Below, piece after piece: positions 1-57,925 of a DNA stretch of 57,925 nt (the first letter of the stretch is position 1; every line of letters starts with the position of its first letter). Both the position numbers and the translations under genes were made by a program. Source of the stretch: Bdellovibrionota bacterium (GTDB lineage Bacteria > Bdellovibrionota > Bdellovibrionia > Bdellovibrionales > JAMPXM01); assembly GCA_963170185.1 (NCBI GenBank), contig CAUJGS010000048.1:1-57925 (forward strand), in the 5' to 3' direction. The notes beneath the pieces were generated by a model that had not been told where the DNA came from, ran no database searches, and saw only the letters and a list, made by a program, of their open reading frames with translations.

Positions 1-573
<573 letters not shown>

Positions 574-605
574 TACTAAAACCGCTTGAGAATCGGCGGT
601 ATTTT

Positions 606-634
606 AAGGGGCCTTTTGGCCCCTTTTCTTTTTT
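606..634 (+). terminator. Rho-independent terminator after lpd
   Basis: An 8-bp perfect stem (aaggggcc / ggcccctt) with a tttt loop is followed by ttcttttttg. It lies 33 bases after the lpd stop codon and before the exporter operon that starts at 724. Confidence 0.9.
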
Positions 635-723
635 GCCTCATAAAGCGCTTCGGGAAGAATAAGCCTCGCAATGTCTGGCTCCTCTGATGACATTTTAGGC
701 GGGCGAGTTTAGTTTGCATCCCC

Positions 724-2103
724 ATGGTGGGGTTAAAATCTCGGGCGAAACTCTTCGCTTTTATCTCGTTGGTCCTGGCGATGTCGTCGGTCTTGCCTCT
801 TTCGATCGGGTCAGCGTCGATCGGGTCGGCGTCGACATCTGCGTGGCCCAAAGAGCTTTTGCCTCTTCAAAACGTGATCGAACCGCTTTGTCAGATTTCG
901 CCGGGGATCGAAGAGGCCAGTGCGGCTCTTAAGATCCAGATGAGACGAGAAGAGTTTCAAAGTCGCTACTGGATTCCAACGGTGCAAGCGTTTGCGGACT
1001 ACGGCCTTCAAGACACCGATAGCACGGGTGTTCGCCGCCCCAATATTCTCGACAATTCACGTGGTCGGCTCGGTCTTTTAGCGGAGCTCAACTTGAATCC
1101 TCTTTTGGGGCCGCATCTTAAAAGTCGTCGAGAACACATGAGGCTTGAAAGCGCGCGCCTTGCCTCGACATTGACCTTTCAAGAAAAACTCGCCGAAGCC
1201 ATTGATCTGGTATTGAACCTCGTTGTTTTAAAATCTCGAGACGAGGATCTCGAAGTCACTAGAACACGTCTTGATAGGCAGTATCGCACAGTACAAGCCA
1301 ACGTGCGCGCCGGCGTTCAAAAGATGCGCGATCAGAATCGCTTCGAAGCGGATCTTCTGCGAAATTCCGAATCACGCCTGGCTTTGCAGCGCTCGATCAA
1401 GGAAGTGGAAGAACGCCTCACGGCCCTAACGGGCGGTGGCTTGGCACTGACCAAGGCGTCGGACTTGAAGTGGAACTCGCTTTTAGATCTGAAAATCGAT
1501 CCGGTATCAACGATCGTCACTTCGCCGAAACTTGAGCAGACGCGGTTACAGGCGGAAATCCGCGAACTCGATCGTGAGCTCTCGCTAAAGGAAACAGGCC
1601 TCACGTTTGGTCTTAGCTCGGGGCTTGAGAGCACAAACTCGAATCTCGCCCCAGCTTGGTCTTTGGATTCCGCACGGGAGCCGTTTCAGAGTTCCTGGTT
1701 TGTGCTCTTAAGCCTGAAATACCCGCTTTGGGACAATGGTGCGGACTCGCTCAAGCGTCTTGAGGCAAGCGAGAGTGAACGGGTTTCGCGCCTTGAGGCG
1801 GCGCAAGCCGCACGCGAGTTTGAATCGACAAAGGTGCTTCTCTTGGATGAACAAACAAGGCTCGAGGAGCGTATTCGTTTGGCCAATCGCTTGCGTGAGC
1901 TTGAGCTTCGAAGCTTCCAGCTCGTGGCGGCTGATTACCGCGAGGGGCGTGCCGGGTATCTAGACTGGATCGGTGCAAGCCAAAGTCTTCAGGAGTCCGT
2001 TCGTGCGCAAATAGATCTCGCAAGCGAGTGGGCGAAGCTTTGGATGAAAGTGAAGCGTCTAAAGGGCGAGATGGCGGGGGGTCTTTGTGAAGATCGCAAG
2101 TAA
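724..2103 (+). CDS. TolC-like outer-membrane efflux protein
   Basis: 459 residues with a signal peptide (basic MVGLKSRAK, then a hydrophobic stretch). The body is dominated by long charged helices rich in Leu, Arg and Glu arranged as two similar halves, as in the outer-membrane efflux (OEP/TolC) family, with the typical Y-L-x-x-x-x-x-x-Q pattern near the C-terminus (AGYLDWIGASQSLQ). TolC proteins form a trimeric barrel and periplasmic tunnel. The next two genes encode the adaptor and the ATPase-permease, and each start overlaps the previous stop, which supports one tripartite exporter. The signal peptide region contains a 15-bp tandem duplication (802-831) that encodes SIGSA twice. ATG 724 was chosen because it gives a proper signal peptide; ATG 781 is possible. 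Sequence similarity to TolC is by pattern only. Confidence 0.8.
   Translation: MVGLKSRAKLFAFISLVLAMSSVLPLSIGSASIGSASTSAWPKELLPLQNVIEPLCQISPGIEEASAALKIQMRREEFQSRYWIPTVQAFADYGLQDTDSTGVRRPNILDNSRGRLGLLAELNLNPLLGPHLKSRREHMRLESARLASTLTFQEKLAEAIDLVLNLVVLKSRDEDLEVTRTRLDRQYRTVQANVRAGVQKMRDQNRFEADLLRNSESRLALQRSIKEVEERLTALTGGGLALTKASDLKWNSLLDLKIDPVSTIVTSPKLEQTRLQAEIRELDRELSLKETGLTFGLSSGLESTNSNLAPAWSLDSAREPFQSSWFVLLSLKYPLWDNGADSLKRLEASESERVSRLEAAQAAREFESTKVLLLDEQTRLEERIRLANRLRELELRSFQLVAADYREGRAGYLDWIGASQSLQESVRAQIDLASEWAKLWMKVKRLKGEMAGGLCEDRK
802..831 (+). repeat. 15-bp tandem duplication in the signal peptide coding region
   Basis: Two adjacent units, tcgatcgggtcagcg and tcgatcgggtcggcg, differ at one base. 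They are in frame and encode SIGSA-SIGSA at the end of the presumed signal peptide of the TolC-like protein. Confidence 0.85.
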
Positions 2104-2941
2104 AGCGGCTTTTGGGTTGTCGTTCATGCTCTTGGCCGGCTGCTTGTCGAAGGGTGCAAAAGACCCGTCGGTGGTTGCGCAAAAGGGTGATGTCAGCCAG
2201 ATCGTGGCTCTCAGCGGAACTGTGAAACCCTACAAAGAAACGATGCTCTCGATTCCTTACAGTGGGTACCTTCGTCGGCTCTACGTGGGTGTCGGCGTGA
2301 AAGTGAAGAAGGGCGATCCGCTGGTGGCGTTTTCGCAAAACGTCACGGATGTCGGAGGCGAAGGTCTCTATCCGCTTCGCGCGGCTTACGAAGGAATCGT
2401 GAGTCAGGTTTTAAAGTCAGAAGGTGACTACATCGTTCAGGGCGGATCAGACGCGAGAGTTCTTAAGTACGAGGATCGCTCGAAGATGTTTATCGATTCG
2501 GATGTTCCCGAATCGGAGATCGCGAAGATTCGGCTCGAGCAAAATGCTAGGATTCGTCTCAATGCGGTTCCCGGAAAAGAGTATCAGGGACAGATCGTTC
2601 AGATTTTTCAAGCCGCGCGCGAGGCGGAAAATAGCTGGGACCGAAAAGGCGGGTCGTTTCCGGTAAGAATTCAGATTTCTAATCCGACAGCTGACGTGAT
2701 GACGGGGCTATCGGCCGTGGTTGAGATCTTGGTGGCTGAGAAAAAGGATGTCGTTCGTATTCCTCAAGAATATCTCGATCGCAAAGGACCTGAGTTTATC
2801 GTCTACCGCAAAGCGGGTGGTGACGAGGTGAAGGTCGAAGTGGGTCTTAAGAGCGAGAGCTTTGTTGAGATCACCTCTGGCCTGAAAGAGGGCGAGACGA
2901 TCTTCTACCCCAAGTCGCAGTCGGAAGAGGATGACGATTGA
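2087..2941 (+). CDS. Lipoprotein membrane-fusion (HlyD/MacA-type) adaptor
   Basis: 284 residues starting at a GTG inside the end of the preceding gene (17-base overlap). The N-terminus is a lipoprotein signal with lipobox LAGC and Cys19 as the lipidation site. Residues of about 50-110 form a barrel-sandwich (biotinyl/lipoyl-like) domain: GYLRRLYVGVGVKVKKGDPL and later EGIVSQVLKSEGDYIVQGG. A beta-barrel region with IRLNAVPGKEYQGQIVQI follows, as in RND/MacA periplasmic adaptors. It should link the inner-membrane ATPase-permease (next gene) to the TolC-like channel (previous gene). It is shorter than MacA (about 370 residues), and the alpha-helical hairpin appears short or missing, which is common in adaptors of the LolCDE/MacB-like exporters of delta-type bacteria. 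The substrate is unknown. Confidence 0.85.
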   Translation: MKIASKAAFGLSFMLLAGCLSKGAKDPSVVAQKGDVSQIVALSGTVKPYKETMLSIPYSGYLRRLYVGVGVKVKKGDPLVAFSQNVTDVGGEGLYPLRAAYEGIVSQVLKSEGDYIVQGGSDARVLKYEDRSKMFIDSDVPESEIAKIRLEQNARIRLNAVPGKEYQGQIVQIFQAAREAENSWDRKGGSFPVRIQISNPTADVMTGLSAVVEILVAEKKDVVRIPQEYLDRKGPEFIVYRKAGGDEVKVEVGLKSESFVEITSGLKEGETIFYPKSQSEEDDD

Positions 2942-5013
2942 TCCAGGTTTCGGGTCTTAAGCTTTCCTATCGACACTCGCCCGAGATCGACTCGCGTGTG
3001 GAGGTATTAAAAGGCGTCACGTTCTCCATTCGGCGTGGGGAAAAGGTCGCGATTTGTGGCCCGTCGGGTTCGGGAAAGTCGACGCTTCTCTATATCCTTG
3101 GCGGTCTGCTTAAGCCAGATTCGGGCGATGTCACGGTCGCGGATCGCAAGGTCTGGGAAATTGACGAGTACGAGCGAGCTTGGTTTCGTTCGCGTCACAT
3201 AGGTTTTGTCTTTCAGAGCTTTCATCTGATACCGGGCTGGACGGTTTTGCAGAACACGATGCTGGGCGCCGAGTACCAACCCGATGATAAGCGCGATTTG
3301 ACGGCTCGTGCCCGTGAAGTTTTAAAAGCCTTGGGGCTTGCCGAATTGGAAGATCGTCTTCCTAATCAGTTGTCGGGTGGTCAGGCTCAGCGTGTTGCAA
3401 TCGCGCGTGCGCTTTTGATGGAACCGGACATTATTCTTGCCGATGAGCCCACTGGTGCTCTTGATCCGCAAACCTCTGGCGAAATTCTAAAGGTCTTTGA
3501 TCAGATCCGTGCCAGTGGGAAAACCGTTGTCCTCATCACGCATGATGAGGGTGTGGCAAAAACATGCGACCGCGTGATTCGCATCAAAGAGGGTTTGATT
3601 GTCGAGGGAGCGGAACCTGGTTCTTTAAAAAAGTCGGACGTGGTCACAAGCCAAACACCGGGCTTAGGCGGTTTAAGCACGAAGTCTGAACAAAGAAACA
3701 AGGGTCTTATCAACCTTTTACAGTTTGTTCGCTACTACTCGCCCATGCGTTCCATCGACACGTTGAAGCGAAGTCCTTCTCGCAGCCTGCTCACGATGAT
3801 CGGCGTGGCGGTTGGGGTGGCGGCTGTCGTGTCGATGATTTCCGTTGGTCGATTTGCCAAAGACCGAATTTTGGAATCCTATGGTTCTCTCGGGGTTCGA
3901 AACTTCAAGCTTTGGGGTTATCCAAATTGGCGGCTATCGCTTTCTAAACCGCTAGAGGTGTTTTTCCGAGAGCTCAAAGTCGACGATCTTGAAACCTTAA
4001 AAAAACTCTTTCCTGAAATCGACTCTTATTCGCCGATGGCTCGTTACTGGGGGCCGGAGGTTTCTTTTTTGGGAAAAACGATTTCGCAAGATCTCAACAT
4101 GCTTGGCGTGAACGAACACGGAATTCGCTTAAATCAGTTTAAGATCGATGTCGGTCGTGGTCTCACGGCTCTTGATATCGAGGATCGCAACAGTGTTTGT
4201 GTGATGGGCGCGGGCCTTGCCCAGCAACTGGGTGTCACAAGAGACCTTGTGAAGAATTCGGATCTTCGGCCTTTGATTTTTATCAAAAACCGCGACATGC
4301 GTTTTGCTTGCCGTTTGGTGGGGCTTTTGAAAACAAAAAAATCTTCGGGTGAGGGGCGTTGGGATAAACCGGGATTTGAGCTGTTTTTGCCGCACACGTT
4401 TTTACGTGCCGTGCGAGGCGAGTCTCCGAACTCAAACGAGGGTGATCTCAACCAGGTTCTTTTCGAAGTTAAAGAGGGCGTGATTCCCGATGTTTTAGCT
4501 AAGCGGGTAAAGAATCATTTTGATCGCAAGTACGGGGCGGCAGGTGATTTTCGAGCCGAAGCCAATGCCAAGGTTATCAACCAGATGCGAAAGTTCCTGG
4601 ATATTTTCAATGTGCTTCTTATCGGGATCGCATTTGTCACGCTGGCCGTTGGCAGCAGCGGCGTGACCAATATGATTCTCGTTTCGCTTTCCGAGCGTCT
4701 TCGAGAGCTTGGGATTCGGCGTGCGGTAGGTGCCGACCCGAGGCATTTGCGCGAGCTTGTTTTAGGTGAGAGCCTCACGCTTTGCGGAGCGGCTGGTATG
4801 GCGGGGATTGCCGTGGCGCTGGTGGCGTTACACGCCACGCTTTATCTGGTTTCCTTGGCGTTTCCGAAGATTGCGTTTGAATGGGTCTTTGATCCACTTG
4901 CGATTTTCGTAAGCCTCATCGCAATTCTCGGAGTGGGGTTTTTGTCAGGACTATATCCCGCACTCCGAGTGGAGAAGTTGGATGTCGTGAGCGCTCTTCG
5001 CTCAGACGGCTAA
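2938..5013 (+). CDS. Fused ABC transporter ATPase-permease, MacB type
   Basis: 691 residues from a TTG that overlaps the stop of the adaptor gene. Residues 1-235 are an ABC ATPase: Walker A GPSGSGKST (41-49), Q-loop VFQSF, signature LSGGQ (145-149), Walker B ILADEP (166-171) and H-loop His202. A linker leads to a MacB/FtsX permease with one membrane helix near 283-303, a large periplasmic domain, and three helices at the C-terminus including the conserved LRELGIRRAVGA loop. This is the architecture of MacB, which is a mechanotransmission pump that drives substrate from the periplasm through TolC. With the two overlapping upstream genes it completes a tripartite exporter. Cargo could be a peptide, lipopeptide or antibiotic; nothing in the operon identifies it. 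The gene ends two bases before the convergent outer-membrane protein gene. Confidence 0.92.
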   Translation: MIQVSGLKLSYRHSPEIDSRVEVLKGVTFSIRRGEKVAICGPSGSGKSTLLYILGGLLKPDSGDVTVADRKVWEIDEYERAWFRSRHIGFVFQSFHLIPGWTVLQNTMLGAEYQPDDKRDLTARAREVLKALGLAELEDRLPNQLSGGQAQRVAIARALLMEPDIILADEPTGALDPQTSGEILKVFDQIRASGKTVVLITHDEGVAKTCDRVIRIKEGLIVEGAEPGSLKKSDVVTSQTPGLGGLSTKSEQRNKGLINLLQFVRYYSPMRSIDTLKRSPSRSLLTMIGVAVGVAAVVSMISVGRFAKDRILESYGSLGVRNFKLWGYPNWRLSLSKPLEVFFRELKVDDLETLKKLFPEIDSYSPMARYWGPEVSFLGKTISQDLNMLGVNEHGIRLNQFKIDVGRGLTALDIEDRNSVCVMGAGLAQQLGVTRDLVKNSDLRPLIFIKNRDMRFACRLVGLLKTKKSSGEGRWDKPGFELFLPHTFLRAVRGESPNSNEGDLNQVLFEVKEGVIPDVLAKRVKNHFDRKYGAAGDFRAEANAKVINQMRKFLDIFNVLLIGIAFVTLAVGSSGVTNMILVSLSERLRELGIRRAVGADPRHLRELVLGESLTLCGAAGMAGIAVALVALHATLYLVSLAFPKIAFEWVFDPLAIFVSLIAILGVGFLSGLYPALRVEKLDVVSALRSDG

Positions 5014-5015
5014 TC

Positions 5016-5924
5016 TTAGTAGTAAACACTCACTAAAAACGAAGCCACGCCCGGGTTTTTCTTGCTGACCGATGTTTCCGCCAAAAGGAACGTGTAGTTC
5101 GCTTCAAGACCGAGGTTCACCGTCGACGTGCGGAAGAACTTCATTCCAGCTCCAACCCGCGCGGCCCAGCCGTTTGCCGTGTCGTCATTGAGAATGATCG
5201 CGGAATCCGAAACACCTGCCGTTGCTCGACCAAGACCGGCCGTTATGAAGGGCGCGTTTTTATCTTTGTTAAAGTGGTAGTTGGTTCCGATCATGAATTC
5301 CGAGAAGTAGGCACTCGATGAGTTTTTTCCGTCGATGCCGGTTGCGCGAAATGAAAGATCGAGATCCCACTGTGGATCAACTCCCCAGACAAACCCGAGA
5401 TGAAAAACAAGACCACTTTTCTCGGTGTTGAGATTTGTTCCCCACGCTGGTCCAAAACCGATTTCCCACTGTCTTGTGGCGATGTGGCGACGAGTTCCGC
5501 GAGAGACCTCGTCTTCCGTGATGTCATCGACTTGCGCATTGCTTTCTGCGCGAACTTCCTTGAGAACCGAACGCACCACTCGACTTGAAACAGTGTCGAG
5601 GTCCTCGGCATTGGAGGCTCTCATCTTTGAAGTGAAGAGAACCTTGTCGGCCTTGATTTTGTCGATCGTGAGAATGTAGGCCGAGCCGAGTTTTAGGATA
5701 CGAGGGCGCAAGACGAGATCCGCTCCCTCGGCCGTCGACGCAAGGCTATAGCCGGATTGCTCGGAAACGGCCGCTTTAACCAATTCCTGCACGGTTCCGC
5801 GTAAGCTCGCTTCTTCGCCTTCGGCTTGCGCTGTTTGCACAAAGACGGAATCGGCTTGGGCGTTTGCTGCAAAAAGCACGATGAGTAGTGCGAGTGCGGA
5901 AAGAATGAGTGACGGGACTTTCAT
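5016..5924 (-). CDS. Predicted outer-membrane beta-barrel protein
   Basis: 302 residues from the ATG at 5924, which has a strong AAGGAGA Shine-Dalgarno 7 bases upstream; an open frame extends to 6011 but lacks such support. A clear signal peptide (MKVPSLILSALALLIVLFAANAQA) is followed by a soluble domain of about 110 residues with predicted alpha/beta character (a region resembling lipoprotein/CsgG-like folds only in general pattern). Next comes a beta-strand-rich region with alternating hydrophobic residues ending in tyrosine (SVYY), typical of an outer-membrane barrel of about 8 strands. I do not recognise the family beyond a porin-like outer-membrane protein. It is convergent with the MacB-type gene with only 2 bases between the stop codons, leaving no room for a separate terminator. 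Confidence 0.7.
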   Translation of the reverse strand: MKVPSLILSALALLIVLFAANAQADSVFVQTAQAEGEEASLRGTVQELVKAAVSEQSGYSLASTAEGADLVLRPRILKLGSAYILTIDKIKADKVLFTSKMRASNAEDLDTVSSRVVRSVLKEVRAESNAQVDDITEDEVSRGTRRHIATRQWEIGFGPAWGTNLNTEKSGLVFHLGFVWGVDPQWDLDLSFRATGIDGKNSSSAYFSEFMIGTNYHFNKDKNAPFITAGLGRATAGVSDSAIILNDDTANGWAARVGAGMKFFRTSTVNLGLEANYTFLLAETSVSKKNPGVASFLVSVYY

Positions 5925-6078
5925 AGACAAATCTCCTTTAATCCGACGAGAGAGCAGATGAGACCTGCTGATCTCATAGATTAAAGGATTTAACAGAACC
6001 GACAATTTCAATGAAGTGTTTGCGACCTTTGCCTGGCTTCAAAAATGGAACATCTGTTCCAAAAGAGGATCGAAGAGA

Positions 6079-7458
6079 TCAGTGCACGCGCGAGAAGGCA
6101 AGTTCGCAGCGTGTTCCAACAGATGTGAGAATCATGTAGTTGTGCGTTGCCGGCATCATGGCTCCGATGTGATTCACGAAAAACCCTTCGCCACGTTTCA
6201 TGATATCGGAGATCCACCGATTCGGATCGGGAAGCGGGGCTTGGTAGACACGTTGTGCTTCTTCGAATGCATTCACGGAATTTAAGAGAAATGATCCGCC
6301 GAAATCTGCGATGTTGCCAGCTAGAGAAAAACCTTCGCTTTGATAACCGCGCCCTGTTTCGAAAACCGGCGAGACGACGGGGATAAACATCGGTGGATAC
6401 CAGGCTTGGCCACTGACTTTGGCATGATCACTGGCGCTTCCGCCTTGTCCATAGGCGGAAGACGTGTTGAGACGGTATTGTTTGATTTCGACTTTTCCGC
6501 CAATGCTTAAGTTGCTTCCATCGGCCATCTTTTCCATTCGGAATCCGCGACGGAACACGAGACTTTTGCTTTGACGATTGTAGCCAGCCGAAATGTTCAA
6601 GCTGACCGAGCGAGCGACATTGAGGCGTCCGATGCCGACCATGAACTCCAATTTGATGCCGAACTGAACGCCGCGTTCGTCCCAGTTTCGGCGAATCTCA
6701 TACTCGCCGCTCTTGTGTGTGTTCCAAGCGCGTTTGGTAGAGATGACCATCGCATCCAAGAGGAACTGCAAGGTTTTCTTCAGCATAGCTTTAGGGCTGC
6801 TTTTTGCCGGAGAAAGCATGGCTTCCTCGACCCATTCCATATTTTGAGGTGTGGAGGAGGTCGACGGAAGCTCAAATGCCACCCGATCGATGGTCACACG
6901 CTGAGGTGTCGAGTAATTGCCGCTCGCTGGTTGCGCGGAGAGCTGTCGAAACAAGAGTTGAAGAGGATCAAATTGAAGGAAGCCTTTTTCACGTAAGCGG
7001 TCTTGGTTGATTTCTAAGGTGTAAAGTGCGCGACCTGCTCCTCCGATGGCGGCGAAGTCGAAGGCCGGCCCGGCTTGAATGAGTTGAGCAAAGCCTTGAA
7101 TGGTTGCTCGGTAGTACTCGGCCTCGTTTTTAAGATCGCTTGTTTGGAAGCTTGGGTAGTGGCGTGCCGGAAGATCGAACGCGGTTTTAAGATCAAAGCT
7201 TGAGCCGTCTGGCATTGTGACTTGATAGCGGATTTCTTGCGTGTTGATAGACGCGATCTTCACGTCGAGGTTCGTCGTGCTGTAAGTTCCCGTACGATAA
7301 AGTTCGGATTGGTTGAAAGCCGGAAAGGAATGAGCTTTGGAAATTCCGGCGTAGGAGCCGACCAAGAATCCCATTGCGAGACCCAAGAGACATATTAAAG
7401 GAAAGACGACCTGCTGAAACCGACGTGCCACTGGCCACCACTCATGGTTTCCAACCAT
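6079..7458 (-). CDS. Membrane-anchored secreted protein of unknown function
   Basis: 459 residues. The N-terminus has a basic segment (ARR) followed by one hydrophobic helix (VVFPLICLLGLAMGFLVGSY), either an uncleaved signal anchor or a signal peptide, so most of the protein is periplasmic or surface-exposed. The remainder is rich in beta-type alternation, Ser, Thr and Gly with paired GRLNVARSVSLNISAGY-like strands. No known domain was recognised. The start codon is chosen from AAGG seven bases upstream; both are enclosed by a perfect 9-bp inverted repeat (7446-7466). It is followed downstream by the outer-membrane protein gene on the same strand, 154 bases away, so the two may be co-transcribed. 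Confidence 0.7.
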   Translation of the reverse strand: MVGNHEWWPVARRFQQVVFPLICLLGLAMGFLVGSYAGISKAHSFPAFNQSELYRTGTYSTTNLDVKIASINTQEIRYQVTMPDGSSFDLKTAFDLPARHYPSFQTSDLKNEAEYYRATIQGFAQLIQAGPAFDFAAIGGAGRALYTLEINQDRLREKGFLQFDPLQLLFRQLSAQPASGNYSTPQRVTIDRVAFELPSTSSTPQNMEWVEEAMLSPAKSSPKAMLKKTLQFLLDAMVISTKRAWNTHKSGEYEIRRNWDERGVQFGIKLEFMVGIGRLNVARSVSLNISAGYNRQSKSLVFRRGFRMEKMADGSNLSIGGKVEIKQYRLNTSSAYGQGGSASDHAKVSGQAWYPPMFIPVVSPVFETGRGYQSEGFSLAGNIADFGGSFLLNSVNAFEEAQRVYQAPLPDPNRWISDIMKRGEGFFVNHIGAMMPATHNYMILTSVGTRCELAFSRVH

Positions 7459-7466
7459 TGGAAACC
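7446..7466 (-). promoter_or_regulatory. Perfect inverted repeat spanning the start codon of the 459-residue protein
   Basis: ggtttccaa and ttggaaacc flank a 3-base centre (7455-7457). In the mRNA the ATG lies at the apex of this hairpin and part of the AAGG Shine-Dalgarno lies in one arm. It could lower translation initiation, or be a DNA operator; neither is shown. Confidence 0.6.
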
Positions 7467-7611
7467 TTCACGTGGCAAAAAGAGATCAAGAGCTGAGCCA
7501 GCGATGGCGTCGAATTGGAACCATCGCCGCATCAGGAGAACTGAGAGAATTTCAATAACCTACGTCGCCGAGTGCCGAAAACCGGCAAGCTGCCAAGTAT
7601 TCCGACACTAA

Positions 7612-7725
7612 CGGAAAGCAGCGTAGCCGGGTAGGGCCCCGGCGAAGCGCCATCACATGAGATCTTTCCGCGCCACTGCACGGAAAGCAGCGTAGCTGGG
7701 TAGGGCCCCGGCGAAGCCGCCATCA
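7612..7725. repeat. Two direct copies of a ~44-bp repeat
   Basis: Copy 1 (7612-7655) and copy 2 (7681-7725) start with cggaaagcagcgtagc and share gggtagggccccggcgaag before catca. They differ by one substitution and one inserted c, and a weaker similarity (gagat) continues for about 8 bases. Copy 2 covers the stop codon of the gene at 7723-8586. They account for most of the 264-base non-coding stretch 7459-7722. No inverted termini or transposase are visible, so this is a small intergenic duplication or REP-like element. Confidence 0.85.
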
Positions 7726-8586
7726 ATAGAGATTGACGTGCGTGGAGGAGCCGTCGCCGCGAACGTGAAACTGATCCACGCCTTGGGACTTTTTAAGAAC
7801 GGAGCTCATCGACCATTCAAGCCCCAAGTCCACGCCTGGAACTGGGTTGGCCCGGGTGCCAGTGTTCAGCGGTTGGCCGACATTGACTTGGCTATTGAGC
7901 GTGAAGCCCCAAGAGACGTCGACATTGGTTGGAATGATCGTGGCGTTGGCGAGAAACTGTCCGCGACCCTCAAGGCTTCCGCCATAGTGGAACGCGACGG
8001 TGTAGGTGTGCGAGATCACCGTGACACCATAGAGGTTTTTGGCCGCGATCGTGTAGCTCTTGGCCATCGGCCCGCGCCATGTTTCCATTTCATTCCATGC
8101 CGGTGCGAAGTCGGGCAGCACGGAAACCGACTGCGTCTTTACGTTTACGACAGGTTGGTTGTTGCGAATCACTTCCCAAAGTTTTTGGCCGACTGTGATC
8201 CAGCGTTTGATGTCGCCAAGATCGCCAGCCAAGTCGGTCAGTGCGTCGCCAAGCGTGCCTGTAGGTGTGTCTGCAAGCGTGCCGGTGGCAGAGAGTGTTG
8301 GACTGTTTGTCGAGTTCTCCAGCAACCAATCTGTGGCTGAGAGTTCATCGGATGTGAAGATCTTGAGATCCTCACTAGAGGTCACTTCGCCGATCGTGAG
8401 ATAGTTTTTGAGTTCAAAGGAGTTTCGAAGTCCTAGGCGCTCGGCTTCCGTTTTATTGTTCGACCAAAGCCACTCGGAGATCTCGGATTCCGACGGCGGT
8501 TCGGCTTGCGCTGGACTGACGAAAATAGCGGCAGACAGTGCGATGACTGCTGAAAAAGAAGACAGACCTGATAGAAAACGACTCAT
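7723..8586 (-). CDS. Secreted protein of unknown function
   Basis: 287 residues with a textbook signal peptide ending PAQA before EPPSESE (cleavage near residue 28). The start is fixed by a strong AAGGGGGGAG Shine-Dalgarno. The N-terminal half is acidic and Ser/Thr-rich, including a stretch TGTLADTPTGTLGDALTDLAG with partial internal repeats. The C-terminal half shows beta-strand alternation with aromatic residues (TIAAKNLYGVTVISHTYTVAF). It is probably periplasmic or surface-located. No family recognised. The stop codon lies inside the second copy of the intergenic repeat. Its upstream neighbour, a lipoprotein gene, seems to be a separate unit because a stable hairpin lies between them. Confidence 0.7.
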   Translation of the reverse strand: MSRFLSGLSSFSAVIALSAAIFVSPAQAEPPSESEISEWLWSNNKTEAERLGLRNSFELKNYLTIGEVTSSEDLKIFTSDELSATDWLLENSTNSPTLSATGTLADTPTGTLGDALTDLAGDLGDIKRWITVGQKLWEVIRNNQPVVNVKTQSVSVLPDFAPAWNEMETWRGPMAKSYTIAAKNLYGVTVISHTYTVAFHYGGSLEGRGQFLANATIIPTNVDVSWGFTLNSQVNVGQPLNTGTRANPVPGVDLGLEWSMSSVLKKSQGVDQFHVRGDGSSTHVNLY

Positions 8587-8667
8587 AAGACTCCCCCCTT
8601 AAGAGGAAGTTTGAATCGACTTCAGGTGCATGAAGCAATGAAACGGTAGGCTTTCGTAAAACTTACC

Positions 8668-8693
8668 GGCTGGCCTGGGGTGTCAGGCCGGCG
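8668..8693 (-). terminator. Probable terminator after the lipoprotein gene
   Basis: A 10-bp stem with one G-T pair (gctggcctg / caggccggc core) and a 6-base loop lies about 27 bases past the stop at 8720. On the minus strand it is followed by TAAGTTTTAC, a weak T-tract, so termination is likely but not textbook. Confidence 0.5.
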
Positions 8694-8719
8694 TTCCGGG
8701 GTGAAAACTACGTAGAAAA

Positions 8720-9349
8720 CTACTTATTCGAGCGTCCACGCTTCGAGGCGGGACCGCGCTCGTCCGATTCGGATTCCTTTTCGATGGCCATCGCGCGCTG
8801 GCGATCGCCCTCTTCCGTGATCGCGAGCAGTGAGGGCTCGAAGACTCGGCGGTCGAGTCGGTATTGTTTGCCGCGATATGTGAGTTCCCCGGACGAACAG
8901 AACGTGACGGCCTCTTCTGGCTGTCCGCGTGGAACCACTTTGATCCGAGCGCTATCGAGATCCGCTTGGCTGCGGATGGGTTTGAGCTTTTTCAAGCGCA
9001 CACGTACTTCATCGAGATTGGAATGCTCGGAACAGAAGACAAACTCGGCGTGATCTTCAAGTGGAACGGGCGGAGTAAAAAACTGTGTCGAGGGATCGAT
9101 GTAAAACACTGTGTACTTGGAGCAGTTGAGTAGGCTTGCGGGACCGCGAAGTGGTTTTTTGAGTTCGGCCTCGTACGTCTCTTGATCCATCGGCTGGATG
9201 TCGGCTTGTGCGAAATTTGGTGTCGAGTCACTTGCCGATTCGTTTTGCGTAGCGGACTTTTCGGAAGAGGAGCAGCCGACGGAACTCGCAGCAAAAATGG
9301 AAATGAGAGTGAGGAGAGGTAGCGTGAATACAGACTTTATTCTCGACAC
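8720..9349 (-). CDS. Lipoprotein of unknown function
   Basis: 209 residues from a GTG at 9349 with GGAGG seven bases upstream. The N-terminus is a lipoprotein signal peptide with lipobox SVGC followed by SSSEKS, so the mature protein is lipid-anchored. The middle is a compact domain with a CSKYTVFY segment and VFCSEHS; four Cys residues remain in the mature part (LNCSK, VFCSE, VTFCSS and the lipidated Cys), which may form disulfides. The C-terminus is charged and low in complexity (KESESDERGPASKRGR). No family recognised. It sits alone, flanked by hairpins on both sides (8668-8693 and 9450-9485). Confidence 0.7.
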   Translation of the reverse strand: MSRIKSVFTLPLLTLISIFAASSVGCSSSEKSATQNESASDSTPNFAQADIQPMDQETYEAELKKPLRGPASLLNCSKYTVFYIDPSTQFFTPPVPLEDHAEFVFCSEHSNLDEVRVRLKKLKPIRSQADLDSARIKVVPRGQPEEAVTFCSSGELTYRGKQYRLDRRVFEPSLLAITEEGDRQRAMAIEKESESDERGPASKRGRSNK

Positions 9350-9449
9350 TTTGAAACCTCCAAGAGAAAGAAAAGCGAGTCGTCTTGGTCTCGCGATCAG
9401 GATTCTTTCATTATGAAGGAAAAACGCCTTGCTGTGAGGTCGAGATTTT

Positions 9450-9485
9450 TAGCGACAAGCCCGGCTTAGGTCGGGCTTGTCGCTA
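9450..9485. repeat. Perfect 14-bp inverted repeat between HiPIP and lipoprotein genes
   Basis: tagcgacaagcccg (9450-9463) and cgggcttgtcgcta (9472-9485) with an 8-base centre. The arm core cgggcttgtc recurs at 9490-9499. Neither strand has a T-tract just after the stem (the ttttt lies before it on the plus strand), so this is not a classical terminator although it sits downstream of the HiPIP gene. Confidence 0.8.
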
Positions 9486-9522
9486 AATGACGGGCTTGTC
9501 ACCCAATGAATAGAGCAAAGAC

Positions 9523-9894
9523 TTACTTTGCAGCTGGATTTTTGACCCAGCTATTGCACCAGCCGGCTGTTGCGACAAGCTTCTGCGGGAAGAGCGAGCA
9601 GGGGCCGTCTTTGTCTGTTGTGACTTTGCCGCCGTTGAAGAGCATGCAGTTGCCACAGTTTTGAGTTTTGCCGTCAGCTCCCCCTTTTTTTGCCCACTTC
9701 TTGACGTCTACTTTGGCTGCGTCGACGTGGTAGCCAAGAGCTTTCGCCTGCGGCTCGGACTCCGCGACCATAGGGAGCTTCTTGCCGGCCTGAGCGTGTG
9801 CCATAGAGGGAGTCATGAGACGTCCCAGAGCGGCTGCGCCAACAACGGTGAGAGTGGAGAGTTTTAGGAAATCACGACGTGAATTCTGATTCAT
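9523..9894 (-). CDS. High-potential iron-sulfur protein (HiPIP), Tat-exported
   Basis: 123 residues. The start at 9894 is fixed by AAGGAGG upstream; the frame is open 6 codons further but those lie over the ribosome site. A twin-arginine signal (SRRDFLKLSTLTVVGAAAL) cleaves after AHA near residue 34, meaning the protein is exported folded with its cluster. The mature part of about 88 residues has four cysteines at C80, C83, C99 and C113 in the HiPIP spacing C-x2-C-x15-C-x13-C, with GPCSLF and GWCNSW contexts. HiPIPs carry a [4Fe-4S]3+/2+ cluster and act as soluble periplasmic one-electron carriers, commonly between the bc1 complex and oxidases or reaction centres. No partner gene is adjacent. 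Assignment is strong. Confidence 0.92.
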   Translation of the reverse strand: MNQNSRRDFLKLSTLTVVGAAALGRLMTPSMAHAQAGKKLPMVAESEPQAKALGYHVDAAKVDVKKWAKKGGADGKTQNCGNCMLFNGGKVTTDKDGPCSLFPQKLVATAGWCNSWVKNPAAK

Positions 9895-10056
9895 GTTTGT
9901 AGCCTCCTTCAAAGCACAAGGCAGTGATGTTTCTGAAAGGGGATTATCAACTTGTTTTCAAATGCTGTCACGTGGGCGTAGGTCTGGCAGTTGTAGTTGA
10001 GACCGGGTTTCGACTGCGATTTGACGATTCCTAAACTGCGTTACGCCTTGTCTTAG

Positions 10057-11172
10057 GTGGGTATTTGCATCGACCCTATGCAGATGATGACGCTCTTAGA
10101 ACGCGATGTTTGGATGGCCCGACACCTTGAGCGAGTAAGCCGTAGCTTCGCGTTTTGTATAGCGAAACTCGAGACGCCACTTCGTCACCAGGTGGGACTT
10201 TCGTATCTGATCTGTCGAATTCTCGATAGCATAGAAGATTCCGCGTGGGTGGATCGAGGAGCCTTGGAGGCTCGGTATTCTCAGCGTCAGGCGTTTGAAG
10301 GCTTCATTTCGTTTCTTAAGACGCAACCAAATGATGCAGCCATTTTGGAGTGGTCGGAGCGCTTGTTAAGAGACGCGGTCATGCCAGAGGGCGAACAGGT
10401 TTTGGTTCGCGAAGCGCACATGGTGTTTGGACTTTACTGGCAAGAACGTCCGCGTGTTCGCGAAGTGATGAGCGGCCCGATTGAAAGCATGGCGCGCGGG
10501 ATGCTGGAGTTTCACGGGAAGCCGGAGTTTCGCGGCCTAAAGCTTAGTTCGCTTCAGGAAGTGAACCGCTATTGTTTCTTTGTCGCTGGTGTCGTGGGGG
10601 AAATTCTCACAGGGCTTGTGCGGTTGATTGGCGAGGATCGTGGCATGAAGGTCGCCTCATCGTTGGTGGAAGGTTTTCGCTTCGGCCTTTTTTTGCAGAA
10701 GGTGAATCTTCTGAAAGATCGCGAAACGGATTTAAAAGAGGGGCGTGATCTTGTGCCCTCGCGACTTGCGGTTTTTCGAAGTGCCTTCGAAGACGCTCGT
10801 CAGGCATTTTCTTATCTCACCTCGGTTCCCGTCGCGCTTGAAGGTTATCGTCTGTTCTGTGGATGGAGTTTGTTTTTGGGCCTTGCAAGTCTTCCGCATA
10901 TCGCCGGCCGAAAAAAAATCGGTCGTTTGGAGACAGTGGCACTCTTGGCGGCGGTCGAGCGACGAGTGCGCTCGAATGTGGAGCTTGAAGTTTTGTTTTT
11001 AAAGTATTTAAGAAAAGCCGAAACAGCCTGTGAAAGGCTCGTCGAACCAACAAAGATGTCGGCAGTTGACGTGAGCAAAGGCGAAGAGCTCTTAAAGTAC
11101 CGAAGAAACTACGTCGGCCTCGCCAAGGACGAAGAGCTTTGCGCGATCATCGCCAACGGTTCATCCCGTTAA
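10057..11172 (+). CDS. Squalene/phytoene synthase family protein, squalene synthase-like
   Basis: 371 residues. The first Asp-rich motif is DSIED (residues 57-61) after SRSFAFCIAKL, and the second is Q214-K-V-N-L-L-K-D221-x3-D225 followed by LKEGRDLVP, as in squalene synthases. A conserved YCFFVAGVVGEILTGL helix lies between them. These enzymes join two farnesyl diphosphates head to head to presqualene diphosphate and, with NADPH, squalene. The whole-length match to squalene synthase rather than HpnC/HpnD is an impression from the motifs. No hopene cyclase or other isoprenoid gene is adjacent, so the end product (hopanoid, sterol or carotenoid) is open. Starts at GTG 10057 or ATG 10078/10084/10087 cannot be separated because no good Shine-Dalgarno is seen. 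It overlaps the convergent HNH gene by 12 bases. Confidence 0.85.
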   Translation: MGICIDPMQMMTLLERDVWMARHLERVSRSFAFCIAKLETPLRHQVGLSYLICRILDSIEDSAWVDRGALEARYSQRQAFEGFISFLKTQPNDAAILEWSERLLRDAVMPEGEQVLVREAHMVFGLYWQERPRVREVMSGPIESMARGMLEFHGKPEFRGLKLSSLQEVNRYCFFVAGVVGEILTGLVRLIGEDRGMKVASSLVEGFRFGLFLQKVNLLKDRETDLKEGRDLVPSRLAVFRSAFEDARQAFSYLTSVPVALEGYRLFCGWSLFLGLASLPHIAGRKKIGRLETVALLAAVERRVRSNVELEVLFLKYLRKAETACERLVEPTKMSAVDVSKGEELLKYRRNYVGLAKDEELCAIIANGSSR

Positions 11173-11814
11173 GTCTTCAAGATCCTCCGGCAGGGTTCCA
11201 AAGCCCTCGTCCATGATGCCACTTAAGTACACCTTCCAGGACTCCGGAAGGCTCTCAAGTTTGAGACTGGTTTGAATCGGCGGGAGCCAGTTGGGAACGC
11301 GCGGTTCCGACAAAAGAGGCATGCCGGCGGCAAGCGGGGTGCGGTTGGCTTTTCGGTGATTGCACTTGCGACAAGCGGTCACCATATTCGTCCAATCTTT
11401 TCGTCCCTTTTTGCTGGCAGGAACCACGTGATCGAGCGTGAGTTCTTTGGCGTTAAACTCTTCTCCGCAGTATTGGCAGCGGTAGTCATCTCGGCGGTAC
11501 ACATTTTCGCGGCAGAATTTGACTCTCGTGAAGCGGCGATGATTGATAAATCGCTTGAGTCTTAAAACGGAGGGAACTTGGAATTCCTCTCGTGCGGATC
11601 GGACGGTGACTTGGTCCGATGGATGGTATTCAAGAACTTCAACTTTACCTTGGAACCAGAGAAGAATCGCCCTCTGCCAACTGATTAGCTTTACGGGTTG
11701 ATAACTGGAATTAAGAACCAAGGCCCTTATATGTCTAATCGGGTGGTGCCTTGTTTGGCCGATCCCGATAGACCGTCTTTGATTTGGATTGAAGACCACA
11801 CCCCCATGAAACAC
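11161..11814 (-). CDS. HNH endonuclease family protein
   Basis: 217 residues from GTG 11814; the true start may be some codons later, because the family usually begins near ALVLNSSYQPVKLISWQRA. The C-terminal half is an HNH domain with a zinc-ribbon: C113-x2-C116, LTLDHVVPAS with D128-H129, N143, then C148-x2-C151-N-H153. HNH folds cut DNA using one metal ion with a general-base His. This subgroup (McrA-like single-domain HNH proteins found widely on bacterial chromosomes) has no established cellular role and is usually not in restriction systems. No methylase, toxin or phage gene lies nearby, so a defence role has no support here. Confidence 0.85.
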   Translation of the reverse strand: MFHGGVVFNPNQRRSIGIGQTRHHPIRHIRALVLNSSYQPVKLISWQRAILLWFQGKVEVLEYHPSDQVTVRSAREEFQVPSVLRLKRFINHRRFTRVKFCRENVYRRDDYRCQYCGEEFNAKELTLDHVVPASKKGRKDWTNMVTACRKCNHRKANRTPLAAGMPLLSEPRVPNWLPPIQTSLKLESLPESWKVYLSGIMDEGFGTLPEDLEDLTG

Positions 11815-11972
11815 GAGACGCGAGAATCTACCTCTTTTATCATCCCAAACTGATTCGGTTTCGCAAGTGTCTTAAGGGGTCTAGTCTCAATTTGGCGTAA
11901 GTTTTATCCAGAACTCGAGCCAAGCTCGAACTGAAGCGAATGGGCCCTTTGCCTGACTTATAACTCTAAGTT

Positions 11973-13952
11973 TTGTCTGAAAGAACTTTTGCTTCTAGGA
12001 GAACTTGCTACCGGAAAGTGTCGGGACTAATCTCTGTAAGCGTGAGCAATAATTCGGCATCTCAGACGTCCCATATGGGTGAGCACGCGCATTCTAAACA
12101 ACCACTTCACGTGATGGCTTTGGCCGCACTCGGAATCGTGTACGGCGATATCGGAACTTCGCCTCTCTACGCATTGAGAGAGTGTTTCTCCGGCTCACAT
12201 GCCATGGCTTTGACGGAAGATCGTCTCTTGGGAGTTCTCTCGCTGATTCTTTGGGCGCTGATCTTAACGGTGAGCGTGAAGTACATGATCTTTATTCTTC
12301 AGGCTGACAATCGCGGCGAGGGCGGAATCCTGGCGCTGTCGGCTCTGGCATGTCCAGCGCGACTGAGAGATCGCAAATGGCTGCTTTTTGGAATGGGGAT
12401 TTTCGGCGCGGCGTTGATGTACGGGGATGGCGTCATCACGCCGGCGATTTCCGTTTTGTCGGCGGTTGAGGGATTAAAAATCGCGGCTCCTGGCCTGGGG
12501 CCATTTGTCGTGCCGATTGCGGTTGCCGTGCTTGTGATTTTATTTCTCCAGCAAAAGCATGGAACCGGAAAAATCGGAGCGGTGTTTGGCCCTGTCATCC
12601 TGCTTTGGTTTTTGGTGCTCGCTGTCTTAGGCGTTCGCGGGATTCTTTTAAACCCGTCGGTTTTAAAAGCTATCAGTCCTCACTACGCGATTCAGTTTTT
12701 CTTTGAACACGGCAAAGAAGCTTACTTCGTGCTCGGTTCCGTTTTTCTTGTGGTGACGGGGGGAGAAGCGCTGTATGCCGACATGGGGCATTTCGGAAAA
12801 AAACCGATTCGTCTGGCATGGTTCTCGGTGGCTCTTCCGGGTTTGGTTTTAAACTACTTTGGCCAGGGTGCCTTGATGCTCTCAAGTTCGGGAGCCAGCG
12901 AAAACCCGTTTTACTTGCTTGCGCCAGATTGGGCGGTGATTCCTTTGGTGGTTCTTGCGACCGCGGCCGCCGTGATTGCAAGCCAAGCTCTGATTTCGGG
13001 AGTTTTCTCGCTCACAAAGCAGGCTATTCAGCTAGGGTTAAGCCCGCGACTTCAGATCGTGCACACCTCTTCGCGTGAGATCGGGCAGATCTACATGCCG
13101 CACGTGAACTACGCGCTCTTGATAGGAACGCTGTGGTTGGTTTTGTCATTTAAAACGTCATCTAACTTGGCTGCGGCCTACGGTATCAGTGTTTCAATGA
13201 CGATGGTGATCACGACAGCTCTGGCATTCGTCGTCGCTCGCCGCCGTTGGGGATGGAGTCTCGGGGCGGCCCTTGGCGTCTGCGGATTTTTTATGGTTAT
13301 TGATTTGGCGTTTTTCATGGCCAACGCCCTTAAAATCGCGCAAGGCGGATGGGTGCCGTTTGCTATCGGTTGTTCGATGGCGCTCCTCATGGCGACTTGG
13401 CGGAAGGGTCGAAAGATCTTGGGCGCGAGGATGAAGGCTGCCACACCGCCGCTGAGTCAGTTTATCACCGATGTTTTGGCGGATCGAAGAGTTCAACGCG
13501 TGCGCGGTGTTGCCGTGTTCATGGTTGGAGACCCGGAGGTGACGCCTCCGGCTTTGGTTCATAATGTAAAGCACAACAAGGTTCTTCACGAGAAGGTGTT
13601 GATTCTCACCGTGCTCACCGAGGAGATTCCCTACGTCAAAGAAAAGGCGCGTCTTAAGATCGACAAGGTCGTAGACGGAGTCTTTAAGCTAGAGGCGCAC
13701 TACGGGTTTATGGAAACTCCTGATGTCATGGATCTCATGGAGAAGATTCGCGGCACGGGGCTAAAGTTCGAAATTCCCGACATCACTTTCTTTGTAGGTC
13801 GTGAAACGTTGATCGCCAGCGAGACGCCTGGCATGGCGATCTGGCGAGAGCATATCTTCGCTTTCATGGCGCGCAATGCGCACCGAGCGACGGCGTTCTT
13901 TAATATTCCGGCCGACCAAGTTATCGAAGTGGGAATGCAGGTTGAATTGTGA
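11973..13952 (+). CDS. kup: Kup-type low-affinity potassium transporter
   Basis: Up to 659 residues. The family signature GIVYGDIGTSPLYAL opens the first membrane helix, followed by DNRGEGGILALSAL, MYGDGVITPAISVLSAVEGL and about twelve membrane helices to near residue 470, then a cytoplasmic C-terminal domain with VPRV-like FMVGDPEVTPPALVHNVKHN. Kup proteins take up K+ with H+. The start is uncertain: TTG 11973 gives the longest frame, GTG 12042 and ATG 12075 are nearer to the usual family start and none has a convincing ribosome site. It overlaps the next gene (rhomboid) by GTGA. No riboswitch-like structure could be recognised in the 159-base leader. Confidence 0.95.
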   Translation: MSERTFASRRTCYRKVSGLISVSVSNNSASQTSHMGEHAHSKQPLHVMALAALGIVYGDIGTSPLYALRECFSGSHAMALTEDRLLGVLSLILWALILTVSVKYMIFILQADNRGEGGILALSALACPARLRDRKWLLFGMGIFGAALMYGDGVITPAISVLSAVEGLKIAAPGLGPFVVPIAVAVLVILFLQQKHGTGKIGAVFGPVILLWFLVLAVLGVRGILLNPSVLKAISPHYAIQFFFEHGKEAYFVLGSVFLVVTGGEALYADMGHFGKKPIRLAWFSVALPGLVLNYFGQGALMLSSSGASENPFYLLAPDWAVIPLVVLATAAAVIASQALISGVFSLTKQAIQLGLSPRLQIVHTSSREIGQIYMPHVNYALLIGTLWLVLSFKTSSNLAAAYGISVSMTMVITTALAFVVARRRWGWSLGAALGVCGFFMVIDLAFFMANALKIAQGGWVPFAIGCSMALLMATWRKGRKILGARMKAATPPLSQFITDVLADRRVQRVRGVAVFMVGDPEVTPPALVHNVKHNKVLHEKVLILTVLTEEIPYVKEKARLKIDKVVDGVFKLEAHYGFMETPDVMDLMEKIRGTGLKFEIPDITFFVGRETLIASETPGMAIWREHIFAFMARNAHRATAFFNIPADQVIEVGMQVEL

Positions 13953-14689
13953 TCAGCGGCGACGATTCGGGTGTCAGGCCCGAATTACCTCGTTCCACGC
14001 ATCGTTTGGTGAAGACGATCTTGCATCGACCGCCAAAACCCGATGCCATTTATGTCGCAGTCCTCGTTGCGGGAATCGTGGCTTTGGTTTCTGTTTGCGG
14101 CTGGCAGTGGCCACGTTTTGGTGAACTGCTTCCCGTTTCTCGCATTTCGGTTTTCGAAGAGCATCAGTGGTGGCGACCTTGGACGGCGTGTTTTGCCCAT
14201 GCGGATGTCGGGCATTTGGTAAGCAATCTGTTTTTGTTTGTGATCTTCGCTCGTTTCTTAGGTGGCCATTTCGGGTTCTGGCTTTTTCCGTTTTGGATCT
14301 TCTTTTTGGGCGGTCTTGCCAATCTTGTCGTCTTGCCAAGTTACGAGCCTGAGGTGCGAGTTCTTGGAGCTAGCGGGGTCGTAAATGTTTTGGGCGGAGT
14401 GTGGTTGTCGCTATATTTTTTCATCAGCCGCCAATACCGATTCGCCGGAAGGGCATTGAGAACGATTGGCGTTGGGCTTTTGCTGTTTGCTCCGCAGGAG
14501 TTTCGCCCGCAAGTAGCGGAGCGTGTGCATATGGCTGGTCTTTTTTGGGGATTGGCGTTTGGCGCCATTTGGTTTCAAGTCTTTAAAAAAGAGATACGGT
14601 CTTTTGAAGTTTGGGAGCCACTTCCGGTGGATGACCCTTTAGATGATCTCCCGCCGCCCGAAGGGTTTTCTGACGGGGCAAAGGACTAA
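13949..14689 (+). CDS. Rhomboid-family intramembrane serine protease
   Basis: 246 residues starting at a GTG that overlaps the kup stop codon (GTGA). The core shows the rhomboid order: WRPWTACFAHADVGHLVSN (the HxxxxHxxxN loop in helix 2), GASG with the nucleophile Ser142 in helix 4, and catalytic His194 in RVHMAGLFWGLAFGA of helix 6. About six membrane helices span residues 34-212, and a Pro/Asp-rich acidic tail extends into the cytoplasm. Rhomboids cut transmembrane segments of other membrane proteins. Start-stop overlap with kup implies translational coupling, but no functional link to potassium transport is known to me. Confidence 0.9.
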   Translation: MISGDDSGVRPELPRSTHRLVKTILHRPPKPDAIYVAVLVAGIVALVSVCGWQWPRFGELLPVSRISVFEEHQWWRPWTACFAHADVGHLVSNLFLFVIFARFLGGHFGFWLFPFWIFFLGGLANLVVLPSYEPEVRVLGASGVVNVLGGVWLSLYFFISRQYRFAGRALRTIGVGLLLFAPQEFRPQVAERVHMAGLFWGLAFGAIWFQVFKKEIRSFEVWEPLPVDDPLDDLPPPEGFSDGAKD

Positions 14690-14693
14690 AAGA

Positions 14694-15566
14694 ATGGCCA
14701 AATCCGCGACTCCCAAGACAGCGAAAGCTCCGAAGAACCCAATGACGTTGATGCCGCTTCCTGTTCGTAAGGCAAAAGAGCTTCGTGCCGCTTCTTGGAA
14801 CGTCAACGGTTTGCGCTCGGTATGTGGCAAGGGGTTTGCGGACTGGTTAAAGCAGAGCGATCTGGATGTCGTGATGCTTCAGGAAGTGAAAGCGAAGCCA
14901 GAGGTTTTAGAGGAACTCGGCGCTTTTTACGAAGCTTCCGGGTACACGTCGTTGTACTGGGCGACGGCTGAGAAAAATGGCTATAGTGGTTTGTTGACGA
15001 TGCTTAAAGCGCCCGCCGACGCGGTCCGCGTGGGGCTGGGGATATCGGAGTTCGATAGCGAGGGGCGCTGGTTGGAAGTCGATGTCGGTCCGTACACGTT
15101 TGTGAATTCCTACTTTCCAAATTCTCAGCGAGATCATGCGCGGCTTCCTTATAAACTCAAGTTTTGCGAGGCCGCGTTGAAGCGACTAAAAAAACTTGTG
15201 AGCCAAGGAAGGATTCCGCTACTGGCGGGTGATATCAATATCGCTCACACGGAAATCGATCTCGCCAACCCAAAGACCAATAAAGACAATGCGGGCTTCT
15301 TGCCAGAGGAGCGCGCTTGGATGACCGAGTTTTTGGAGGCCGGTTGGGTTGACGTATTTCGAAAATTTGAGCCGGGCGCTGGGCATTACACGTGGTGGAG
15401 TTATCGACCTGGCGTGAGAGAGAAGAACATCGGATGGCGTCTGGATCATTTCTTCGTGTCAGAAAAACATGAGGCGATTTTGAACTGGATGATTCACCAG
15501 CCCGAGGTGCGTGGGTCTGACCACTGTCCGATCGTGCTTAGCGTCCCGCGCGTACCCAGCCTGTGA
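14694..15566 (+). CDS. xth: Exodeoxyribonuclease III
   Basis: 290 residues from ATG 14694, which has AAAGGA upstream; an open frame from 14643 lies mostly inside the rhomboid gene. The protein belongs to the EEP superfamily with ASWNVNGLRS, DVVMLQEVKA (metal-binding Glu), GDINIAHTEIDL (catalytic Asp and Asn) and GSDHCPIVL (catalytic His). It should act as an AP endonuclease and 3'-5' exonuclease in base-excision repair. The basic N-terminal extension of about 30 residues (KSATPKTAKAPKNP) is unusual for the family and may contact nucleic acid. It overlaps the convergent DUF502 gene by 29 bases. Confidence 0.92.
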   Translation: MAKSATPKTAKAPKNPMTLMPLPVRKAKELRAASWNVNGLRSVCGKGFADWLKQSDLDVVMLQEVKAKPEVLEELGAFYEASGYTSLYWATAEKNGYSGLLTMLKAPADAVRVGLGISEFDSEGRWLEVDVGPYTFVNSYFPNSQRDHARLPYKLKFCEAALKRLKKLVSQGRIPLLAGDINIAHTEIDLANPKTNKDNAGFLPEERAWMTEFLEAGWVDVFRKFEPGAGHYTWWSYRPGVREKNIGWRLDHFFVSEKHEAILNWMIHQPEVRGSDHCPIVLSVPRVPSL

Positions 15567-16137
15567 TCGCCAGCTGAAGTGCTCGTTCTGCAGGGATGCC
15601 GGCATCGCGAATCGAGTCGGCTTGTACCAAAAGCGTGTAGCCGCCAAAGCCATAGCTCAGCGGCACAAACACCGCCACCGTGCCTTGTTGCATTCGCACA
15701 TTGGGTAGATCATTGAATGTCTCTCGCATCACGAGGCCAACGAGTTCAATCGAAGGGCTCACGCGAACGAAGACGACCTTTTGCGCCTGATCGGGGCCTT
15801 GGGTGCGGCTAAAGAGATCCGTTAAGTCCTTTAGCGGCGAGTAGATGGCGCGAATGACAGGGGCTCGCTTGAGATACTCCTCAAGCCGTCGAAGAAGTGA
15901 TCCTGCGAGGTAGTTCTCGACCAAGAGCCCAGTCGCGATGATCGCAAAGAGAGCCAAGAAAAGGCCGAGGCCCGGGATGTAAAATTCGGGGGGCATCATG
16001 GATGTCAGCACGTCACCGAATGTGCTTTCAAGACTTCTCACGATCCAAATAAGAAGCGAGATCGTCAGAGCAATCGGGAGAAGTGTGAGGAGGCCTTTTA
16101 GAAAGGCGGAATTGAGTCGTTTGATGAGTGCTGCCAC
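15538..16137 (-). CDS. DUF502 family inner-membrane protein
   Basis: 199 residues with two membrane helices near 15-35 (GLLTLLPIALTISLLIWIV) and 54-75 (GLGLFLALFAIIATGLL), followed by an extramembrane domain containing IRAIYSPLKDLTDLF and PSIELVGLVMRE. This pattern fits DUF502, a conserved bacterial membrane protein family of unknown role related by name to plant COV (continuous vascular ring) proteins. It lies divergent from the small barrel gene with 44 bases between starts, so the two promoters must overlap. Confidence 0.85.
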   Translation of the reverse strand: MAALIKRLNSAFLKGLLTLLPIALTISLLIWIVRSLESTFGDVLTSMMPPEFYIPGLGLFLALFAIIATGLLVENYLAGSLLRRLEEYLKRAPVIRAIYSPLKDLTDLFSRTQGPDQAQKVVFVRVSPSIELVGLVMRETFNDLPNVRMQQGTVAVFVPLSYGFGGYTLLVQADSIRDAGIPAERALQLAITGWVRAGR

Positions 16138-16181
16138 GCTTTACCTCTTGATCCCCGAGGCTCGAGAAGTACGCTAATACC

Positions 16182-16760
16182 ATGATGAAGGCAAAGAGAT
16201 GTTATTTGAGGCAGTTTGCAGTTTCGACTCTTTTCACTAGCGCACTCGCTTTGGCACCAGTGTGTGCCTTTATTCCGCGTGCCGCTCTTGGGGCCGAGGC
16301 AGAGGGTGGCGAGTCGGGAGTTCGTTTCACATACGATCTCAGTGCTTCAACGGGTTCAACTGGCGGAACGAGCTACACGGAGATCGCGCTTGGCCTGAAT
16401 ACATTCTTCGCCGATTGGTTTGTTTGGCGAAACGCCGGGTTCTCGCGAATGGGAACCGGTTATGACGGGACTTACGGTCTTGATACGTCGGCGCGGTTTC
16501 AGTTTGATCTCGGAGATCAGACACTTGGGCTTCACACCTTCGCTGGTCCGGGCTACCGCTTTGTGGTGACGCAGAACCAGGACACGGGCACGTCAAACCG
16601 CACAGATTCGTCTCCTTTCGTGGAAGCCGGTGCAGTTGTAAACCTTGGAGGGCTTCGTATTGGAGCCGGTCTTAAAACGATCTTGCACAAGCTCCTAGAT
16701 GAGAACAAACAAGACGAAACGCAGTATTTCCTCATCCTTTCTGGCGGCGGCAGTTTGTGA
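16182..16760 (+). CDS. Small predicted outer-membrane beta-barrel protein
   Basis: 192 residues. A long signal peptide (MMKAKRCYLRQF, then hydrophobic, ending at ALGAEA near residue 39) precedes about 150 residues with alternating hydrophobic and polar residues, many Gly and Thr, and aromatic residues at strand ends, consistent with an 8-stranded barrel similar in size to OmpA/OmpX-like proteins. The last residues (FLILSGGGSL) do not carry the usual terminal Phe. No family assigned. The stop overlaps the start of the next gene, suggesting coupled translation. Confidence 0.65.
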   Translation: MMKAKRCYLRQFAVSTLFTSALALAPVCAFIPRAALGAEAEGGESGVRFTYDLSASTGSTGGTSYTEIALGLNTFFADWFVWRNAGFSRMGTGYDGTYGLDTSARFQFDLGDQTLGLHTFAGPGYRFVVTQNQDTGTSNRTDSSPFVEAGAVVNLGGLRIGAGLKTILHKLLDENKQDETQYFLILSGGGSL

Positions 16761-17110
16761 GCGTGAATCTGATTCGTCGAAAAATCCTAGAGGCGACTAT
16801 CGAGGGCGAGTCGGCTCAGTGGGTTTGGGAGATTTCCCTTTCAGGGAACCCCGAGGTTGAATCCGGAATGCTCCTACCGCTTCCAGATCTAGATAATTTC
16901 CTAAATAGCGAAGTCAGTGCTTTGGTTGGCTACGAGATTCCTTCGGCTGAGATTTGGCTAGAAGAGCGCGCAAAGGCATTTGAAAGCGCCCTAGCAGGCA
17001 AGGCTTTTGCTGGCGGATGTGTTCTGGCCTGGCAGTGTTTGAGTTCGGATACGACGGAGCATCGCTGGGTTGCTTTAGGTCGTACAAATTCTCGCAGTCC
17101 TATCGCTTAG
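16757..17110 (+). CDS. Hypothetical protein, 117 residues
   Basis: The GTG start overlaps the preceding stop (GTGA pattern). The protein has no signal peptide or membrane helix; it is mildly acidic, contains five Trp residues and two Cys (GGCVLAWQC), and has no motif I recognise. The presence of Trp and balanced codon use argue that it is real, and the start-stop coupling with the barrel gene supports this. Function unknown. A 12-bp degenerate tandem repeat (17109-17156) begins at its stop codon. Confidence 0.6.
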   Translation: MSVNLIRRKILEATIEGESAQWVWEISLSGNPEVESGMLLPLPDLDNFLNSEVSALVGYEIPSAEIWLEERAKAFESALAGKAFAGGCVLAWQCLSSDTTEHRWVALGRTNSRSPIA

Positions 17111-17156
17111 AAGATGGGATAGAAGATGAGATATAGGACGAGATACAGGACAAGAG
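17109..17156 (+). repeat. Four degenerate 12-bp tandem units
   Basis: Units agaagatgggat, agaagatgagat, ataggacgagat and acaggacaagag follow one another without gaps and fill the 53-base spacer between the small unknown gene and the oxygenase-like gene. They are purine-rich and end 7 bases before the next start codon, so unit number sets the leader length and could supply Shine-Dalgarno-like AGGA. Confidence 0.75.
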
Positions 17157-17163
17157 TCTTGAC

Positions 17164-18339
17164 ATGATATTTGAGGGCTCTGAGACTCTTACTATGGGTA
17201 AGTTATCGGATTTTCTTTTGAAGCTTCCTGTTCAGATTACCGCAGAAGAGTCGCGAAAGCTGGTTACGTTCACGAAGGACAGTGGTTTTCCATGTGCGAT
17301 GTATATCGACGGCAGTCGGAAGTTCATTTGGAAGTCCCATGTCTTTCGCACTCTCAATCGCGACAGTGTCTCTCCTGAGGTTTTGGAAGAGGCCAAAAAA
17401 GCCTGGCGGTCGGTCGACTTTGTTCTTCGAAACCGTCTTGATCTCGACTGGGTTTGGGACGAGGCAAAAAACTCCCGAGAAGCGACGGCGGTTGTTAAGG
17501 GGATCGTCGAACGGCTATCGCCCTATATTCGCAAGCTTGGACGCATTCAGGTTTTGCTGCAAAGACCAGCGCTTGGTGTTCCGTTTCACACCGACCTCAT
17601 GCCTGGAAGCTCCTATGATGGCGTTGTCTATAAGCCGATTGCTTCGCTCGATATCGAAAAAACCGAACTGCACGAGAAAAACGGACATTTCGCCATCAAG
17701 GTCCCGCTGACCGAAAGGGATGGTGACAATGGATACCCGACGGTTGAGATCGACGGTGAAGCTTACGTCTACGATGTGGGAACCAACGCTTTTGTGATTG
17801 ATGAGCATCGAATCAAGCACGGGTCTTTGCCGTGTGGGCACTGGCGCGGTGTTTTGGTTATCGATGCGGAGCTTGATGTCGATCGAATCATGCGTGACGC
17901 AAAAAGCGTCGACGCCGCTCCACGGAAGTTTGATAAGGTTTTTCGTCGCGTGATGAGGGTTCGCCGAAGCGATCTCGATGCTATGTTTCCCGGGCAGCCG
18001 GAAGATGGTCTCGATATTCGAATGATCGTTAGCGACTACACTGTCATGAGGCTAAAGTCTCGGGAGTTTTTAGGCGTGTGCATCACGCGCTCGGCAGACG
18101 GTCTCACGCTTACCGGCAATACCTATTGGACCGGCGAGAAAGAGCAAAACGAGTTTTACTTCGAGAATGAGGCTTTCATTCGAGAAATGGCTCAGGTCTT
18201 TAACGTGCTTTCGGCTCAACGAGGAATTGTCATTTCAAGGGGTGGGGAGTGGGTCAATGTGGCCGATTTACCGGCCTCTGACCAAAAAGCCATCCAAGAT
18301 AGAGACTTCATCCGTATCAACGAAGCTGATCACGCTTAA
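17164..18339 (+). CDS. 2-oxoglutarate/Fe(II) oxygenase-like protein
   Basis: 391 residues. The central part (about 100-235) has the double-stranded beta-helix triad of 2OG/Fe(II) dioxygenases: H142-x-D144 in PFHTDLMPG, distal H219 in EHRIKHGS, and R228 nine residues later in HWRGVLVIDA, where family members bind 2-oxoglutarate. The arrangement around VGTNAFVIDEHRIKHG resembles aspartyl/asparaginyl hydroxylase-type and free amino-acid hydroxylases. About 150 C-terminal residues form a separate unrecognised domain rich in charged residues. Substrate is unknown. ATG 17164 and ATG 17194 are both possible starts. It is convergent with nrdB, with a 9-bp hairpin between. Confidence 0.65.
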   Translation: MIFEGSETLTMGKLSDFLLKLPVQITAEESRKLVTFTKDSGFPCAMYIDGSRKFIWKSHVFRTLNRDSVSPEVLEEAKKAWRSVDFVLRNRLDLDWVWDEAKNSREATAVVKGIVERLSPYIRKLGRIQVLLQRPALGVPFHTDLMPGSSYDGVVYKPIASLDIEKTELHEKNGHFAIKVPLTERDGDNGYPTVEIDGEAYVYDVGTNAFVIDEHRIKHGSLPCGHWRGVLVIDAELDVDRIMRDAKSVDAAPRKFDKVFRRVMRVRRSDLDAMFPGQPEDGLDIRMIVSDYTVMRLKSREFLGVCITRSADGLTLTGNTYWTGEKEQNEFYFENEAFIREMAQVFNVLSAQRGIVISRGGEWVNVADLPASDQKAIQDRDFIRINEADHA

Positions 18340-18342
18340 ATA

Positions 18343-18366
18343 GTGAACGCCCAAAGAGGCGTTCAC
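18343..18366. terminator. Hairpin between convergent oxygenase-like gene and nrdB
   Basis: gtgaacgcc and ggcgttcac form a perfect 9-bp stem with a 6-base loop, 3 bases after one stop and 6 before the other. No long T-tract is present on either side, so it may stop transcription only partly, or protect 3' ends. Confidence 0.6.
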
Positions 18367-18372
18367 GACATA

Positions 18373-19371
18373 TTAGAACGATTCGTCGAAGCTCACTTGG
18401 CCGGAAACACCGACTTGGTAAGCAGAAACGCGACGTTCGAAGAAGTTTGTGAGCTCTTGAACGTCTTGTAGTTCCATGAATGGGAACGGGTTCTTCGATC
18501 CGAACTTCGGTGGAATGTTCAAAGTGATCATGCGTTGATCGGCGATGAACTGCAGATACTCACGCATGTCTTTTAGAGAAAGACCTGCGATCCCGCCACC
18601 TAGGATGTCTTCGGCAAATTGCATTTCGCACTCGACGGCTTCTTCGAGCATCGCAACAACCATGTCTTTCATCTGGTCGTTGAAAAGCTCTGGTTCTTCT
18701 TTGCGAGCAGTCTCGATGACTTTGAAAGCAAAGCCCATGTGTCCGCTCTCGTCGCGGAAGACCCAGTTGGTTCCCGAGGCCAGACCATCTAAGAGGCCTT
18801 TTGAACGCAAGAAGTAAACGTATGCAAATGCAGCGAAGAAGAAGAGGCCTTCTACACAGGCTGCAAAGCAGATCAAGTTCATGAGGAAGCGACGACGGTC
18901 TTGAGTGGTCTCAAGTTTGTCGAGTTCGTTGATGGAATCCATCCACTTAAAGCAGAAATCTGCTTTGCGCTTGAGGCTCGGGATGTTTTCGATCGCAGCA
19001 AACGACTTTGCGCGTTCGTCGTGATCGGGAATGTAGGTATCAAGCAAGGTCAGATAGAACTGAACATGCAGAGCCTCTTCAAAAAGCTGTCGCGAAAGAT
19101 AAAGACGCGCTTCTGGGGCGTTGACGTGCTTATAGAGGTTCAAAACCAAGTTATTGCCGACGATCGAGTCACCTGTTGCGAAGAACGCGACAAGGCGGTT
19201 GATCAGATGGCGCTCGGCTGGAGTCAGCTTGGTTGCCAGATCATTTGTGTCTTTTGAGAAGTCTACTTCGTCGACAGTCCATGTGTTCTTGATCGCGTCT
19301 TTGTACATTTCGTAAAAGACAGGATACTTCATCGGACGAAGAGTCAGATTAAAACCAGGTGATAACAACAT
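18373..19371 (-). CDS. nrdB: Ribonucleotide reductase beta subunit, class Ia type
   Basis: 332 residues; the start has AGGAGAGCG upstream. The di-iron ligands align in order: D68, E99, H102, E174, E208 and H211. Tyr106 stands four residues after H102, the place of the radical Tyr122 of E. coli NrdB, so a tyrosyl radical enzyme is expected rather than the Phe-containing Mn/Fe class Ic type of Chlamydia. The C-terminal tail (GQVSFDESF) should dock on the alpha subunit. It reduces nucleoside diphosphates with NrdA and supplies dNTPs. It lies 85 bases downstream of nrdA. No NrdI flavodoxin, expected for class Ib, is nearby. Confidence 0.95.
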   Translation of the reverse strand: MLLSPGFNLTLRPMKYPVFYEMYKDAIKNTWTVDEVDFSKDTNDLATKLTPAERHLINRLVAFFATGDSIVGNNLVLNLYKHVNAPEARLYLSRQLFEEALHVQFYLTLLDTYIPDHDERAKSFAAIENIPSLKRKADFCFKWMDSINELDKLETTQDRRRFLMNLICFAACVEGLFFFAAFAYVYFLRSKGLLDGLASGTNWVFRDESGHMGFAFKVIETARKEEPELFNDQMKDMVVAMLEEAVECEMQFAEDILGGGIAGLSLKDMREYLQFIADQRMITLNIPPKFGSKNPFPFMELQDVQELTNFFERRVSAYQVGVSGQVSFDESF

Positions 19372-19456
19372 AACGCTCTCCTAAAACCTCTAAGAACCGA
19401 GCTCATCATGAACTCGGCCGAAAATCCCAACTAACTGATCCAACAACTGATCGATC

Positions 19457-21940
19457 TTACTGGCAGGCTTCGCAAGCCTCTGGGTTCTCAAGCGAGCATG
19501 CGATCGCTTCGGAATCCGAGTAAGTCTTCTTCTCCGCTCCTGCAGCAGTCGGTGCCGCATTTGCTACTTCTGGCGTGCTGCCGGTGAGAGCGGCTGCCTC
19601 TGTATCCTGACTGATGGTGACCTTTGCAATCGATGTCGCAGGACGTGAACGCAGGTAGTACGTCGTTTTGATACCTTGTTTCCATGCGTACATGTACATC
19701 GACGAAAGTTTTCCGATCGTCGGGCTCTCCATGAAGAGATTGAGCGATGCACTTTGATCGATGTAAGCACCGCGATCGGCGCCCATCTCGATAAGAGCTT
19801 TCATTGGAAGCTCCCAAGCCGTGCGGTAGATCTCGCGAACGTCGGCAGGAATATCGCTGATCGACTGGATAGAACCTTCCGACTTCTTGATCTCGTTGCG
19901 AATGCGATCGTTCCAGAGGCCAAGCTCTTTGAGTTCGCCGATCAGGTACTTGTTCACCTGAAGGAACTCTCCCGAAAGCGTTTCACGCTTGAAGAGGTTA
20001 GAAACCATAGGCTCGATCGACTCGTAAGAGCCGACGATCGACGCGATCGTCGCTGTCGGCGCGATGGCGATGAGAAGCGAATTGCGAAGACCGTGCTTCA
20101 CGATGCGCTCGCGAAGAGCGTTCCAGCGCTCTGGGTTTGTTGGTGTCACGCCCCAGAGATCAAATTGGAGCTGGCCATCCGCCGCGCGCGTGTCTTTGAA
20201 CGAGGCGTGCGCGCCGAATCTCTCGGCAAGCTCACAGCTCGTTTCCAGTGCATGGAAGTAGATCTCTTCTTGAATGCGCTTAGAGAGCTCACGTGCTTCT
20301 TTCGAGTCAAATGGCAGGCGCAGGCGGAAGAATGCATCTTGAAGACCCATTACACCGAGTCCGACAGGACGCCATTTCGAGTTCGACGAAGCGGCTGTTG
20401 GAGTTGGGTAGTAGTTGATGTCGATGACGCGATCGAGGAACTTCACCGCTGTGCGAACAGTCTTAGTGAGTTTTTCGAAGTCAAACGCGCCTTCCGTGAT
20501 GTGGCGACCGAGGTTGACAGAGCCGAGGTTGCAAACCGCCGTCTCCTTGTCCGACGTGACTTCGAGAATCTCCGTGCAGAGGTTAGAGAGGTGAATGACA
20601 TTGCCTGGAAGTTTTGTCTGGTTTGCCTTCATGTTGGAGGCGTCTTTAAACGTCATCCAACCGTTTCCGGTCTGAGCCAGTGTTTTCATCATGCGAGCGT
20701 AGAGATCGCGTGCTTTGACTTGGCGTGTGTGAAGGCCTTTTTCTTCCGCTTCAAGGTAGGCCTTTTCAAAGGCCTTGCCGAAGAGGTCCGTGAAGTGAGG
20801 AACCACTTTTGGATCAAAGAGTGACCACATCTGGTCGGCTTCTACGCGCGCCATGAAGAGGTCTGGAACCCAGTTTGCGAGGTTTAGGTTATGAGTGCGT
20901 TTCGCCTCATCGCCTGTGTTGTCGCGAAGCTCTAGGAACTCCTCGATGTCCGCGTGCCACGACTCAAGATACACGCAGCAAGCGCCTTTGCGTTTTCCAC
21001 CCTGGTTGACGGCCGCGACCGACGAGTCGAGAGTTTTCAACCAAGGAACGATACCGTTTGAGTGGCCGTTTGTGCCTTTGATGAGCGAGCCACGCGAGCG
21101 AACACGGTGGTAAGCGACGCCGATTCCGCCAGCGAACTTCGAAAGTAGCGCGATGTCGGTGTACTTCGCGTAGATCGACCCGAGATCGTCTTGAGGTGAA
21201 TCAAGAAGGTAGCAGCTCGACATCTGCGGACGAAGAGTTCCCGAGTTAAAGAGAGTCGGTGTCGACGGCATGTAGTCGAGACGCGAAACGAGTTCGTAGA
21301 GCTCGATAGCCTCTTCCGCCGACTGCGAAAGACCGCAGGCAACACGCATGAAGAAGTATTGCGGAGTTTCAAAGACCGCGCGGCTCTTTGGGTCTTTTAG
21401 GAGATAGCGGTCGTAGATCGTGCGAAGACCGAAGTATTCAAAGAGGGCGGTGCGCGCTGGATTGATCGACGCTTCCAGTTTTTCGCGGTTCTTTGAAACG
21501 AACTCTTTCACGCTTTCTGCGACCAGGCCTTTTGCATGACCGAACTCGATCGACTCCATGAAGTTGCGCACGCCAAGCGATACGACCTCTTCGTCCATGT
21601 AAGTCGAAAGCAAGCGAGCCGCGAGCTGCGAGTACTGAGGCTCTTCACCGATCAAAAGAGAAGCAGTTTGAACGCAGAGATCGTCGAGCTCTTTTGTCGT
21701 CGCGCCATCGTAGAGGCCCGAGATCGCACGGATCGCCACGCGATGTGGATCGACTTCATTGAGTCCGCCACAAAGACGTGTGACACGGTCGACGATCTTC
21801 AAAACGTTGACCGGTTCGAGGCGACCGTCGCGTTTCTTTACTCGCATTGAGTGTGTAGCAGCGCCTTGAGCGCCTGCTCCTGGTGCGGAAGATGTGTTTG
21901 GGCGTTGCGTGCCTGTTGCCGTGTCGATCGTCGCTTCCAT
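19457..21940 (-). CDS. nrdA: Ribonucleoside-diphosphate reductase alpha subunit
   Basis: 827 residues from ATG 21940, which has CAGGAG nine bases upstream; the frame is open to an ATG at 22027 that has no ribosome site. The first 30 residues are a Thr/Ala/Gly-rich low-complexity segment. An ATP-cone (RVKKRDGRLEPVNVLKIVDRV) follows, so dATP allosteric inhibition is expected. Active-site elements appear in order: SSCYLLDS, NLCTEI, AVCNLGSVNL, and the tyrosine pair in TYYLRSRP near the C-terminus; the C-terminal tail CSLENPEACEACQ provides the thioredoxin-reducible cysteines. This is the catalytic subunit partnering NrdB. Its regulation is discussed under the upstream non-coding stretch. Confidence 0.95.
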   Translation of the reverse strand: MEATIDTATGTQRPNTSSAPGAGAQGAATHSMRVKKRDGRLEPVNVLKIVDRVTRLCGGLNEVDPHRVAIRAISGLYDGATTKELDDLCVQTASLLIGEEPQYSQLAARLLSTYMDEEVVSLGVRNFMESIEFGHAKGLVAESVKEFVSKNREKLEASINPARTALFEYFGLRTIYDRYLLKDPKSRAVFETPQYFFMRVACGLSQSAEEAIELYELVSRLDYMPSTPTLFNSGTLRPQMSSCYLLDSPQDDLGSIYAKYTDIALLSKFAGGIGVAYHRVRSRGSLIKGTNGHSNGIVPWLKTLDSSVAAVNQGGKRKGACCVYLESWHADIEEFLELRDNTGDEAKRTHNLNLANWVPDLFMARVEADQMWSLFDPKVVPHFTDLFGKAFEKAYLEAEEKGLHTRQVKARDLYARMMKTLAQTGNGWMTFKDASNMKANQTKLPGNVIHLSNLCTEILEVTSDKETAVCNLGSVNLGRHITEGAFDFEKLTKTVRTAVKFLDRVIDINYYPTPTAASSNSKWRPVGLGVMGLQDAFFRLRLPFDSKEARELSKRIQEEIYFHALETSCELAERFGAHASFKDTRAADGQLQFDLWGVTPTNPERWNALRERIVKHGLRNSLLIAIAPTATIASIVGSYESIEPMVSNLFKRETLSGEFLQVNKYLIGELKELGLWNDRIRNEIKKSEGSIQSISDIPADVREIYRTAWELPMKALIEMGADRGAYIDQSASLNLFMESPTIGKLSSMYMYAWKQGIKTTYYLRSRPATSIAKVTISQDTEAAALTGSTPEVANAAPTAAGAEKKTYSDSEAIACSLENPEACEACQ

Positions 21941-22232
21941 GATGCGAACTCCTGTTCTCTCGTGAGCCTGTTCTGCCGTGCTTGAAGTGGTTTCTCTGAA
22001 CTGGTTCCTCTTTGGAACCGTGGCCATTAAGCCGACGCTAATCTTGGGAGAATTTTTCTGTCAAAGAGGATTTAAGATAAATCCCGAGCCTCAATTTCGG
22101 AAATTTTGGACCTTAAAAAGCGAGCACCCGACTCCGGCCCTTAGCTCTGCCAAATTCCTTGAATTTGTGACTTTTCGCGTGGTTTCTTGCCCGGTTTTTT
22201 GGCGTAAACGCGGGTGCGTTAATGTCGGGGTC

Positions 22233-22251
22233 TTGACGCTCGAGGCGTCAA
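22233..22251. promoter_or_regulatory. Inverted repeat, possible operator upstream of nrdA
   Basis: ttgacgc and gcgtcaa flank tcgag. The centre is almost self-complementary (ctcgag), so the element is a near-dyad of 19 bases, as expected for a dimeric regulator. It lies 293 bases upstream of the nrdA start and 184 before the DUF4123 gene. No known binding-site consensus fits. Confidence 0.45.
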
Positions 22252-22398
22252 AGTCCTGCCGAGCTATTCAGCAGACAAAACTCCGACATCGGTCGAAAAA
22301 CGCTTGGTTGTGCCTGTTTGCGGGGCACTCGGGTGGTTTTCATGACATTCCCACTATGAGACGCAAAGAAAAAGCGTCCCGAATCGAGAAGGGGTGTC

Positions 22399-22434
22399 AC
22401 GTCTCTTCCTTGGAGTACCGATAGGAAGAGACGT
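22399..22434 (+). promoter_or_regulatory. Hairpin enclosing the Shine-Dalgarno of the DUF4123 gene
   Basis: acgtctcttcct (22399-22410) and aggaagagacgt (22423-22434) are perfect 12-bp complements with a 12-base loop. The 3' arm contains the AGGAAGAG ribosome site and ends directly before the ATG at 22435. In the mRNA this would hide the site, giving low basal translation unless the hairpin is opened. Confidence 0.75.
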
Positions 22435-23427
22435 ATGGGCGCACCGATCTTAAATTCCAATAGCAACTCAAATTACAACCCGGATTGGGCACAAGACTCT
22501 AGGAAATCGCGCGAGCTTTTAACGAAGTATGCGATGGCGGGGAAACTGTTTGCACTGCTAGATCCTTTCTTCGACGGCTTTGCTTTTGAGCCCAATCGCA
22601 AACTCGAACTTCGCGACACAGACCCGCACTTCTACGAAATCATCGCTTGGGATCGTGTGACGTACGAGGCGCCTCGTTTGGTCCAAGTGCCTCTCGACGG
22701 CCTTTCGGTTTTGATCGACGGTCTTTCCACCGAGCGTTGGGGGGTCTTCGTTGTTTCGCGCTACTCACTCTCGGAACTTGCCGAGCATTTGCAGCGTTTC
22801 GTGATCGCGCGTGGGCCGGATCAGAATCCTTACTTCCTGCGTTTTCACGATGCTTCTGTTTTGAGCGTGTTATTGGAAACTTGGAGCGAGGACGCCCGCG
22901 CGAAATTTTTTGGCCCGATTGATATGTTCGGTCTTCCAGACTTGGAGGATATGCGGATTAAAATGATCGAGTCGCCGTTGGGTGCCAGATCGCGAAAGCC
23001 GGTGCGGCCGGAAGCTTGTTTGCTTGATCTTGAAAGCGCGCAACTTGAGAAGTGTGGGGCGGCGATCGAGCGCGATCTTGTACAGGTGATTTACTGGCAC
23101 TTGCGAAATTACCACGCCAAAGTTGTTCAATTCATCAAACGTGATCAATTGGAGGGGCGAATCGCGATTGCAATCGAACGCGGTCGCACTTACGGGTTTC
23201 AAACCGTTTCCGACCTCGCGGGCTTTTCGGCTTTGATGTTTGAGCTTGCGCCAAATTTTGACGAGCATCCCAGCTTCCAGCGCGTCCTTCGCGACACCGG
23301 TATTTTGCCGGAGCTAAAGCTAAGGCGTCTTTCGCAGACGATTTCGGAAAGAGACTGGCGTGAAGCGATGAGTCTCTACAATCGCCAAGCTTGGCGAGAT
23401 CTTGAAGCCGTCAAAAAAGCCGGATGA
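22435..23427 (+). CDS. DUF4123 domain protein (type VI effector adaptor family)
   Basis: 330 residues, no signal peptide. Residues of about 35-165 match the DUF4123 pattern: KLFALLDPFFDGF, then APRLVQVPLDGL, ERWGVFVVSRYSLSELAEHLQRFVIARG, and FLRFHDASVLSVLLETWSEDARAKFFGPIDMF. DUF4123 proteins (Tap/TEC) load toxic effectors on VgrG of type VI secretion systems. The remainder, including AIERGRTYGFQTVSDLAGFSALMFEL, is the typical C-terminal part of these proteins. No VgrG, PAAR, effector or T6SS gene is in this window, so it is an orphan, and the partner is unknown. The ATG start is fixed by AGGAAGAG, which is locked in a 12-bp hairpin. It is convergent with phaC with 5 bases between stops. Domain call is by pattern. 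Confidence 0.7.
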   Translation: MGAPILNSNSNSNYNPDWAQDSRKSRELLTKYAMAGKLFALLDPFFDGFAFEPNRKLELRDTDPHFYEIIAWDRVTYEAPRLVQVPLDGLSVLIDGLSTERWGVFVVSRYSLSELAEHLQRFVIARGPDQNPYFLRFHDASVLSVLLETWSEDARAKFFGPIDMFGLPDLEDMRIKMIESPLGARSRKPVRPEACLLDLESAQLEKCGAAIERDLVQVIYWHLRNYHAKVVQFIKRDQLEGRIAIAIERGRTYGFQTVSDLAGFSALMFELAPNFDEHPSFQRVLRDTGILPELKLRRLSQTISERDWREAMSLYNRQAWRDLEAVKKAG

Positions 23428-23432
23428 CGGGC

Positions 23433-24593
23433 TTAGTTTAAAAAATCGACCATTTTGGGCCAGACTTCGCGTCGGGTTCGCGCGGCAATCACGGCGCCGA
23501 CATGCCCACCTTTTGCGATATGAATCTCATGGCGACTTTTTTTGTGCGTTTGTTTGATGGCCAGCGCAGATTCCGTCGGAACGATGTGGTCGTCCTTCGC
23601 GATGAGAGAAAAAATCGGAAGTTCAAGATCGCTGGGTCGAGCCATCGCGTTTTCGCGGTAGAGCGGTATGAGGAGATCTTGAAAGAGTTCCGAGGGGAAC
23701 GAAACGCCGTCGTTGGACCAGACTTCCATTTGAAGCCAAGATTCGCGAAAATCGCGATCGCCTAGGCGAGCCAGGAGCTGGGTCCATCTTCTTGGAGTCA
23801 GCGATGGGCGCTGCAAGAGAAAACTCGCTTGCAGGGTCGACCAGGGAATGAACTCAAAAACGCGTGCAAAGAGTTTTGGGTCCCACTCCGGAATCTGGGC
23901 CCACTTGGTTAAGAGCGCGTCGTTTTGTGTGTCGATCGGAGTCGTGAGCAAAATCAAGCGATCAAACTCGTTCGGGTGCCGTTCTAAAAACTGCAAGGCG
24001 AGATTGCCGCCCAGGCAATGCCCGATCAGAGACAGCGGCTGGTTGTCGCGACTTTGGGAAAACCCGCGAACGGAGTGCAGGGCCCTTGGAACGCGGTCGC
24101 TTAGCAGCTGATTTAAGCTTAAGTCACGCTCGCGGGGCGTGGGGCGGCCCCAATCAAAAAGCATCACTTCGAAGCCGGATCGGACAAGGTGGCCAATGAG
24201 GCTTCGTCCGCGCCCGAGGTCTAAGACGTAGGGGCGATTGATGAGAGAGGGGAAGATCACGACGGTGCCGCGAGCCGGGCTTTGCCAGGAGGCATAGTGC
24301 CTCACCCTGAGCGAGCCTTCTTGATGAATAACTCGCGACGGGGTCGCTTCAAATAGAGCAAGGCGTTTGGCAGGCCGTAGGCGGAGGCGTTGCGCGACTT
24401 CGAGAAGGCGAATGGCGCTAGAGGGAGACAGCGGCTTTTGGCTGCGTCCATTGGCTTCGTGCGCCCGCGCCCAAGAATTTAAGCCAGTTGCCGCCATGGC
24501 CAGCATGTGCGGATTGCGAGCGAGCCTCTCGAAAGACTGGTCGATGCGATCGAGATAGGTATGAATTTTCGGCCCAATAAATGAATCGCGCAT
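23433..24593 (-). CDS. phaC: Polyhydroxyalkanoate synthase, class III-like PhaC
   Basis: 386 residues of the alpha/beta hydrolase fold. The nucleophile elbow is GHCLGG with Cys193 in place of Ser, the hallmark of PHA synthases (G-x-C-x-G-G). The other triad members are Asp335 in AKDDHIVP and His364 in GGHVGAV. Class III features are clear: SLINRPYVLDLGRGRSLIGHL and EVMLFDWGRP, and WSNDGVSFP before the last third. The enzyme joins (R)-3-hydroxyacyl-CoA into PHA granules. Class III enzymes need PhaE, class IV PhaR; neither is adjacent, but a phasin gene is divergent 205 bases upstream. Length is somewhat above typical class III PhaC (about 355) because of the N-terminal helices. No convincing Shine-Dalgarno is seen. 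Confidence 0.88.
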   Translation of the reverse strand: MRDSFIGPKIHTYLDRIDQSFERLARNPHMLAMAATGLNSWARAHEANGRSQKPLSPSSAIRLLEVAQRLRLRPAKRLALFEATPSRVIHQEGSLRVRHYASWQSPARGTVVIFPSLINRPYVLDLGRGRSLIGHLVRSGFEVMLFDWGRPTPRERDLSLNQLLSDRVPRALHSVRGFSQSRDNQPLSLIGHCLGGNLALQFLERHPNEFDRLILLTTPIDTQNDALLTKWAQIPEWDPKLFARVFEFIPWSTLQASFLLQRPSLTPRRWTQLLARLGDRDFRESWLQMEVWSNDGVSFPSELFQDLLIPLYRENAMARPSDLELPIFSLIAKDDHIVPTESALAIKQTHKKSRHEIHIAKGGHVGAVIAARTRREVWPKMVDFLN

Positions 24594-24619
24594 TTCTTAA
24601 ATCGAGAGTTTCACGCAAG

Positions 24620-24669
24620 TCAGACCGCAAGCAAGTGAACCGGTTTTTAGCAAGTGGGTGGCGGTCTGA
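24620..24669. promoter_or_regulatory. Inverted repeat in the phaC-phasin intergenic region
   Basis: tcagaccgc (24620-24628) and gcggtctga (24661-24669) are exact complements 32 bases apart. Between them gcaagtg occurs twice. It lies close to the phaC start and could be an operator or part of a looped structure; no known consensus. Confidence 0.45.
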
Positions 24670-24674
24670 TCTGA

Positions 24675-24701
24675 GCAAATATTCTAGCGCAAATACTCTA
24701 G
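24675..24701. promoter_or_regulatory. 13-bp direct repeat, candidate PHA regulator site
   Basis: gcaaatattctag (24675-24687) and gcaaatactctag (24689-24701), period 14. They lie between the divergent phaC and phasin genes. Six gcaa tetramers occur within about 80 bases (24614-24692). A site for a PhaR-like regulator is a natural guess but the known PhaR consensus was not checked. Confidence 0.5.
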
Positions 24702-24798
24702 AGTGAAGGCTCTTGAAATGACGGATTCCGGGACTTTTCCGCTTCTTTTTTGCGTTCGAGGAATTCCAGTCGCAGCATGGTGGCTATAGGGAGGAAGC

Positions 24799-25104
24799 AT
24801 GGCAGCTACTGAAACAGCAAAAGAAAAAACCACTCGTGCGACATTCTTTGATTTTGGAGGATACGACATGAAAGGATTCGAAGCGGCTACTCAAACTTGG
24901 AAAGAGCTCGTCGGGACTCAGCTTCGTGCGACTCAGACGATCACGGAGCAAACTGTTGCTTTGACAAAAAAGGCGGCGGACTACTGGACGGCGCAAGCGA
25001 CCGAAGCGGTAAAGTTTCAACAAGAAGCAATGCGTTTCACTTTGGGATTTGCGGACGACGTTCGTAAAACAGCCTTCGACACGGCTGAGCGTGCGTTGAA
25101 GTAA
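24799..25104 (+). CDS. Phasin-like PHA granule protein
   Basis: 101 residues with a strong AGGGAGGAAGC Shine-Dalgarno. The protein is almost wholly helical and amphipathic, with Ala, Thr, Gln and Lys and no Cys; the pattern AATQTWKELVGTQLRATQTITEQTVALTKKAADYW with repeated TQ and a Trp is typical of phasins, which coat PHA granules and affect their number and size. Location next to phaC, divergently arranged, supports this. It is followed by a good terminator. The phasin call rests on composition and context, not a domain search; similar short helical proteins may bind DNA. Confidence 0.75.
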   Translation: MAATETAKEKTTRATFFDFGGYDMKGFEAATQTWKELVGTQLRATQTITEQTVALTKKAADYWTAQATEAVKFQQEAMRFTLGFADDVRKTAFDTAERALK

Positions 25105-25129
25105 TTCGAACAAAAAATCGAATCGATTG

Positions 25130-25165
25130 AAATCCGTCTCAGGTTGGGGCGGATTTTTTTATTTT
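25130..25165 (+). terminator. Rho-independent terminator after the phasin gene
   Basis: aaatccg plus two bases pairs with cggattt plus two (a 9-bp stem including one G-T) across an 9-base loop (caggttggg region), followed by ttttattttct. It lies 26 bases past the phasin stop. Confidence 0.85.
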
Positions 25166-25215
25166 CTATAGGGCGCGACTGTAGTCGAGTCCAGCTTGCG
25201 CCGATAAGTCAGTTG

Positions 25216-25905
25216 ATGGCGTATGATATCCCGACTTGGTCGATAGAAGTGGCGCAAGCCCTCATGGCAAAAGTAAAAACGAAAGACCCCGACACGTTTG
25301 ATCATTGTGTTCGAGTTTCTCGTCTCTCCAAGCTCTTGGCTCAAGCCGCAGGCCTTAACGAGTTCGATGTTCGCATCGTCGAATACGCTGGCTTGTTTCA
25401 CGACATCGGGAAAGTCGGCGTGCCCGATGAGATCTTGCTGAAACCAGCGAAGCTCACCACGGAAGAATACGAAGTCATGAAGTCGCATCCGGAGCTTTCG
25501 GTCGAGCTACTGAGGCCACTTTCGCATTTGGAGTTTTACGCGAAAACGCTACCCGGTGTGCAGTACCACCATGAGCGTTTTGATGGTCGTGGGTATCCGG
25601 CCGGCATAAAAGGGGAGGCGATCCCGCTTGCAAGTCGGATCATCCTGGTTGTGGACACGTACGATGCCATGACGTGGAGTCGCCCGTATCGCAAAGGTCT
25701 TTCGCCAGAAGTGGCTTACAAAGAATTGGTGGACTTTGCCGGGCGGCAGTTTGATCCGAAGCTGGTTGAGATTTTCAATCAAGCGCACCCCAAGTGGCGA
25801 GTGCGAGATGAAAAGCTGTTTCAAGAAATCAACAATGGGATCTTGTCCGGTTTGAGTCCAAGTCCCATTGTGCATTCAAAAGACCATTCGACAGACGTCG
25901 CTTAA
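25216..25905 (+). CDS. HD-GYP domain phosphodiesterase
   Basis: 229 residues from ATG 25216; an open frame reaches back to 25144 within the phasin terminator and is unlikely to be translated. The protein is almost only the HD-GYP domain: H30, H62-D63 (FHDIGKVGVPD), and the GYP loop HHERFDGRGYP (118-128), followed by the helix VVDTYDAMTWSRPYRKGL, where T and the RPYR motif are conserved. HD-GYP enzymes hydrolyse cyclic di-GMP or related dinucleotides. No receiver, GAF or membrane domain is attached, so it is probably a cytosolic enzyme controlled by partners. The stop codon lies in the first copy of a 14-bp tandem repeat. Confidence 0.88.
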   Translation: MAYDIPTWSIEVAQALMAKVKTKDPDTFDHCVRVSRLSKLLAQAAGLNEFDVRIVEYAGLFHDIGKVGVPDEILLKPAKLTTEEYEVMKSHPELSVELLRPLSHLEFYAKTLPGVQYHHERFDGRGYPAGIKGEAIPLASRIILVVDTYDAMTWSRPYRKGLSPEVAYKELVDFAGRQFDPKLVEIFNQAHPKWRVRDEKLFQEINNGILSGLSPSPIVHSKDHSTDVA

Positions 25906-25941
25906 AAAGCGCCGCTTAGAAAGCGCCGCTTAGAAAGCGCT
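25900..25941. repeat. Three copies of a 14-bp tandem repeat
   Basis: gcttaaaaagcgcc, gcttagaaagcgcc and gcttagaaagcgct lie head to tail. The first copy carries the HD-GYP stop codon. The units contain aaagcgc and the last ends in gcgcttt, so the array can form a hairpin and may serve as a bidirectional transcript end for the convergent hydrolase gene at 25955. Confidence 0.85.
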
Positions 25942-25954
25942 TTAGTCGGCCTCA

Positions 25955-27037
25955 TTATTCCACGATGTATTCATCGCCAGACTGCAGCGATTCGTCGCCG
26001 CTCGTGATAGCGAAGATCCAATCGGCTGTGCGAGTCGGGGCTTCGTCAGGAAGCGCATGCACGACGCCTTTGAACTCAGCGAGGCTGCGGCGCTGGGCCT
26101 TTGGAATCATCGACCAAGCCTTTAGCTGGTCGCGCTTCAGGTTGGCCTCCTCTTTTTCCGAAACCACGAGGTGGACGTTTTTAAGGTTTGCCACTTCTTT
26201 TCTTAGGTCGTAGTCGCGAGTGGCGCGAACCAGGTGAAACACGGACTTCTTAAAGAGGCTTGCATCCAGATCTTGCGGTGTGCTTGCAACACGTGTGTTG
26301 AGATAAGACTCGTAGAAGTAATTGTAGAACGTGTCGTACCAATAGTCCGTCGACGTGCAAAGCCATGGGTTGAACCAACCGTATGCCAGACAAGGCGCAT
26401 TTTCCCAGAAACGAACCGTGTCGAGGTAGTTGCGCAGCATCTTTCCGCTAGGCTCGTAGTTGTCCAAAGGGATCACGAGGGGAGAGAGCAACACGAGGTC
26501 TTTCACGCGCTTGGGATAGAGTTTGGCGAAGGTCGTCGCCACGGTGCCCCCGTACGACAGGCCGACAACCGTGACCGCGCCTTGGACGCGGTGATGTTTC
26601 AAGACGCGCTCGACGTCGTCCGCCATTGTCTCAAGCGAGAGACCGTCTTTGAGAAAGCTTGGGTTTACATCCTTTTCGAGAAGGCGAAGGCTTTCCGGCT
26701 GAGCGGTGAAGCTCATGCGAATGACGTGCGCGCCGTTTTCGACCAATGCATCTGCCGTCGGATTCCAGCGATTGATGTCATAGATCAGGCCATTCAACAA
26801 AACGACTGTTTCGGCGGATCGACGAATGCGACCTGTTTCGGTGCGAGCCTTGCCGATCTCTGTATGAATGGCGCGCTCGATGCGGCCTTCGCCGTCTTGA
26901 ACGTACACGGCGCTTGTTTGAAAGTGCGATGACTGGGCTTCGGCCGCCATGCCGAACAGGAATGAAAGTGCCGCGAGAGTGCAAGCCGTGAGCGCGCGTA
27001 TCCCAAACGTACGAGTTTTTCCAGAATGGATTTTCAT
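25955..27037 (-). CDS. Exported alpha/beta hydrolase
   Basis: 360 residues from ATG 27037, with GGGAGA upstream; the frame is open to 27085. A signal peptide (HSGKTRTFGIRALTACTLAALSF..AEA) directs it to the periplasm or outside. The nucleophile elbow is GLSYGG with Ser161, preceded by VVLLNGLIYDINRW where the oxyanion hole sits, and a C-terminal VHALPDEAP supplies the likely His. These are alpha/beta hydrolase features; substrate is unknown. The large insertion between the elbow and the C-terminus (about 110 residues, many Tyr and Trp) could be a lid. An extracellular PHA depolymerase is one idea given phaC nearby, but the lipase-like elbow is not diagnostic. Confidence 0.75.
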   Translation of the reverse strand: MKIHSGKTRTFGIRALTACTLAALSFLFGMAAEAQSSHFQTSAVYVQDGEGRIERAIHTEIGKARTETGRIRRSAETVVLLNGLIYDINRWNPTADALVENGAHVIRMSFTAQPESLRLLEKDVNPSFLKDGLSLETMADDVERVLKHHRVQGAVTVVGLSYGGTVATTFAKLYPKRVKDLVLLSPLVIPLDNYEPSGKMLRNYLDTVRFWENAPCLAYGWFNPWLCTSTDYWYDTFYNYFYESYLNTRVASTPQDLDASLFKKSVFHLVRATRDYDLRKEVANLKNVHLVVSEKEEANLKRDQLKAWSMIPKAQRRSLAEFKGVVHALPDEAPTRTADWIFAITSGDESLQSGDEYIVE

Positions 27038-27147
27038 CTCGAGTCTCCCAAAAGGTTTTTCGTCTTCGGGCTCGAGTTCAAACACAATCGTCGGCGATGG
27101 CGCAAACGAAACGTAGTAATTTACTCTATTTAGAGTACGAACTCTAT

Positions 27148-28638
27148 TTAGCTTCTGTGGCGCTGCTGTTTTGCGAGCAGCTGACGGGTTTCGGACTCCT
27201 GGAGCGGGTGTTTAATCTCCCGCAAATCCGCCACGTAGTCAGGTTTTCGCATTCCAACCAAGACGGTGTGGATTTGTGGAAGCCCTGCGTATGCGGCAAT
27301 CACTCGAGCCGACAAAGATCGCTCGGCGGCCGCGGCCAGTTTTGGTTCAATGGAATCCAAGTTTTCGACAAGAAGCTTCGCTCTTGAATTGGCCAAGGAC
27401 TCGAGATCGGCCGTCACAAGATCAAGAAACTTCGCGATCGCTGCTTCGTACTGCATGCGCCACGCTTGCGCCTCTTGCGGAAGACGAGCCAGAGCCTGAC
27501 GAATCGAAGGATAAATTCGCGTCAATGCAAAATCTCGCCAGCTTAAAACATCGCTGAGTTCGGCAAGGGGCTCGCGAAGTTCGTGCGCCCAGCGAAGACC
27601 CTGCGGGGCTTCTTTGGGTTTGTAGGGATGGTCTCTTTCAAGTTCTATGGCGCGCCCGAGGGCCGCGTGCAGCTCGCCTTTGATGAAAACCGGATCATGA
27701 TCGCGAAACGAGCCCAGCCGTACGACGCGGCCTTCGCGAAGGCTGTTGAGTGGGCGATTGGTCAGCACTCCGAGATCAAGCTTCTTTGCGACGTCCAAAA
27801 GGATTTCACCCTCTTGCTGAGGAAACAGTGCGGGGTTGGTTTCAAAAATATTGAATGGAAACTGCACGACGGCAAAATGATGATTGTCGCCACCGGCTTG
27901 CTTCGCGAGCTCGTAGAGTTTTTTAAGCGGTACGTGCGTTGACTGATTTTCTGGCTCGGGAAAACCATTGCTGGAAACCCCATAGTACTTAATGCGACCG
28001 CGCTCGACTTCGCCTTCCAGGTGTTTAAAGGCCGCCGCCATGCGATTTAAAAAAAGCTTACGCTCTTCGATATTGCGACGTGAGGCTTTAAAGAAAACTT
28101 CGGGATTGTGAATCAAAAGCACATCGATCGTATCCAGCTTCAGGCGTTCCAAAGACTGCGTGATCGAATAGGTGAGAAAGTCTGGAGAGATGGAATGCCA
28201 GACGTCGTTTGGAAGTTCGACAACGTCATTCCAGAGTTCACCACGCTCGCGCATTTTTTTGGCTTCAACCTGAATGGCTCCTTGAATGAAACCAGCCTTG
28301 GTCACGACCACGATCTCATCGCGTCGAACGACACCTTCGTTGATGAGATCCAGCAAAGTCTGGCCGATCATGCGCTCGCTTGAGCCATCGGTGTAGTTGA
28401 AACTTGTATCGATGAGATTTAAGCCCGACTTGATGGCCTCGCGCAAAGCTTCACGGTGATCGGGATCGTGTTCGTGGACGCGGTAACCGCCAAAACCCAC
28501 GCGCGAAACCGTAAGGCCTGTGCGTCCCAGTTTGGCAGGTGCCAATTGGAAGCGAGGAGCAGAGCTCGTTTTAAGCTTCTCGAAAAAGCGTTTTGTTCCA
28601 GCGACCGTGGCAGACGAGAGGGGCAAGTTCGACATCAC
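27148..28638 (-). CDS. Aldo/keto reductase with extended C-terminus
   Basis: 496 residues. Residues 30-370 are an aldo/keto reductase TIM barrel: LGRTGLTVSRVGFGGYRV, catalytic tetrad D77, Y82 (LIDTSFNYTDGSSE), K114 (VVTKAG) and H177 (LLIHNPE). The NADPH end is represented by GVLTNRPLN. Typical members have about 330 residues, so roughly 130 C-terminal residues are extra: a helical stretch with IYPSIRQALARLPQEAQAW, then the family's usual AKLAAAAERSL..IHTVLVGMRKPDYV end. The insertion lies before the last barrel helices, so it is an internal lid rather than a tail. Oxidoreductase for an unknown aldehyde or sugar. The GTG/ATG pair at 28638/28635 gives equivalent starts. It is 38 bases downstream of acs. 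Confidence 0.85.
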   Translation of the reverse strand: MMSNLPLSSATVAGTKRFFEKLKTSSAPRFQLAPAKLGRTGLTVSRVGFGGYRVHEHDPDHREALREAIKSGLNLIDTSFNYTDGSSERMIGQTLLDLINEGVVRRDEIVVVTKAGFIQGAIQVEAKKMRERGELWNDVVELPNDVWHSISPDFLTYSITQSLERLKLDTIDVLLIHNPEVFFKASRRNIEERKLFLNRMAAAFKHLEGEVERGRIKYYGVSSNGFPEPENQSTHVPLKKLYELAKQAGGDNHHFAVVQFPFNIFETNPALFPQQEGEILLDVAKKLDLGVLTNRPLNSLREGRVVRLGSFRDHDPVFIKGELHAALGRAIELERDHPYKPKEAPQGLRWAHELREPLAELSDVLSWRDFALTRIYPSIRQALARLPQEAQAWRMQYEAAIAKFLDLVTADLESLANSRAKLLVENLDSIEPKLAAAAERSLSARVIAAYAGLPQIHTVLVGMRKPDYVADLREIKHPLQESETRQLLAKQQRHRS

Positions 28639-28676
28639 TTCTGATGTTCACCCGAGATGGGCCAAGAAGCAAACCT

Positions 28677-30665
28677 CTACAGATGTTCACGGCCTCGCAC
28701 GAGTTCCTGGACGACACCGGGATCGGCCAGCGTCGAGGTGTCTCCCAGGTTTTGCAGCAAAGCGCTGTCACGGCTTTGGTCTGGGTTTTTGTTTGAATGC
28801 GCCTCTTCGGCGGCCGCCTCCGCGATCTTGCGAAGAATTCGGCGCATGATTTTTCCCGACCGTGTTTTGGGAAGTCCAGGCGCCCATTGAATCGCGTCAG
28901 GCGTCGCAATAGGTGAGAGATGTTGTCGAACCGATGCGACGATTTCTTTTTTGAGTTCGGGCGAAGGTGAGACTCCGTCCTTTAAGGTGACGTAGCAGTA
29001 GATGCCCTGACCCTTGATATCGTGCGGAAAACCGACGACCGCGGCCTCAGCCACCTTGGTGTGTGCCACGATCGCACTTTCGATCTCGGCCGTTCCAAGT
29101 CGGTGACCCGCCACATTTAAGACGTCGTCCACGCGGCCAGTGATCCAATGATCGCCGTTTTCGTCTCGTTTGCAGCCGTCGCCTGTGAAGTAGGTCCCGG
29201 GGTATGTCGAAAAATAAGTTTCTTCAAAGCGCTTGTGATCACCAAAAACAGTGCGCATTTGGCCCGGCCACGAATCCAGCAAAACAAGATTGCCATCGGT
29301 GGCACCAAGTTTCTCGTCGCCTTTTTCGTCAACAAGACGCGTGTGAATACCTGGCAGCGGTTGAGTCGCTGATCCCGGCTTAAGCGGCGTAGCTCCGGCG
29401 ATAGGCGAAATAAGAACTCCGCCCGTTTCTGTTTGCCACCACGTATCGACGATCCCGCAACGGGCCTCGCCGACGACATTGTAGTACCAAAGCCAGGCTT
29501 CGGGGTTGATCGGTTCGCCGACGCTTCCCAAAAGCCTTAAACTCTTTCTCGAATACTTCTTTACCGGTGCATCGCCGTCTCGCATGAGGGCGCGAATTGC
29601 TGTAGGGGCCGTGTAAAGCACGGTGACGCCGAGTTTGTCGACGACTTGCCAAAAGCGCGAGGTGTCTGGGTAATTCGGTACACCTTCAAACATCACGGTG
29701 GTTGCGCCGTTGGCCAGCGGTCCATAGAGCAGGTACGAGTGGCCGGTGATCCAGCCGATATCCGCCGTGCACCAAAAGACATCGTTCTCGCGAAGATCAA
29801 ACACCAGTTCGTGAGTGAAAGCGGCCCAAGCCAAGTAGCCGCCGGTCGTGTGCAAAACGCCTTTGGGTTTATTCGTCGAGCCAGAGGTGTAGAGCAAAAA
29901 TAGCGGGTCTTCGGCATCCATCTCTTGCGGCGGACAGTCGCTCGCGACGTCCTTTGAAGCGTCGTGATACCAGAGATCGCGAGTCGAGCTCATGGCGGTG
30001 GCCGTGCCAGTGTGTTTTACGACGAGCACGGTCGGCTTTAGCTGCGGGTCGGATTTTGCGAGGCTCTCTAGCGCGAGATCGACATTCTTTTTCAAAGACA
30101 CGTGTTTCCCGCCGCGAAGCCCTTCATCGGCGGTGATGACGAAATGGCTTTTGCCGTCTTTCATGCGGTCGGCGATGGAATCAGGACTAAACCCTCCGAA
30201 GACGACCGAGTGCACGGCGCCGATTCGCGAGCAGGCAAGAAGCGCAAAAGCCGCTTCGGGAATCATCGGTAGATAAATCGTGACCGTGTCGCCTTTTTTG
30301 ACTCCGAGTTTTTTTAACGTGTTCGCAAAGCGCCCGGTTTCTTTGGCGAGTTCGCGGTAGGTAAAGCGGCGGTTGGGTGTGTCGGGAGAGTCGGCTTCCC
30401 AGATGAGCGCCGTTTTCTCGGCCCGTGGACCGGCGAGATGGCGATCCAGGCAGTTGAAAGAGACGTTCAGTTTTCCGCCTTCGTACCACTTGATGTCGAC
30501 GGGGCGATGATAGCTCACGCGTTTGACGTGATCCCATTTTTTGAACCACGAAAGGCGTTCGCCGACCTGCTCCCAGTATTTTTCTGGAGAGTTTTTAGCG
30601 AGATCGTGCAATTGCTCGAGAAGTTTTTGACGCTCGGGATTCAGGTGTTTTGCGAATTGTTGCAT
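28677..30665 (-). CDS. acs: Acetyl-CoA synthetase
   Basis: 662 residues with AAGGGT just before the ATG. Motifs of the adenylate-forming family follow in order: A3 phosphate-binding loop [37 protein letters not shown], the WWQTETGG substrate motif, FTGDG and GHR(LG)TAE, and [11 protein letters not shown] with the Lys that is acetylated in regulated Acs proteins. Length and motifs fit Acs rather than propionyl-CoA or acyl-CoA synthetases. It converts acetate plus ATP and CoA to acetyl-CoA, feeding the glyoxylate or PHA pathways; the PHA genes are 4 kb away. The aldo/keto reductase gene follows 38 bases downstream. Confidence 0.95.
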
Positions 30666-30741
30666 ACCCTTAAGCCAAACTTAACTGTTTGACTCGGACA
30701 AGCTGAAAACCCACCGATCATCGCTCCGCACAAAACCGTAG

Positions 30742-30809
30742 GCCGTAGCGGTATGAAAGATTGCCGAGCAAACCTGCGAGGCGCAGCGCAGGCGAAGCCG
30801 TAGCGGTAT
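30742..30809. repeat. 13-bp direct repeat between acs and the secreted protein gene
   Basis: gccgtagcggtat occurs at 30742-30754 and 30797-30809. Between them lie ctgcgaggcgcagcgcag, a small inverted repeat, and ggcgaagccg, which also appears in the 7612-7725 repeats. It may be a REP-like intergenic element. Confidence 0.5.
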
Positions 30810-30811
30810 AT

Positions 30812-31342
30812 TTAGAGTTCGATGGAGACGATGGTGCCGCCGACCGCGATACCAAATCCTTCGACACCTACGACGGTGAGATTGAGCGCAAGCCCTGTGT
30901 CCTCGCTAAGAAGAGAAAGGTTGGCGCCAGCACCGCTGGTAAGCGAGCCACGAATATCGACAGTCAGATACTGCCCAAGAAGTCCGCGTGGACCGCCGGA
31001 TTGAACACCGATGTTCTTGGATTCGCCACGCACGACAACCGAAGGCGCAAAGGCGATCCGAGGAAAGAGAACCGGAGTTCCGACGTTCACTTTTACGTTC
31101 AAGCTTTCTTGATTTCCTTGAGCATCCCGGCAAAAGATTTCGCCGGTTCCTTTGAGTTTGGACTTTCCAATCAAGATTTGGATGTCCGTGCCTTTGACTT
31201 CAAAGCGCAGATCGCAAGAGGCCGGACCGCTGACGACCGCGAAGGCCGATGAGCTCGCAAATGTGCTCAATATGAACGTGATAAAAGATGCCGCCAAGAA
31301 TGCCATCCAAGATGCAAACGGAGTCATGCGATGTGTTTTCAT
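30812..31342 (-). CDS. Secreted protein of unknown function
   Basis: 176 residues. Signal peptide of about 35 residues (basic start, long hydrophobic region, SSSAFA cleavage) followed by a beta-rich domain with a pair of Cys (ASCDLRFEV and IFCRDAQGN) that may bridge. The rest is Gly/Val/Ser-rich strands (LTVVGVEGFGIAVGGTIVSIEL). Similar small single-domain proteins of this type are common in bacteria with large periplasmic repertoires, but no family is recognised. Downstream is acs with the 13-bp repeat in between. Confidence 0.6.
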   Translation of the reverse strand: MKTHRMTPFASWMAFLAASFITFILSTFASSSAFAVVSGPASCDLRFEVKGTDIQILIGKSKLKGTGEIFCRDAQGNQESLNVKVNVGTPVLFPRIAFAPSVVVRGESKNIGVQSGGPRGLLGQYLTVDIRGSLTSGAGANLSLLSEDTGLALNLTVVGVEGFGIAVGGTIVSIEL

Positions 31343-31497
31343 GGGCGTTGGAATTAGCGACTGCTCGAACCGGAAGCAAGTCGTACGCGACTGGCCAAGC
31401 GCACTCCTGTGGACGACTGAAACTTCCGCCTATGGCTGTAGTGAAATAGCCACGCTTAAGAGGGTGGTTGCTTGAATCGTCTCCATGATGCCTGGCG

Positions 31498-32769
31498 TTA
31501 TGCCACGGTCCATGCCGACTTTAACTTGAGTTTCAGGGTCGCCGCGAGGTTTTGAAGCGGAACTTCGCCTTGAGATCCGTCTTTGAGATCCTTCACGCTT
31601 ACGACCCCTTTTTGTAGCTCCTCGGAGCCCATGATGATCGCCAGTCGTGCCCCGATTTTGTCGGCGCGTTTCATACGTTTAGCAAGGTTACCGGAATATC
31701 CCGTTTCAACTCGAAGGCCTGCAGTACGAAGCTCCTCGGCCATGGTTAACGCCGCTGTTTCCGCCTCTGGCCCAAGTGGAACCAGGGCCACCATCGGGTT
31801 TTCTGCTTCTCGAGCTGGTAAAAGCTCGGCTAGTCGGTCGACGCCAAAAGCCCAACCGACACCGGGAGTTGCCGGGCCGCCGAGATCTTTTATAAGGCCG
31901 TCATAGCGACCTCCGGCAAGTACCGCGCTTTGGGCGCCAAGCGCCGTCGTCGTGAATTCAAAAACCGTGTGGCAGTAGTAATCAAGACCACGCACCAGGC
32001 GATCGTCGACAACGTACTTGATACCAAGCCGAGCCAGTCCTTGTTTCACTTCGCTGAAGAAGTTTTTGGCAGATTCTGTGAGGCAGCTTTCCAGTTTCGG
32101 TGCGTCCTCAACGATCTTCTGATCTTCCGGGCTTTTTGAGTCCAAAATGCGAAGTGGGTTTTTATCCAGACGCTCTTGAGACTCTTTGGAAAGCGAAGCG
32201 CGGAACTGCTCGAGATAGGTTGTCAGTTGTTTGCGGTACTCGGCGCGAGACTCTGTGTCGCCGAGGGTGTTGAGGTGAAGCGTGATGGTGCCCATAACAC
32301 CGAGGCTTTTGAGAATGCGCTGGGCGCAGGCCAAGACCTCGACATCGGCCTGAGGTTTTTCGACGCCAAGAAGCTCCACGCCAAATTGTCCGAACTGACG
32401 AAAGCGGCCGCGTTGGGGGCGTTCACGGCGAAACATCGGGCCTCGGTAGTAGAGTTTCAGCGGCACGTGCTGGCTTAAGCCCTCGTTGATGAAAGCGCGC
32501 GCGACGCCGGCTGTCCCTTCGGGGCGAAGCACGAGATCGTCGCCACCGGCGTCAGTGAAACGATACATCTCTTTGCTTACGATATCGCTGGTGTCACCCA
32601 AGCCACGTACAAACAGGCCGGTCGGTTCGAGAATCGGTGTCTGAATTTCACGAAAACCGTAGAGTTCGGCGGCATGGCTGGCTGTGGTTTCAATGAAACG
32701 AAACTTTTCCGCAAGTTCGGGGAGAAGATCGCGCGTGCCCTTTACGGTTTTTGGTACAGATTGTAGCAT
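31498..32769 (-). CDS. hisS: Histidyl-tRNA synthetase
   Basis: 423 residues, beginning TVKGTRDLLP as in HisRS. Class II motif 2 is FRRERPQRGRFRQFGQ, the histidine-binding segments are LVRGLDYYCHTVFEF and AGGRYDGLIKDLGGP, and motif 3 is VGWAFGVDRLAELL. A C-terminal anticodon-binding domain (about 330-420) with RVETGYSGNLAKRMKRADK completes the normal length. It attaches histidine to tRNA-His. It is divergent from pdxJ with 42 bases between starts. Confidence 0.97.
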   Translation of the reverse strand: MLQSVPKTVKGTRDLLPELAEKFRFIETTASHAAELYGFREIQTPILEPTGLFVRGLGDTSDIVSKEMYRFTDAGGDDLVLRPEGTAGVARAFINEGLSQHVPLKLYYRGPMFRRERPQRGRFRQFGQFGVELLGVEKPQADVEVLACAQRILKSLGVMGTITLHLNTLGDTESRAEYRKQLTTYLEQFRASLSKESQERLDKNPLRILDSKSPEDQKIVEDAPKLESCLTESAKNFFSEVKQGLARLGIKYVVDDRLVRGLDYYCHTVFEFTTTALGAQSAVLAGGRYDGLIKDLGGPATPGVGWAFGVDRLAELLPAREAENPMVALVPLGPEAETAALTMAEELRTAGLRVETGYSGNLAKRMKRADKIGARLAIIMGSEELQKGVVSVKDLKDGSQGEVPLQNLAATLKLKLKSAWTVA

Positions 32770-32811
32770 CCCGTGATACTACCCACTACCTAACCAAAAA
32801 GGAACTCCGAC

Positions 32812-33525
32812 GTGACCAAACTCTCGGTGAATATCAACAAGCTTGCGACGCTGCGCAACTCGCGCGGCAAGAACAATCCCGACGTGCAGGTTTGGGCGGA
32901 AGTGATCGAGTCCTACGGGGTTCATGGAATCACCGTGCATCCGAGACCCGATGAGCGGCATATCCGGTATCGCGATGTCGAACTTCTAAAACCTGTGGTG
33001 CGAGGGGAGTTCAATATCGAAGGATACCCTGACGAAAAGTGGATGGATCTTGTCACGGAAGTAAAGCCGCATCAGGCGACCTTGGTTCCTGATCCGCCGG
33101 GCGCGCTGACGTCCAACGCCGGATTCGATGTGACTGCGTCGCACGCTTTTTTAGAAAAAATGATCGGTCGCTTAAAACGAGAAACGCCAAATACCAGAAT
33201 TTCGGTTTTCATCGAGCCCGGTCGGTTTTCTAGCGCGGAAGCCTCGGCGCTTCGCTCTTTAGGGGCTGATCGTATCGAGATGTACACCGAAAAATATGCC
33301 GACGATCCGAAAACTGTGGGCGAATATCGCCAACTCGCCGATCTCGCGCTAGGAGCCGGGCTTGGCCTCAATGCGGGTCACGATCTCACCAGTGAAAATC
33401 TTCCGGCCTTGATTCGGGCGATCCCCGAAATCGACGAAGTCTCCATTGGTCACGCTCTCATCTGCGATGCGCTGAGCTTTGGGATGAAGGACACGGTTGC
33501 GCGATATCTGAACGCCCTTTCTTAA
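32812..33525 (+). CDS. pdxJ: Pyridoxine 5'-phosphate synthase
   Basis: 237 residues from GTG 32812 with AAGGA nine bases upstream. Family signatures are LSVNINKLATLRNSRG, GITVHPRPDERHI, SVFIEPG, LNAGHDL and SIGHALICDAL. PdxJ condenses 1-deoxyxylulose 5-phosphate with 3-amino-2-oxopropyl phosphate to pyridoxine 5'-phosphate in the DXP-dependent vitamin B6 route, so this organism likely makes B6 de novo. The full length and all the listed motifs are present. Confidence 0.95.
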   Translation: MTKLSVNINKLATLRNSRGKNNPDVQVWAEVIESYGVHGITVHPRPDERHIRYRDVELLKPVVRGEFNIEGYPDEKWMDLVTEVKPHQATLVPDPPGALTSNAGFDVTASHAFLEKMIGRLKRETPNTRISVFIEPGRFSSAEASALRSLGADRIEMYTEKYADDPKTVGEYRQLADLALGAGLGLNAGHDLTSENLPALIRAIPEIDEVSIGHALICDALSFGMKDTVARYLNALS

Positions 33526-33534
33526 GGGAACGGA

Positions 33535-33560
33535 TTTGGGGTTTTTCTTTGGGGTGTTTC
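33535..33560 (+). repeat. 13-bp tandem duplication downstream of pdxJ
   Basis: tttggggtttttc (33535-33547) and tttggggtgtttc (33548-33560) are adjacent and differ at one base. The 191-base spacer 33526-33716 has no other visible element, and I found no 19-bp Fur box ahead of feoA. Confidence 0.7.
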
Positions 33561-33716
33561 TTCGGGTTGATTTTTTGCGCTGATTTTCTTCAGACCAATT
33601 CTCAAATGGCTCTCAGTTAGTTGAACAAAGCATCGTGTTTGACGAAAAGAGGCCGATCCGAGTTGCCCTGAGGCCTAGCTTTGCGTGAAAACCATGCCTT
33701 AAGCGAAGTGCGGAAC

Positions 33717-34058
33717 ATGGCAAACTCGGAAGAATCGATCTCTCTTGAAAATTGGGTGCAAGCACCAGATGTGCGCAAAGCCTTGCGTGCCGATGGGCAC
33801 GTGGAATTTGTAGTCGTAGGGGTTGGTCTCTCGGGCGCAAAGTCAGAAAGTGCGATGGAGAGTGCGATAGAAGACGCGACGGGCGCCACACAAGGGCGCC
33901 TCCAAGATCTTGGATTTATTCCCGGAGCCGTGGGGCGGTTTATTTCGCAAGCGCCGTTTGGCGAACCGATTTACGCAGAAATTTCTGAGACCACCGTCGC
34001 ACTTCGACGAACCGAGGCGGCCTTGGTTCACGTGTCAAATGTGGCGGTCGCGAAATGA
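33717..34058 (+). CDS. feoA: FeoA-like protein of ferrous iron uptake
   Basis: 113 residues from ATG 33717; the frame extends to a TTG at 33681. The C-terminal 75 residues are a FeoA (SH3-like) domain: FVVVGVGLSGAKSES.. corresponds to the first strand, GRLQDLGFIPGAVGRFI, then APFGEPIYAEISETTVALRRTEAALVHV, which matches the FeoA pattern strongly. FeoA helps FeoB function in ferrous uptake. The N-terminal 35 residues (acidic, ISLENWVQAPDVRKAL) are an extension not seen in the 75-residue E. coli protein. The stop overlaps the feoB start by four bases (ATGA), as in an operon. Confidence 0.85.
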   Translation: MANSEESISLENWVQAPDVRKALRADGHVEFVVVGVGLSGAKSESAMESAIEDATGATQGRLQDLGFIPGAVGRFISQAPFGEPIYAEISETTVALRRTEAALVHVSNVAVAK

Positions 34059-36040
34059 GTATCCTTCTTGTTGGCTCTCCGAACTCCGGGAAAACCACAC
34101 TCTTCAATCGTCTCACGGGGCTTGGCGCCAAGACAGTGAACTATCCCGGTTCAACAGTCGACCTTCTTGTCGGACGAGTGGCGAAGTCAGACCCTGTCAT
34201 TGAAGCTGTCGACACGCCGGGGATCTATTCTCTGCACCCGAGATCGCCGGACGAGCGAATTACGGAAAGATCGATTTTGGAACGGCCGTGGGCTCGGATC
34301 GTCGTGGTGGTGGATGTCACGCAGATGGGCCGGCAGCTTGCCATCGTTCGTCAGCTTAAGCAGGGGTTGGAAAAGCTCGGGGTCTCGTCGGAAGAGTTTC
34401 GCGACCGCGTTCTTGTGGCGCTCACCATGGGCGATCTCTTAAGTGACGGCGGAAAAAGTCTTCGCCTTGAGTCGCTAAAAGAGGAACTTGGGTTACGCGT
34501 AATTTTGGTGCCTCACCGCGATCACGATCTTGAAAACTCCGAACTCTGGTCTTGGGTTCATGACGACAAGGCCAGAAATGATACGAGACATGATACGAGA
34601 AAAGATATTCGGTGGGAAAAGCCGGAGCTTGCCAAAGCTGGAAGCTCGGTGTTTCCGCCTTTGGAATTAAAAGAGTCCAAGCGACTAAAAGATCTCGTCT
34701 TTGGTTTTTCAAGTGGTTCACCAAGCGAAGTTTCGGGTGGATCGTCTGATTCGTCATCGAATCGCTCGCGCGAAGTGACAAGGAAGCTTGATCGGTTCTC
34801 TTTACATCCGATTTTAGGTCCCGTGGTTTTTGTGCTGGTCATGGCCTTTGTGTTTTCGATGATCTTTTGGGCCGCTCAGCCGCTGATGGAGATTTTTGAA
34901 TCGGCGTTTTCCTGGGCTTCGGAAACGGTCTTGGAGCTTTCATTTGTGAACCCCGATCATCCGCTCACTCGGCTTTTCACAGATGGGATTATCGCTGGTG
35001 GGGGAGCTGTTGCGGTCTTCATCCCGCAGATATTTATTTTGTTTTTGGGCCTGGTTTTTCTCGAAGACAGTGGCTATCTCTCCAGAGCCGCGACGATCGT
35101 GGATCAACCGCTAAAAAAGGTTGGACTCGGTGGTCGATCGTTTGTGCCTCTGCTTTCGGGGTTTGCTTGCGCGGTGCCGGCCATGTTGGCAAGTCGTGCC
35201 ATCAATTCGCGCCTTGAGCGCATGACAGCACTGTTTGCGATCCCGCTTATGAGCTGTTCGGCCCGGCTACCGGTTTACGCGCTTTTATTGGCTTTCTTAT
35301 TCCCGACGAGTCCCGGTATCGCGGGTCTTGTTTTGACGGCTCTTTATTTTGGCAGTGTCGTTTCGGGTGTTGTCGCGGCTGGTGTGCTTTCGCGCATGAT
35401 GGAGAAGCGCGAGCCGGGGTTGATGGCTCGCTCGTTTCTGGCCCTTGAGCTTCCGATTTATCGCAGGCCTCGCGCGCGACACGTGTTTTTTCAAGCTTGG
35501 CTTCGGACGAAGTCGTACGTGAAGCGCACCGGACCACTGATTGTTTTACTCTCGATCTTAATTTGGGGTGGGACCAATTTTCCGCATTTCTACTCACAAG
35601 ATCCGGCTGACCGTCTGGAGCATAGTTATGCCGGTCGGCTTGGGCACTACCTCTCGCCGGTGTTTGAACCGATGGGCGGGGATTGGCGCACGGGGCTTGG
35701 GCTAATTTCGGCGTTTGCAGCTCGCGAAGTGTTTGTGTCGACCATGGCTGTGATCTTCCATGTGACGGATGAGGACGAGTCAAAGCTGCAGGCGGGGCTT
35801 CTTGGTGAGATGAGAGAGGCTCGCAACAAAGAAGGGGCGCTCTTGTTTACGCCGGCCTCGGTAGCGGGTTTGTTGGTCTTTTTCGTGATCGCTATGCAGT
35901 GTCTTTCGACCTTTGCGGTGGCGACCAAGGAGTCTGGCTCTCTCAAGTTCGCGATCGGGCAGCTTGTTGCTTTTAACCTAGTTGCCTATTTCTTGTCCGT
36001 TTCCGTCGTTCAAGGCTTAAGAGCCATCGGAATCCCGTAA
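34055..36040 (+). CDS. feoB: Ferrous iron transporter FeoB
   Basis: 661 residues. The N-terminal G domain has G1 GSPNSGKTT (7-15), the G2 region around T34 and G3 DTPG (53-56). G4 normally reads N-x-x-D, but here it is T124-M-G-D127. A charged linker at 174-185 contains a 12-bp tandem repeat (see repeat entry). The membrane part with FeoB signatures (PILGPVVFVLVMA, IIAGGGAVAVFIPQI, LEDSGYLSRAATIVD, GFACAVPAMLASR) follows, ending with two membrane segments. It imports Fe2+ across the inner membrane. It is shorter than E. coli FeoB (773). Regulation by Fur would be expected but no box was seen. The feoA stop overlaps the start. Confidence 0.94.
   Translation: MSILLVGSPNSGKTTLFNRLTGLGAKTVNYPGSTVDLLVGRVAKSDPVIEAVDTPGIYSLHPRSPDERITERSILERPWARIVVVVDVTQMGRQLAIVRQLKQGLEKLGVSSEEFRDRVLVALTMGDLLSDGGKSLRLESLKEELGLRVILVPHRDHDLENSELWSWVHDDKARNDTRHDTRKDIRWEKPELAKAGSSVFPPLELKESKRLKDLVFGFSSGSPSEVSGGSSDSSSNRSREVTRKLDRFSLHPILGPVVFVLVMAFVFSMIFWAAQPLMEIFESAFSWASETVLELSFVNPDHPLTRLFTDGIIAGGGAVAVFIPQIFILFLGLVFLEDSGYLSRAATIVDQPLKKVGLGGRSFVPLLSGFACAVPAMLASRAINSRLERMTALFAIPLMSCSARLPVYALLLAFLFPTSPGIAGLVLTALYFGSVVSGVVAAGVLSRMMEKREPGLMARSFLALELPIYRRPRARHVFFQAWLRTKSYVKRTGPLIVLLSILIWGGTNFPHFYSQDPADRLEHSYAGRLGHYLSPVFEPMGGDWRTGLGLISAFAAREVFVSTMAVIFHVTDEDESKLQAGLLGEMREARNKEGALLFTPASVAGLLVFFVIAMQCLSTFAVATKESGSLKFAIGQLVAFNLVAYFLSVSVVQGLRAIGIP
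34574..34609 (+). repeat. 12-bp in-frame tandem repeat inside feoB
   Basis: agaaatgatacg, agacatgatacg and agaaaagatatt encode RNDT-RHDT-RKDI at residues 174-185 of FeoB, in the linker between the G domain and the membrane domain. Being in frame, changes in unit number would leave the protein intact. Confidence 0.85.
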
Positions 36041-36052
36041 ACGGACCTCTCC

Positions 36053-36070
36053 CTAACAGAATCCTGACAG
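36053..36070. promoter_or_regulatory. Pho-box-like repeat upstream of pstC
   Basis: ctaacag and ctgacag lie 11 bases apart start to start. Read on the other strand the element is CTGTCAG-GATT-CTGTTAG, close to two E. coli Pho-box halves (CTGTCAT-n4-CTGTCAT). The 11-bp spacing is that of PhoB/PhoP sites. It lies 33 bases before the pstC start, consistent with PhoB control by the regulator encoded at the end of this operon. Confidence 0.65.
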
Positions 36071-36091
36071 AACCTTGGGTCGCCCCCCTGA

Positions 36092-36097
36092 TATGGT
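36092..36097 (+). promoter_or_regulatory. Candidate -10 element for pstC
   Basis: tatggt, six bases before the ATG at 36104. A start point 7 bases after it would coincide with the start codon. No Shine-Dalgarno is seen before the ATG, so the transcript may be leaderless. Low information content makes this tentative. Confidence 0.35.
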
Positions 36098-36103
36098 CCG
36101 GTC

Positions 36104-37168
36104 ATGAACATAAAAGGGCGTATAGCGCCGGGGAATCTCGGAGACCGAACCTTCGGTTTCATCCTTCGCTTTTTTTCGTGGGCCACGATCGCGCTGTTTT
36201 TAGGAATGCTCGTATTTCTCGCGCAGCTTTCCTGGGAAGCTATTCAAACCTATGGTCCGAAGTTCTGGGCGGGTACGGATTGGAATCCTCCGATGGAGGA
36301 ATTTGGCGCGGCCCCGTTTATCGTCGGCACATTGGCTTCAAGTTTGATCGCGGTTTTGATCGCGGCTCCCGTCTCCGTAGGGACGGCTGTTTTTTTAAGG
36401 GAGATAGCGCCTCGCCAACTCTCAAGCTTCGTGGCGTTTCTTGTCGAACTCCTGGCCGCTATTCCTTCGGTGGTTTACGGACTCTGGGGGGTGTTTGTTT
36501 TGGCTCCCGTTATGCGCGATCAGGTGCAGCCGTTCTTAGCTGAGTGGTTTGGTCCTGAGACCTACTTCGCCTCGGCTCTTGGGCATTTGGCGACGGCTTT
36601 CATTTATCCGTTTTCACTTATCGGAAACCTTTTTGGCGTCTGGCAGATTTCGCTCTCTGAGCTTTCCGTAAAAATGATGGCCATCGCGCACGGTCTGTTT
36701 GATGGCCCTCCACTGGGCTTAGGGCTTCTCACGTCAGGCGTGGTGCTGGCGATCATGATTATTCCAACGGTGACAGCGCTTTCCCGCGAAGTCTTGATGA
36801 CGGTTCCAGACAGCGTGCGTGAAGGTGCGTTGGGTTTGGGCGCGACACGCTGGGAAATGATTCGCATTGCACTTCTTAGAACAGCGCGGGCCGGGCTTGT
36901 TGGCTCGGTCATCTTGGGGCTTGGGCGCGCGATCGGAGAGACGATGGCGGTCACCATGGTGATCGGAAATCGCAACGTGATTCCGAATTCCTTGTTTGAG
37001 CCGGCCCAGACCATGGCGTCGGTGATCGCCAACGAGTATAACGAGTCCGATGGGCTTCATCTCTCGAGCCTCGCATTTGTCGGGCTTTCGCTTTTTCTTA
37101 TCGCGCTATTTGTGAACCTCTTTGCAAGACTCCTGGTGAGGTATCTGGAAAGAGGGCGCTATGCTTGA
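36104..37168 (+). CDS. pstC: Phosphate ABC transporter permease PstC
   Basis: 354 residues with about six membrane helices: IALFLGMLVFLAQLSWEA, then LASSLIAVLIAAPVSVGTAVFL, AIPSVVYGLWGVFVLAPV, and the C-terminal permease core with MIIPTVTALSREVL, PDSVREGALGLGATRWEMIR (EAA loop) and LGLGRAIGETMAVTMVIGN. These are PstC hallmarks; the IPTVTALSRE segment is specific for the phosphate family. It forms the channel with PstA. It starts an operon of six genes with overlaps or short gaps and lacks a visible ribosome site. Confidence 0.95.
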   Translation: MNIKGRIAPGNLGDRTFGFILRFFSWATIALFLGMLVFLAQLSWEAIQTYGPKFWAGTDWNPPMEEFGAAPFIVGTLASSLIAVLIAAPVSVGTAVFLREIAPRQLSSFVAFLVELLAAIPSVVYGLWGVFVLAPVMRDQVQPFLAEWFGPETYFASALGHLATAFIYPFSLIGNLFGVWQISLSELSVKMMAIAHGLFDGPPLGLGLLTSGVVLAIMIIPTVTALSREVLMTVPDSVREGALGLGATRWEMIRIALLRTARAGLVGSVILGLGRAIGETMAVTMVIGNRNVIPNSLFEPAQTMASVIANEYNESDGLHLSSLAFVGLSLFLIALFVNLFARLLVRYLERGRYA

Positions 37169-38003
37169 ACTCTCCGCTCGCGATCGTCGTCGCCGCGTGA
37201 CCAATGTGATCGCAATTGGCGCGCTCTGTGTTCTGGGTTTTTTGGCGATCACACCGTTATTCTTCATCTTCTCGTACCTGATCCTAAGGGGATGGGGTGG
37301 GCTTTCTTTGGACTTCTTCCTCGAGATTCCCAAGCCGGTAGGTGAAGAAGGTGGCGGTATGGCCAATGCCATATCGGGAAGTCTCGTGCTCTTGTCGTTG
37401 ACGGCGGCTTTTGGTGTTCCGATCGGCATGCTGTGCGGGATCGCGCTTTCGGAGTTGAAAAACAGTTTCACCGCAAGGGTTCTACGGGTCGCGGTGGATC
37501 TTTTGACAAGTGTCCCATCCATCGTGATCGGGCTTTTCGCTTATGCGGTGATCGTGGTGCCGATGAAAGGGTATTCGGCATGGGCGGGTGGATTTGCGCT
37601 TTCAATCGTGACGGTGCCGATCGTCGCGCGTTCAACCGAGGAAATTTTAAAACTCGTACCGAGAACTGTTCACGAAGCGGGGCTCGCGCTTGGGATTCCT
37701 CGCTACAAAGTTCTCTTGCGTTTGATTTTACCCGGAGTGCGCTCTGGGATTCTCACAGGGGTTTTGCTCGCGATGGCGCGTGTTTCGGGTGAAACGGCGC
37801 CGCTTCTCTTTACGGCGTTTTCGAACTCATTTGGCTTTCGTGGTCTTTCAAGCCCCACGGCCAGCCTTCCGGTTCAAATCTACACCTATGCGACTAGTCA
37901 TGACGAAACCTGGCGGCAGCTTGCATGGACGGGGGCGTTGGTTTTGGTCTTTGTGGTGTTCTGTTTGAACCTTTTGACGCGGTTTTTGGTACGAAAGAGT
38001 TAA
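37161..38003 (+). CDS. pstA: Phosphate ABC transporter permease PstA
   Basis: 280 residues, overlapping pstC by 8 bases. Membrane helices occur near 15-40 (IAIGALCVLGFLAITPLFFIFSYLIL) and throughout, with ISGSLVLLSLTAAFGVPIGML, TSVPSIVIGLFAYAVIVV, and the EAA loop VPRTVHEAGLALGIPRYKVLLRLILPGVR followed by RVSGETAPLLFTAFSN. The SIVIGLF and GETAPLLFTA segments are typical of PstA. Second channel half of the transporter. Confidence 0.95.
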   Translation: MLELSARDRRRRVTNVIAIGALCVLGFLAITPLFFIFSYLILRGWGGLSLDFFLEIPKPVGEEGGGMANAISGSLVLLSLTAAFGVPIGMLCGIALSELKNSFTARVLRVAVDLLTSVPSIVIGLFAYAVIVVPMKGYSAWAGGFALSIVTVPIVARSTEEILKLVPRTVHEAGLALGIPRYKVLLRLILPGVRSGILTGVLLAMARVSGETAPLLFTAFSNSFGFRGLSSPTASLPVQIYTYATSHDETWRQLAWTGALVLVFVVFCLNLLTRFLVRKS

Positions 38004-38012
38004 TGGTGAAAA

Positions 38013-38873
38013 ATGGCGCTTGATGTCAGCCCCGAATTCAATCAGAAAACCGGTATGGGAAATCTCGACGGGCAAAACCTAGAAGTCGAACAAAAGCAGA
38101 TCGCTTTGGAAACACAGAAGCTATCGGCTTGGTTTGGCGATCATCATGTCGTCAAAGAGATCTCGCTTTCTGTTGAAAAGAACGATGTGTTTGCGCTGAT
38201 CGGGCCTTCTGGTTGCGGAAAGTCGACGTTCATTCGCTGTCTGAATCGTCTGCACGAAGAGGGCGAAGGCGCGCGTGTCAGCGGTGACGTGCTCATTCAA
38301 GGAATCGGAAAGTCAGGTGGGCGCGAGAATATCTACCGAAGTGGGGTCGACCCTGTTTCGGTTCGTCGTCGTATCGGAATGGTCTTTCAGAAACCCAATC
38401 CTTTTCCTGGGCTCTCGATTTTTGAAAATGTCGCAAGCGGCTTGCGTTTGGCTCAGGTCGTGCGTCGAAGTGTCCTGGAGGAGGTCGTCGAGACCTCGCT
38501 CAAGCAGGCGGCATTGTGGGACGAGGTCAAAGACAAATTGAAAAAGCCAGGTACGTCGCTTTCCGGCGGCCAGCAGCAGCGACTTTGTATCGCTCGGGCA
38601 TTGGCCGTTCGTCCGCAGATTCTTCTGATGGATGAACCGACGTCGGCGCTTGATCCCATTTCCACAGCTCGCATCGAAGAGCTTGTGATGAAGCTTCGTG
38701 GCGAAGTGACGGTCATGATCGTGACTCACAACATGCAGCAGGCGGCGCGGATCTCCAGCCAAACGGCATTTTTCCTCATGGGAGAATTGGTCGAGGTCGG
38801 GCCGACCAACCGTATTTTCACAAAGCCGAAAGAATCCAAAACGGAACAGTATATAACCGGTCGCTTCGGTTGA
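38013..38873 (+). CDS. pstB: Phosphate ABC transporter ATPase PstB
   Basis: 286 residues. Walker [11 protein letters not shown] and the segment [14 protein letters not shown] are typical of PstB; the Q-loop is [17 protein letters not shown], signature [17 protein letters not shown] and Walker [13 protein letters not shown]. An N-terminal extension of about 30 residues ([20 protein letters not shown]) precedes the first strand. ATP hydrolysis drives phosphate uptake through PstC/PstA. It lies ten bases after pstA and 13 before phoU. Confidence 0.96.
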
Positions 38874-38886
38874 AAAGGAGAGCGTT

Positions 38887-39576
38887 TTGCAACGCCAGTT
38901 TGAAACGGAACTAAGGGAACTTAAAAACCGCATTCTCGCAATGGGTGGTCTTGTTGAACAAGCCATCGAAAAGTCGACCCTGATTCTTCAAACACGTGAT
39001 CCCGTGACGGTGACGCAGGTTAAGGCCATCGAACGCAAGATCAACGAAGAGAACATGGCCATCGACAATATCTGCCTCGAGATCTTGGCCCGACTTTCTC
39101 CAGTGGCGGCCGATCTTCGACTGATTCTCGCGATTATCAAGATCAACACCGACCTTGAACGCATGGGCGATCAGGCGATGAACATCAGCTACAACGTCGA
39201 CCACTATCATGAAGACGGTGAAGTGACGATGAAGCTGAATCTTCCCAGCATGGCAGTTTTAGTGAAAAACATGGTTCGCGAAGCGCTGGATGCGTTCATG
39301 AAGGACGACATCGTGTTGGCGGAAAAAGTTTTGCAAAGCGACGACGCGGTCGATCAGTTTAAGAACAACGTGTTCAACAAGATGGTGGAATATATGAAAA
39401 GCCACCCGGATCGCATCGAGTCCGCGCTCGATATGATTTTGATCGCGCGAAATCTTGAACGCATGGCCGATCACGCGACCAATATTGCCGAAGACGTGAT
39501 CTTTGCCTGCACGGGAGAAGATGTTCGTCACGGAGTTGGTAAAGCTGCCCGTGAGGGGCAGGAAAAACCTAACTGA
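38887..39576 (+). CDS. phoU: Phosphate signalling protein PhoU
   Basis: 229 residues from a TTG with AAGGAG upstream. The protein is two similar three-helix bundles with the PhoU pattern: ELRELKNRILAMGGLVEQAI, then MAIDNICLEILARLSPVAADLRLILAIIKINTDLERMGDQAMNI, and a C-terminal copy with ALDMILIARNLERMADHATNIAEDVIFACTGEDVRHG. The metal-binding E/DxxxD motifs (ERMGD, ERMAD) are intact. PhoU represses the PhoR-PhoB system when phosphate is sufficient and restrains Pst. Context in a pst-pho operon is the classical one. Confidence 0.95.
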   Translation: MQRQFETELRELKNRILAMGGLVEQAIEKSTLILQTRDPVTVTQVKAIERKINEENMAIDNICLEILARLSPVAADLRLILAIIKINTDLERMGDQAMNISYNVDHYHEDGEVTMKLNLPSMAVLVKNMVREALDAFMKDDIVLAEKVLQSDDAVDQFKNNVFNKMVEYMKSHPDRIESALDMILIARNLERMADHATNIAEDVIFACTGEDVRHGVGKAAREGQEKPN

Positions 39577-39657
39577 GTCTTGATTCAACGAACGCCGAGT
39601 TTCGAGCGATAAGTTTTGCAGGCAAAAGCAAAAGTCAAAGCGAAGGGCGAAAGTGAC

Positions 39658-40434
39658 ATGGAAGTTGGAACGGCAAATCAGATCCTCGTCGTCGAAGATG
39701 AGGGTGATGTCCGGGACTTGGTTGCAATTCATCTGAAACGTGCTGGTCACAAAGTCACCGCGGTCAGTTCCGTGGAAGAGGCTCGAGGCGCTGTCGCTGC
39801 CAGAGAGGCACTGGCCGGCGGTTCGAAATTCGACATCTTCATTCTCGATTGGATGCTTCCCGGCGCAAGCGGTGTTGAGTTTCTAAAAGAGATCAGACGC
39901 AAAGGCCCTCGCGATCTCACGGCGGTCTTGATGTTGACGGCCAAGGGCGACTCCAAAGATATCGTCGAAGGCTTGGATGCCGGGGCCGATGACTATCTTG
40001 TAAAGCCGTTTGACTCATCGGTCCTTCTGGCTCGGGTTCGAGCGCTTTCGCGTCGACTGGCCACTCAGCCGGAAGGGGCGCTTGTCGCTCCTATGGGCAC
40101 AGAAAGCGGATCTGCGAAGCCTCGGTTCGAGGTGATCCGGCTTGGCGGGCTTTCGCTATTTCCTGAAACCTACGAAGTGAAATGCGGGGACGAGCCGATT
40201 TCGTTGACGCCAAGTGAGTTCAAACTGCTTTTGGCTCTGGCCAAGAGTCAGGGGCGTGTTCTTACGCGTGATTCGTTGATTTCACAGGTTCAAGGCGATG
40301 GCGTCAGTGTCGTTGGGCGTACGGTCGACACCCATGTCTTTGGCTTGAGGAAGAAACTGGGCGATTGTGCCGATGTGATTGAGACGGTGCGCGGCGTCGG
40401 ATATCGCGTTAAGACCGATTTAGAGGGTAACTAG
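39658..40434 (+). CDS. phoB: PhoB-like response regulator
   Basis: 258 residues from ATG 39658; the frame extends to a TTG at 39616 that would add a Lys/Ala segment. Receiver domain: acidic DE pair in VVEDEGDV, phosphorylated D64 in FILDWMLPG, LTAKG and conserved Lys in YLVKPFD. The C-terminal winged-helix DNA-binding domain has ISLTPSEFKLLLALAKSQGRVLTRDSL and VDTHVFGLRKKL..IETVRGVGYR, as in the OmpR/PhoB family. A linker of about 40 residues between them is long for PhoB. It should bind Pho boxes such as that at 36053 when phosphorylated by PhoR. The gene is 81 bases after phoU. Confidence 0.92.
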   Translation: MEVGTANQILVVEDEGDVRDLVAIHLKRAGHKVTAVSSVEEARGAVAAREALAGGSKFDIFILDWMLPGASGVEFLKEIRRKGPRDLTAVLMLTAKGDSKDIVEGLDAGADDYLVKPFDSSVLLARVRALSRRLATQPEGALVAPMGTESGSAKPRFEVIRLGGLSLFPETYEVKCGDEPISLTPSEFKLLLALAKSQGRVLTRDSLISQVQGDGVSVVGRTVDTHVFGLRKKLGDCADVIETVRGVGYRVKTDLEGN

Positions 40435-40442
40435 CGCTTACA

Positions 40443-42026
40443 GTGAGCGCATCGGTATTTCGCACCCTCATAGACGACTTTGAACGACGACTACGTCGCG
40501 GGAGATTCTTTCTTCAGGCGAGTTTCGCGTATTTCCCATGGACGCTCGCCATTCGCTCTTACGTATTGCTGGCGGCGATTTTTTTAGCGGGCCTTGTCGG
40601 TACACTCTATTCGATTCGTCACGTGGCGATTGAAACCTTGGTCGCAAAACAGCAAGCGGCTGTTTCTGAAGAAGCAGGCCCTCAAGCGCTCCTTCAGATC
40701 GAGTTTTTTGACGAGGCGATTACGGTTCGTTTTCTGATCTTCCTGACGATGGGGCTCTTAGGTCTCTTGATTCTGACGTACACCGCCTATCGGCCGATGG
40801 CTCGTGTCATCCGCGCGACGAAGCGTGGTCTTTCTGGCCACGTGTCCGATGCGGCTCCCGATGATTCGCATTACATCGACGAGCCTGGCGAGTGGATTGA
40901 ACTCGAGCAATCGATTGCCTCTTTAGCCAAAAACGTGAAGTCCAGAGAAAGTGACCTTGCACGCGAGCGAGAAGAGTTGATCACGATCCTTAGCTCTGTC
41001 TCCGAGGCGATCGTCGCTATGGGGCGCGACACGAGGCCTGTTTATTTCAATTCACGGTTCGCACTTTTGTTTGGCGCCGGCTCTACGGGCGGAGACGCTC
41101 CACCACTTCGCGAACGTTTTCGTATTCCGGACCTCTTGGGTGCTATTGAAAAAGTTCTGGCCGAAGGTGGAACTCGAACTCTTCGCGTGCGCATGCGAAC
41201 CGAACTTCATGAAGGTGAACGTGAGTTTTCGGTCGCCATCTCTCCCTTGATCAGCCGAGGTGGCGAAGAGCCGTCGGCTCGTTACGGAGCCGTCGCGGTC
41301 TTTCATGACATCACAGAGCTTCGTGCGACCGAGCAGATCCGCATCGATTTTGTCGCAAACGCGTCCCACGAACTGCGCACACCACTGACTTCGATCAAGG
41401 GGTATGTCGAAACCGCAAGACAAGATCTTTTAGAAAACCGTTCGGACGACGCGCAGGCGTTCTTGGCGGTTGCCGCGCGCAATGTGGATCGTCTCATTGC
41501 CTTGGTCAATGACCTGCTTGATCTCTCCGCTTTGGAAAGTGGCGCGGAGGTCGCAAAAGAGACGGTCAGCACCCAAGAAGTCACAGAGGCGGCTCTTCGA
41601 GTCACGATCGACAAACGTTCTAAGCGGCATCTTGTACAAGTCGAGTGCCGAGTGCCGAAGGTCATTGGCGATTTTCGACGAATCGAACAGGTGCTAATCA
41701 ACCTCGTCGACAATGCGACCAAGTATTCGCAAGAGGGTCGCGAAGTGCGAATTATCTGGGAGGCGGGTGACGGAGCCAATCGTCACGACGTTATTCTTCG
41801 CGTTCGAGACTCCGGCCCGGGGATTCCAGAGGAGCATATCCCGCGGCTTTTTGAGCGCTTTTATCGTGTGGATCAGGGACGCGCACGTGAGGTCGGTGGA
41901 ACCGGCCTTGGTCTTGCGATCGTCAAGCACATCGTGCTCAGTCATGGCGGATCGATCGCGGTCAAATCCCGACTCGGAGAGGGTTCCGAGTTTATTTGCC
42001 GCTTTCCAAATAACCCGAATAAATAG
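40443..42026 (+). CDS. phoR: PhoR-like sensor histidine kinase
   Basis: 527 residues from a GTG 8 bases after phoB. Two membrane helices (YVLLAAIFLAGLVGTLYSI and FLIFLTMGLLGLLILTYTAY) flank a short segment of about 40 residues, followed by a HAMP-like region, a PAS domain (LITILSSVSEAIVAMGRDTRPVYF), the H-box NASHELRTPLTSIKGY with phospho-acceptor H309, and the ATPase domain (N-box LINLVDNATKYS, G1 DSGPGIP, G2 GGTGLGLAIVKH). Its location after phoB and length fit PhoR. The short periplasmic part suggests no direct ligand sensing, in keeping with signal input from Pst/PhoU. It ends directly next to the convergent gene; the two stop codons abut. Confidence 0.93.
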   Translation: MSASVFRTLIDDFERRLRRGRFFLQASFAYFPWTLAIRSYVLLAAIFLAGLVGTLYSIRHVAIETLVAKQQAAVSEEAGPQALLQIEFFDEAITVRFLIFLTMGLLGLLILTYTAYRPMARVIRATKRGLSGHVSDAAPDDSHYIDEPGEWIELEQSIASLAKNVKSRESDLAREREELITILSSVSEAIVAMGRDTRPVYFNSRFALLFGAGSTGGDAPPLRERFRIPDLLGAIEKVLAEGGTRTLRVRMRTELHEGEREFSVAISPLISRGGEEPSARYGAVAVFHDITELRATEQIRIDFVANASHELRTPLTSIKGYVETARQDLLENRSDDAQAFLAVAARNVDRLIALVNDLLDLSALESGAEVAKETVSTQEVTEAALRVTIDKRSKRHLVQVECRVPKVIGDFRRIEQVLINLVDNATKYSQEGREVRIIWEAGDGANRHDVILRVRDSGPGIPEEHIPRLFERFYRVDQGRAREVGGTGLGLAIVKHIVLSHGGSIAVKSRLGEGSEFICRFPNNPNK

Positions 42027-42770
42027 CTATTCCGGCTGAATCTTGGTCTCGATCGCGAGATGGTCGCTGAGGCGTGACCAAGGAGAGCCGGCGTGTGTGA
42101 GGGCTTCGATGGGCTGATATCCCCGCAGGTAAATGCGATCGAGCGTCAGCATCGGGTAGATCGAAGGGAAGGTTTTGGCGTGAGTCCCTTTGGTTTTTAA
42201 AAAGGCTTCGATGAGTCCAAGGCGTGTTTCAAAATTATTGGAGATGAGTCCGCGCCAATCGTTGAAATCTCCGGCCAGGATAAGACGTTCGCGATTTGGA
42301 ATTGCGGACTCGATACGCTGAACGATGCGATCGCATTGATTTCTTCGGCCACCGGCCGTGAGATCCAAATGAACATTTAAAAGATGTGCCGGTCCGGCCT
42401 GCGTGTCGACGACGGCGTGCAAGATTCCTCGGCGTTCGAATCGATTGTTGGAAATGTCGATGTTTTCAGACCCCACGATCGGGTACTTCGAAAGAATCGC
42501 GTTCCCATGGTGTCCGGCATCGTAAATCGCATTTTTTCCGTAGGCGAAGTGTGGCCAGATGGAATCCGCCAGATATTCCAGCTGATCCTCGGGCCAGCCG
42601 TTGATGCGTTTTTGGTGGCGTGTGTTTTGCGCTTGAACCTCTTGCAGGAAAACAATATCGGCGCCCACGCGTCGGATATTTTCTCGAATGGCTTCGAGAA
42701 CAAAGTTCTGCGTGAGAGCAAAGCCCTTGTGGATGTTGTAACTTAAGACGCGGAGATTTCGTTCCATCAT
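42027..42770 (-). CDS. Endonuclease/exonuclease/phosphatase family protein, YbhP-like
   Basis: 247 residues with the EEP fold: LSYNIHKGFAL, VFLQEVQAQN (metal Glu), AILSKYPIVGSENID, LLNVHLDLTAGGRRNQ, LAGDFNDW (Asp-x-Asn) and LSDHLAIE (His). In E. coli the equivalent pair ybhP-clsB has a PLD-type cardiolipin synthase next to an EEP protein, and here the start overlaps the stop of the PLD gene (TAATG), so the partnership is preserved. Activity may be on phospholipid headgroups or phosphodiesters; it is not shown. The stop abuts that of phoR. Confidence 0.85.
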   Translation of the reverse strand: MMERNLRVLSYNIHKGFALTQNFVLEAIRENIRRVGADIVFLQEVQAQNTRHQKRINGWPEDQLEYLADSIWPHFAYGKNAIYDAGHHGNAILSKYPIVGSENIDISNNRFERRGILHAVVDTQAGPAHLLNVHLDLTAGGRRNQCDRIVQRIESAIPNRERLILAGDFNDWRGLISNNFETRLGLIEAFLKTKGTHAKTFPSIYPMLTLDRIYLRGYQPIEALTHAGSPWSRLSDHLAIETKIQPE

Positions 42771-43930
42771 TAGACCCAGTAGCGGATGAAGTAATTTAGC
42801 AATCTTCCAATTCGCGAGCCAACGATGGTGCCGCGATTGAAGATTTCTTCCGAAGACTCTAAATCGGTCATGTAGCTGGAGGACAATTTTTCTAGAGTTT
42901 CTGGCGAATCCAGGCGCACGTCGACTTCGAGATCGTGAAGAAAGCTTCGACGATTGAGATTGCTCGTGCCGATGAGGGCTTCGCTGTCGACGACGACACT
43001 CTTGGCGTGCAGAAATCGCGGTTTGTATTCAAACACCCGAACCCCGGCCTTTAATAGCGGACGGTAATACGCACGTGCGATGAAAGGCATAAACCACACG
43101 TCCGAATGACCGCCAGGAACTAAGACTCTGACATCGACACCGCGCTTGGCGGCCTTGGTGAGCATGCGTGTGATATTGGAAGGTGGCGCTAGGTAAGCGT
43201 TGGATATCCAAATTTTGGAGTTCGCGTTTTTCAAAAGTGTTTTAAACTTCACTCGCGACATTCTTCGAAGCCGTCCGGTGTAGTTCAGACTCACGGGGCT
43301 TGAGAAATCTCCGTCTCGTCGTCGAAACGAGAATCGAATTTTCAGTCGTCGATTTTGAGCCACGGCATGCGAACGGTTCCAGGCGTGATCAAAGGCCGCG
43401 ATCAAGTCGGAAATGCCGTGCCCCTCTAAGCGGACAGCGGTATCTCGCCAGGCGATTTTGCCGGAGTATTGAAATGAATGAGTCTTTGACACATTGATCG
43501 AGCCGACAAAAGCGACTTGGCCATCGATGACGCTAACCTTGCGATGGTTGCGGCGATTGAGACGTCTAAGGACGAGAGATTTTTTCGGCTTTCTCTCTGG
43601 CACGATCATCCGAAGGTCGATCATCAGCCGGCGCCAGAGTTCCGGAATCATCAAGGGGTGATAGACACGAACCTCAACGCCTTGTTTTTCCAGCTCGATT
43701 CCGCGAGTCTGCCACCAGCCGGAGGCTCCGATGCCGTCGACGAGGAGACGAACACGAACGCCTCGCGCATGGGCTTTTAGCAGTTCGTGGACGACGTCTT
43801 GGCCAATCTCGTCGTCATCGAAGATATAGGTTTCAAAGTCGATCGTGCGCTCGGCCCGAGACCAAGCCTCAAAAAGGCTTCGGAAATAGTCATCTCCGTC
43901 GAAAATGATGGTCTCGGTTTTCCATAGCAT
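42770..43930 (-). CDS. clsB: Cardiolipin synthase / phospholipase D family enzyme
   Basis: 386 residues with the two HKD motifs of the PLD superfamily: NHRKVSVIDGQVAFVGSINVS and LHAKSVVVDSEALIGTSNLN. The N-terminal DDYFRSLFEAWSRAERTIDFETYIFDDDEIG pattern matches cardiolipin synthases of the ClsB (YbhO) type, which are soluble or peripheral and lack membrane helices, as here. The enzyme likely transfers phosphatidyl groups between lipids at the inner membrane. The gene starts 7 bases after the CxxCH lipoprotein gene and is coupled to the EEP gene. Confidence 0.88.
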   Translation of the reverse strand: MLWKTETIIFDGDDYFRSLFEAWSRAERTIDFETYIFDDDEIGQDVVHELLKAHARGVRVRLLVDGIGASGWWQTRGIELEKQGVEVRVYHPLMIPELWRRLMIDLRMIVPERKPKKSLVLRRLNRRNHRKVSVIDGQVAFVGSINVSKTHSFQYSGKIAWRDTAVRLEGHGISDLIAAFDHAWNRSHAVAQNRRLKIRFSFRRRDGDFSSPVSLNYTGRLRRMSRVKFKTLLKNANSKIWISNAYLAPPSNITRMLTKAAKRGVDVRVLVPGGHSDVWFMPFIARAYYRPLLKAGVRVFEYKPRFLHAKSVVVDSEALIGTSNLNRRSFLHDLEVDVRLDSPETLEKLSSSYMTDLESSEEIFNRGTIVGSRIGRLLNYFIRYWV

Positions 43931-43936
43931 GTGAAC

Positions 43937-45145
43937 TTAGCGTCCTTCTGTCTCTCCGAACGCTTTAGCTTTCAGTTTTGCCAAGCGACGTTCTTCGTCG
44001 GCCGGCAGGTTCGTACCGGAAGATCCCGTGTAGCCAGTGACAACGCTATCGGAAAGCAGCTTGTAGCAAGACTTCGCGGTTTCTGTCTTCGGAGCATCGT
44101 CGATGCAAAGCTCATAGTAGCGCTCGTGCAGTGTCCAGAAGTTGAGTTCGCGAGATGCCTCAGCCGAGCGTCCCGCTAGCCACAGAGCTTTAGCGCGTTC
44201 CAGGTTGGATTGGCCGGCCTTGGCTGGGTTTTCAGAAAGCCACTGATGAAGAAGAGCGGAAGCACGTAAGTACGGAACGTCCTGTGGGTCCGAGATGTCT
44301 TGGCGAGCGTCAGCTTGATCAATCAGTTTTTGCGCCAAGGACAAGGGCGGTTCAGGCTTTTTTGCAGAGGCCTGTTTGGACCATTCGGAAATCGATCTCG
44401 ACCATGACTTGGCCGCGATCTTTAGGCTCTCCGGTGCGGATTTATTGCTCTGAACCGCGCGCGCAATTTTCTGCGCCTCCGATGGGTCTTGTTTAAATCT
44501 GACGGCAATCGCTAGCGCAGATTTCACCGCGCGCTCCCAGCCAAAGACATCGCGCTTTGCGTAGGCCGAATCTCTAACGCCCTCTTGGTAGGCGGAGAGC
44601 GCACGATCAAACTGCCGAGTCGCCGCGTAGAAATCGCCTCGTCCAAGCGGCGAGAGCGAAGAAGGGTCGTAACCGAGTTCAAGTTTAGGGAAGTTCGGTC
44701 CGCTAGCGGTCTGCGTGTGGCACTGTATGCAATACCCAATAGACTCACGGATTGTGAGGCGGGCGTAATCGCGATTGCCTGTCGCAAGCGCCGACACCGC
44801 GCGGGCCAAATCCTCGTCTAGCATGCGTGCGATGGAGTCATAAGCCGGGTCGGCGGCTGGTTTTTCGCTTGCTCGCACTTGGTGGCTAAGCTTTTTCAAC
44901 CGAGACGCAGCGTCGCGGATGGCGACTTCATTTGCTGGGTCATTGAAAGCCTTCGTGTCGGACATCAAAGGTAAAAGCTTGTTCAGCGCCTGCGAGAGAT
45001 CTTGCATCTTCACTGACCAATCCGGTTTTGCACCGGAAGCGCTGTGCACCGGGGTGTTTGCCGTCCCGGACTCGGGCTTCGTGCCTGATGAGCAGCTAAG
45101 CGTCGCAAGGCTTAAGCTAAGAAGAACAAAGATAGATCCACGCAT
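43937..45145 (-). CDS. Lipoprotein with a CxxCH heme c motif
   Basis: 402 residues from ATG 45145; an open frame begins at a TTG at 45178. Lipobox LATLSC gives a lipid-anchored protein (Cys18). C139-IQ-C142-H143 is a single CxxCH heme c attachment motif in a helical region with upstream H88 as possible sixth ligand, a layout like four-helix cytochrome c' proteins. The following 250 residues are helical, with TPR-like pairs (FDRALSAYQEGVRDSAYAKRDVFGWERAV; YLRASALLHQWLSENPAKAGQSNLERAKALWLAGRSAEA). It could be an anchored electron carrier or a gas/redox sensor with a protein-binding scaffold. Family not recognised. It lies just upstream of the cardiolipin synthase gene. Confidence 0.75.
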   Translation of the reverse strand: MRGSIFVLLSLSLATLSCSSGTKPESGTANTPVHSASGAKPDWSVKMQDLSQALNKLLPLMSDTKAFNDPANEVAIRDAASRLKKLSHQVRASEKPAADPAYDSIARMLDEDLARAVSALATGNRDYARLTIRESIGYCIQCHTQTASGPNFPKLELGYDPSSLSPLGRGDFYAATRQFDRALSAYQEGVRDSAYAKRDVFGWERAVKSALAIAVRFKQDPSEAQKIARAVQSNKSAPESLKIAAKSWSRSISEWSKQASAKKPEPPLSLAQKLIDQADARQDISDPQDVPYLRASALLHQWLSENPAKAGQSNLERAKALWLAGRSAEASRELNFWTLHERYYELCIDDAPKTETAKSCYKLLSDSVVTGYTGSSGTNLPADEERRLAKLKAKAFGETEGR

Positions 45146-45254
45146 ATTTAGAACCCCGCCTTTAAGCAGCCCCTTCAATGGAGCATGTGCTCACGACGAA
45201 ATTTTATCGCGCGTTTTTTAAAGATGTCACGCCAGAGATAGCGAAGGCTTTTAT

Positions 45255-45539
45255 CTAGAGTCGCAAAACTCCAATGTGTTCAAGTTCGCGAGCTCGCGAC
45301 ACGAGAAGGCGGTCTTGAGTCTCAGCGGAGGCATCGCACGAGAAAGCGGCCACTTGCTGCTGAGAAACCCCTAGTTCTCTTAGGGTCTCGCGACGAGTTT
45401 CTCTTAGGCGCGCAAAAAGGTGGCGGCGCAGGTCGAGATCCAAATGGGAGGCCAGTGTTCGAAGTTCGAGGATTGGCCAATCGAGGATCTGTTCAAACGA
45501 CAGGACCTTAGTCTTGTCCGCTGGAGTTTGATGCAACAT
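45255..45539 (-). CDS. Small hypothetical protein, 94 residues
   Basis: The ATG at 45539 is preceded by AGAGGAGAGGGAC, a good ribosome site, and this is the main reason for calling it. The protein is charged and helical (LRRHLFARLRETRRETLRELGVSQQQVAAF), with one Cys, no signal peptide and no membrane segment. The helix-turn-helix-like stretch ETLRELGVSQQQVAAF is suggestive of a DNA-binding element but not conclusive. It stands between the MBL hydrolase gene and the CxxCH lipoprotein gene, on the same strand. A competing frame at 45404-45646 is less likely. Confidence 0.55.
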   Translation of the reverse strand: MLHQTPADKTKVLSFEQILDWPILELRTLASHLDLDLRRHLFARLRETRRETLRELGVSQQQVAAFSCDASAETQDRLLVSRARELEHIGVLRL

Positions 45540-45655
45540 AGTCCCTCTCCTCTGGTCGCCCGAAAGTTTAAGAAACCGACTAAAGTCTTATCGGAAAATC
45601 GAACATTTAAGTTAAGGCCCGTCTCAAGCCGAGACACGAAAACCATTTTTGCCGA

Positions 45656-46507
45656 TCAACCGGGCCGCGGGAAGACCAGAAGCTTTGGTTTAAGGTGTTC
45701 AGGCACTCTCGCATCGATGATTTCGCGCAGGTCCTTGTTCGAATAGCGCGCAGAGACGTGAATCAGCACAATCCGCTCGGCCTCGATTTTGGGAAGCGCC
45801 TGCAAAAGCTCCTCGAAGTGGATGTGGCCCCACTCACGAGCGTTTTCTACCGACTTTTTCCCGTCCCAATAAGTGACTTCCATGACAAGCAGGCGAGATT
45901 TTCGAGCTTGTTCGCTATCCAAGAACTCGATTTTCGTGTCGCCGGTAAACGACACGAGGTTTTCTTCAACCTCTGCTTCAAGAACAACACCTTCGCGCCG
46001 AAGACGGGCAAGTTCTTGCGGGTTGGTCTTGGCAAGTTTCGTGAACTCGTCTTTGAGTTTCTTTCGCTTGCGAAAGACGGTGTAACCTTGAGACGCGATC
46101 CGATGATAGGTCGGAAATGTCCTGGCAAAGTATCCGGGCTTTAGCGGAATCTCTTCGCCGGGCTTTGCGACCTTGAATTCGTAAGCGTACTGAAACTCGT
46201 CGATCTCTTCCCAGAGCTTCATGATCTTTGTGAGTCTTTCAACGGCCGCCTCGGGCATATAGATGACCGGCTTTGGCTTTTGCTGCATCGATTTTTGCGA
46301 AATCAAATACGGCAATCCACTGGCATGATCCATGTGCGCATGTGTGAGCAGGATCGTGTTGAATGCGGTTTGAAAGGGAAGCCCCTGCGCCACATCAAAC
46401 AGCACATCGGCTTCTGGAAATGCGACCGAGGTCGACGTGCCGGCTATCGAGTAGCCGACAAGTCGCAGGTCATCGTGCAGAAGAGGGAAACCGGTTGCGA
46501 GACTCAA
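45656..46507 (-). CDS. RNase Z-like metallo-beta-lactamase fold hydrolase
   Basis: 283 residues from a TTG overlapping the previous stop (TTGA). Zinc motif HAHMDH has H56, H58, D60 and H61; further ligands are in TYHR, FTGDTK (Asp) and VLIHVSARYS. GHIHFEEL (the AxDxH-like RNase Z arm region) and SVAF/FDVA at the N-terminus fit the tRNase Z/ElaC subgroup rather than lactamases. The protein could process tRNA 3' ends, but it lacks the long exosite of canonical RNase Z and may act on another phosphodiester. A charged insertion (KKLKDEFTKLAKTNPQELARLRREG) is present near residues 130-160. It is translationally coupled to the upstream gene. Confidence 0.8.
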   Translation of the reverse strand: MSLATGFPLLHDDLRLVGYSIAGTSTSVAFPEADVLFDVAQGLPFQTAFNTILLTHAHMDHASGLPYLISQKSMQQKPKPVIYMPEAAVERLTKIMKLWEEIDEFQYAYEFKVAKPGEEIPLKPGYFARTFPTYHRIASQGYTVFRKRKKLKDEFTKLAKTNPQELARLRREGVVLEAEVEENLVSFTGDTKIEFLDSEQARKSRLLVMEVTYWDGKKSVENAREWGHIHFEELLQALPKIEAERIVLIHVSARYSNKDLREIIDARVPEHLKPKLLVFPRPG

Positions 46508-47898
46508 AGTGTTTTTCCGCTAGCCAGAGCCGCGGAAAGAACATCGTGACCGAGCCACCAAACCGGCTTTTCGCAAGTAAAGGAGTCGTGGAACATCACG
46601 TGTCCCGTTGCTCGAAAAACCTGTTCCGACAGCACGCTCGTCATAAGGTTTTTCTCATCGATGTGCTGCTTAAACAGTGTTTCGCTTGCGTTGAGCATCG
46701 TTTCCATCTGCGTTTGCGAATTGTTCTGCGGCCACTTTTTAAAGACCGAGTGGGTCTGAATCAAATCGCTTGTGATGTAGTTCTTGGTGAACTTCATGAT
46801 GGCTTTAAAGTCATGCTCCGGCTTTAAAAGCGAGCGACACTCATTTAGCACCGCATCGACACGCGCCTTACCTTCGACAGTCGCCGAGGACTTCGCGCGC
46901 TCAAGAGCCCCGAGCAGGGGATACAAGGAGACCTCGACCCCAAGAAAGATCGAAGAGGAGTTGGTGAGAATCTCCGGGCAGTTGTAAACACAGGCGCGCA
47001 CACCTTGCTTGGCAAAGTGAATCGCGTAGTTTTCAAGGCGCATCTTAGCCCAGCCTTGAAAGTAAGGCGTGTAGGTCTGCCACTGAAACTTTGCGTCGGC
47101 CTCGTCTCCGATCAGCACTTCTGTGCCGTGGTAGCCATAGGCGAGATATCTCGCGGTACCACCGGATTTTTCGATTTTCGCTCGTAAGTCAGAGGTCTCT
47201 TCGATCAGCGTGCGGTAGGTTTCGGATGTGACTTCGTCGAAGTTCAAAAGGGCAAAGCGACCCAGATCCGATTCAAAGAGTTGGCTTGACGGAACGTGCC
47301 GATCGCCAGTGCCTTTGAAGACGCGATTCATAACCGGCATGATGATTTTCGTCCGCGGGACACCGCCAGCCATGGTGTGACAGAAGATAACGTTTTTGCC
47401 ACTGGGGATGTGTTTCTCTAGTTCTTTAACATATGCTTTCACGGCGTTTCGGAAACGTGTGCGTCCGCGTGCGCGCGACTTTTCGATCGCGGCAAAGTCG
47501 GCCTTTGCATTTTGCCATTCGCCAAGCTTCACGCCTTCGAAAAATGAGTTTGGCGTCGGGCCACCATCTTCTGAAGGTTCCAAATCAAAGCCGGCTTCTA
47601 GCGGAATATTGATGAACGGTGTTTTTTGACCAGCCAGTTCTTCCGCGTTCAGAGCGCGAAGTGCACCGCTTTGATCGCGCCGGCCAACCGTGGATCGAAC
47701 AACAGTGAGGCCGTTTCGTTCCGCCTCGTCGACGATGCCGTTGGCGTAGCCGCGGGCGAAGAGTTCTCCGAATACCACAAGAACATCGCCGGGTTTGTAA
47801 CCAGCGGTGGCTGGAACCTTGCGCATTCCGGGAAGGCTTGCGAGGTCAAAAGAGGTTTCGTTGGAAACAAGAAAATCGGTTTTGGTTGTGTCTGCCAT
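46504..47898 (-). CDS. Probable enoyl-ACP reductase-like SDR, FabMG type
   Basis: 464 residues. The N-terminal GDVLVVFGELFARGYANGIVDEAERNGLTVV is a Rossmann-like nucleotide-binding fold, and AKMRLENYAIHFAKQGVRACVYNCPEILTN matches the SDR helix with the catalytic Lys and the following strand. A candidate catalytic Tyr lies in YTPYFQGWAK. The length is far above classical FabI (about 260), because of long insertions between the strands. I recall the name FabMG for a metagenome-derived, triclosan-tolerant enoyl-ACP reductase with homologues in this bacterial group, but cannot verify the match. Alternatively it is an SDR of unknown substrate. Start ATG 47898. Its stop overlaps the RNase Z-like gene. 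Confidence 0.5.
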   Translation of the reverse strand: MADTTKTDFLVSNETSFDLASLPGMRKVPATAGYKPGDVLVVFGELFARGYANGIVDEAERNGLTVVRSTVGRRDQSGALRALNAEELAGQKTPFINIPLEAGFDLEPSEDGGPTPNSFFEGVKLGEWQNAKADFAAIEKSRARGRTRFRNAVKAYVKELEKHIPSGKNVIFCHTMAGGVPRTKIIMPVMNRVFKGTGDRHVPSSQLFESDLGRFALLNFDEVTSETYRTLIEETSDLRAKIEKSGGTARYLAYGYHGTEVLIGDEADAKFQWQTYTPYFQGWAKMRLENYAIHFAKQGVRACVYNCPEILTNSSSIFLGVEVSLYPLLGALERAKSSATVEGKARVDAVLNECRSLLKPEHDFKAIMKFTKNYITSDLIQTHSVFKKWPQNNSQTQMETMLNASETLFKQHIDEKNLMTSVLSEQVFRATGHVMFHDSFTCEKPVWWLGHDVLSAALASGKTL

Positions 47899-48079
47899 AG
47901 CGGAAGACGCTCCCCCATGTGCGGAGCGTTAGGCAAGGGCATGTTGCAGGTGCCCAAAATCGTCGCTGATCTTCACCATTTGGGCCTTGTTGAACCCCAG
48001 TTTCTCATTGAAAGTGCCGGAGTTTCGGGGAGGTTCGTGGCATCACACTTGTACGGCACTAACCCCGCGAGGTAGTGGC

Positions 48080-49096
48080 ATGACAAATAAATCGCGAGAA
48101 AACGTGAAACTCAGTCTGGCTTTGGCCACTCTTGCTTCGATGTTGCAGCTGGCCTGCGCCAAAGGTGACGACCCACAAACCATTCAGACGGCTCCACCAA
48201 GTGCTCTGGCGACTCATCTTCGTTCATGCGCGGCTCGTGCTACTGCCGCTGGCCAGGTCGTGGTTCGCAAGGCCGTACCGGTCTGCCGTCGAAACCCGTC
48301 CGACGGGAGTTTGCAAGACGTGTCGTTTGAGCCTCGCTATCAAATGACGCATTCGTCTTCACGCCGAATCGAGCTTCAGCAAGTCATCGCTCTTCGCCTT
48401 GAGGACAAGTCGGAAAAGCCCACGGAAGCAAAGTCCCCGGAGCGTTCGCTTGTCGATCAACAGGTCTTAAAATTCGTAAGTGAGACATGCCAGCCGGTCA
48501 TCGACCAGATTTTTCGTCGCTCGGGCCTTCGCGCGGAACATCAGTTTCGCATGTTGTTAGAGGGTGATGCCTTCGCGCCGGCTGGTGTTATTGCGGCCGC
48601 AAAACCTGAAGAGCTTAAGCGAGTTCGCCTGAGCACGGATCGCGCCGAAAAAGAGCCCGCGAAAGCGGAACAAGCTAGCGGTCGCGGCTTTCACATGCTT
48701 CTTGACGTCGACTTCTCCTTGGAAAAAGGCCTCGTTTTAAAAGACGATCCGGCCTCCACTTACAGCGGTTCGCTCGTGGCGGAAGCGTCTCCCGAGTTAG
48801 AGGCGTCCAAGCTTCAGTTTTGCGGCCAAATCGCCATGCGTGTTGCGGAAAACTATGGGTTAACAAAAGGCCGCGATTGCCAGACACTTTCCGAGCAAAC
48901 CACGGACAAAGCCGACGTCAAAACCGCGGACAAAACCGACGCGAAAGTCGAAAAGAAGTCGACGGCTCATATCGGTCTCATGAAGCCAGGGCGTCTTGTC
49001 GAAGATCTTGGGAAGGTAAAACTAGCTTCCGATGAAATCGATGAAGTATTCTTCCCGGTATGCGGGAAGATGACCAAAACCGTCCACCAACGCTAA
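48080..49096 (+). CDS. Lipoprotein of unknown function
   Basis: 338 residues from ATG 48080, with a GAGGT site; the open frame extends to 47987. The lipobox is LQLAC with Cys26. The mature protein has mainly helical, charged sequence with Cys at LRSCAARAT, VPVCRRNPS, SETCQPVI, LQFCGQIAM, RDCQTLS and FPVCGK, six in all, likely to form three disulfides in the periplasm. A repetitive segment (TDKADVKTADKTDAKVEKK) sits before the C-terminus. No domain recognised. Its end overlaps the next gene by 37 bases in another frame. Confidence 0.7.
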   Translation: MTNKSRENVKLSLALATLASMLQLACAKGDDPQTIQTAPPSALATHLRSCAARATAAGQVVVRKAVPVCRRNPSDGSLQDVSFEPRYQMTHSSSRRIELQQVIALRLEDKSEKPTEAKSPERSLVDQQVLKFVSETCQPVIDQIFRRSGLRAEHQFRMLLEGDAFAPAGVIAAAKPEELKRVRLSTDRAEKEPAKAEQASGRGFHMLLDVDFSLEKGLVLKDDPASTYSGSLVAEASPELEASKLQFCGQIAMRVAENYGLTKGRDCQTLSEQTTDKADVKTADKTDAKVEKKSTAHIGLMKPGRLVEDLGKVKLASDEIDEVFFPVCGKMTKTVHQR

Positions 49097-50061
49097 TTGC
49101 GGGTCGCGACTTTAGCGAACGCCCAGATGGGCGTTTGATATTTTCGCGTGAGTATCTCTTGGCGCGTGGCACATGCTGTGGTTCGAAGTGCCGAAACTGC
49201 CCATATGAAAACCGCGTGGCTCCTCCTCGGGAACCGACGTCGAAAACGCCGCTGATTTTGTCCTTTGTTCCCAGTTGGACCGAGACGCTCTTGGGAATGG
49301 GGACAGATCTCGGCGTCGATGTCGTCGCTCGAACCCGGTTTTGTATTCACCCAAAAGATCTCGTAAAAACCATCCGTCCCCTAGGGGGAACCAAAAACTT
49401 CTCTCCGCAATTGGAGGATGAAATTCGCGCGCTTCGCGAGCTGTCTCCCGAACGACCTGTGGTCGCGATTTTGGATCGCGAAGAAAACCCGCGCTCATTT
49501 TACGACGAGCTTCTCGGCCTAGGTGTTGCTCCGGTTGTCACGCACGTCGAGACCCTAGAAGGTCTTCCGCAAGAGATCTCGCGGCTTTCGCAAGCCTTGG
49601 CGGTCGACGAGATGCTAGAGCTCAAGGTGCGCTATGAGCGAGTGCTTGAACAGCGTGCAAAGGTTCGCCCTGAGAGAGCGCTTCGAAGAATGATTTTGAA
49701 AGCTTCAAATGGCGTCGATGTTTCCGCGATTCTTACCACCCGGAAGCTAGCGTACGTGATTTGGAAAAAGCCTTGGATGTGTGTTTCGCATCAAACGCTG
49801 ATCGCGCAGGTTTTGGAGTTTGTTTTAAATCGCCCAGTGGGAAGCGCCGAGGAGTTTCTCTTTGCTCCAAAGGGGACTCGCTATCCGGAGTTTGAAAGCC
49901 TTCCCGAGGGCGTTCTCCCGCTTTATTCGTCGGAACCCTATCCCTTTTTAAGGGAGATTCACGAACTCCCTAAAGGCCTCTTTGTCGATGGTGAGCTTTA
50001 TAGCTGGTTTGGGATCCGTTTGCTTCGGTTCCTGGAAGACGTCTTAGAAGCCTCCAAGTGA
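49060..50061 (+). CDS. Fusion of a DUF5522-like Cys cluster and a TroA/BtuF-type receptor domain
   Basis: 333 residues without signal peptide. Residues 20-52 hold a Cys cluster C39-C40-x3-C44-x2-C47 in LLARGTCCGSKCRNCPYEN, as in DUF5522 (small proteins with an RGxCCGxxCxxCPY pattern). From about 65 to 330 the sequence resembles helical-backbone metal receptors (BtuF/TroA fold): ILSFVPSWTETLLGMGTDLGVDVVARTRFCIHP, then IRPLGGTKNFS, and the long helix ISRLSQALAVDEMLEL. Such receptors normally work in the periplasm for ABC importers; here no export signal is visible, so a cytosolic metal/cofactor-binding role is likely. Because of the fusion, function cannot be given. It overlaps the lipoprotein gene. 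Confidence 0.75.
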   Translation: MREDDQNRPPTLIAGRDFSERPDGRLIFSREYLLARGTCCGSKCRNCPYENRVAPPREPTSKTPLILSFVPSWTETLLGMGTDLGVDVVARTRFCIHPKDLVKTIRPLGGTKNFSPQLEDEIRALRELSPERPVVAILDREENPRSFYDELLGLGVAPVVTHVETLEGLPQEISRLSQALAVDEMLELKVRYERVLEQRAKVRPERALRRMILKASNGVDVSAILTTRKLAYVIWKKPWMCVSHQTLIAQVLEFVLNRPVGSAEEFLFAPKGTRYPEFESLPEGVLPLYSSEPYPFLREIHELPKGLFVDGELYSWFGIRLLRFLEDVLEASK

Positions 50062-50240
50062 CTGAAATAAGGCTTAAAACTGTCACCTGTGTCGTGCAAC
50101 TAACGTCCATCCACCTGGCGTAGGCGACTGTGAGGAATCTGTTAAATCAAGTGGTTTTAGGTACTTATGTCAAATGCATCGGGTCTTTGCTGAGGTCTTG
50201 CCGAGAGAATGTTTCTTGAATGTTGCCTAGCTCGAGGTAG

Positions 50241-51527
50241 GTGGGCATGGCTCCAGGCAATCGGTCTCTCTCTTATATTGGTTCCCGGTTAGGGTCGATC
50301 TGGCTTTCGAGCCAGGGACTCTTGGGGGCTATGCTTCGTTCGACCGTGGTCGCAGGCCTCGTTTTAATTTCTTCGAATTCGGCATACGCACAAAAAACCG
50401 ACGCGCAAAACTCCGACGAACCAGAAGTGGGCGGAGCTCAAGCGGCACTTTCAACCAAGACAGAATCATGGCGCCGCTCTCCGGAGACGAAGTTCGCCTA
50501 TAAAATCGGCTCGGACTTTGATTCTTTCGCCAATGAGCGCGAGCAGTCGCAGTTTTTCGGTATGTCGCTCATGGGTGATTTCCGAGCGCAACTGCTTTCC
50601 AATCTCACGTTCCGCACGAAAGCAGGCGTGAGTCTCTCTTCGGGATACGCGCAATCTCGGTTTGGCGACAATGTCGGAGCTTCCAGCGTTTGGTTGGAAG
50701 AGGCGTACTTAAACCTTCGCGCATTGAACTCGCGTTTGGCGCGTTTTTACTTCACCGCCGGTGCTCTCGACCAGGGTGATCTCAATATGAAAATCCTAGT
50801 GAATGGGCAGCCGTTCCCAGGTGTTCGCCAAACTCTTGTGCTCGGTCAGGATGCCGACACGAAACTCAAGATCTGGGCGCAGCAGACGATTCCGACGTCG
50901 AAGACGCTTTCCACAAAGACAGTGGATGCCGAAGTGATGCCGACCTTCATGTCGGAAACCATCGAGTTAAGCTTGCGCCCGGCGCGAAGCCTGAAACTCA
51001 CAGGACAGGCGACTCACTACGCGTTCAACAATCTTCCGTCGGCGGTCGCTCTTCAGAGTCAGATCTACGGTAACACGACGACCGAAACCGGTCCGAACAC
51101 GGCTCGATTCCAATATGGATTCGAAGGTTTCGGTCTGGGTGGTTCGGCTCGTTACGACTTCATGCCGTCGTTTGGCGTGCAGGTCGGCGGTTATATGTTG
51201 CAAAACACGCAAGCTCCAGAAGGCTATCGCAACAGCCAATACGTCAATGGTGGTCTGATCATCGGACTTGAGAACGAAATCGAGCTCAACGCCGGTGGTG
51301 CGGTTTTCTTCGTGGAAGATGACGTGACGCCTGGCTTTTATAACGATTCGAAAACCGGGCATAACAATCGTCAGGGTTATTCGGCTCAGGTGGACGTCGA
51401 TTTCAAGCGTCAGCGATTTAAGCTGCGCGCGGCGTTCACGGATGCCGACGTCTTAAATTTCAATATCAACCAAACGCGTCAGCAGGCCTTCTCTATCGGA
51501 TTCGAGACGTTCTATGAGCTATTCTAA
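50241..51527 (+). CDS. Predicted outer-membrane beta-barrel protein
   Basis: 428 residues from GTG 50241; ATG 50247 and ATG 50331 are alternatives. With the last start a compact signal peptide (MLRSTVVAGLVLISSNSAYA) is seen, whereas the longer start gives an unusual 50-residue leader. The mature part alternates hydrophobic and polar residues, with glycine turns and terminal aromatic residues (SIGFETFYELF), a typical barrel end with C-terminal Phe. It contains FRTKAGVSLSSGYAQSRFG and QVDVDFKRQRFKLRAAF strands. About 16 strands would fit. Family unknown. The stop overlaps the start of the giant lipoprotein gene by 14 bases. Confidence 0.75.
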   Translation: MGMAPGNRSLSYIGSRLGSIWLSSQGLLGAMLRSTVVAGLVLISSNSAYAQKTDAQNSDEPEVGGAQAALSTKTESWRRSPETKFAYKIGSDFDSFANEREQSQFFGMSLMGDFRAQLLSNLTFRTKAGVSLSSGYAQSRFGDNVGASSVWLEEAYLNLRALNSRLARFYFTAGALDQGDLNMKILVNGQPFPGVRQTLVLGQDADTKLKIWAQQTIPTSKTLSTKTVDAEVMPTFMSETIELSLRPARSLKLTGQATHYAFNNLPSAVALQSQIYGNTTTETGPNTARFQYGFEGFGLGGSARYDFMPSFGVQVGGYMLQNTQAPEGYRNSQYVNGGLIIGLENEIELNAGGAVFFVEDDVTPGFYNDSKTGHNNRQGYSAQVDVDFKRQRFKLRAAFTDADVLNFNINQTRQQAFSIGFETFYELF

Positions 51528-54500
51528 TACTGCTTTCATATCCTCGAAGTTGGGCTCCTTGGTGCTAGCTGTAGCGCTGTTAACCACGGCTTGTGTGAAG
51601 CCGGGGCCACGCTCGGCAGATCCCAATGCGAACTTCTCGGATCCGACAAAACCCGACGCCAATCAGTCGGCGGCGACGTTTTACAACGAAGAAGTCACCG
51701 GCAACGCCATTGTGACTCAGAACTTAAAAGGCTTTTCGATTCCGACAGAAAAACTCTTCTCGTTTAAGACGTGTGTTTTTGACAAGCGCCTTCGCGAGAC
51801 GATCAAGGGTCATCTTTTTGTCGTTAAGGGCGGAGAAAAAGACATCGAAGTTCGCAGCGAAGAGTCGGGCTGTTTAAACTGGTCCGAACCAATTGCTTTC
51901 AACGGAACTCAAAACGCGAAATATATTCCGCTGAAGCGAACTATCGTTGCCAAGGGCATGCACACAGGTGCACGCGATCTTTCTATCTGTATCAATCCAT
52001 GGAACTTCGACGGCTCCGAGGCGGTTCGCGACTGCGCTCGTCGTCCGGTTCCGTCGGAGATGTTGGTTGCGACATCGGCGGCGACTTCGTACCTAAAAGG
52101 CGAGGAGAAATCCGGCGAGACGCTTAAGCGTTACCTCTGGGTGGATGATCTTCGCATGAACTCCATCCATAATCCGGGTGGTGCGGACGGAAGTCTTATC
52201 GACTTCAGTATCTCGGTCGGTCCAAAGGTTCTTACCCGCAACATCCGTGGCGACGAAGAGGCGATGCCATTAAAAGACGGCGTCTTCAGTGTTCAGCTTT
52301 GGATCGTTGCAAAGACTGGGATTCAAAACAGTCGCTGTATGGTCATCGCCAAGTCCGATCCATCTATGGAGCTTGCGATGGTGGGCGGCCGTTTGCGCGA
52401 AGAACTCAAGATGAAGGTTCGATACCTCATCTCTTACGGTCAGCTTGAGCTGGTCGGCGCTATTCGTCCCAAGAACGGACCTGAGTCCATTCTCCCGTAT
52501 GACGGCGTATGGACGCTTGGCGATCACACGGGGCTTCTCGGTATGAAGTTCGGTTTCGAACGTCCGCCGGCTTACAAAAATGCTCCGGGTGAATTCAGTG
52601 CGACGAAGTACGTCGAAAACTGTATCGATGTATCTGATGGCGTTCACGAAAACGACGCGGTCAATCTCATCGGCGCGCAGGCGGCGGCGAAACGCCCTGT
52701 TCCTGCAGCCGTAGCTCTTGGTACGCCCGAGACTGTCTTCGCAGGTGGCGGGCTCAAGGTTTCGCAAGTCGGTGGCGGCAAGGTGGAAATCGAGGCGCCG
52801 CGTTCGCTTCTAAAAGCCGAACAAACTGCGCCGGCAAAGAAGATTCATGTCGACCAAGACTTGATGCGAGACGAGTGTCCGGATGCACGTGATCTTCCGC
52901 GCCTCTTCCCGCAAGATCACGCGAAGCAAGCGATCGTTCCTGGTCCAGATATTTTGACGTGTGTGAACAAAAATCTTCCCGGTGGCGTCTATAAGGTTGA
53001 ACAGTTTGAGTTCAGTCCGGTGGATGTTCGTCCGGAACCGATCATGGACCCGGTCGATAGCGAAACCACGATCGATCGTAAAATGAAGTATCGCGTGATC
53101 ACACGTGTGACGAATCCACTTGCGCAAAACTCGCCGGTTCGTGACATGGAATTCACTGTTGAAACTCAAGACGGCGCCGCGAGACAGGTTCGAACAAACC
53201 ATCTGGGTGAACTGATTTTCAACGACACGATCTATCACGTGTACTATCAGCCCGAACGTTTTTATCTGAAGCTTATCAAGATCTCGCATCCGTCGGGTTT
53301 CTCGAAACGTTTGGCTGTCGTGCTTGTTCCTTGGGACAACAACGGTTTCCAGTTCGCTCGTGATATCCGAGGTCTTTCTAAACAAACCATCGCACAGATG
53401 AATCTGGTTCCGCGTCCGGCTTCTCAGATGATCCTCACGGATTTCAACTGGGGAACCATTGGATTCCGCTATCAGGTCGATAACTATCTCTCGCTCAAGG
53501 TGTACAAGCAGTACATGCTTCGCCTCGATCCTCGTGCCATTCGTTACAGCAGTTTCACGCATGGTCGAATGATGAACGAACCTCTTCGTGACGGTCTGTA
53601 CCTCATGAAAGTTGCGATCCAAAAGGACTATCAGCCCTTGGGTGGAGAGCCTAAAGAGTTTATCAACGGCATTCGAACTCTGGTCGCGGTGCGTGCGGGT
53701 CGTATCAACGTTCCGGTTGAAATCATGTTCCGTGACTTTAGAGTTCTCAAGCTTCGTTCGAATCTTCTCATCGAGCTTGCGACGGTCGACGAGCGTAAAC
53801 TCCCACGGGAAATTCGCGAGGCGGCATTCAATTTGCGCAACTCGGCTGCGAACAAGGATGCAAAGCCTGAAGCGATTCAGCAGTTGGAAGAGGATTTCTA
53901 CAACATCGCTCAGAGCAAAACCAAAGTGAAAATGGATCCGCTTGATACCTATATCGCCGAAGGTTCCGGTATGGCGGCTCGTACGTTTGTCGGTGCAGTC
54001 GTTCCATACTCAAATGGTTTCTCGGCTCAGGTGCGTGCAACAGACGAACTTCTTGAAGTCAGCTGCCCAACGGGTAACACGGTTGATTGTGACGAACTCA
54101 AGTCCAATGATGTGATCCCACCGTCTGAGCGCAGTGAGCGCGCGAAACTCTTTGGCGATCTCAAACATCTTTATCGCATGTCGGTCACTCGTCTTCTTGA
54201 GCGTATGCAGACGCTTGAGCGCCGCTATGTCACAGAGATGTCGGATATGACCAAGATGTCCAAGCTCCTTAAGATGGGGAACCTAGAGTACCTTTCGTTT
54301 AGCAACGAAACGGCCTTCTTGCAGCAGTCCTTAAAAGCTGACCCGGAGCTTGCGAAGAACAACCAGGTTCTTCCAATGGGGACGAGCTTCCAGAAGTTCG
54401 CAAACCAGTACGTGAAGTTCCAGCCGGCTGAGAAGTTTGATCAGATGATGTACATCCAGTCATATAACCAAATGAAGTATCCCAACAAAGGATACGGCAT

Positions 54501-55596
54501 GATGGCTTTTGACCGTAAGCCACCCGAGAAGGTGACGCCTCAGCAGGATCTCGAAAATCTCAAGACGGCATTGTTTGACGTCGGTTTCGTGAACTCCGAA
54601 CAGGCGACAAGACTCTGTGTTTTCCTCATGGAGAACCTGGTTTTACGGCAAGATCCGGATGCGGAGAAGTCGTTGGCCCGTGTGCAGCGAAATCTCTCTC
54701 GTATGCAGCGTACAGAAATCAATCGTCATTGTTTGGTGGCTGGTCAGCTTCAGATTGAGCGCAAGCTGCGTGTCTTTAACTTGCAAGATGCCGAGCGCGG
54801 AGGCGGTAACTTGATGGGGCTTAACGTTGGCGCCAATACTTCATTTGGTCGCAGCGAAGGCTGGTCGTTTGGCTATAGCTTAAGTCCGCTGAAGCCTTTG
54901 ACAGGTGCTTTGGATGCCGCTTCGACGATCGTAAAAGGCCCAATCGGCCTCGTGGCAGGAGGAGTTTCCAAATTCATCGACGGATCTGGCCTCGGCATCA
55001 ATATGTCGACTTCGAAATCCGGTGATGTTTCGGAAGGCGCTTCGGTTTCAAGCGGTGCGAACGTGGCGGTCGAACTTCGTCGTATGGATCTCACGATGGG
55101 TGGTTACGAACGCTGTGCCATCGTTCGCTTAAGTCCTGAGACGGCGATCTCGGTATCCAAACAGCTCGGTCATTACCTAAAAGGTAAGGGCGTACAAAAC
55201 GCTGTCGGCCATACGTCGCGTGGCCTCATGGTCTGCGAAGGCTTTGAACGGAAAGAGCCGTTCAAAATCGAAGAGCGTTACTATCAGTTCTCACAGAGTT
55301 TGGGTGAAGAAGTGTTGAACGACCCGACGGCACTCGAGAACCAGCCGTATATCTTCGGTCTTCGTGGACGCTCCGACTATGTTCGCTTTGTTCGCACGGT
55401 TGAAGCGCGTCCGAAGTCGATCTTCAATCTTCCAGGGCATATTTCGATCGGGGAACTTCCCAACGATCGTCTGATGGGAGTCTTTGGTGAAGCGACTCCG
55501 ACATACCCGGGATTGATTAGTCTTGAACCGCAGATGGCGTCTCGCTTAAAGCCCGTGAAGAGCACACGCGAGCTTGAGCAAACCGGCCAGAGGTAG
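51514..55596 (+). CDS. Very large lipoprotein of unknown function
   Basis: 1360 residues. The N-terminus is a lipoprotein signal with lipobox TTAC (Cys27), so the protein is anchored in the outer or inner membrane and probably exposed. There are no membrane helices and no recognised enzyme motif. The first half is beta-rich with FSIPTEKLFSFKTCVFDKRLRE-type segments, repeated features like KGHLF and RDLSICINPW and disulfide-capable Cys pairs (RDCARRP; EVSCPTGNTVDCDEL; YERCAIV). The middle is helical and charged (MSVTRLLERMQTLERRYV). Near residues 1090-1180 a Gly/Ser-rich part (LVAGGVSKFIDGSGLGINMSTSKSG) appears. Frame overlap with the barrel gene implies co-translation. Maybe a surface fibre or assembly scaffold; I do not recognise it. 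Confidence 0.75.
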   Translation: MSYSNTAFISSKLGSLVLAVALLTTACVKPGPRSADPNANFSDPTKPDANQSAATFYNEEVTGNAIVTQNLKGFSIPTEKLFSFKTCVFDKRLRETIKGHLFVVKGGEKDIEVRSEESGCLNWSEPIAFNGTQNAKYIPLKRTIVAKGMHTGARDLSICINPWNFDGSEAVRDCARRPVPSEMLVATSAATSYLKGEEKSGETLKRYLWVDDLRMNSIHNPGGADGSLIDFSISVGPKVLTRNIRGDEEAMPLKDGVFSVQLWIVAKTGIQNSRCMVIAKSDPSMELAMVGGRLREELKMKVRYLISYGQLELVGAIRPKNGPESILPYDGVWTLGDHTGLLGMKFGFERPPAYKNAPGEFSATKYVENCIDVSDGVHENDAVNLIGAQAAAKRPVPAAVALGTPETVFAGGGLKVSQVGGGKVEIEAPRSLLKAEQTAPAKKIHVDQDLMRDECPDARDLPRLFPQDHAKQAIVPGPDILTCVNKNLPGGVYKVEQFEFSPVDVRPEPIMDPVDSETTIDRKMKYRVITRVTNPLAQNSPVRDMEFTVETQDGAARQVRTNHLGELIFNDTIYHVYYQPERFYLKLIKISHPSGFSKRLAVVLVPWDNNGFQFARDIRGLSKQTIAQMNLVPRPASQMILTDFNWGTIGFRYQVDNYLSLKVYKQYMLRLDPRAIRYSSFTHGRMMNEPLRDGLYLMKVAIQKDYQPLGGEPKEFINGIRTLVAVRAGRINVPVEIMFRDFRVLKLRSNLLIELATVDERKLPREIREAAFNLRNSAANKDAKPEAIQQLEEDFYNIAQSKTKVKMDPLDTYIAEGSGMAARTFVGAVVPYSNGFSAQVRATDELLEVSCPTGNTVDCDELKSNDVIPPSERSERAKLFGDLKHLYRMSVTRLLERMQTLERRYVTEMSDMTKMSKLLKMGNLEYLSFSNETAFLQQSLKADPELAKNNQVLPMGTSFQKFANQYVKFQPAEKFDQMMYIQSYNQMKYPNKGYGMMAFDRKPPEKVTPQQDLENLKTALFDVGFVNSEQATRLCVFLMENLVLRQDPDAEKSLARVQRNLSRMQRTEINRHCLVAGQLQIERKLRVFNLQDAERGGGNLMGLNVGANTSFGRSEGWSFGYSLSPLKPLTGALDAASTIVKGPIGLVAGGVSKFIDGSGLGINMSTSKSGDVSEGASVSSGANVAVELRRMDLTMGGYERCAIVRLSPETAISVSKQLGHYLKGKGVQNAVGHTSRGLMVCEGFERKEPFKIEERYYQFSQSLGEEVLNDPTALENQPYIFGLRGRSDYVRFVRTVEARPKSIFNLPGHISIGELPNDRLMGVFGEATPTYPGLISLEPQMASRLKPVKSTRELEQTGQR

Positions 55597-55601
55597 AACG
55601 A

Positions 55602-56963
55602 TCAAAGGCCTTCGAGCCACTCGAGGGCTTTTTCGCTGGCGCCTCCGCGGGATTTGACCATCTTCTGGATGGCGCCGCGCACGTCCGGCTGGCCGTCTTT
55701 GATCGCTTCGATCGCCATCAGAACGCCGTGGAGTTTTTCTCGAAACTCCTCGGAATCCTTCGTGCAGACCACAGGTGCGTAGGTAAAGACAGGTGCGTGG
55801 CGAGAGTCGAGAATCTGTTCGAATTGAAACTCTATAGCTTCGCGATTGTTGAGATGTTTTGGTCCGACAAAAGTGATGCAGCCAGCAGCAAGCGGCTCCA
55901 TCACCGAGTGTACAGTTTTTCTAAATGAGCCACCGACGAAGGCCAGCTGGCCGATCTGGTAGAGCTCGGCCAAGATTCCAACTTTGTCGACAATCAAGAT
56001 ATCAAGCCTGCCGTCACTTGGCCCCGTCGCCGCTTCAAGCTGCGAGTAGGTCGCAAACTTGAGACCGCGAACTTTGATACGAGCGCTTAGCTCATCAATC
56101 ATTTCCGTTGAAACTTCATGTGGAACAAGGATCGCCGAGAAGTTTCGTCGTCCTTCGATTTCTTGAGTCAGGCCAGGAAGAATGTTTTCAATGTCTTCCC
56201 TCCAGACGCTTCCAGCGACGAGCACCTCTTGGTGCAAACGATCTCTTAGGCCTGGAATCAGCGGCTTTGCCGACGAGAGACGAGCAAGGACCTGATCATA
56301 GCGTGTGTCTCCGGCGGGCACCGTTTTTTTGACGCCAAAACTTTCAAGCAAACGGCAGTCCTCATCGGTCACACCATGGGCGCTTGTGAGGTAAGGGTAC
56401 GTCGCCTTAGTAAGAAGGCTTGCCAAGCCACCAACGCGCCCCGAGAGCGCATGAAAGGTTGCCGAAAAGAGCAGGGTCGGGACACCTTCACGGGCGCACT
56501 CGTAAATCAAATTCGGCCAAGTGTCGGTGCGTGCAATCATGAGACAGCGAGGGTTTAAACGTTTGATCAGATCTCGGATCTCAGGCGCGTTATCCAATGG
56601 AAGCGGGCATGAGGCCGCGACACCGGGGTCTTTTTCAATCGCTCCGCGATACGTCGGCGAGAAGTATGTGACAAAGACCGTTTCCCCACGCTGTTTCAAG
56701 GCGCGCACCAAAGGTTTTGCATACTCGAATTCGCCACTAGCGGCATGAATCCAAATAGGCTTTTTGCCACTTAAGGACTCGTAGTCGACTTCCAGATAGG
56801 CCGGGACTCCGCTTGAGCGCCGCATTCGATAAGTTTGAATGAGTTTTGAGAATTTCTCCTTAAGACTCGGTTTGAGGCGAATAAGAAGTTCGAGAGCGAA
56901 GACGGTTAAACCAAATAGGCTCTCAAGAAGAGGCTGTAGGAGTCTATAAAGCGAAAGAATCAC
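55602..56963 (-). CDS. waaA: 3-deoxy-D-manno-octulosonic acid transferase
   Basis: 453 residues from a GTG overlapping the GT9 stop (GTGA). An N-terminal membrane helix (YRLLQPLLESLFGLTVFALELLI) anchors it to the inner membrane. The GT30 hallmark HAASGEFEYAKPLVRAL carries the catalytic Glu; the C-terminal donor domain shows VLVAGSVWREDIENIL, LVPHEVST, and GSFRKTVHSVMEPLAAGC. It adds Kdo from CMP-Kdo to lipid A precursor. Convergent with the giant lipoprotein gene with 5 bases between stops. Together with the GT9 gene this is an LPS inner-core operon. Confidence 0.93.
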   Translation of the reverse strand: MILSLYRLLQPLLESLFGLTVFALELLIRLKPSLKEKFSKLIQTYRMRRSSGVPAYLEVDYESLSGKKPIWIHAASGEFEYAKPLVRALKQRGETVFVTYFSPTYRGAIEKDPGVAASCPLPLDNAPEIRDLIKRLNPRCLMIARTDTWPNLIYECAREGVPTLLFSATFHALSGRVGGLASLLTKATYPYLTSAHGVTDEDCRLLESFGVKKTVPAGDTRYDQVLARLSSAKPLIPGLRDRLHQEVLVAGSVWREDIENILPGLTQEIEGRRNFSAILVPHEVSTEMIDELSARIKVRGLKFATYSQLEAATGPSDGRLDILIVDKVGILAELYQIGQLAFVGGSFRKTVHSVMEPLAAGCITFVGPKHLNNREAIEFQFEQILDSRHAPVFTYAPVVCTKDSEEFREKLHGVLMAIEAIKDGQPDVRGAIQKMVKSRGGASEKALEWLEGL

Positions 56964-57925
56964 GGCGTAGCTCCATCAAGCGCTTCGCCAAGTCGCTTTG
57001 CTACAAGCTCGGGTTTGATCTGCTTAAGGCACTTCAGATTCTCGGCGTTGGTGCACCGATCGCGACCATCTTTTGAGCAGGGCTTGCACGCGAGTTCAGA
57101 ATTGTCCACTTCGGCCACGAGCGCATGAAGGCCCGAAGGGTAGCCAAAGGCGGTGGGGCCGATGATCCCGACAAGAGGTTTTTGCAGGCGATCCGCGACA
57201 TGAAGAAGGCCGGTGTCATTTGCAACCAAGGCATCGGCTTCCGCGAGAAGTGATGCGGATTCTAGAAGTGTCGAACGGCCAACAGCCTCAAAACACACTT
57301 TGGGCCCGAGTTCTTGGTGGATCTTTTTTAGAAAGCTGTCATCCGGTCCGCCCAACAAAAGAAAGCGTGTTTGCTCCGACTGCTCAACTAGGACTTTGGC
57401 AAGCTTTAACCAGCGCTCCACCGGCCACCGTTTGTTCGGCCAAGCCGCGGAAGGAGCAAATGCCACGATCTTTCCTATGCCTTGGTTTTTCCAACTGAGA
57501 AATTCCGAATGTATGGCGCTTGGCCGCGCCGAGCGAGCCGCCTCTGGGGTCCAAGTCACTTGGCGAAACTCAAGTCGAAGTCGTGGATACCACTTGGTCA
57601 GTGGCTTTACATAGCTCTCGGCGCCTCGGTAGGGCTCCGGTAATACTGCGAAACGAAACTTCGCGAGACGAAGTTTGAAGTAAAAAAATCGCCGAATCCG
57701 CTCCTTGGAGCGCACCAAAATACGAGAGGGCGAGAATCGGCCCATCAAGAGCCACCGCATTCGGACCACTGTGCGTACGACGAAGCTCCGTAAGTTCGAG
57801 TGGGCATCGTAAACATGCGTGTAGCGAGGTGCGAGTGTCCACGCAAGCCGGATCAGGTGCAAAACCGAGTCGCTTCGATCAAATGCGTGCACGGATGAGA
57901 TTCCATTTTGATTCGTCAGAAGTTC
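56960..57925 (-). CDS. Glycosyltransferase family 9 (heptosyltransferase), 5' end outside window
   Basis: 321 codons are visible and the frame stays open to the right edge (no stop before base 57925), so the start lies outside; the GTG at 57892 is not taken as the start. The sequence has GT9 features: FAPSAAWPNKRWPVERWLKLAKVL, FLLLGGPDD, ASLLAEADALVANDTGLLHVADRLQKPLVGIIGPTAFGYPSG, and a Cys-rich end (CKPCSKDGRDRCTNAENLKC) common in heptosyltransferases. The enzyme should add heptose to the LPS inner core on the cytoplasmic face of the inner membrane. It is translationally coupled to waaA. WaaF or WaaC identity cannot be settled without the N-terminus. Confidence 0.88.
   Translation of the reverse strand, partial: ELLTNQNGISSVHAFDRSDSVLHLIRLAWTLAPRYTHVYDAHSNLRSFVVRTVVRMRWLLMGRFSPSRILVRSKERIRRFFYFKLRLAKFRFAVLPEPYRGAESYVKPLTKWYPRLRLEFRQVTWTPEAARSARPSAIHSEFLSWKNQGIGKIVAFAPSAAWPNKRWPVERWLKLAKVLVEQSEQTRFLLLGGPDDSFLKKIHQELGPKVCFEAVGRSTLLESASLLAEADALVANDTGLLHVADRLQKPLVGIIGPTAFGYPSGLHALVAEVDNSELACKPCSKDGRDRCTNAENLKCLKQIKPELVAKRLGEALDGATP

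Follow-up and report, generated by a model that had tools for sequence, protein, structure and literature searches.

The window analysed here is a stretch of 57,925 nucleotides from a Bdellovibrionota bacterium (contig CAUJGS010000048.1). On its forward strand, from the ATG at 49060 to the stop codon at 50061, it contains a single open frame of 333 amino acids. The N-terminal part of the product matches DUF5522 (PF17653), and the larger remainder matches the NCBIfam model NF038402 TroA_like, 'helical backbone metal receptor' (56.7 bits, curated cut-off 30, E 2.4e-15). A search of the whole genome finds each of these domains once. The features are as follows.

49060..50061, forward strand: whole gene, DUF5522 plus cytosolic TroA/BtuF-type receptor (open frame and profiles; stop codon included)
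49090..49212, forward strand: DUF5522 domain, residues 11-51 (PF17653, 45.1 bits against a cut-off of 25, E 1e-11)
49174..49200, forward strand: C39-C40-x3-C44-x2-C47 cluster (read from the sequence)
49255..49950, forward strand: TroA_like receptor domain, residues 66-297 (NF038402; the structure match extends over about 59-331)
49330..49353, forward strand: R91-T-R-F-C95-I-H97-P98 motif (conservation; alignment to BtuF)
49384..49395, forward strand: G109-G-T-K112 motif (conservation; alignment to BtuF)

The initial annotation had placed a DUF5522-like cysteine cluster ahead of a receptor domain, and the two profiles (E 1e-11 and 2.4e-15) bear this out. The DUF5522 match is full and includes CC-x3-C-x2-C; it differs from the family at large in forming the N-terminus of a receptor rather than a gene of its own. 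The receptor clears the curated cut-off of TroA_like, a model that, however, carries neither a ligand or function nor a DUF5522 fusion. A PF01497-type profile had been suggested as a check: Pfam PF01497 (Peripla_BP_2) leaves the window protein unmatched up to E 10, and it is NF038402 that matches instead. PF01497 does match a Bacteroidota relative of the receptor (E 2e-18), which scores 161.6 bits with NF038402. The BtuF equivalog model NF002894 leaves the window protein unmatched up to E 10 and gives the Bacteroidota relative 67.8 bits, below its cut-off of 234 bits. The absence of a signal peptide, also claimed earlier, agrees with our scan for an export signal or lipobox, which found no hydrophobic N-terminus (top 15-residue hydropathy mean of 0.65 in the first 60 residues).

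The first 37 nucleotides of the gene are shared with the frame that precedes it (47987-49096), and a promoter and terminator scan around the gene gave no signal above shuffled sequences. The upstream genes on the other strand encode a FabMG enoyl-ACP reductase and a protein of the metallo-beta-lactamase fold; the flanking forward-strand frames gave no match in a Pfam scan. The FabMG gene (46507-47898, reverse strand) is a conserved neighbour of the receptor gene in loci of the Bdellovibrionota type, with homologues in 26 loci, and the two frames at 50241-51524 and 51514-55593 (both forward, both without Pfam match) have homologues near the receptor in 15 loci each. The earlier statement that no ABC transporter lies nearby holds for the immediate neighbours, among which there is no adjacent cognate permease or ATPase gene, but not for the whole window, since two permeases and an ATPase (phosphate type by eye) are encoded at 36104-38870, about 10 kb off.

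Predicted fold and conserved residues

The predicted model of the window protein (333 aa, alignment of 24 rows) has a pLDDT of 88.4 and a pTM of 0.88, with values of 83 to 91 for the DUF5522 blocks. Its best solved matches are a tie between the heme receptor BhuT (5giz, Z 15.6), 4m7o (Z 15.4) and BtuF, the periplasmic B12 binder of BtuCD (1n2z, Z 15.2); the BhuT and BtuF matches cover 230 to 238 residues (230 aligned for 1n2z, rmsd 3.6), and RhuT, ShuT-type and HmuT-type receptors follow below. The C-terminal half is thus predicted to fold as a receptor, and on the strength of this model and of its fold matches (Z 15.2-15.6 to BtuF and BhuT) that part of the initial annotation stands as far as prediction goes. 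For a close fused relative (275 aa, 19 rows, pLDDT 92.2, pTM 0.88), the best solved match is BtuF 1n2z (Z 20.4, 229 aligned, rmsd 3.1), followed by heme receptors (2r7a, Z 18.6). Judged from these models, structure alone cannot separate cobalamin from heme. At the sequence level, phmmer finds no match of the window protein among solved structures up to E 1, and the profile of the receptor family matches BtuF sequences in the PDB with an E of 2.4e-5.

As judged from an alignment of 120 receptor domains, the receptor belongs to a family of its own with strong conservation. Glu142, Asn143, Trp235, Glu292, Pro293, Phe296 and Trp316 are invariant, Cys95 is a cysteine in all 119 rows having a residue there, and Lys112 and His97 are conserved in 118 and 112 of the 120 rows, respectively. 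BtuF (1n2z, 5m29) shares with the family the P-x-x-T-E start and the P-D-L-V strand. It differs in that the window protein, at most 18% identical to it, has no export signal, no adjacent BtuC or BtuD and no W66; invariant Cys95 is in turn absent from BtuF. In the profile alignment, R-T-R-F-C-I-H-P falls on V-S-S-Y-S-D-Y-P of BtuF, and T111, directly followed by K112, aligns with W66, a residue named as mutated in the titles of cobinamide-bound PDB entries. From residue conservation and this alignment, the cleft side of the receptor is, as we read it, conserved like an active site and unlike BtuF at a known pocket position, and C95 and H97 are candidate ligands of cobalt (or iron). In DUF5522, CC-x2-3-C-x2-C is found in all 79 distinct matches from the fetched loci, the search profile itself containing the motif.

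Recurrence of the fusion

The window protein matches 35 of the 59 genomes of its relatives, the window's own among the 59 (in one of the 35, G057, the receptor match is weak, E 7.7e-5). Reading of the frames places the fusion in eight of the 59, the window's own included (G000, G002, G003, G004, G005, G012, G039 and G048), and the remaining relatives have DUF5522 and the receptor as tandem genes or apart. The phyletic distribution of the fusion, named earlier as a check, therefore comprises 8 of 59 relatives' genomes and further loci outside them. The concern that a mis-read frame had joined two genes is excluded, as homologues hold both domains in one frame and the predicted model of the single chain is confident for each part. 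Although the assembly that contains the window is a draft of 136 contigs, an assembly or frame artefact has next to no chance of being the explanation, being ruled out by the fusion in seven other, independent genomes of the relatives and in further loci.

A wider set of 117 receptor loci was assembled from 79 loci of a GTDB genome scan and 38 loci from Bacteroidota-phylum and gammaproteobacterial samples (40 minus two duplicates). The former derive from the best 80 of 165 confirmed stretches, so that this similarity-ranked set is biased towards the query. Across the 117 loci, DUF5522 is fused to the receptor in 10 and is its immediate same-strand neighbour in 22; in one it lies about 1 kb off on the opposite strand, and in 84 it is absent from the examined flank. 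The 32 loci with a fusion or an adjacent pair all belong to the similarity-ranked set, against none of the 38 sampled loci. Fusions reach MAGs that are gammaproteobacterial (L048) or unclassified (L035), and a tandem pair is also found in a Cloacimonadota MAG (L112). On a tree of the 120 receptor domains, the fused state requires six changes by parsimony, against a mean of 12.6 after shuffling; the well-supported branches, however, force just one change, so that a repeated rather than single origin of the fusion is likely and no more than that.

The pairing of the two domains in genomes differs between samples. Among the 59 relatives, 27 have both domains, 8 the receptor alone, none DUF5522 alone and 24 neither (Fisher 5e-10, uncorrected for phylogeny); here, it was the match of the window protein itself that revealed DUF5522 in 24 of the 27, and PF17653 was searched in the remaining pair genomes and in all genomes without a receptor match. 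The corresponding numbers for 148 Bacteroidota-phylum genomes are 27, 32, 13 and 76 (p 5e-5), counting as receptor-positive a best piece of at least 79 bits, with a gap down to weaker BtuF-like matches of at most 63 bits, and leaving out DUF5522 matches below the cut-off (G154, G178). For 274 genomes of the gammaproteobacterial class they are 1, 12, 7 and 254 (p 0.33; sub-cut-off match G351 left out), so that receptor and DUF5522 are unassociated in that sample.

Genomic partners of the receptor and of DUF5522

The fused mutase IcmF (homologues called by blastp, 1e-40) lies at most 1.5 kb from the receptor gene in 23 of the 117 loci, 20 of the 79 similarity-ranked and 3 of the 38 sampled ones, and within the examined flank in 26. 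By simple arithmetic (a genome of about 4 Mb, one gene), the chance of such proximity is about 0.2% per locus, loci within a lineage not being independent. In 14 gammaproteobacterial loci of the Arenicella type, IcmF, DUF5522 and the receptor follow one another on one strand, and in L083 and L092 IcmF directly adjoins the receptor. Three Eremiobacterota MAGs and a Myxococcales MAG have IcmF on the opposite strand, 60-110 bp from the receptor, while it is on the same strand at 60-452 bp in G334 and G456, at 795 bp in G487, and farther off in two Bacteroidota-phylum genomes (1.8 and 2.9 kb) and in G327 (4.2 kb). A Pfam scan of six of these neighbours (L041, L039, L067, L254, L259, L246) found mutase, MeaB and B12-binding domains in all six, the L067 frame being cut by a contig end. 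On the receptor tree, the IcmF-neighbour label changes six times by parsimony at a limit of 3 kb. In two further loci (L207 and L208, from G386 and G499), IcmF adjoins DUF5522 with no receptor between, and the receptor was undetected anywhere in these genomes; the gene order there is IcmF, DUF5522, then an RraA-like gene (by eye). None of the Bdellovibrionota loci examined has an IcmF neighbour, and the window genome has one IcmF and one separate mutase, neither beside the fusion gene.

The receptor also co-occurs with B12-dependent mutases (PF01642). In the sample of 274 gammaproteobacterial genomes, PF01642 is present in 57: 12 of the 13 genomes with a receptor have it, compared with 45 of the 261 without one (Fisher 2.6e-8, uncorrected for phylogeny). 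DUF5522 has no association with it in the same sample (3 of 8, p 0.37). Among the searchable carrier genomes outside the window's phylum, 31 of 38 have PF01642, and the seven without it all belong to the Oceanimonas/Oceanisphaera group (L090, L094, L103-L105, L107, L110). In most of these PF01642-less loci, a gene resembling glutamate-cysteine ligase (by eye) is directly upstream of the receptor. All 59 relatives of the window's order have PF01642, so that mutase co-occurrence is uninformative there, and for this order the link to B12 is, as we read it, one of homology.

A third link concerns the DUF71-B12 subgroup of PF01902, which is marked by ENGEF/YH and tied to B12 salvage; according to the paper describing it, 75 of its 102 genes adjoin B12 transporter genes (PMC3541065). 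At L127, in a Pseudomonadales MAG (G082) that also has a receptor beside IcmF, DUF5522 is fused to a DUF71 domain ending in ENGEFH (PF01902, 60.0 bits, cut-off 23.2). In five gammaproteobacterial loci (L209-L213, from G309, G500, G286, G427 and G244), DUF5522 stands behind a second Cys-rich, CWC-like stretch, a call that is 22.1 bits in L210 (below the cut-off of 24) and was made by eye in L209 and L211-L213; L205 has the same arrangement. A DUF71 gene with ENGEFH adjoins this Cys-rich-DUF5522 gene in L210, L212 and L213 (PF01902 run for L210 alone among the three, 86.7 bits), and a BtuF-like gene without visible export signal adjoins it in L209, L210 and L213 (PF01497, E 6e-45 or better), so that all three elements are together in L210 and L213. 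L211 has neither a DUF71 nor a BtuF-like gene within 1.5 kb. DUF71-B12 is thus a partner of DUF5522 by fusion (L127) and by adjacency (L210, L212, L213), the subgroup being recognised by the mark given in PMC3541065, and it is not found at the window locus. DUF71 is above the cut-off in 2 of the 59 relatives, and this link therefore does not reach the window's order.

Proposed role in corrinoid handling

Taking these observations together, we lean towards reading the window protein as a putative cytosolic corrinoid (vitamin B12) handling protein. Cytoplasmic B12 handling is probable because relatives in several groups sit beside a B12-dependent enzyme, and three genomic links favour cobalamin: the IcmF neighbourhoods, the mutase co-occurrence and the DUF71-B12 partners of DUF5522. 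Several observations count against this reading, namely the tie with BhuT, the replacement of W66 by T111, the seven carriers without PF01642, the absence of an IcmF neighbour in the examined Bdellovibrionota loci, DUF71 in just 2 of 59 relatives, and the null associations of DUF5522 in the gammaproteobacterial sample. The initial annotation had proposed a cytosolic handler of metal, heme or cobalamin; of this, the cytosolic location is retained and, among the three ligands, cobalamin has the best support, with the reservation that the fold does not split cobalamin from heme.

Corrinoid binding, the role of the cysteines and the hand-off to IcmF are what we infer from sequence and context, as follows. 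The C-terminal class-III (TroA/BtuF-fold) receptor, unexported and without a transporter of its own, would accommodate a corrinoid in its interlobe cleft. The N-terminal DUF5522, elsewhere the product of a separate partner gene, might bind Zn or an Fe-S cluster through its four cysteines and serve as a docking module; alternatively, these cysteines may be thiols acting near the bound corrinoid. The protein would thereby act as a holder of cobalamin, newly arrived or off-loaded, at the stage between uptake, the adenosyltransferase and the client enzymes, and IcmF would be the best candidate client. Two papers indicate that the G-protein part of IcmF-type mutases assists cofactor loading (PMC10481361, PMC9974510). 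As IcmF itself already aids loading, the missing actor would be a holder of cobalamin before loading or after off-loading. A precedent for thiol chemistry at cobalt is BtuM, in which a cysteine is the axial cobalt ligand and decyanation occurs (PMC6072759).

One alternative, which we regard as improbable, is a cytosolic carrier of heme (heme-iron) in which His97 or Cys95 would be an axial ligand and DUF5522 would act as a thiol or Zn module. In its favour, BhuT (Z 15.6) and BtuF (Z 15.2) score alike against the window model, with RhuT, ShuT-type and HmuT-type receptors next, and the His before Pro sits at the Tyr-Pro position of BtuF, where heme receptors use a Tyr. Yet the tally of neighbours shows nothing for heme that would match the vicinity of IcmF and DUF71-B12 genes or the co-occurrence with mutases. 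To a sensor or chaperone for metal ions or redox state, in which DUF5522 would bind Zn, Fe-S or another metal and the receptor a non-corrinoid metal or chelate, we likewise give a low probability. Such a function, which corresponds to the broader proposal of the initial annotation, would suit the four invariant cysteines, the CWC-like Cys-rich fusions and the weak resemblance of DUF5522 to Oxidored-like (E 0.004) and FeoB_associated (E 0.058), but it leaves the B12 neighbourhoods and the mutase co-occurrence unexplained. Finally, the protein could be an accessory of acyl-CoA or fatty-acid metabolism that does not bind B12, the IcmF link then reflecting the pathway and not the cofactor. The IcmF loci also carry acyl-CoA dehydrogenase-like and enoyl-CoA hydratase-like genes (by eye), and the conserved Bdellovibrionota neighbour FabMG (26 loci) is an enoyl-ACP reductase; this explanation is nevertheless improbable in view of the BtuF-like fold and of the DUF71-B12 partners of DUF5522, none of them a fatty-acid gene.

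Returning to corrinoid handling, CblC (MMACHC) is the cytosolic cobalamin-processing chaperone of animals, and its fold is not known to be related to that of the window protein. The likeness lies in the proposed job, the cytosolic holding and processing of cobalamin, which here is a proposal from genomic context. A bolder version, which we consider rather unlikely, is that bacteria possess a B12 trafficking unit not described so far, made up of DUF5522 and the cytosolic BtuF-fold family and corresponding in function to CblC. The receptor would capture the corrinoid with Cys95 and His97 near cobalt, the Cys domain would remove or exchange the upper ligand or dock the complex, and cobalamin would be passed to adenosyltransferase and IcmF, or taken back for repair.

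DUF5522 and TroA_like are already named families for which our search turned up no assigned function, and the fusion is new within a known fold class; it is the IcmF/DUF71 link that is worth testing. To our knowledge, the intracellular route of cobalamin from importer to enzymes is largely open in bacteria, and a widespread unexported receptor-fold protein beside IcmF in several lineages provides a concrete gene for this question. Our literature search found no paper naming DUF5522, PF17653 or IPR040807, and nothing relevant on a cytosolic BtuF-like protein; nor is the receptor family described in the passages of PMC2667541 that were examined. The B12 link is thus a first working hypothesis for DUF5522.

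A receptor context that is not explained by B12 is found in the Bacteroidota phylum (L235-L248, L269), where 9 of the 40 loci retrieved have a fructosamine-kinase-like gene, and 10 a low-molecular-weight tyrosine-phosphatase-like gene, immediately upstream of the receptor (both by eye).

Most DUF5522 members seen are separate genes of 50-80 aa. A second flavour, with a Y-x-D-P-x-T-G-Y start, occurs in L121-L123 and L127 and has a weak match to PF09791 Oxidored-like (E 0.004), hinting that the two Cys families may be related. If animal C1orf53 is, as we take it to be, a DUF5522 protein of this flavour, then under the bolder version above the Cys domain may act in mitochondrial B12 handling too. 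The passages on C1orf53 that were examined (PMC10298883) contain no mention of B12, and a search on OXLD1 yielded no function. In four Bacteroidota-phylum loci (L179, L181, L183, L192), DUF5522 may be fused to a surface protein, because one frame runs from it into a membrane segment and a secreted-protein-like region; L179 has a weak Por_Secre_tail match downstream of DUF5522.
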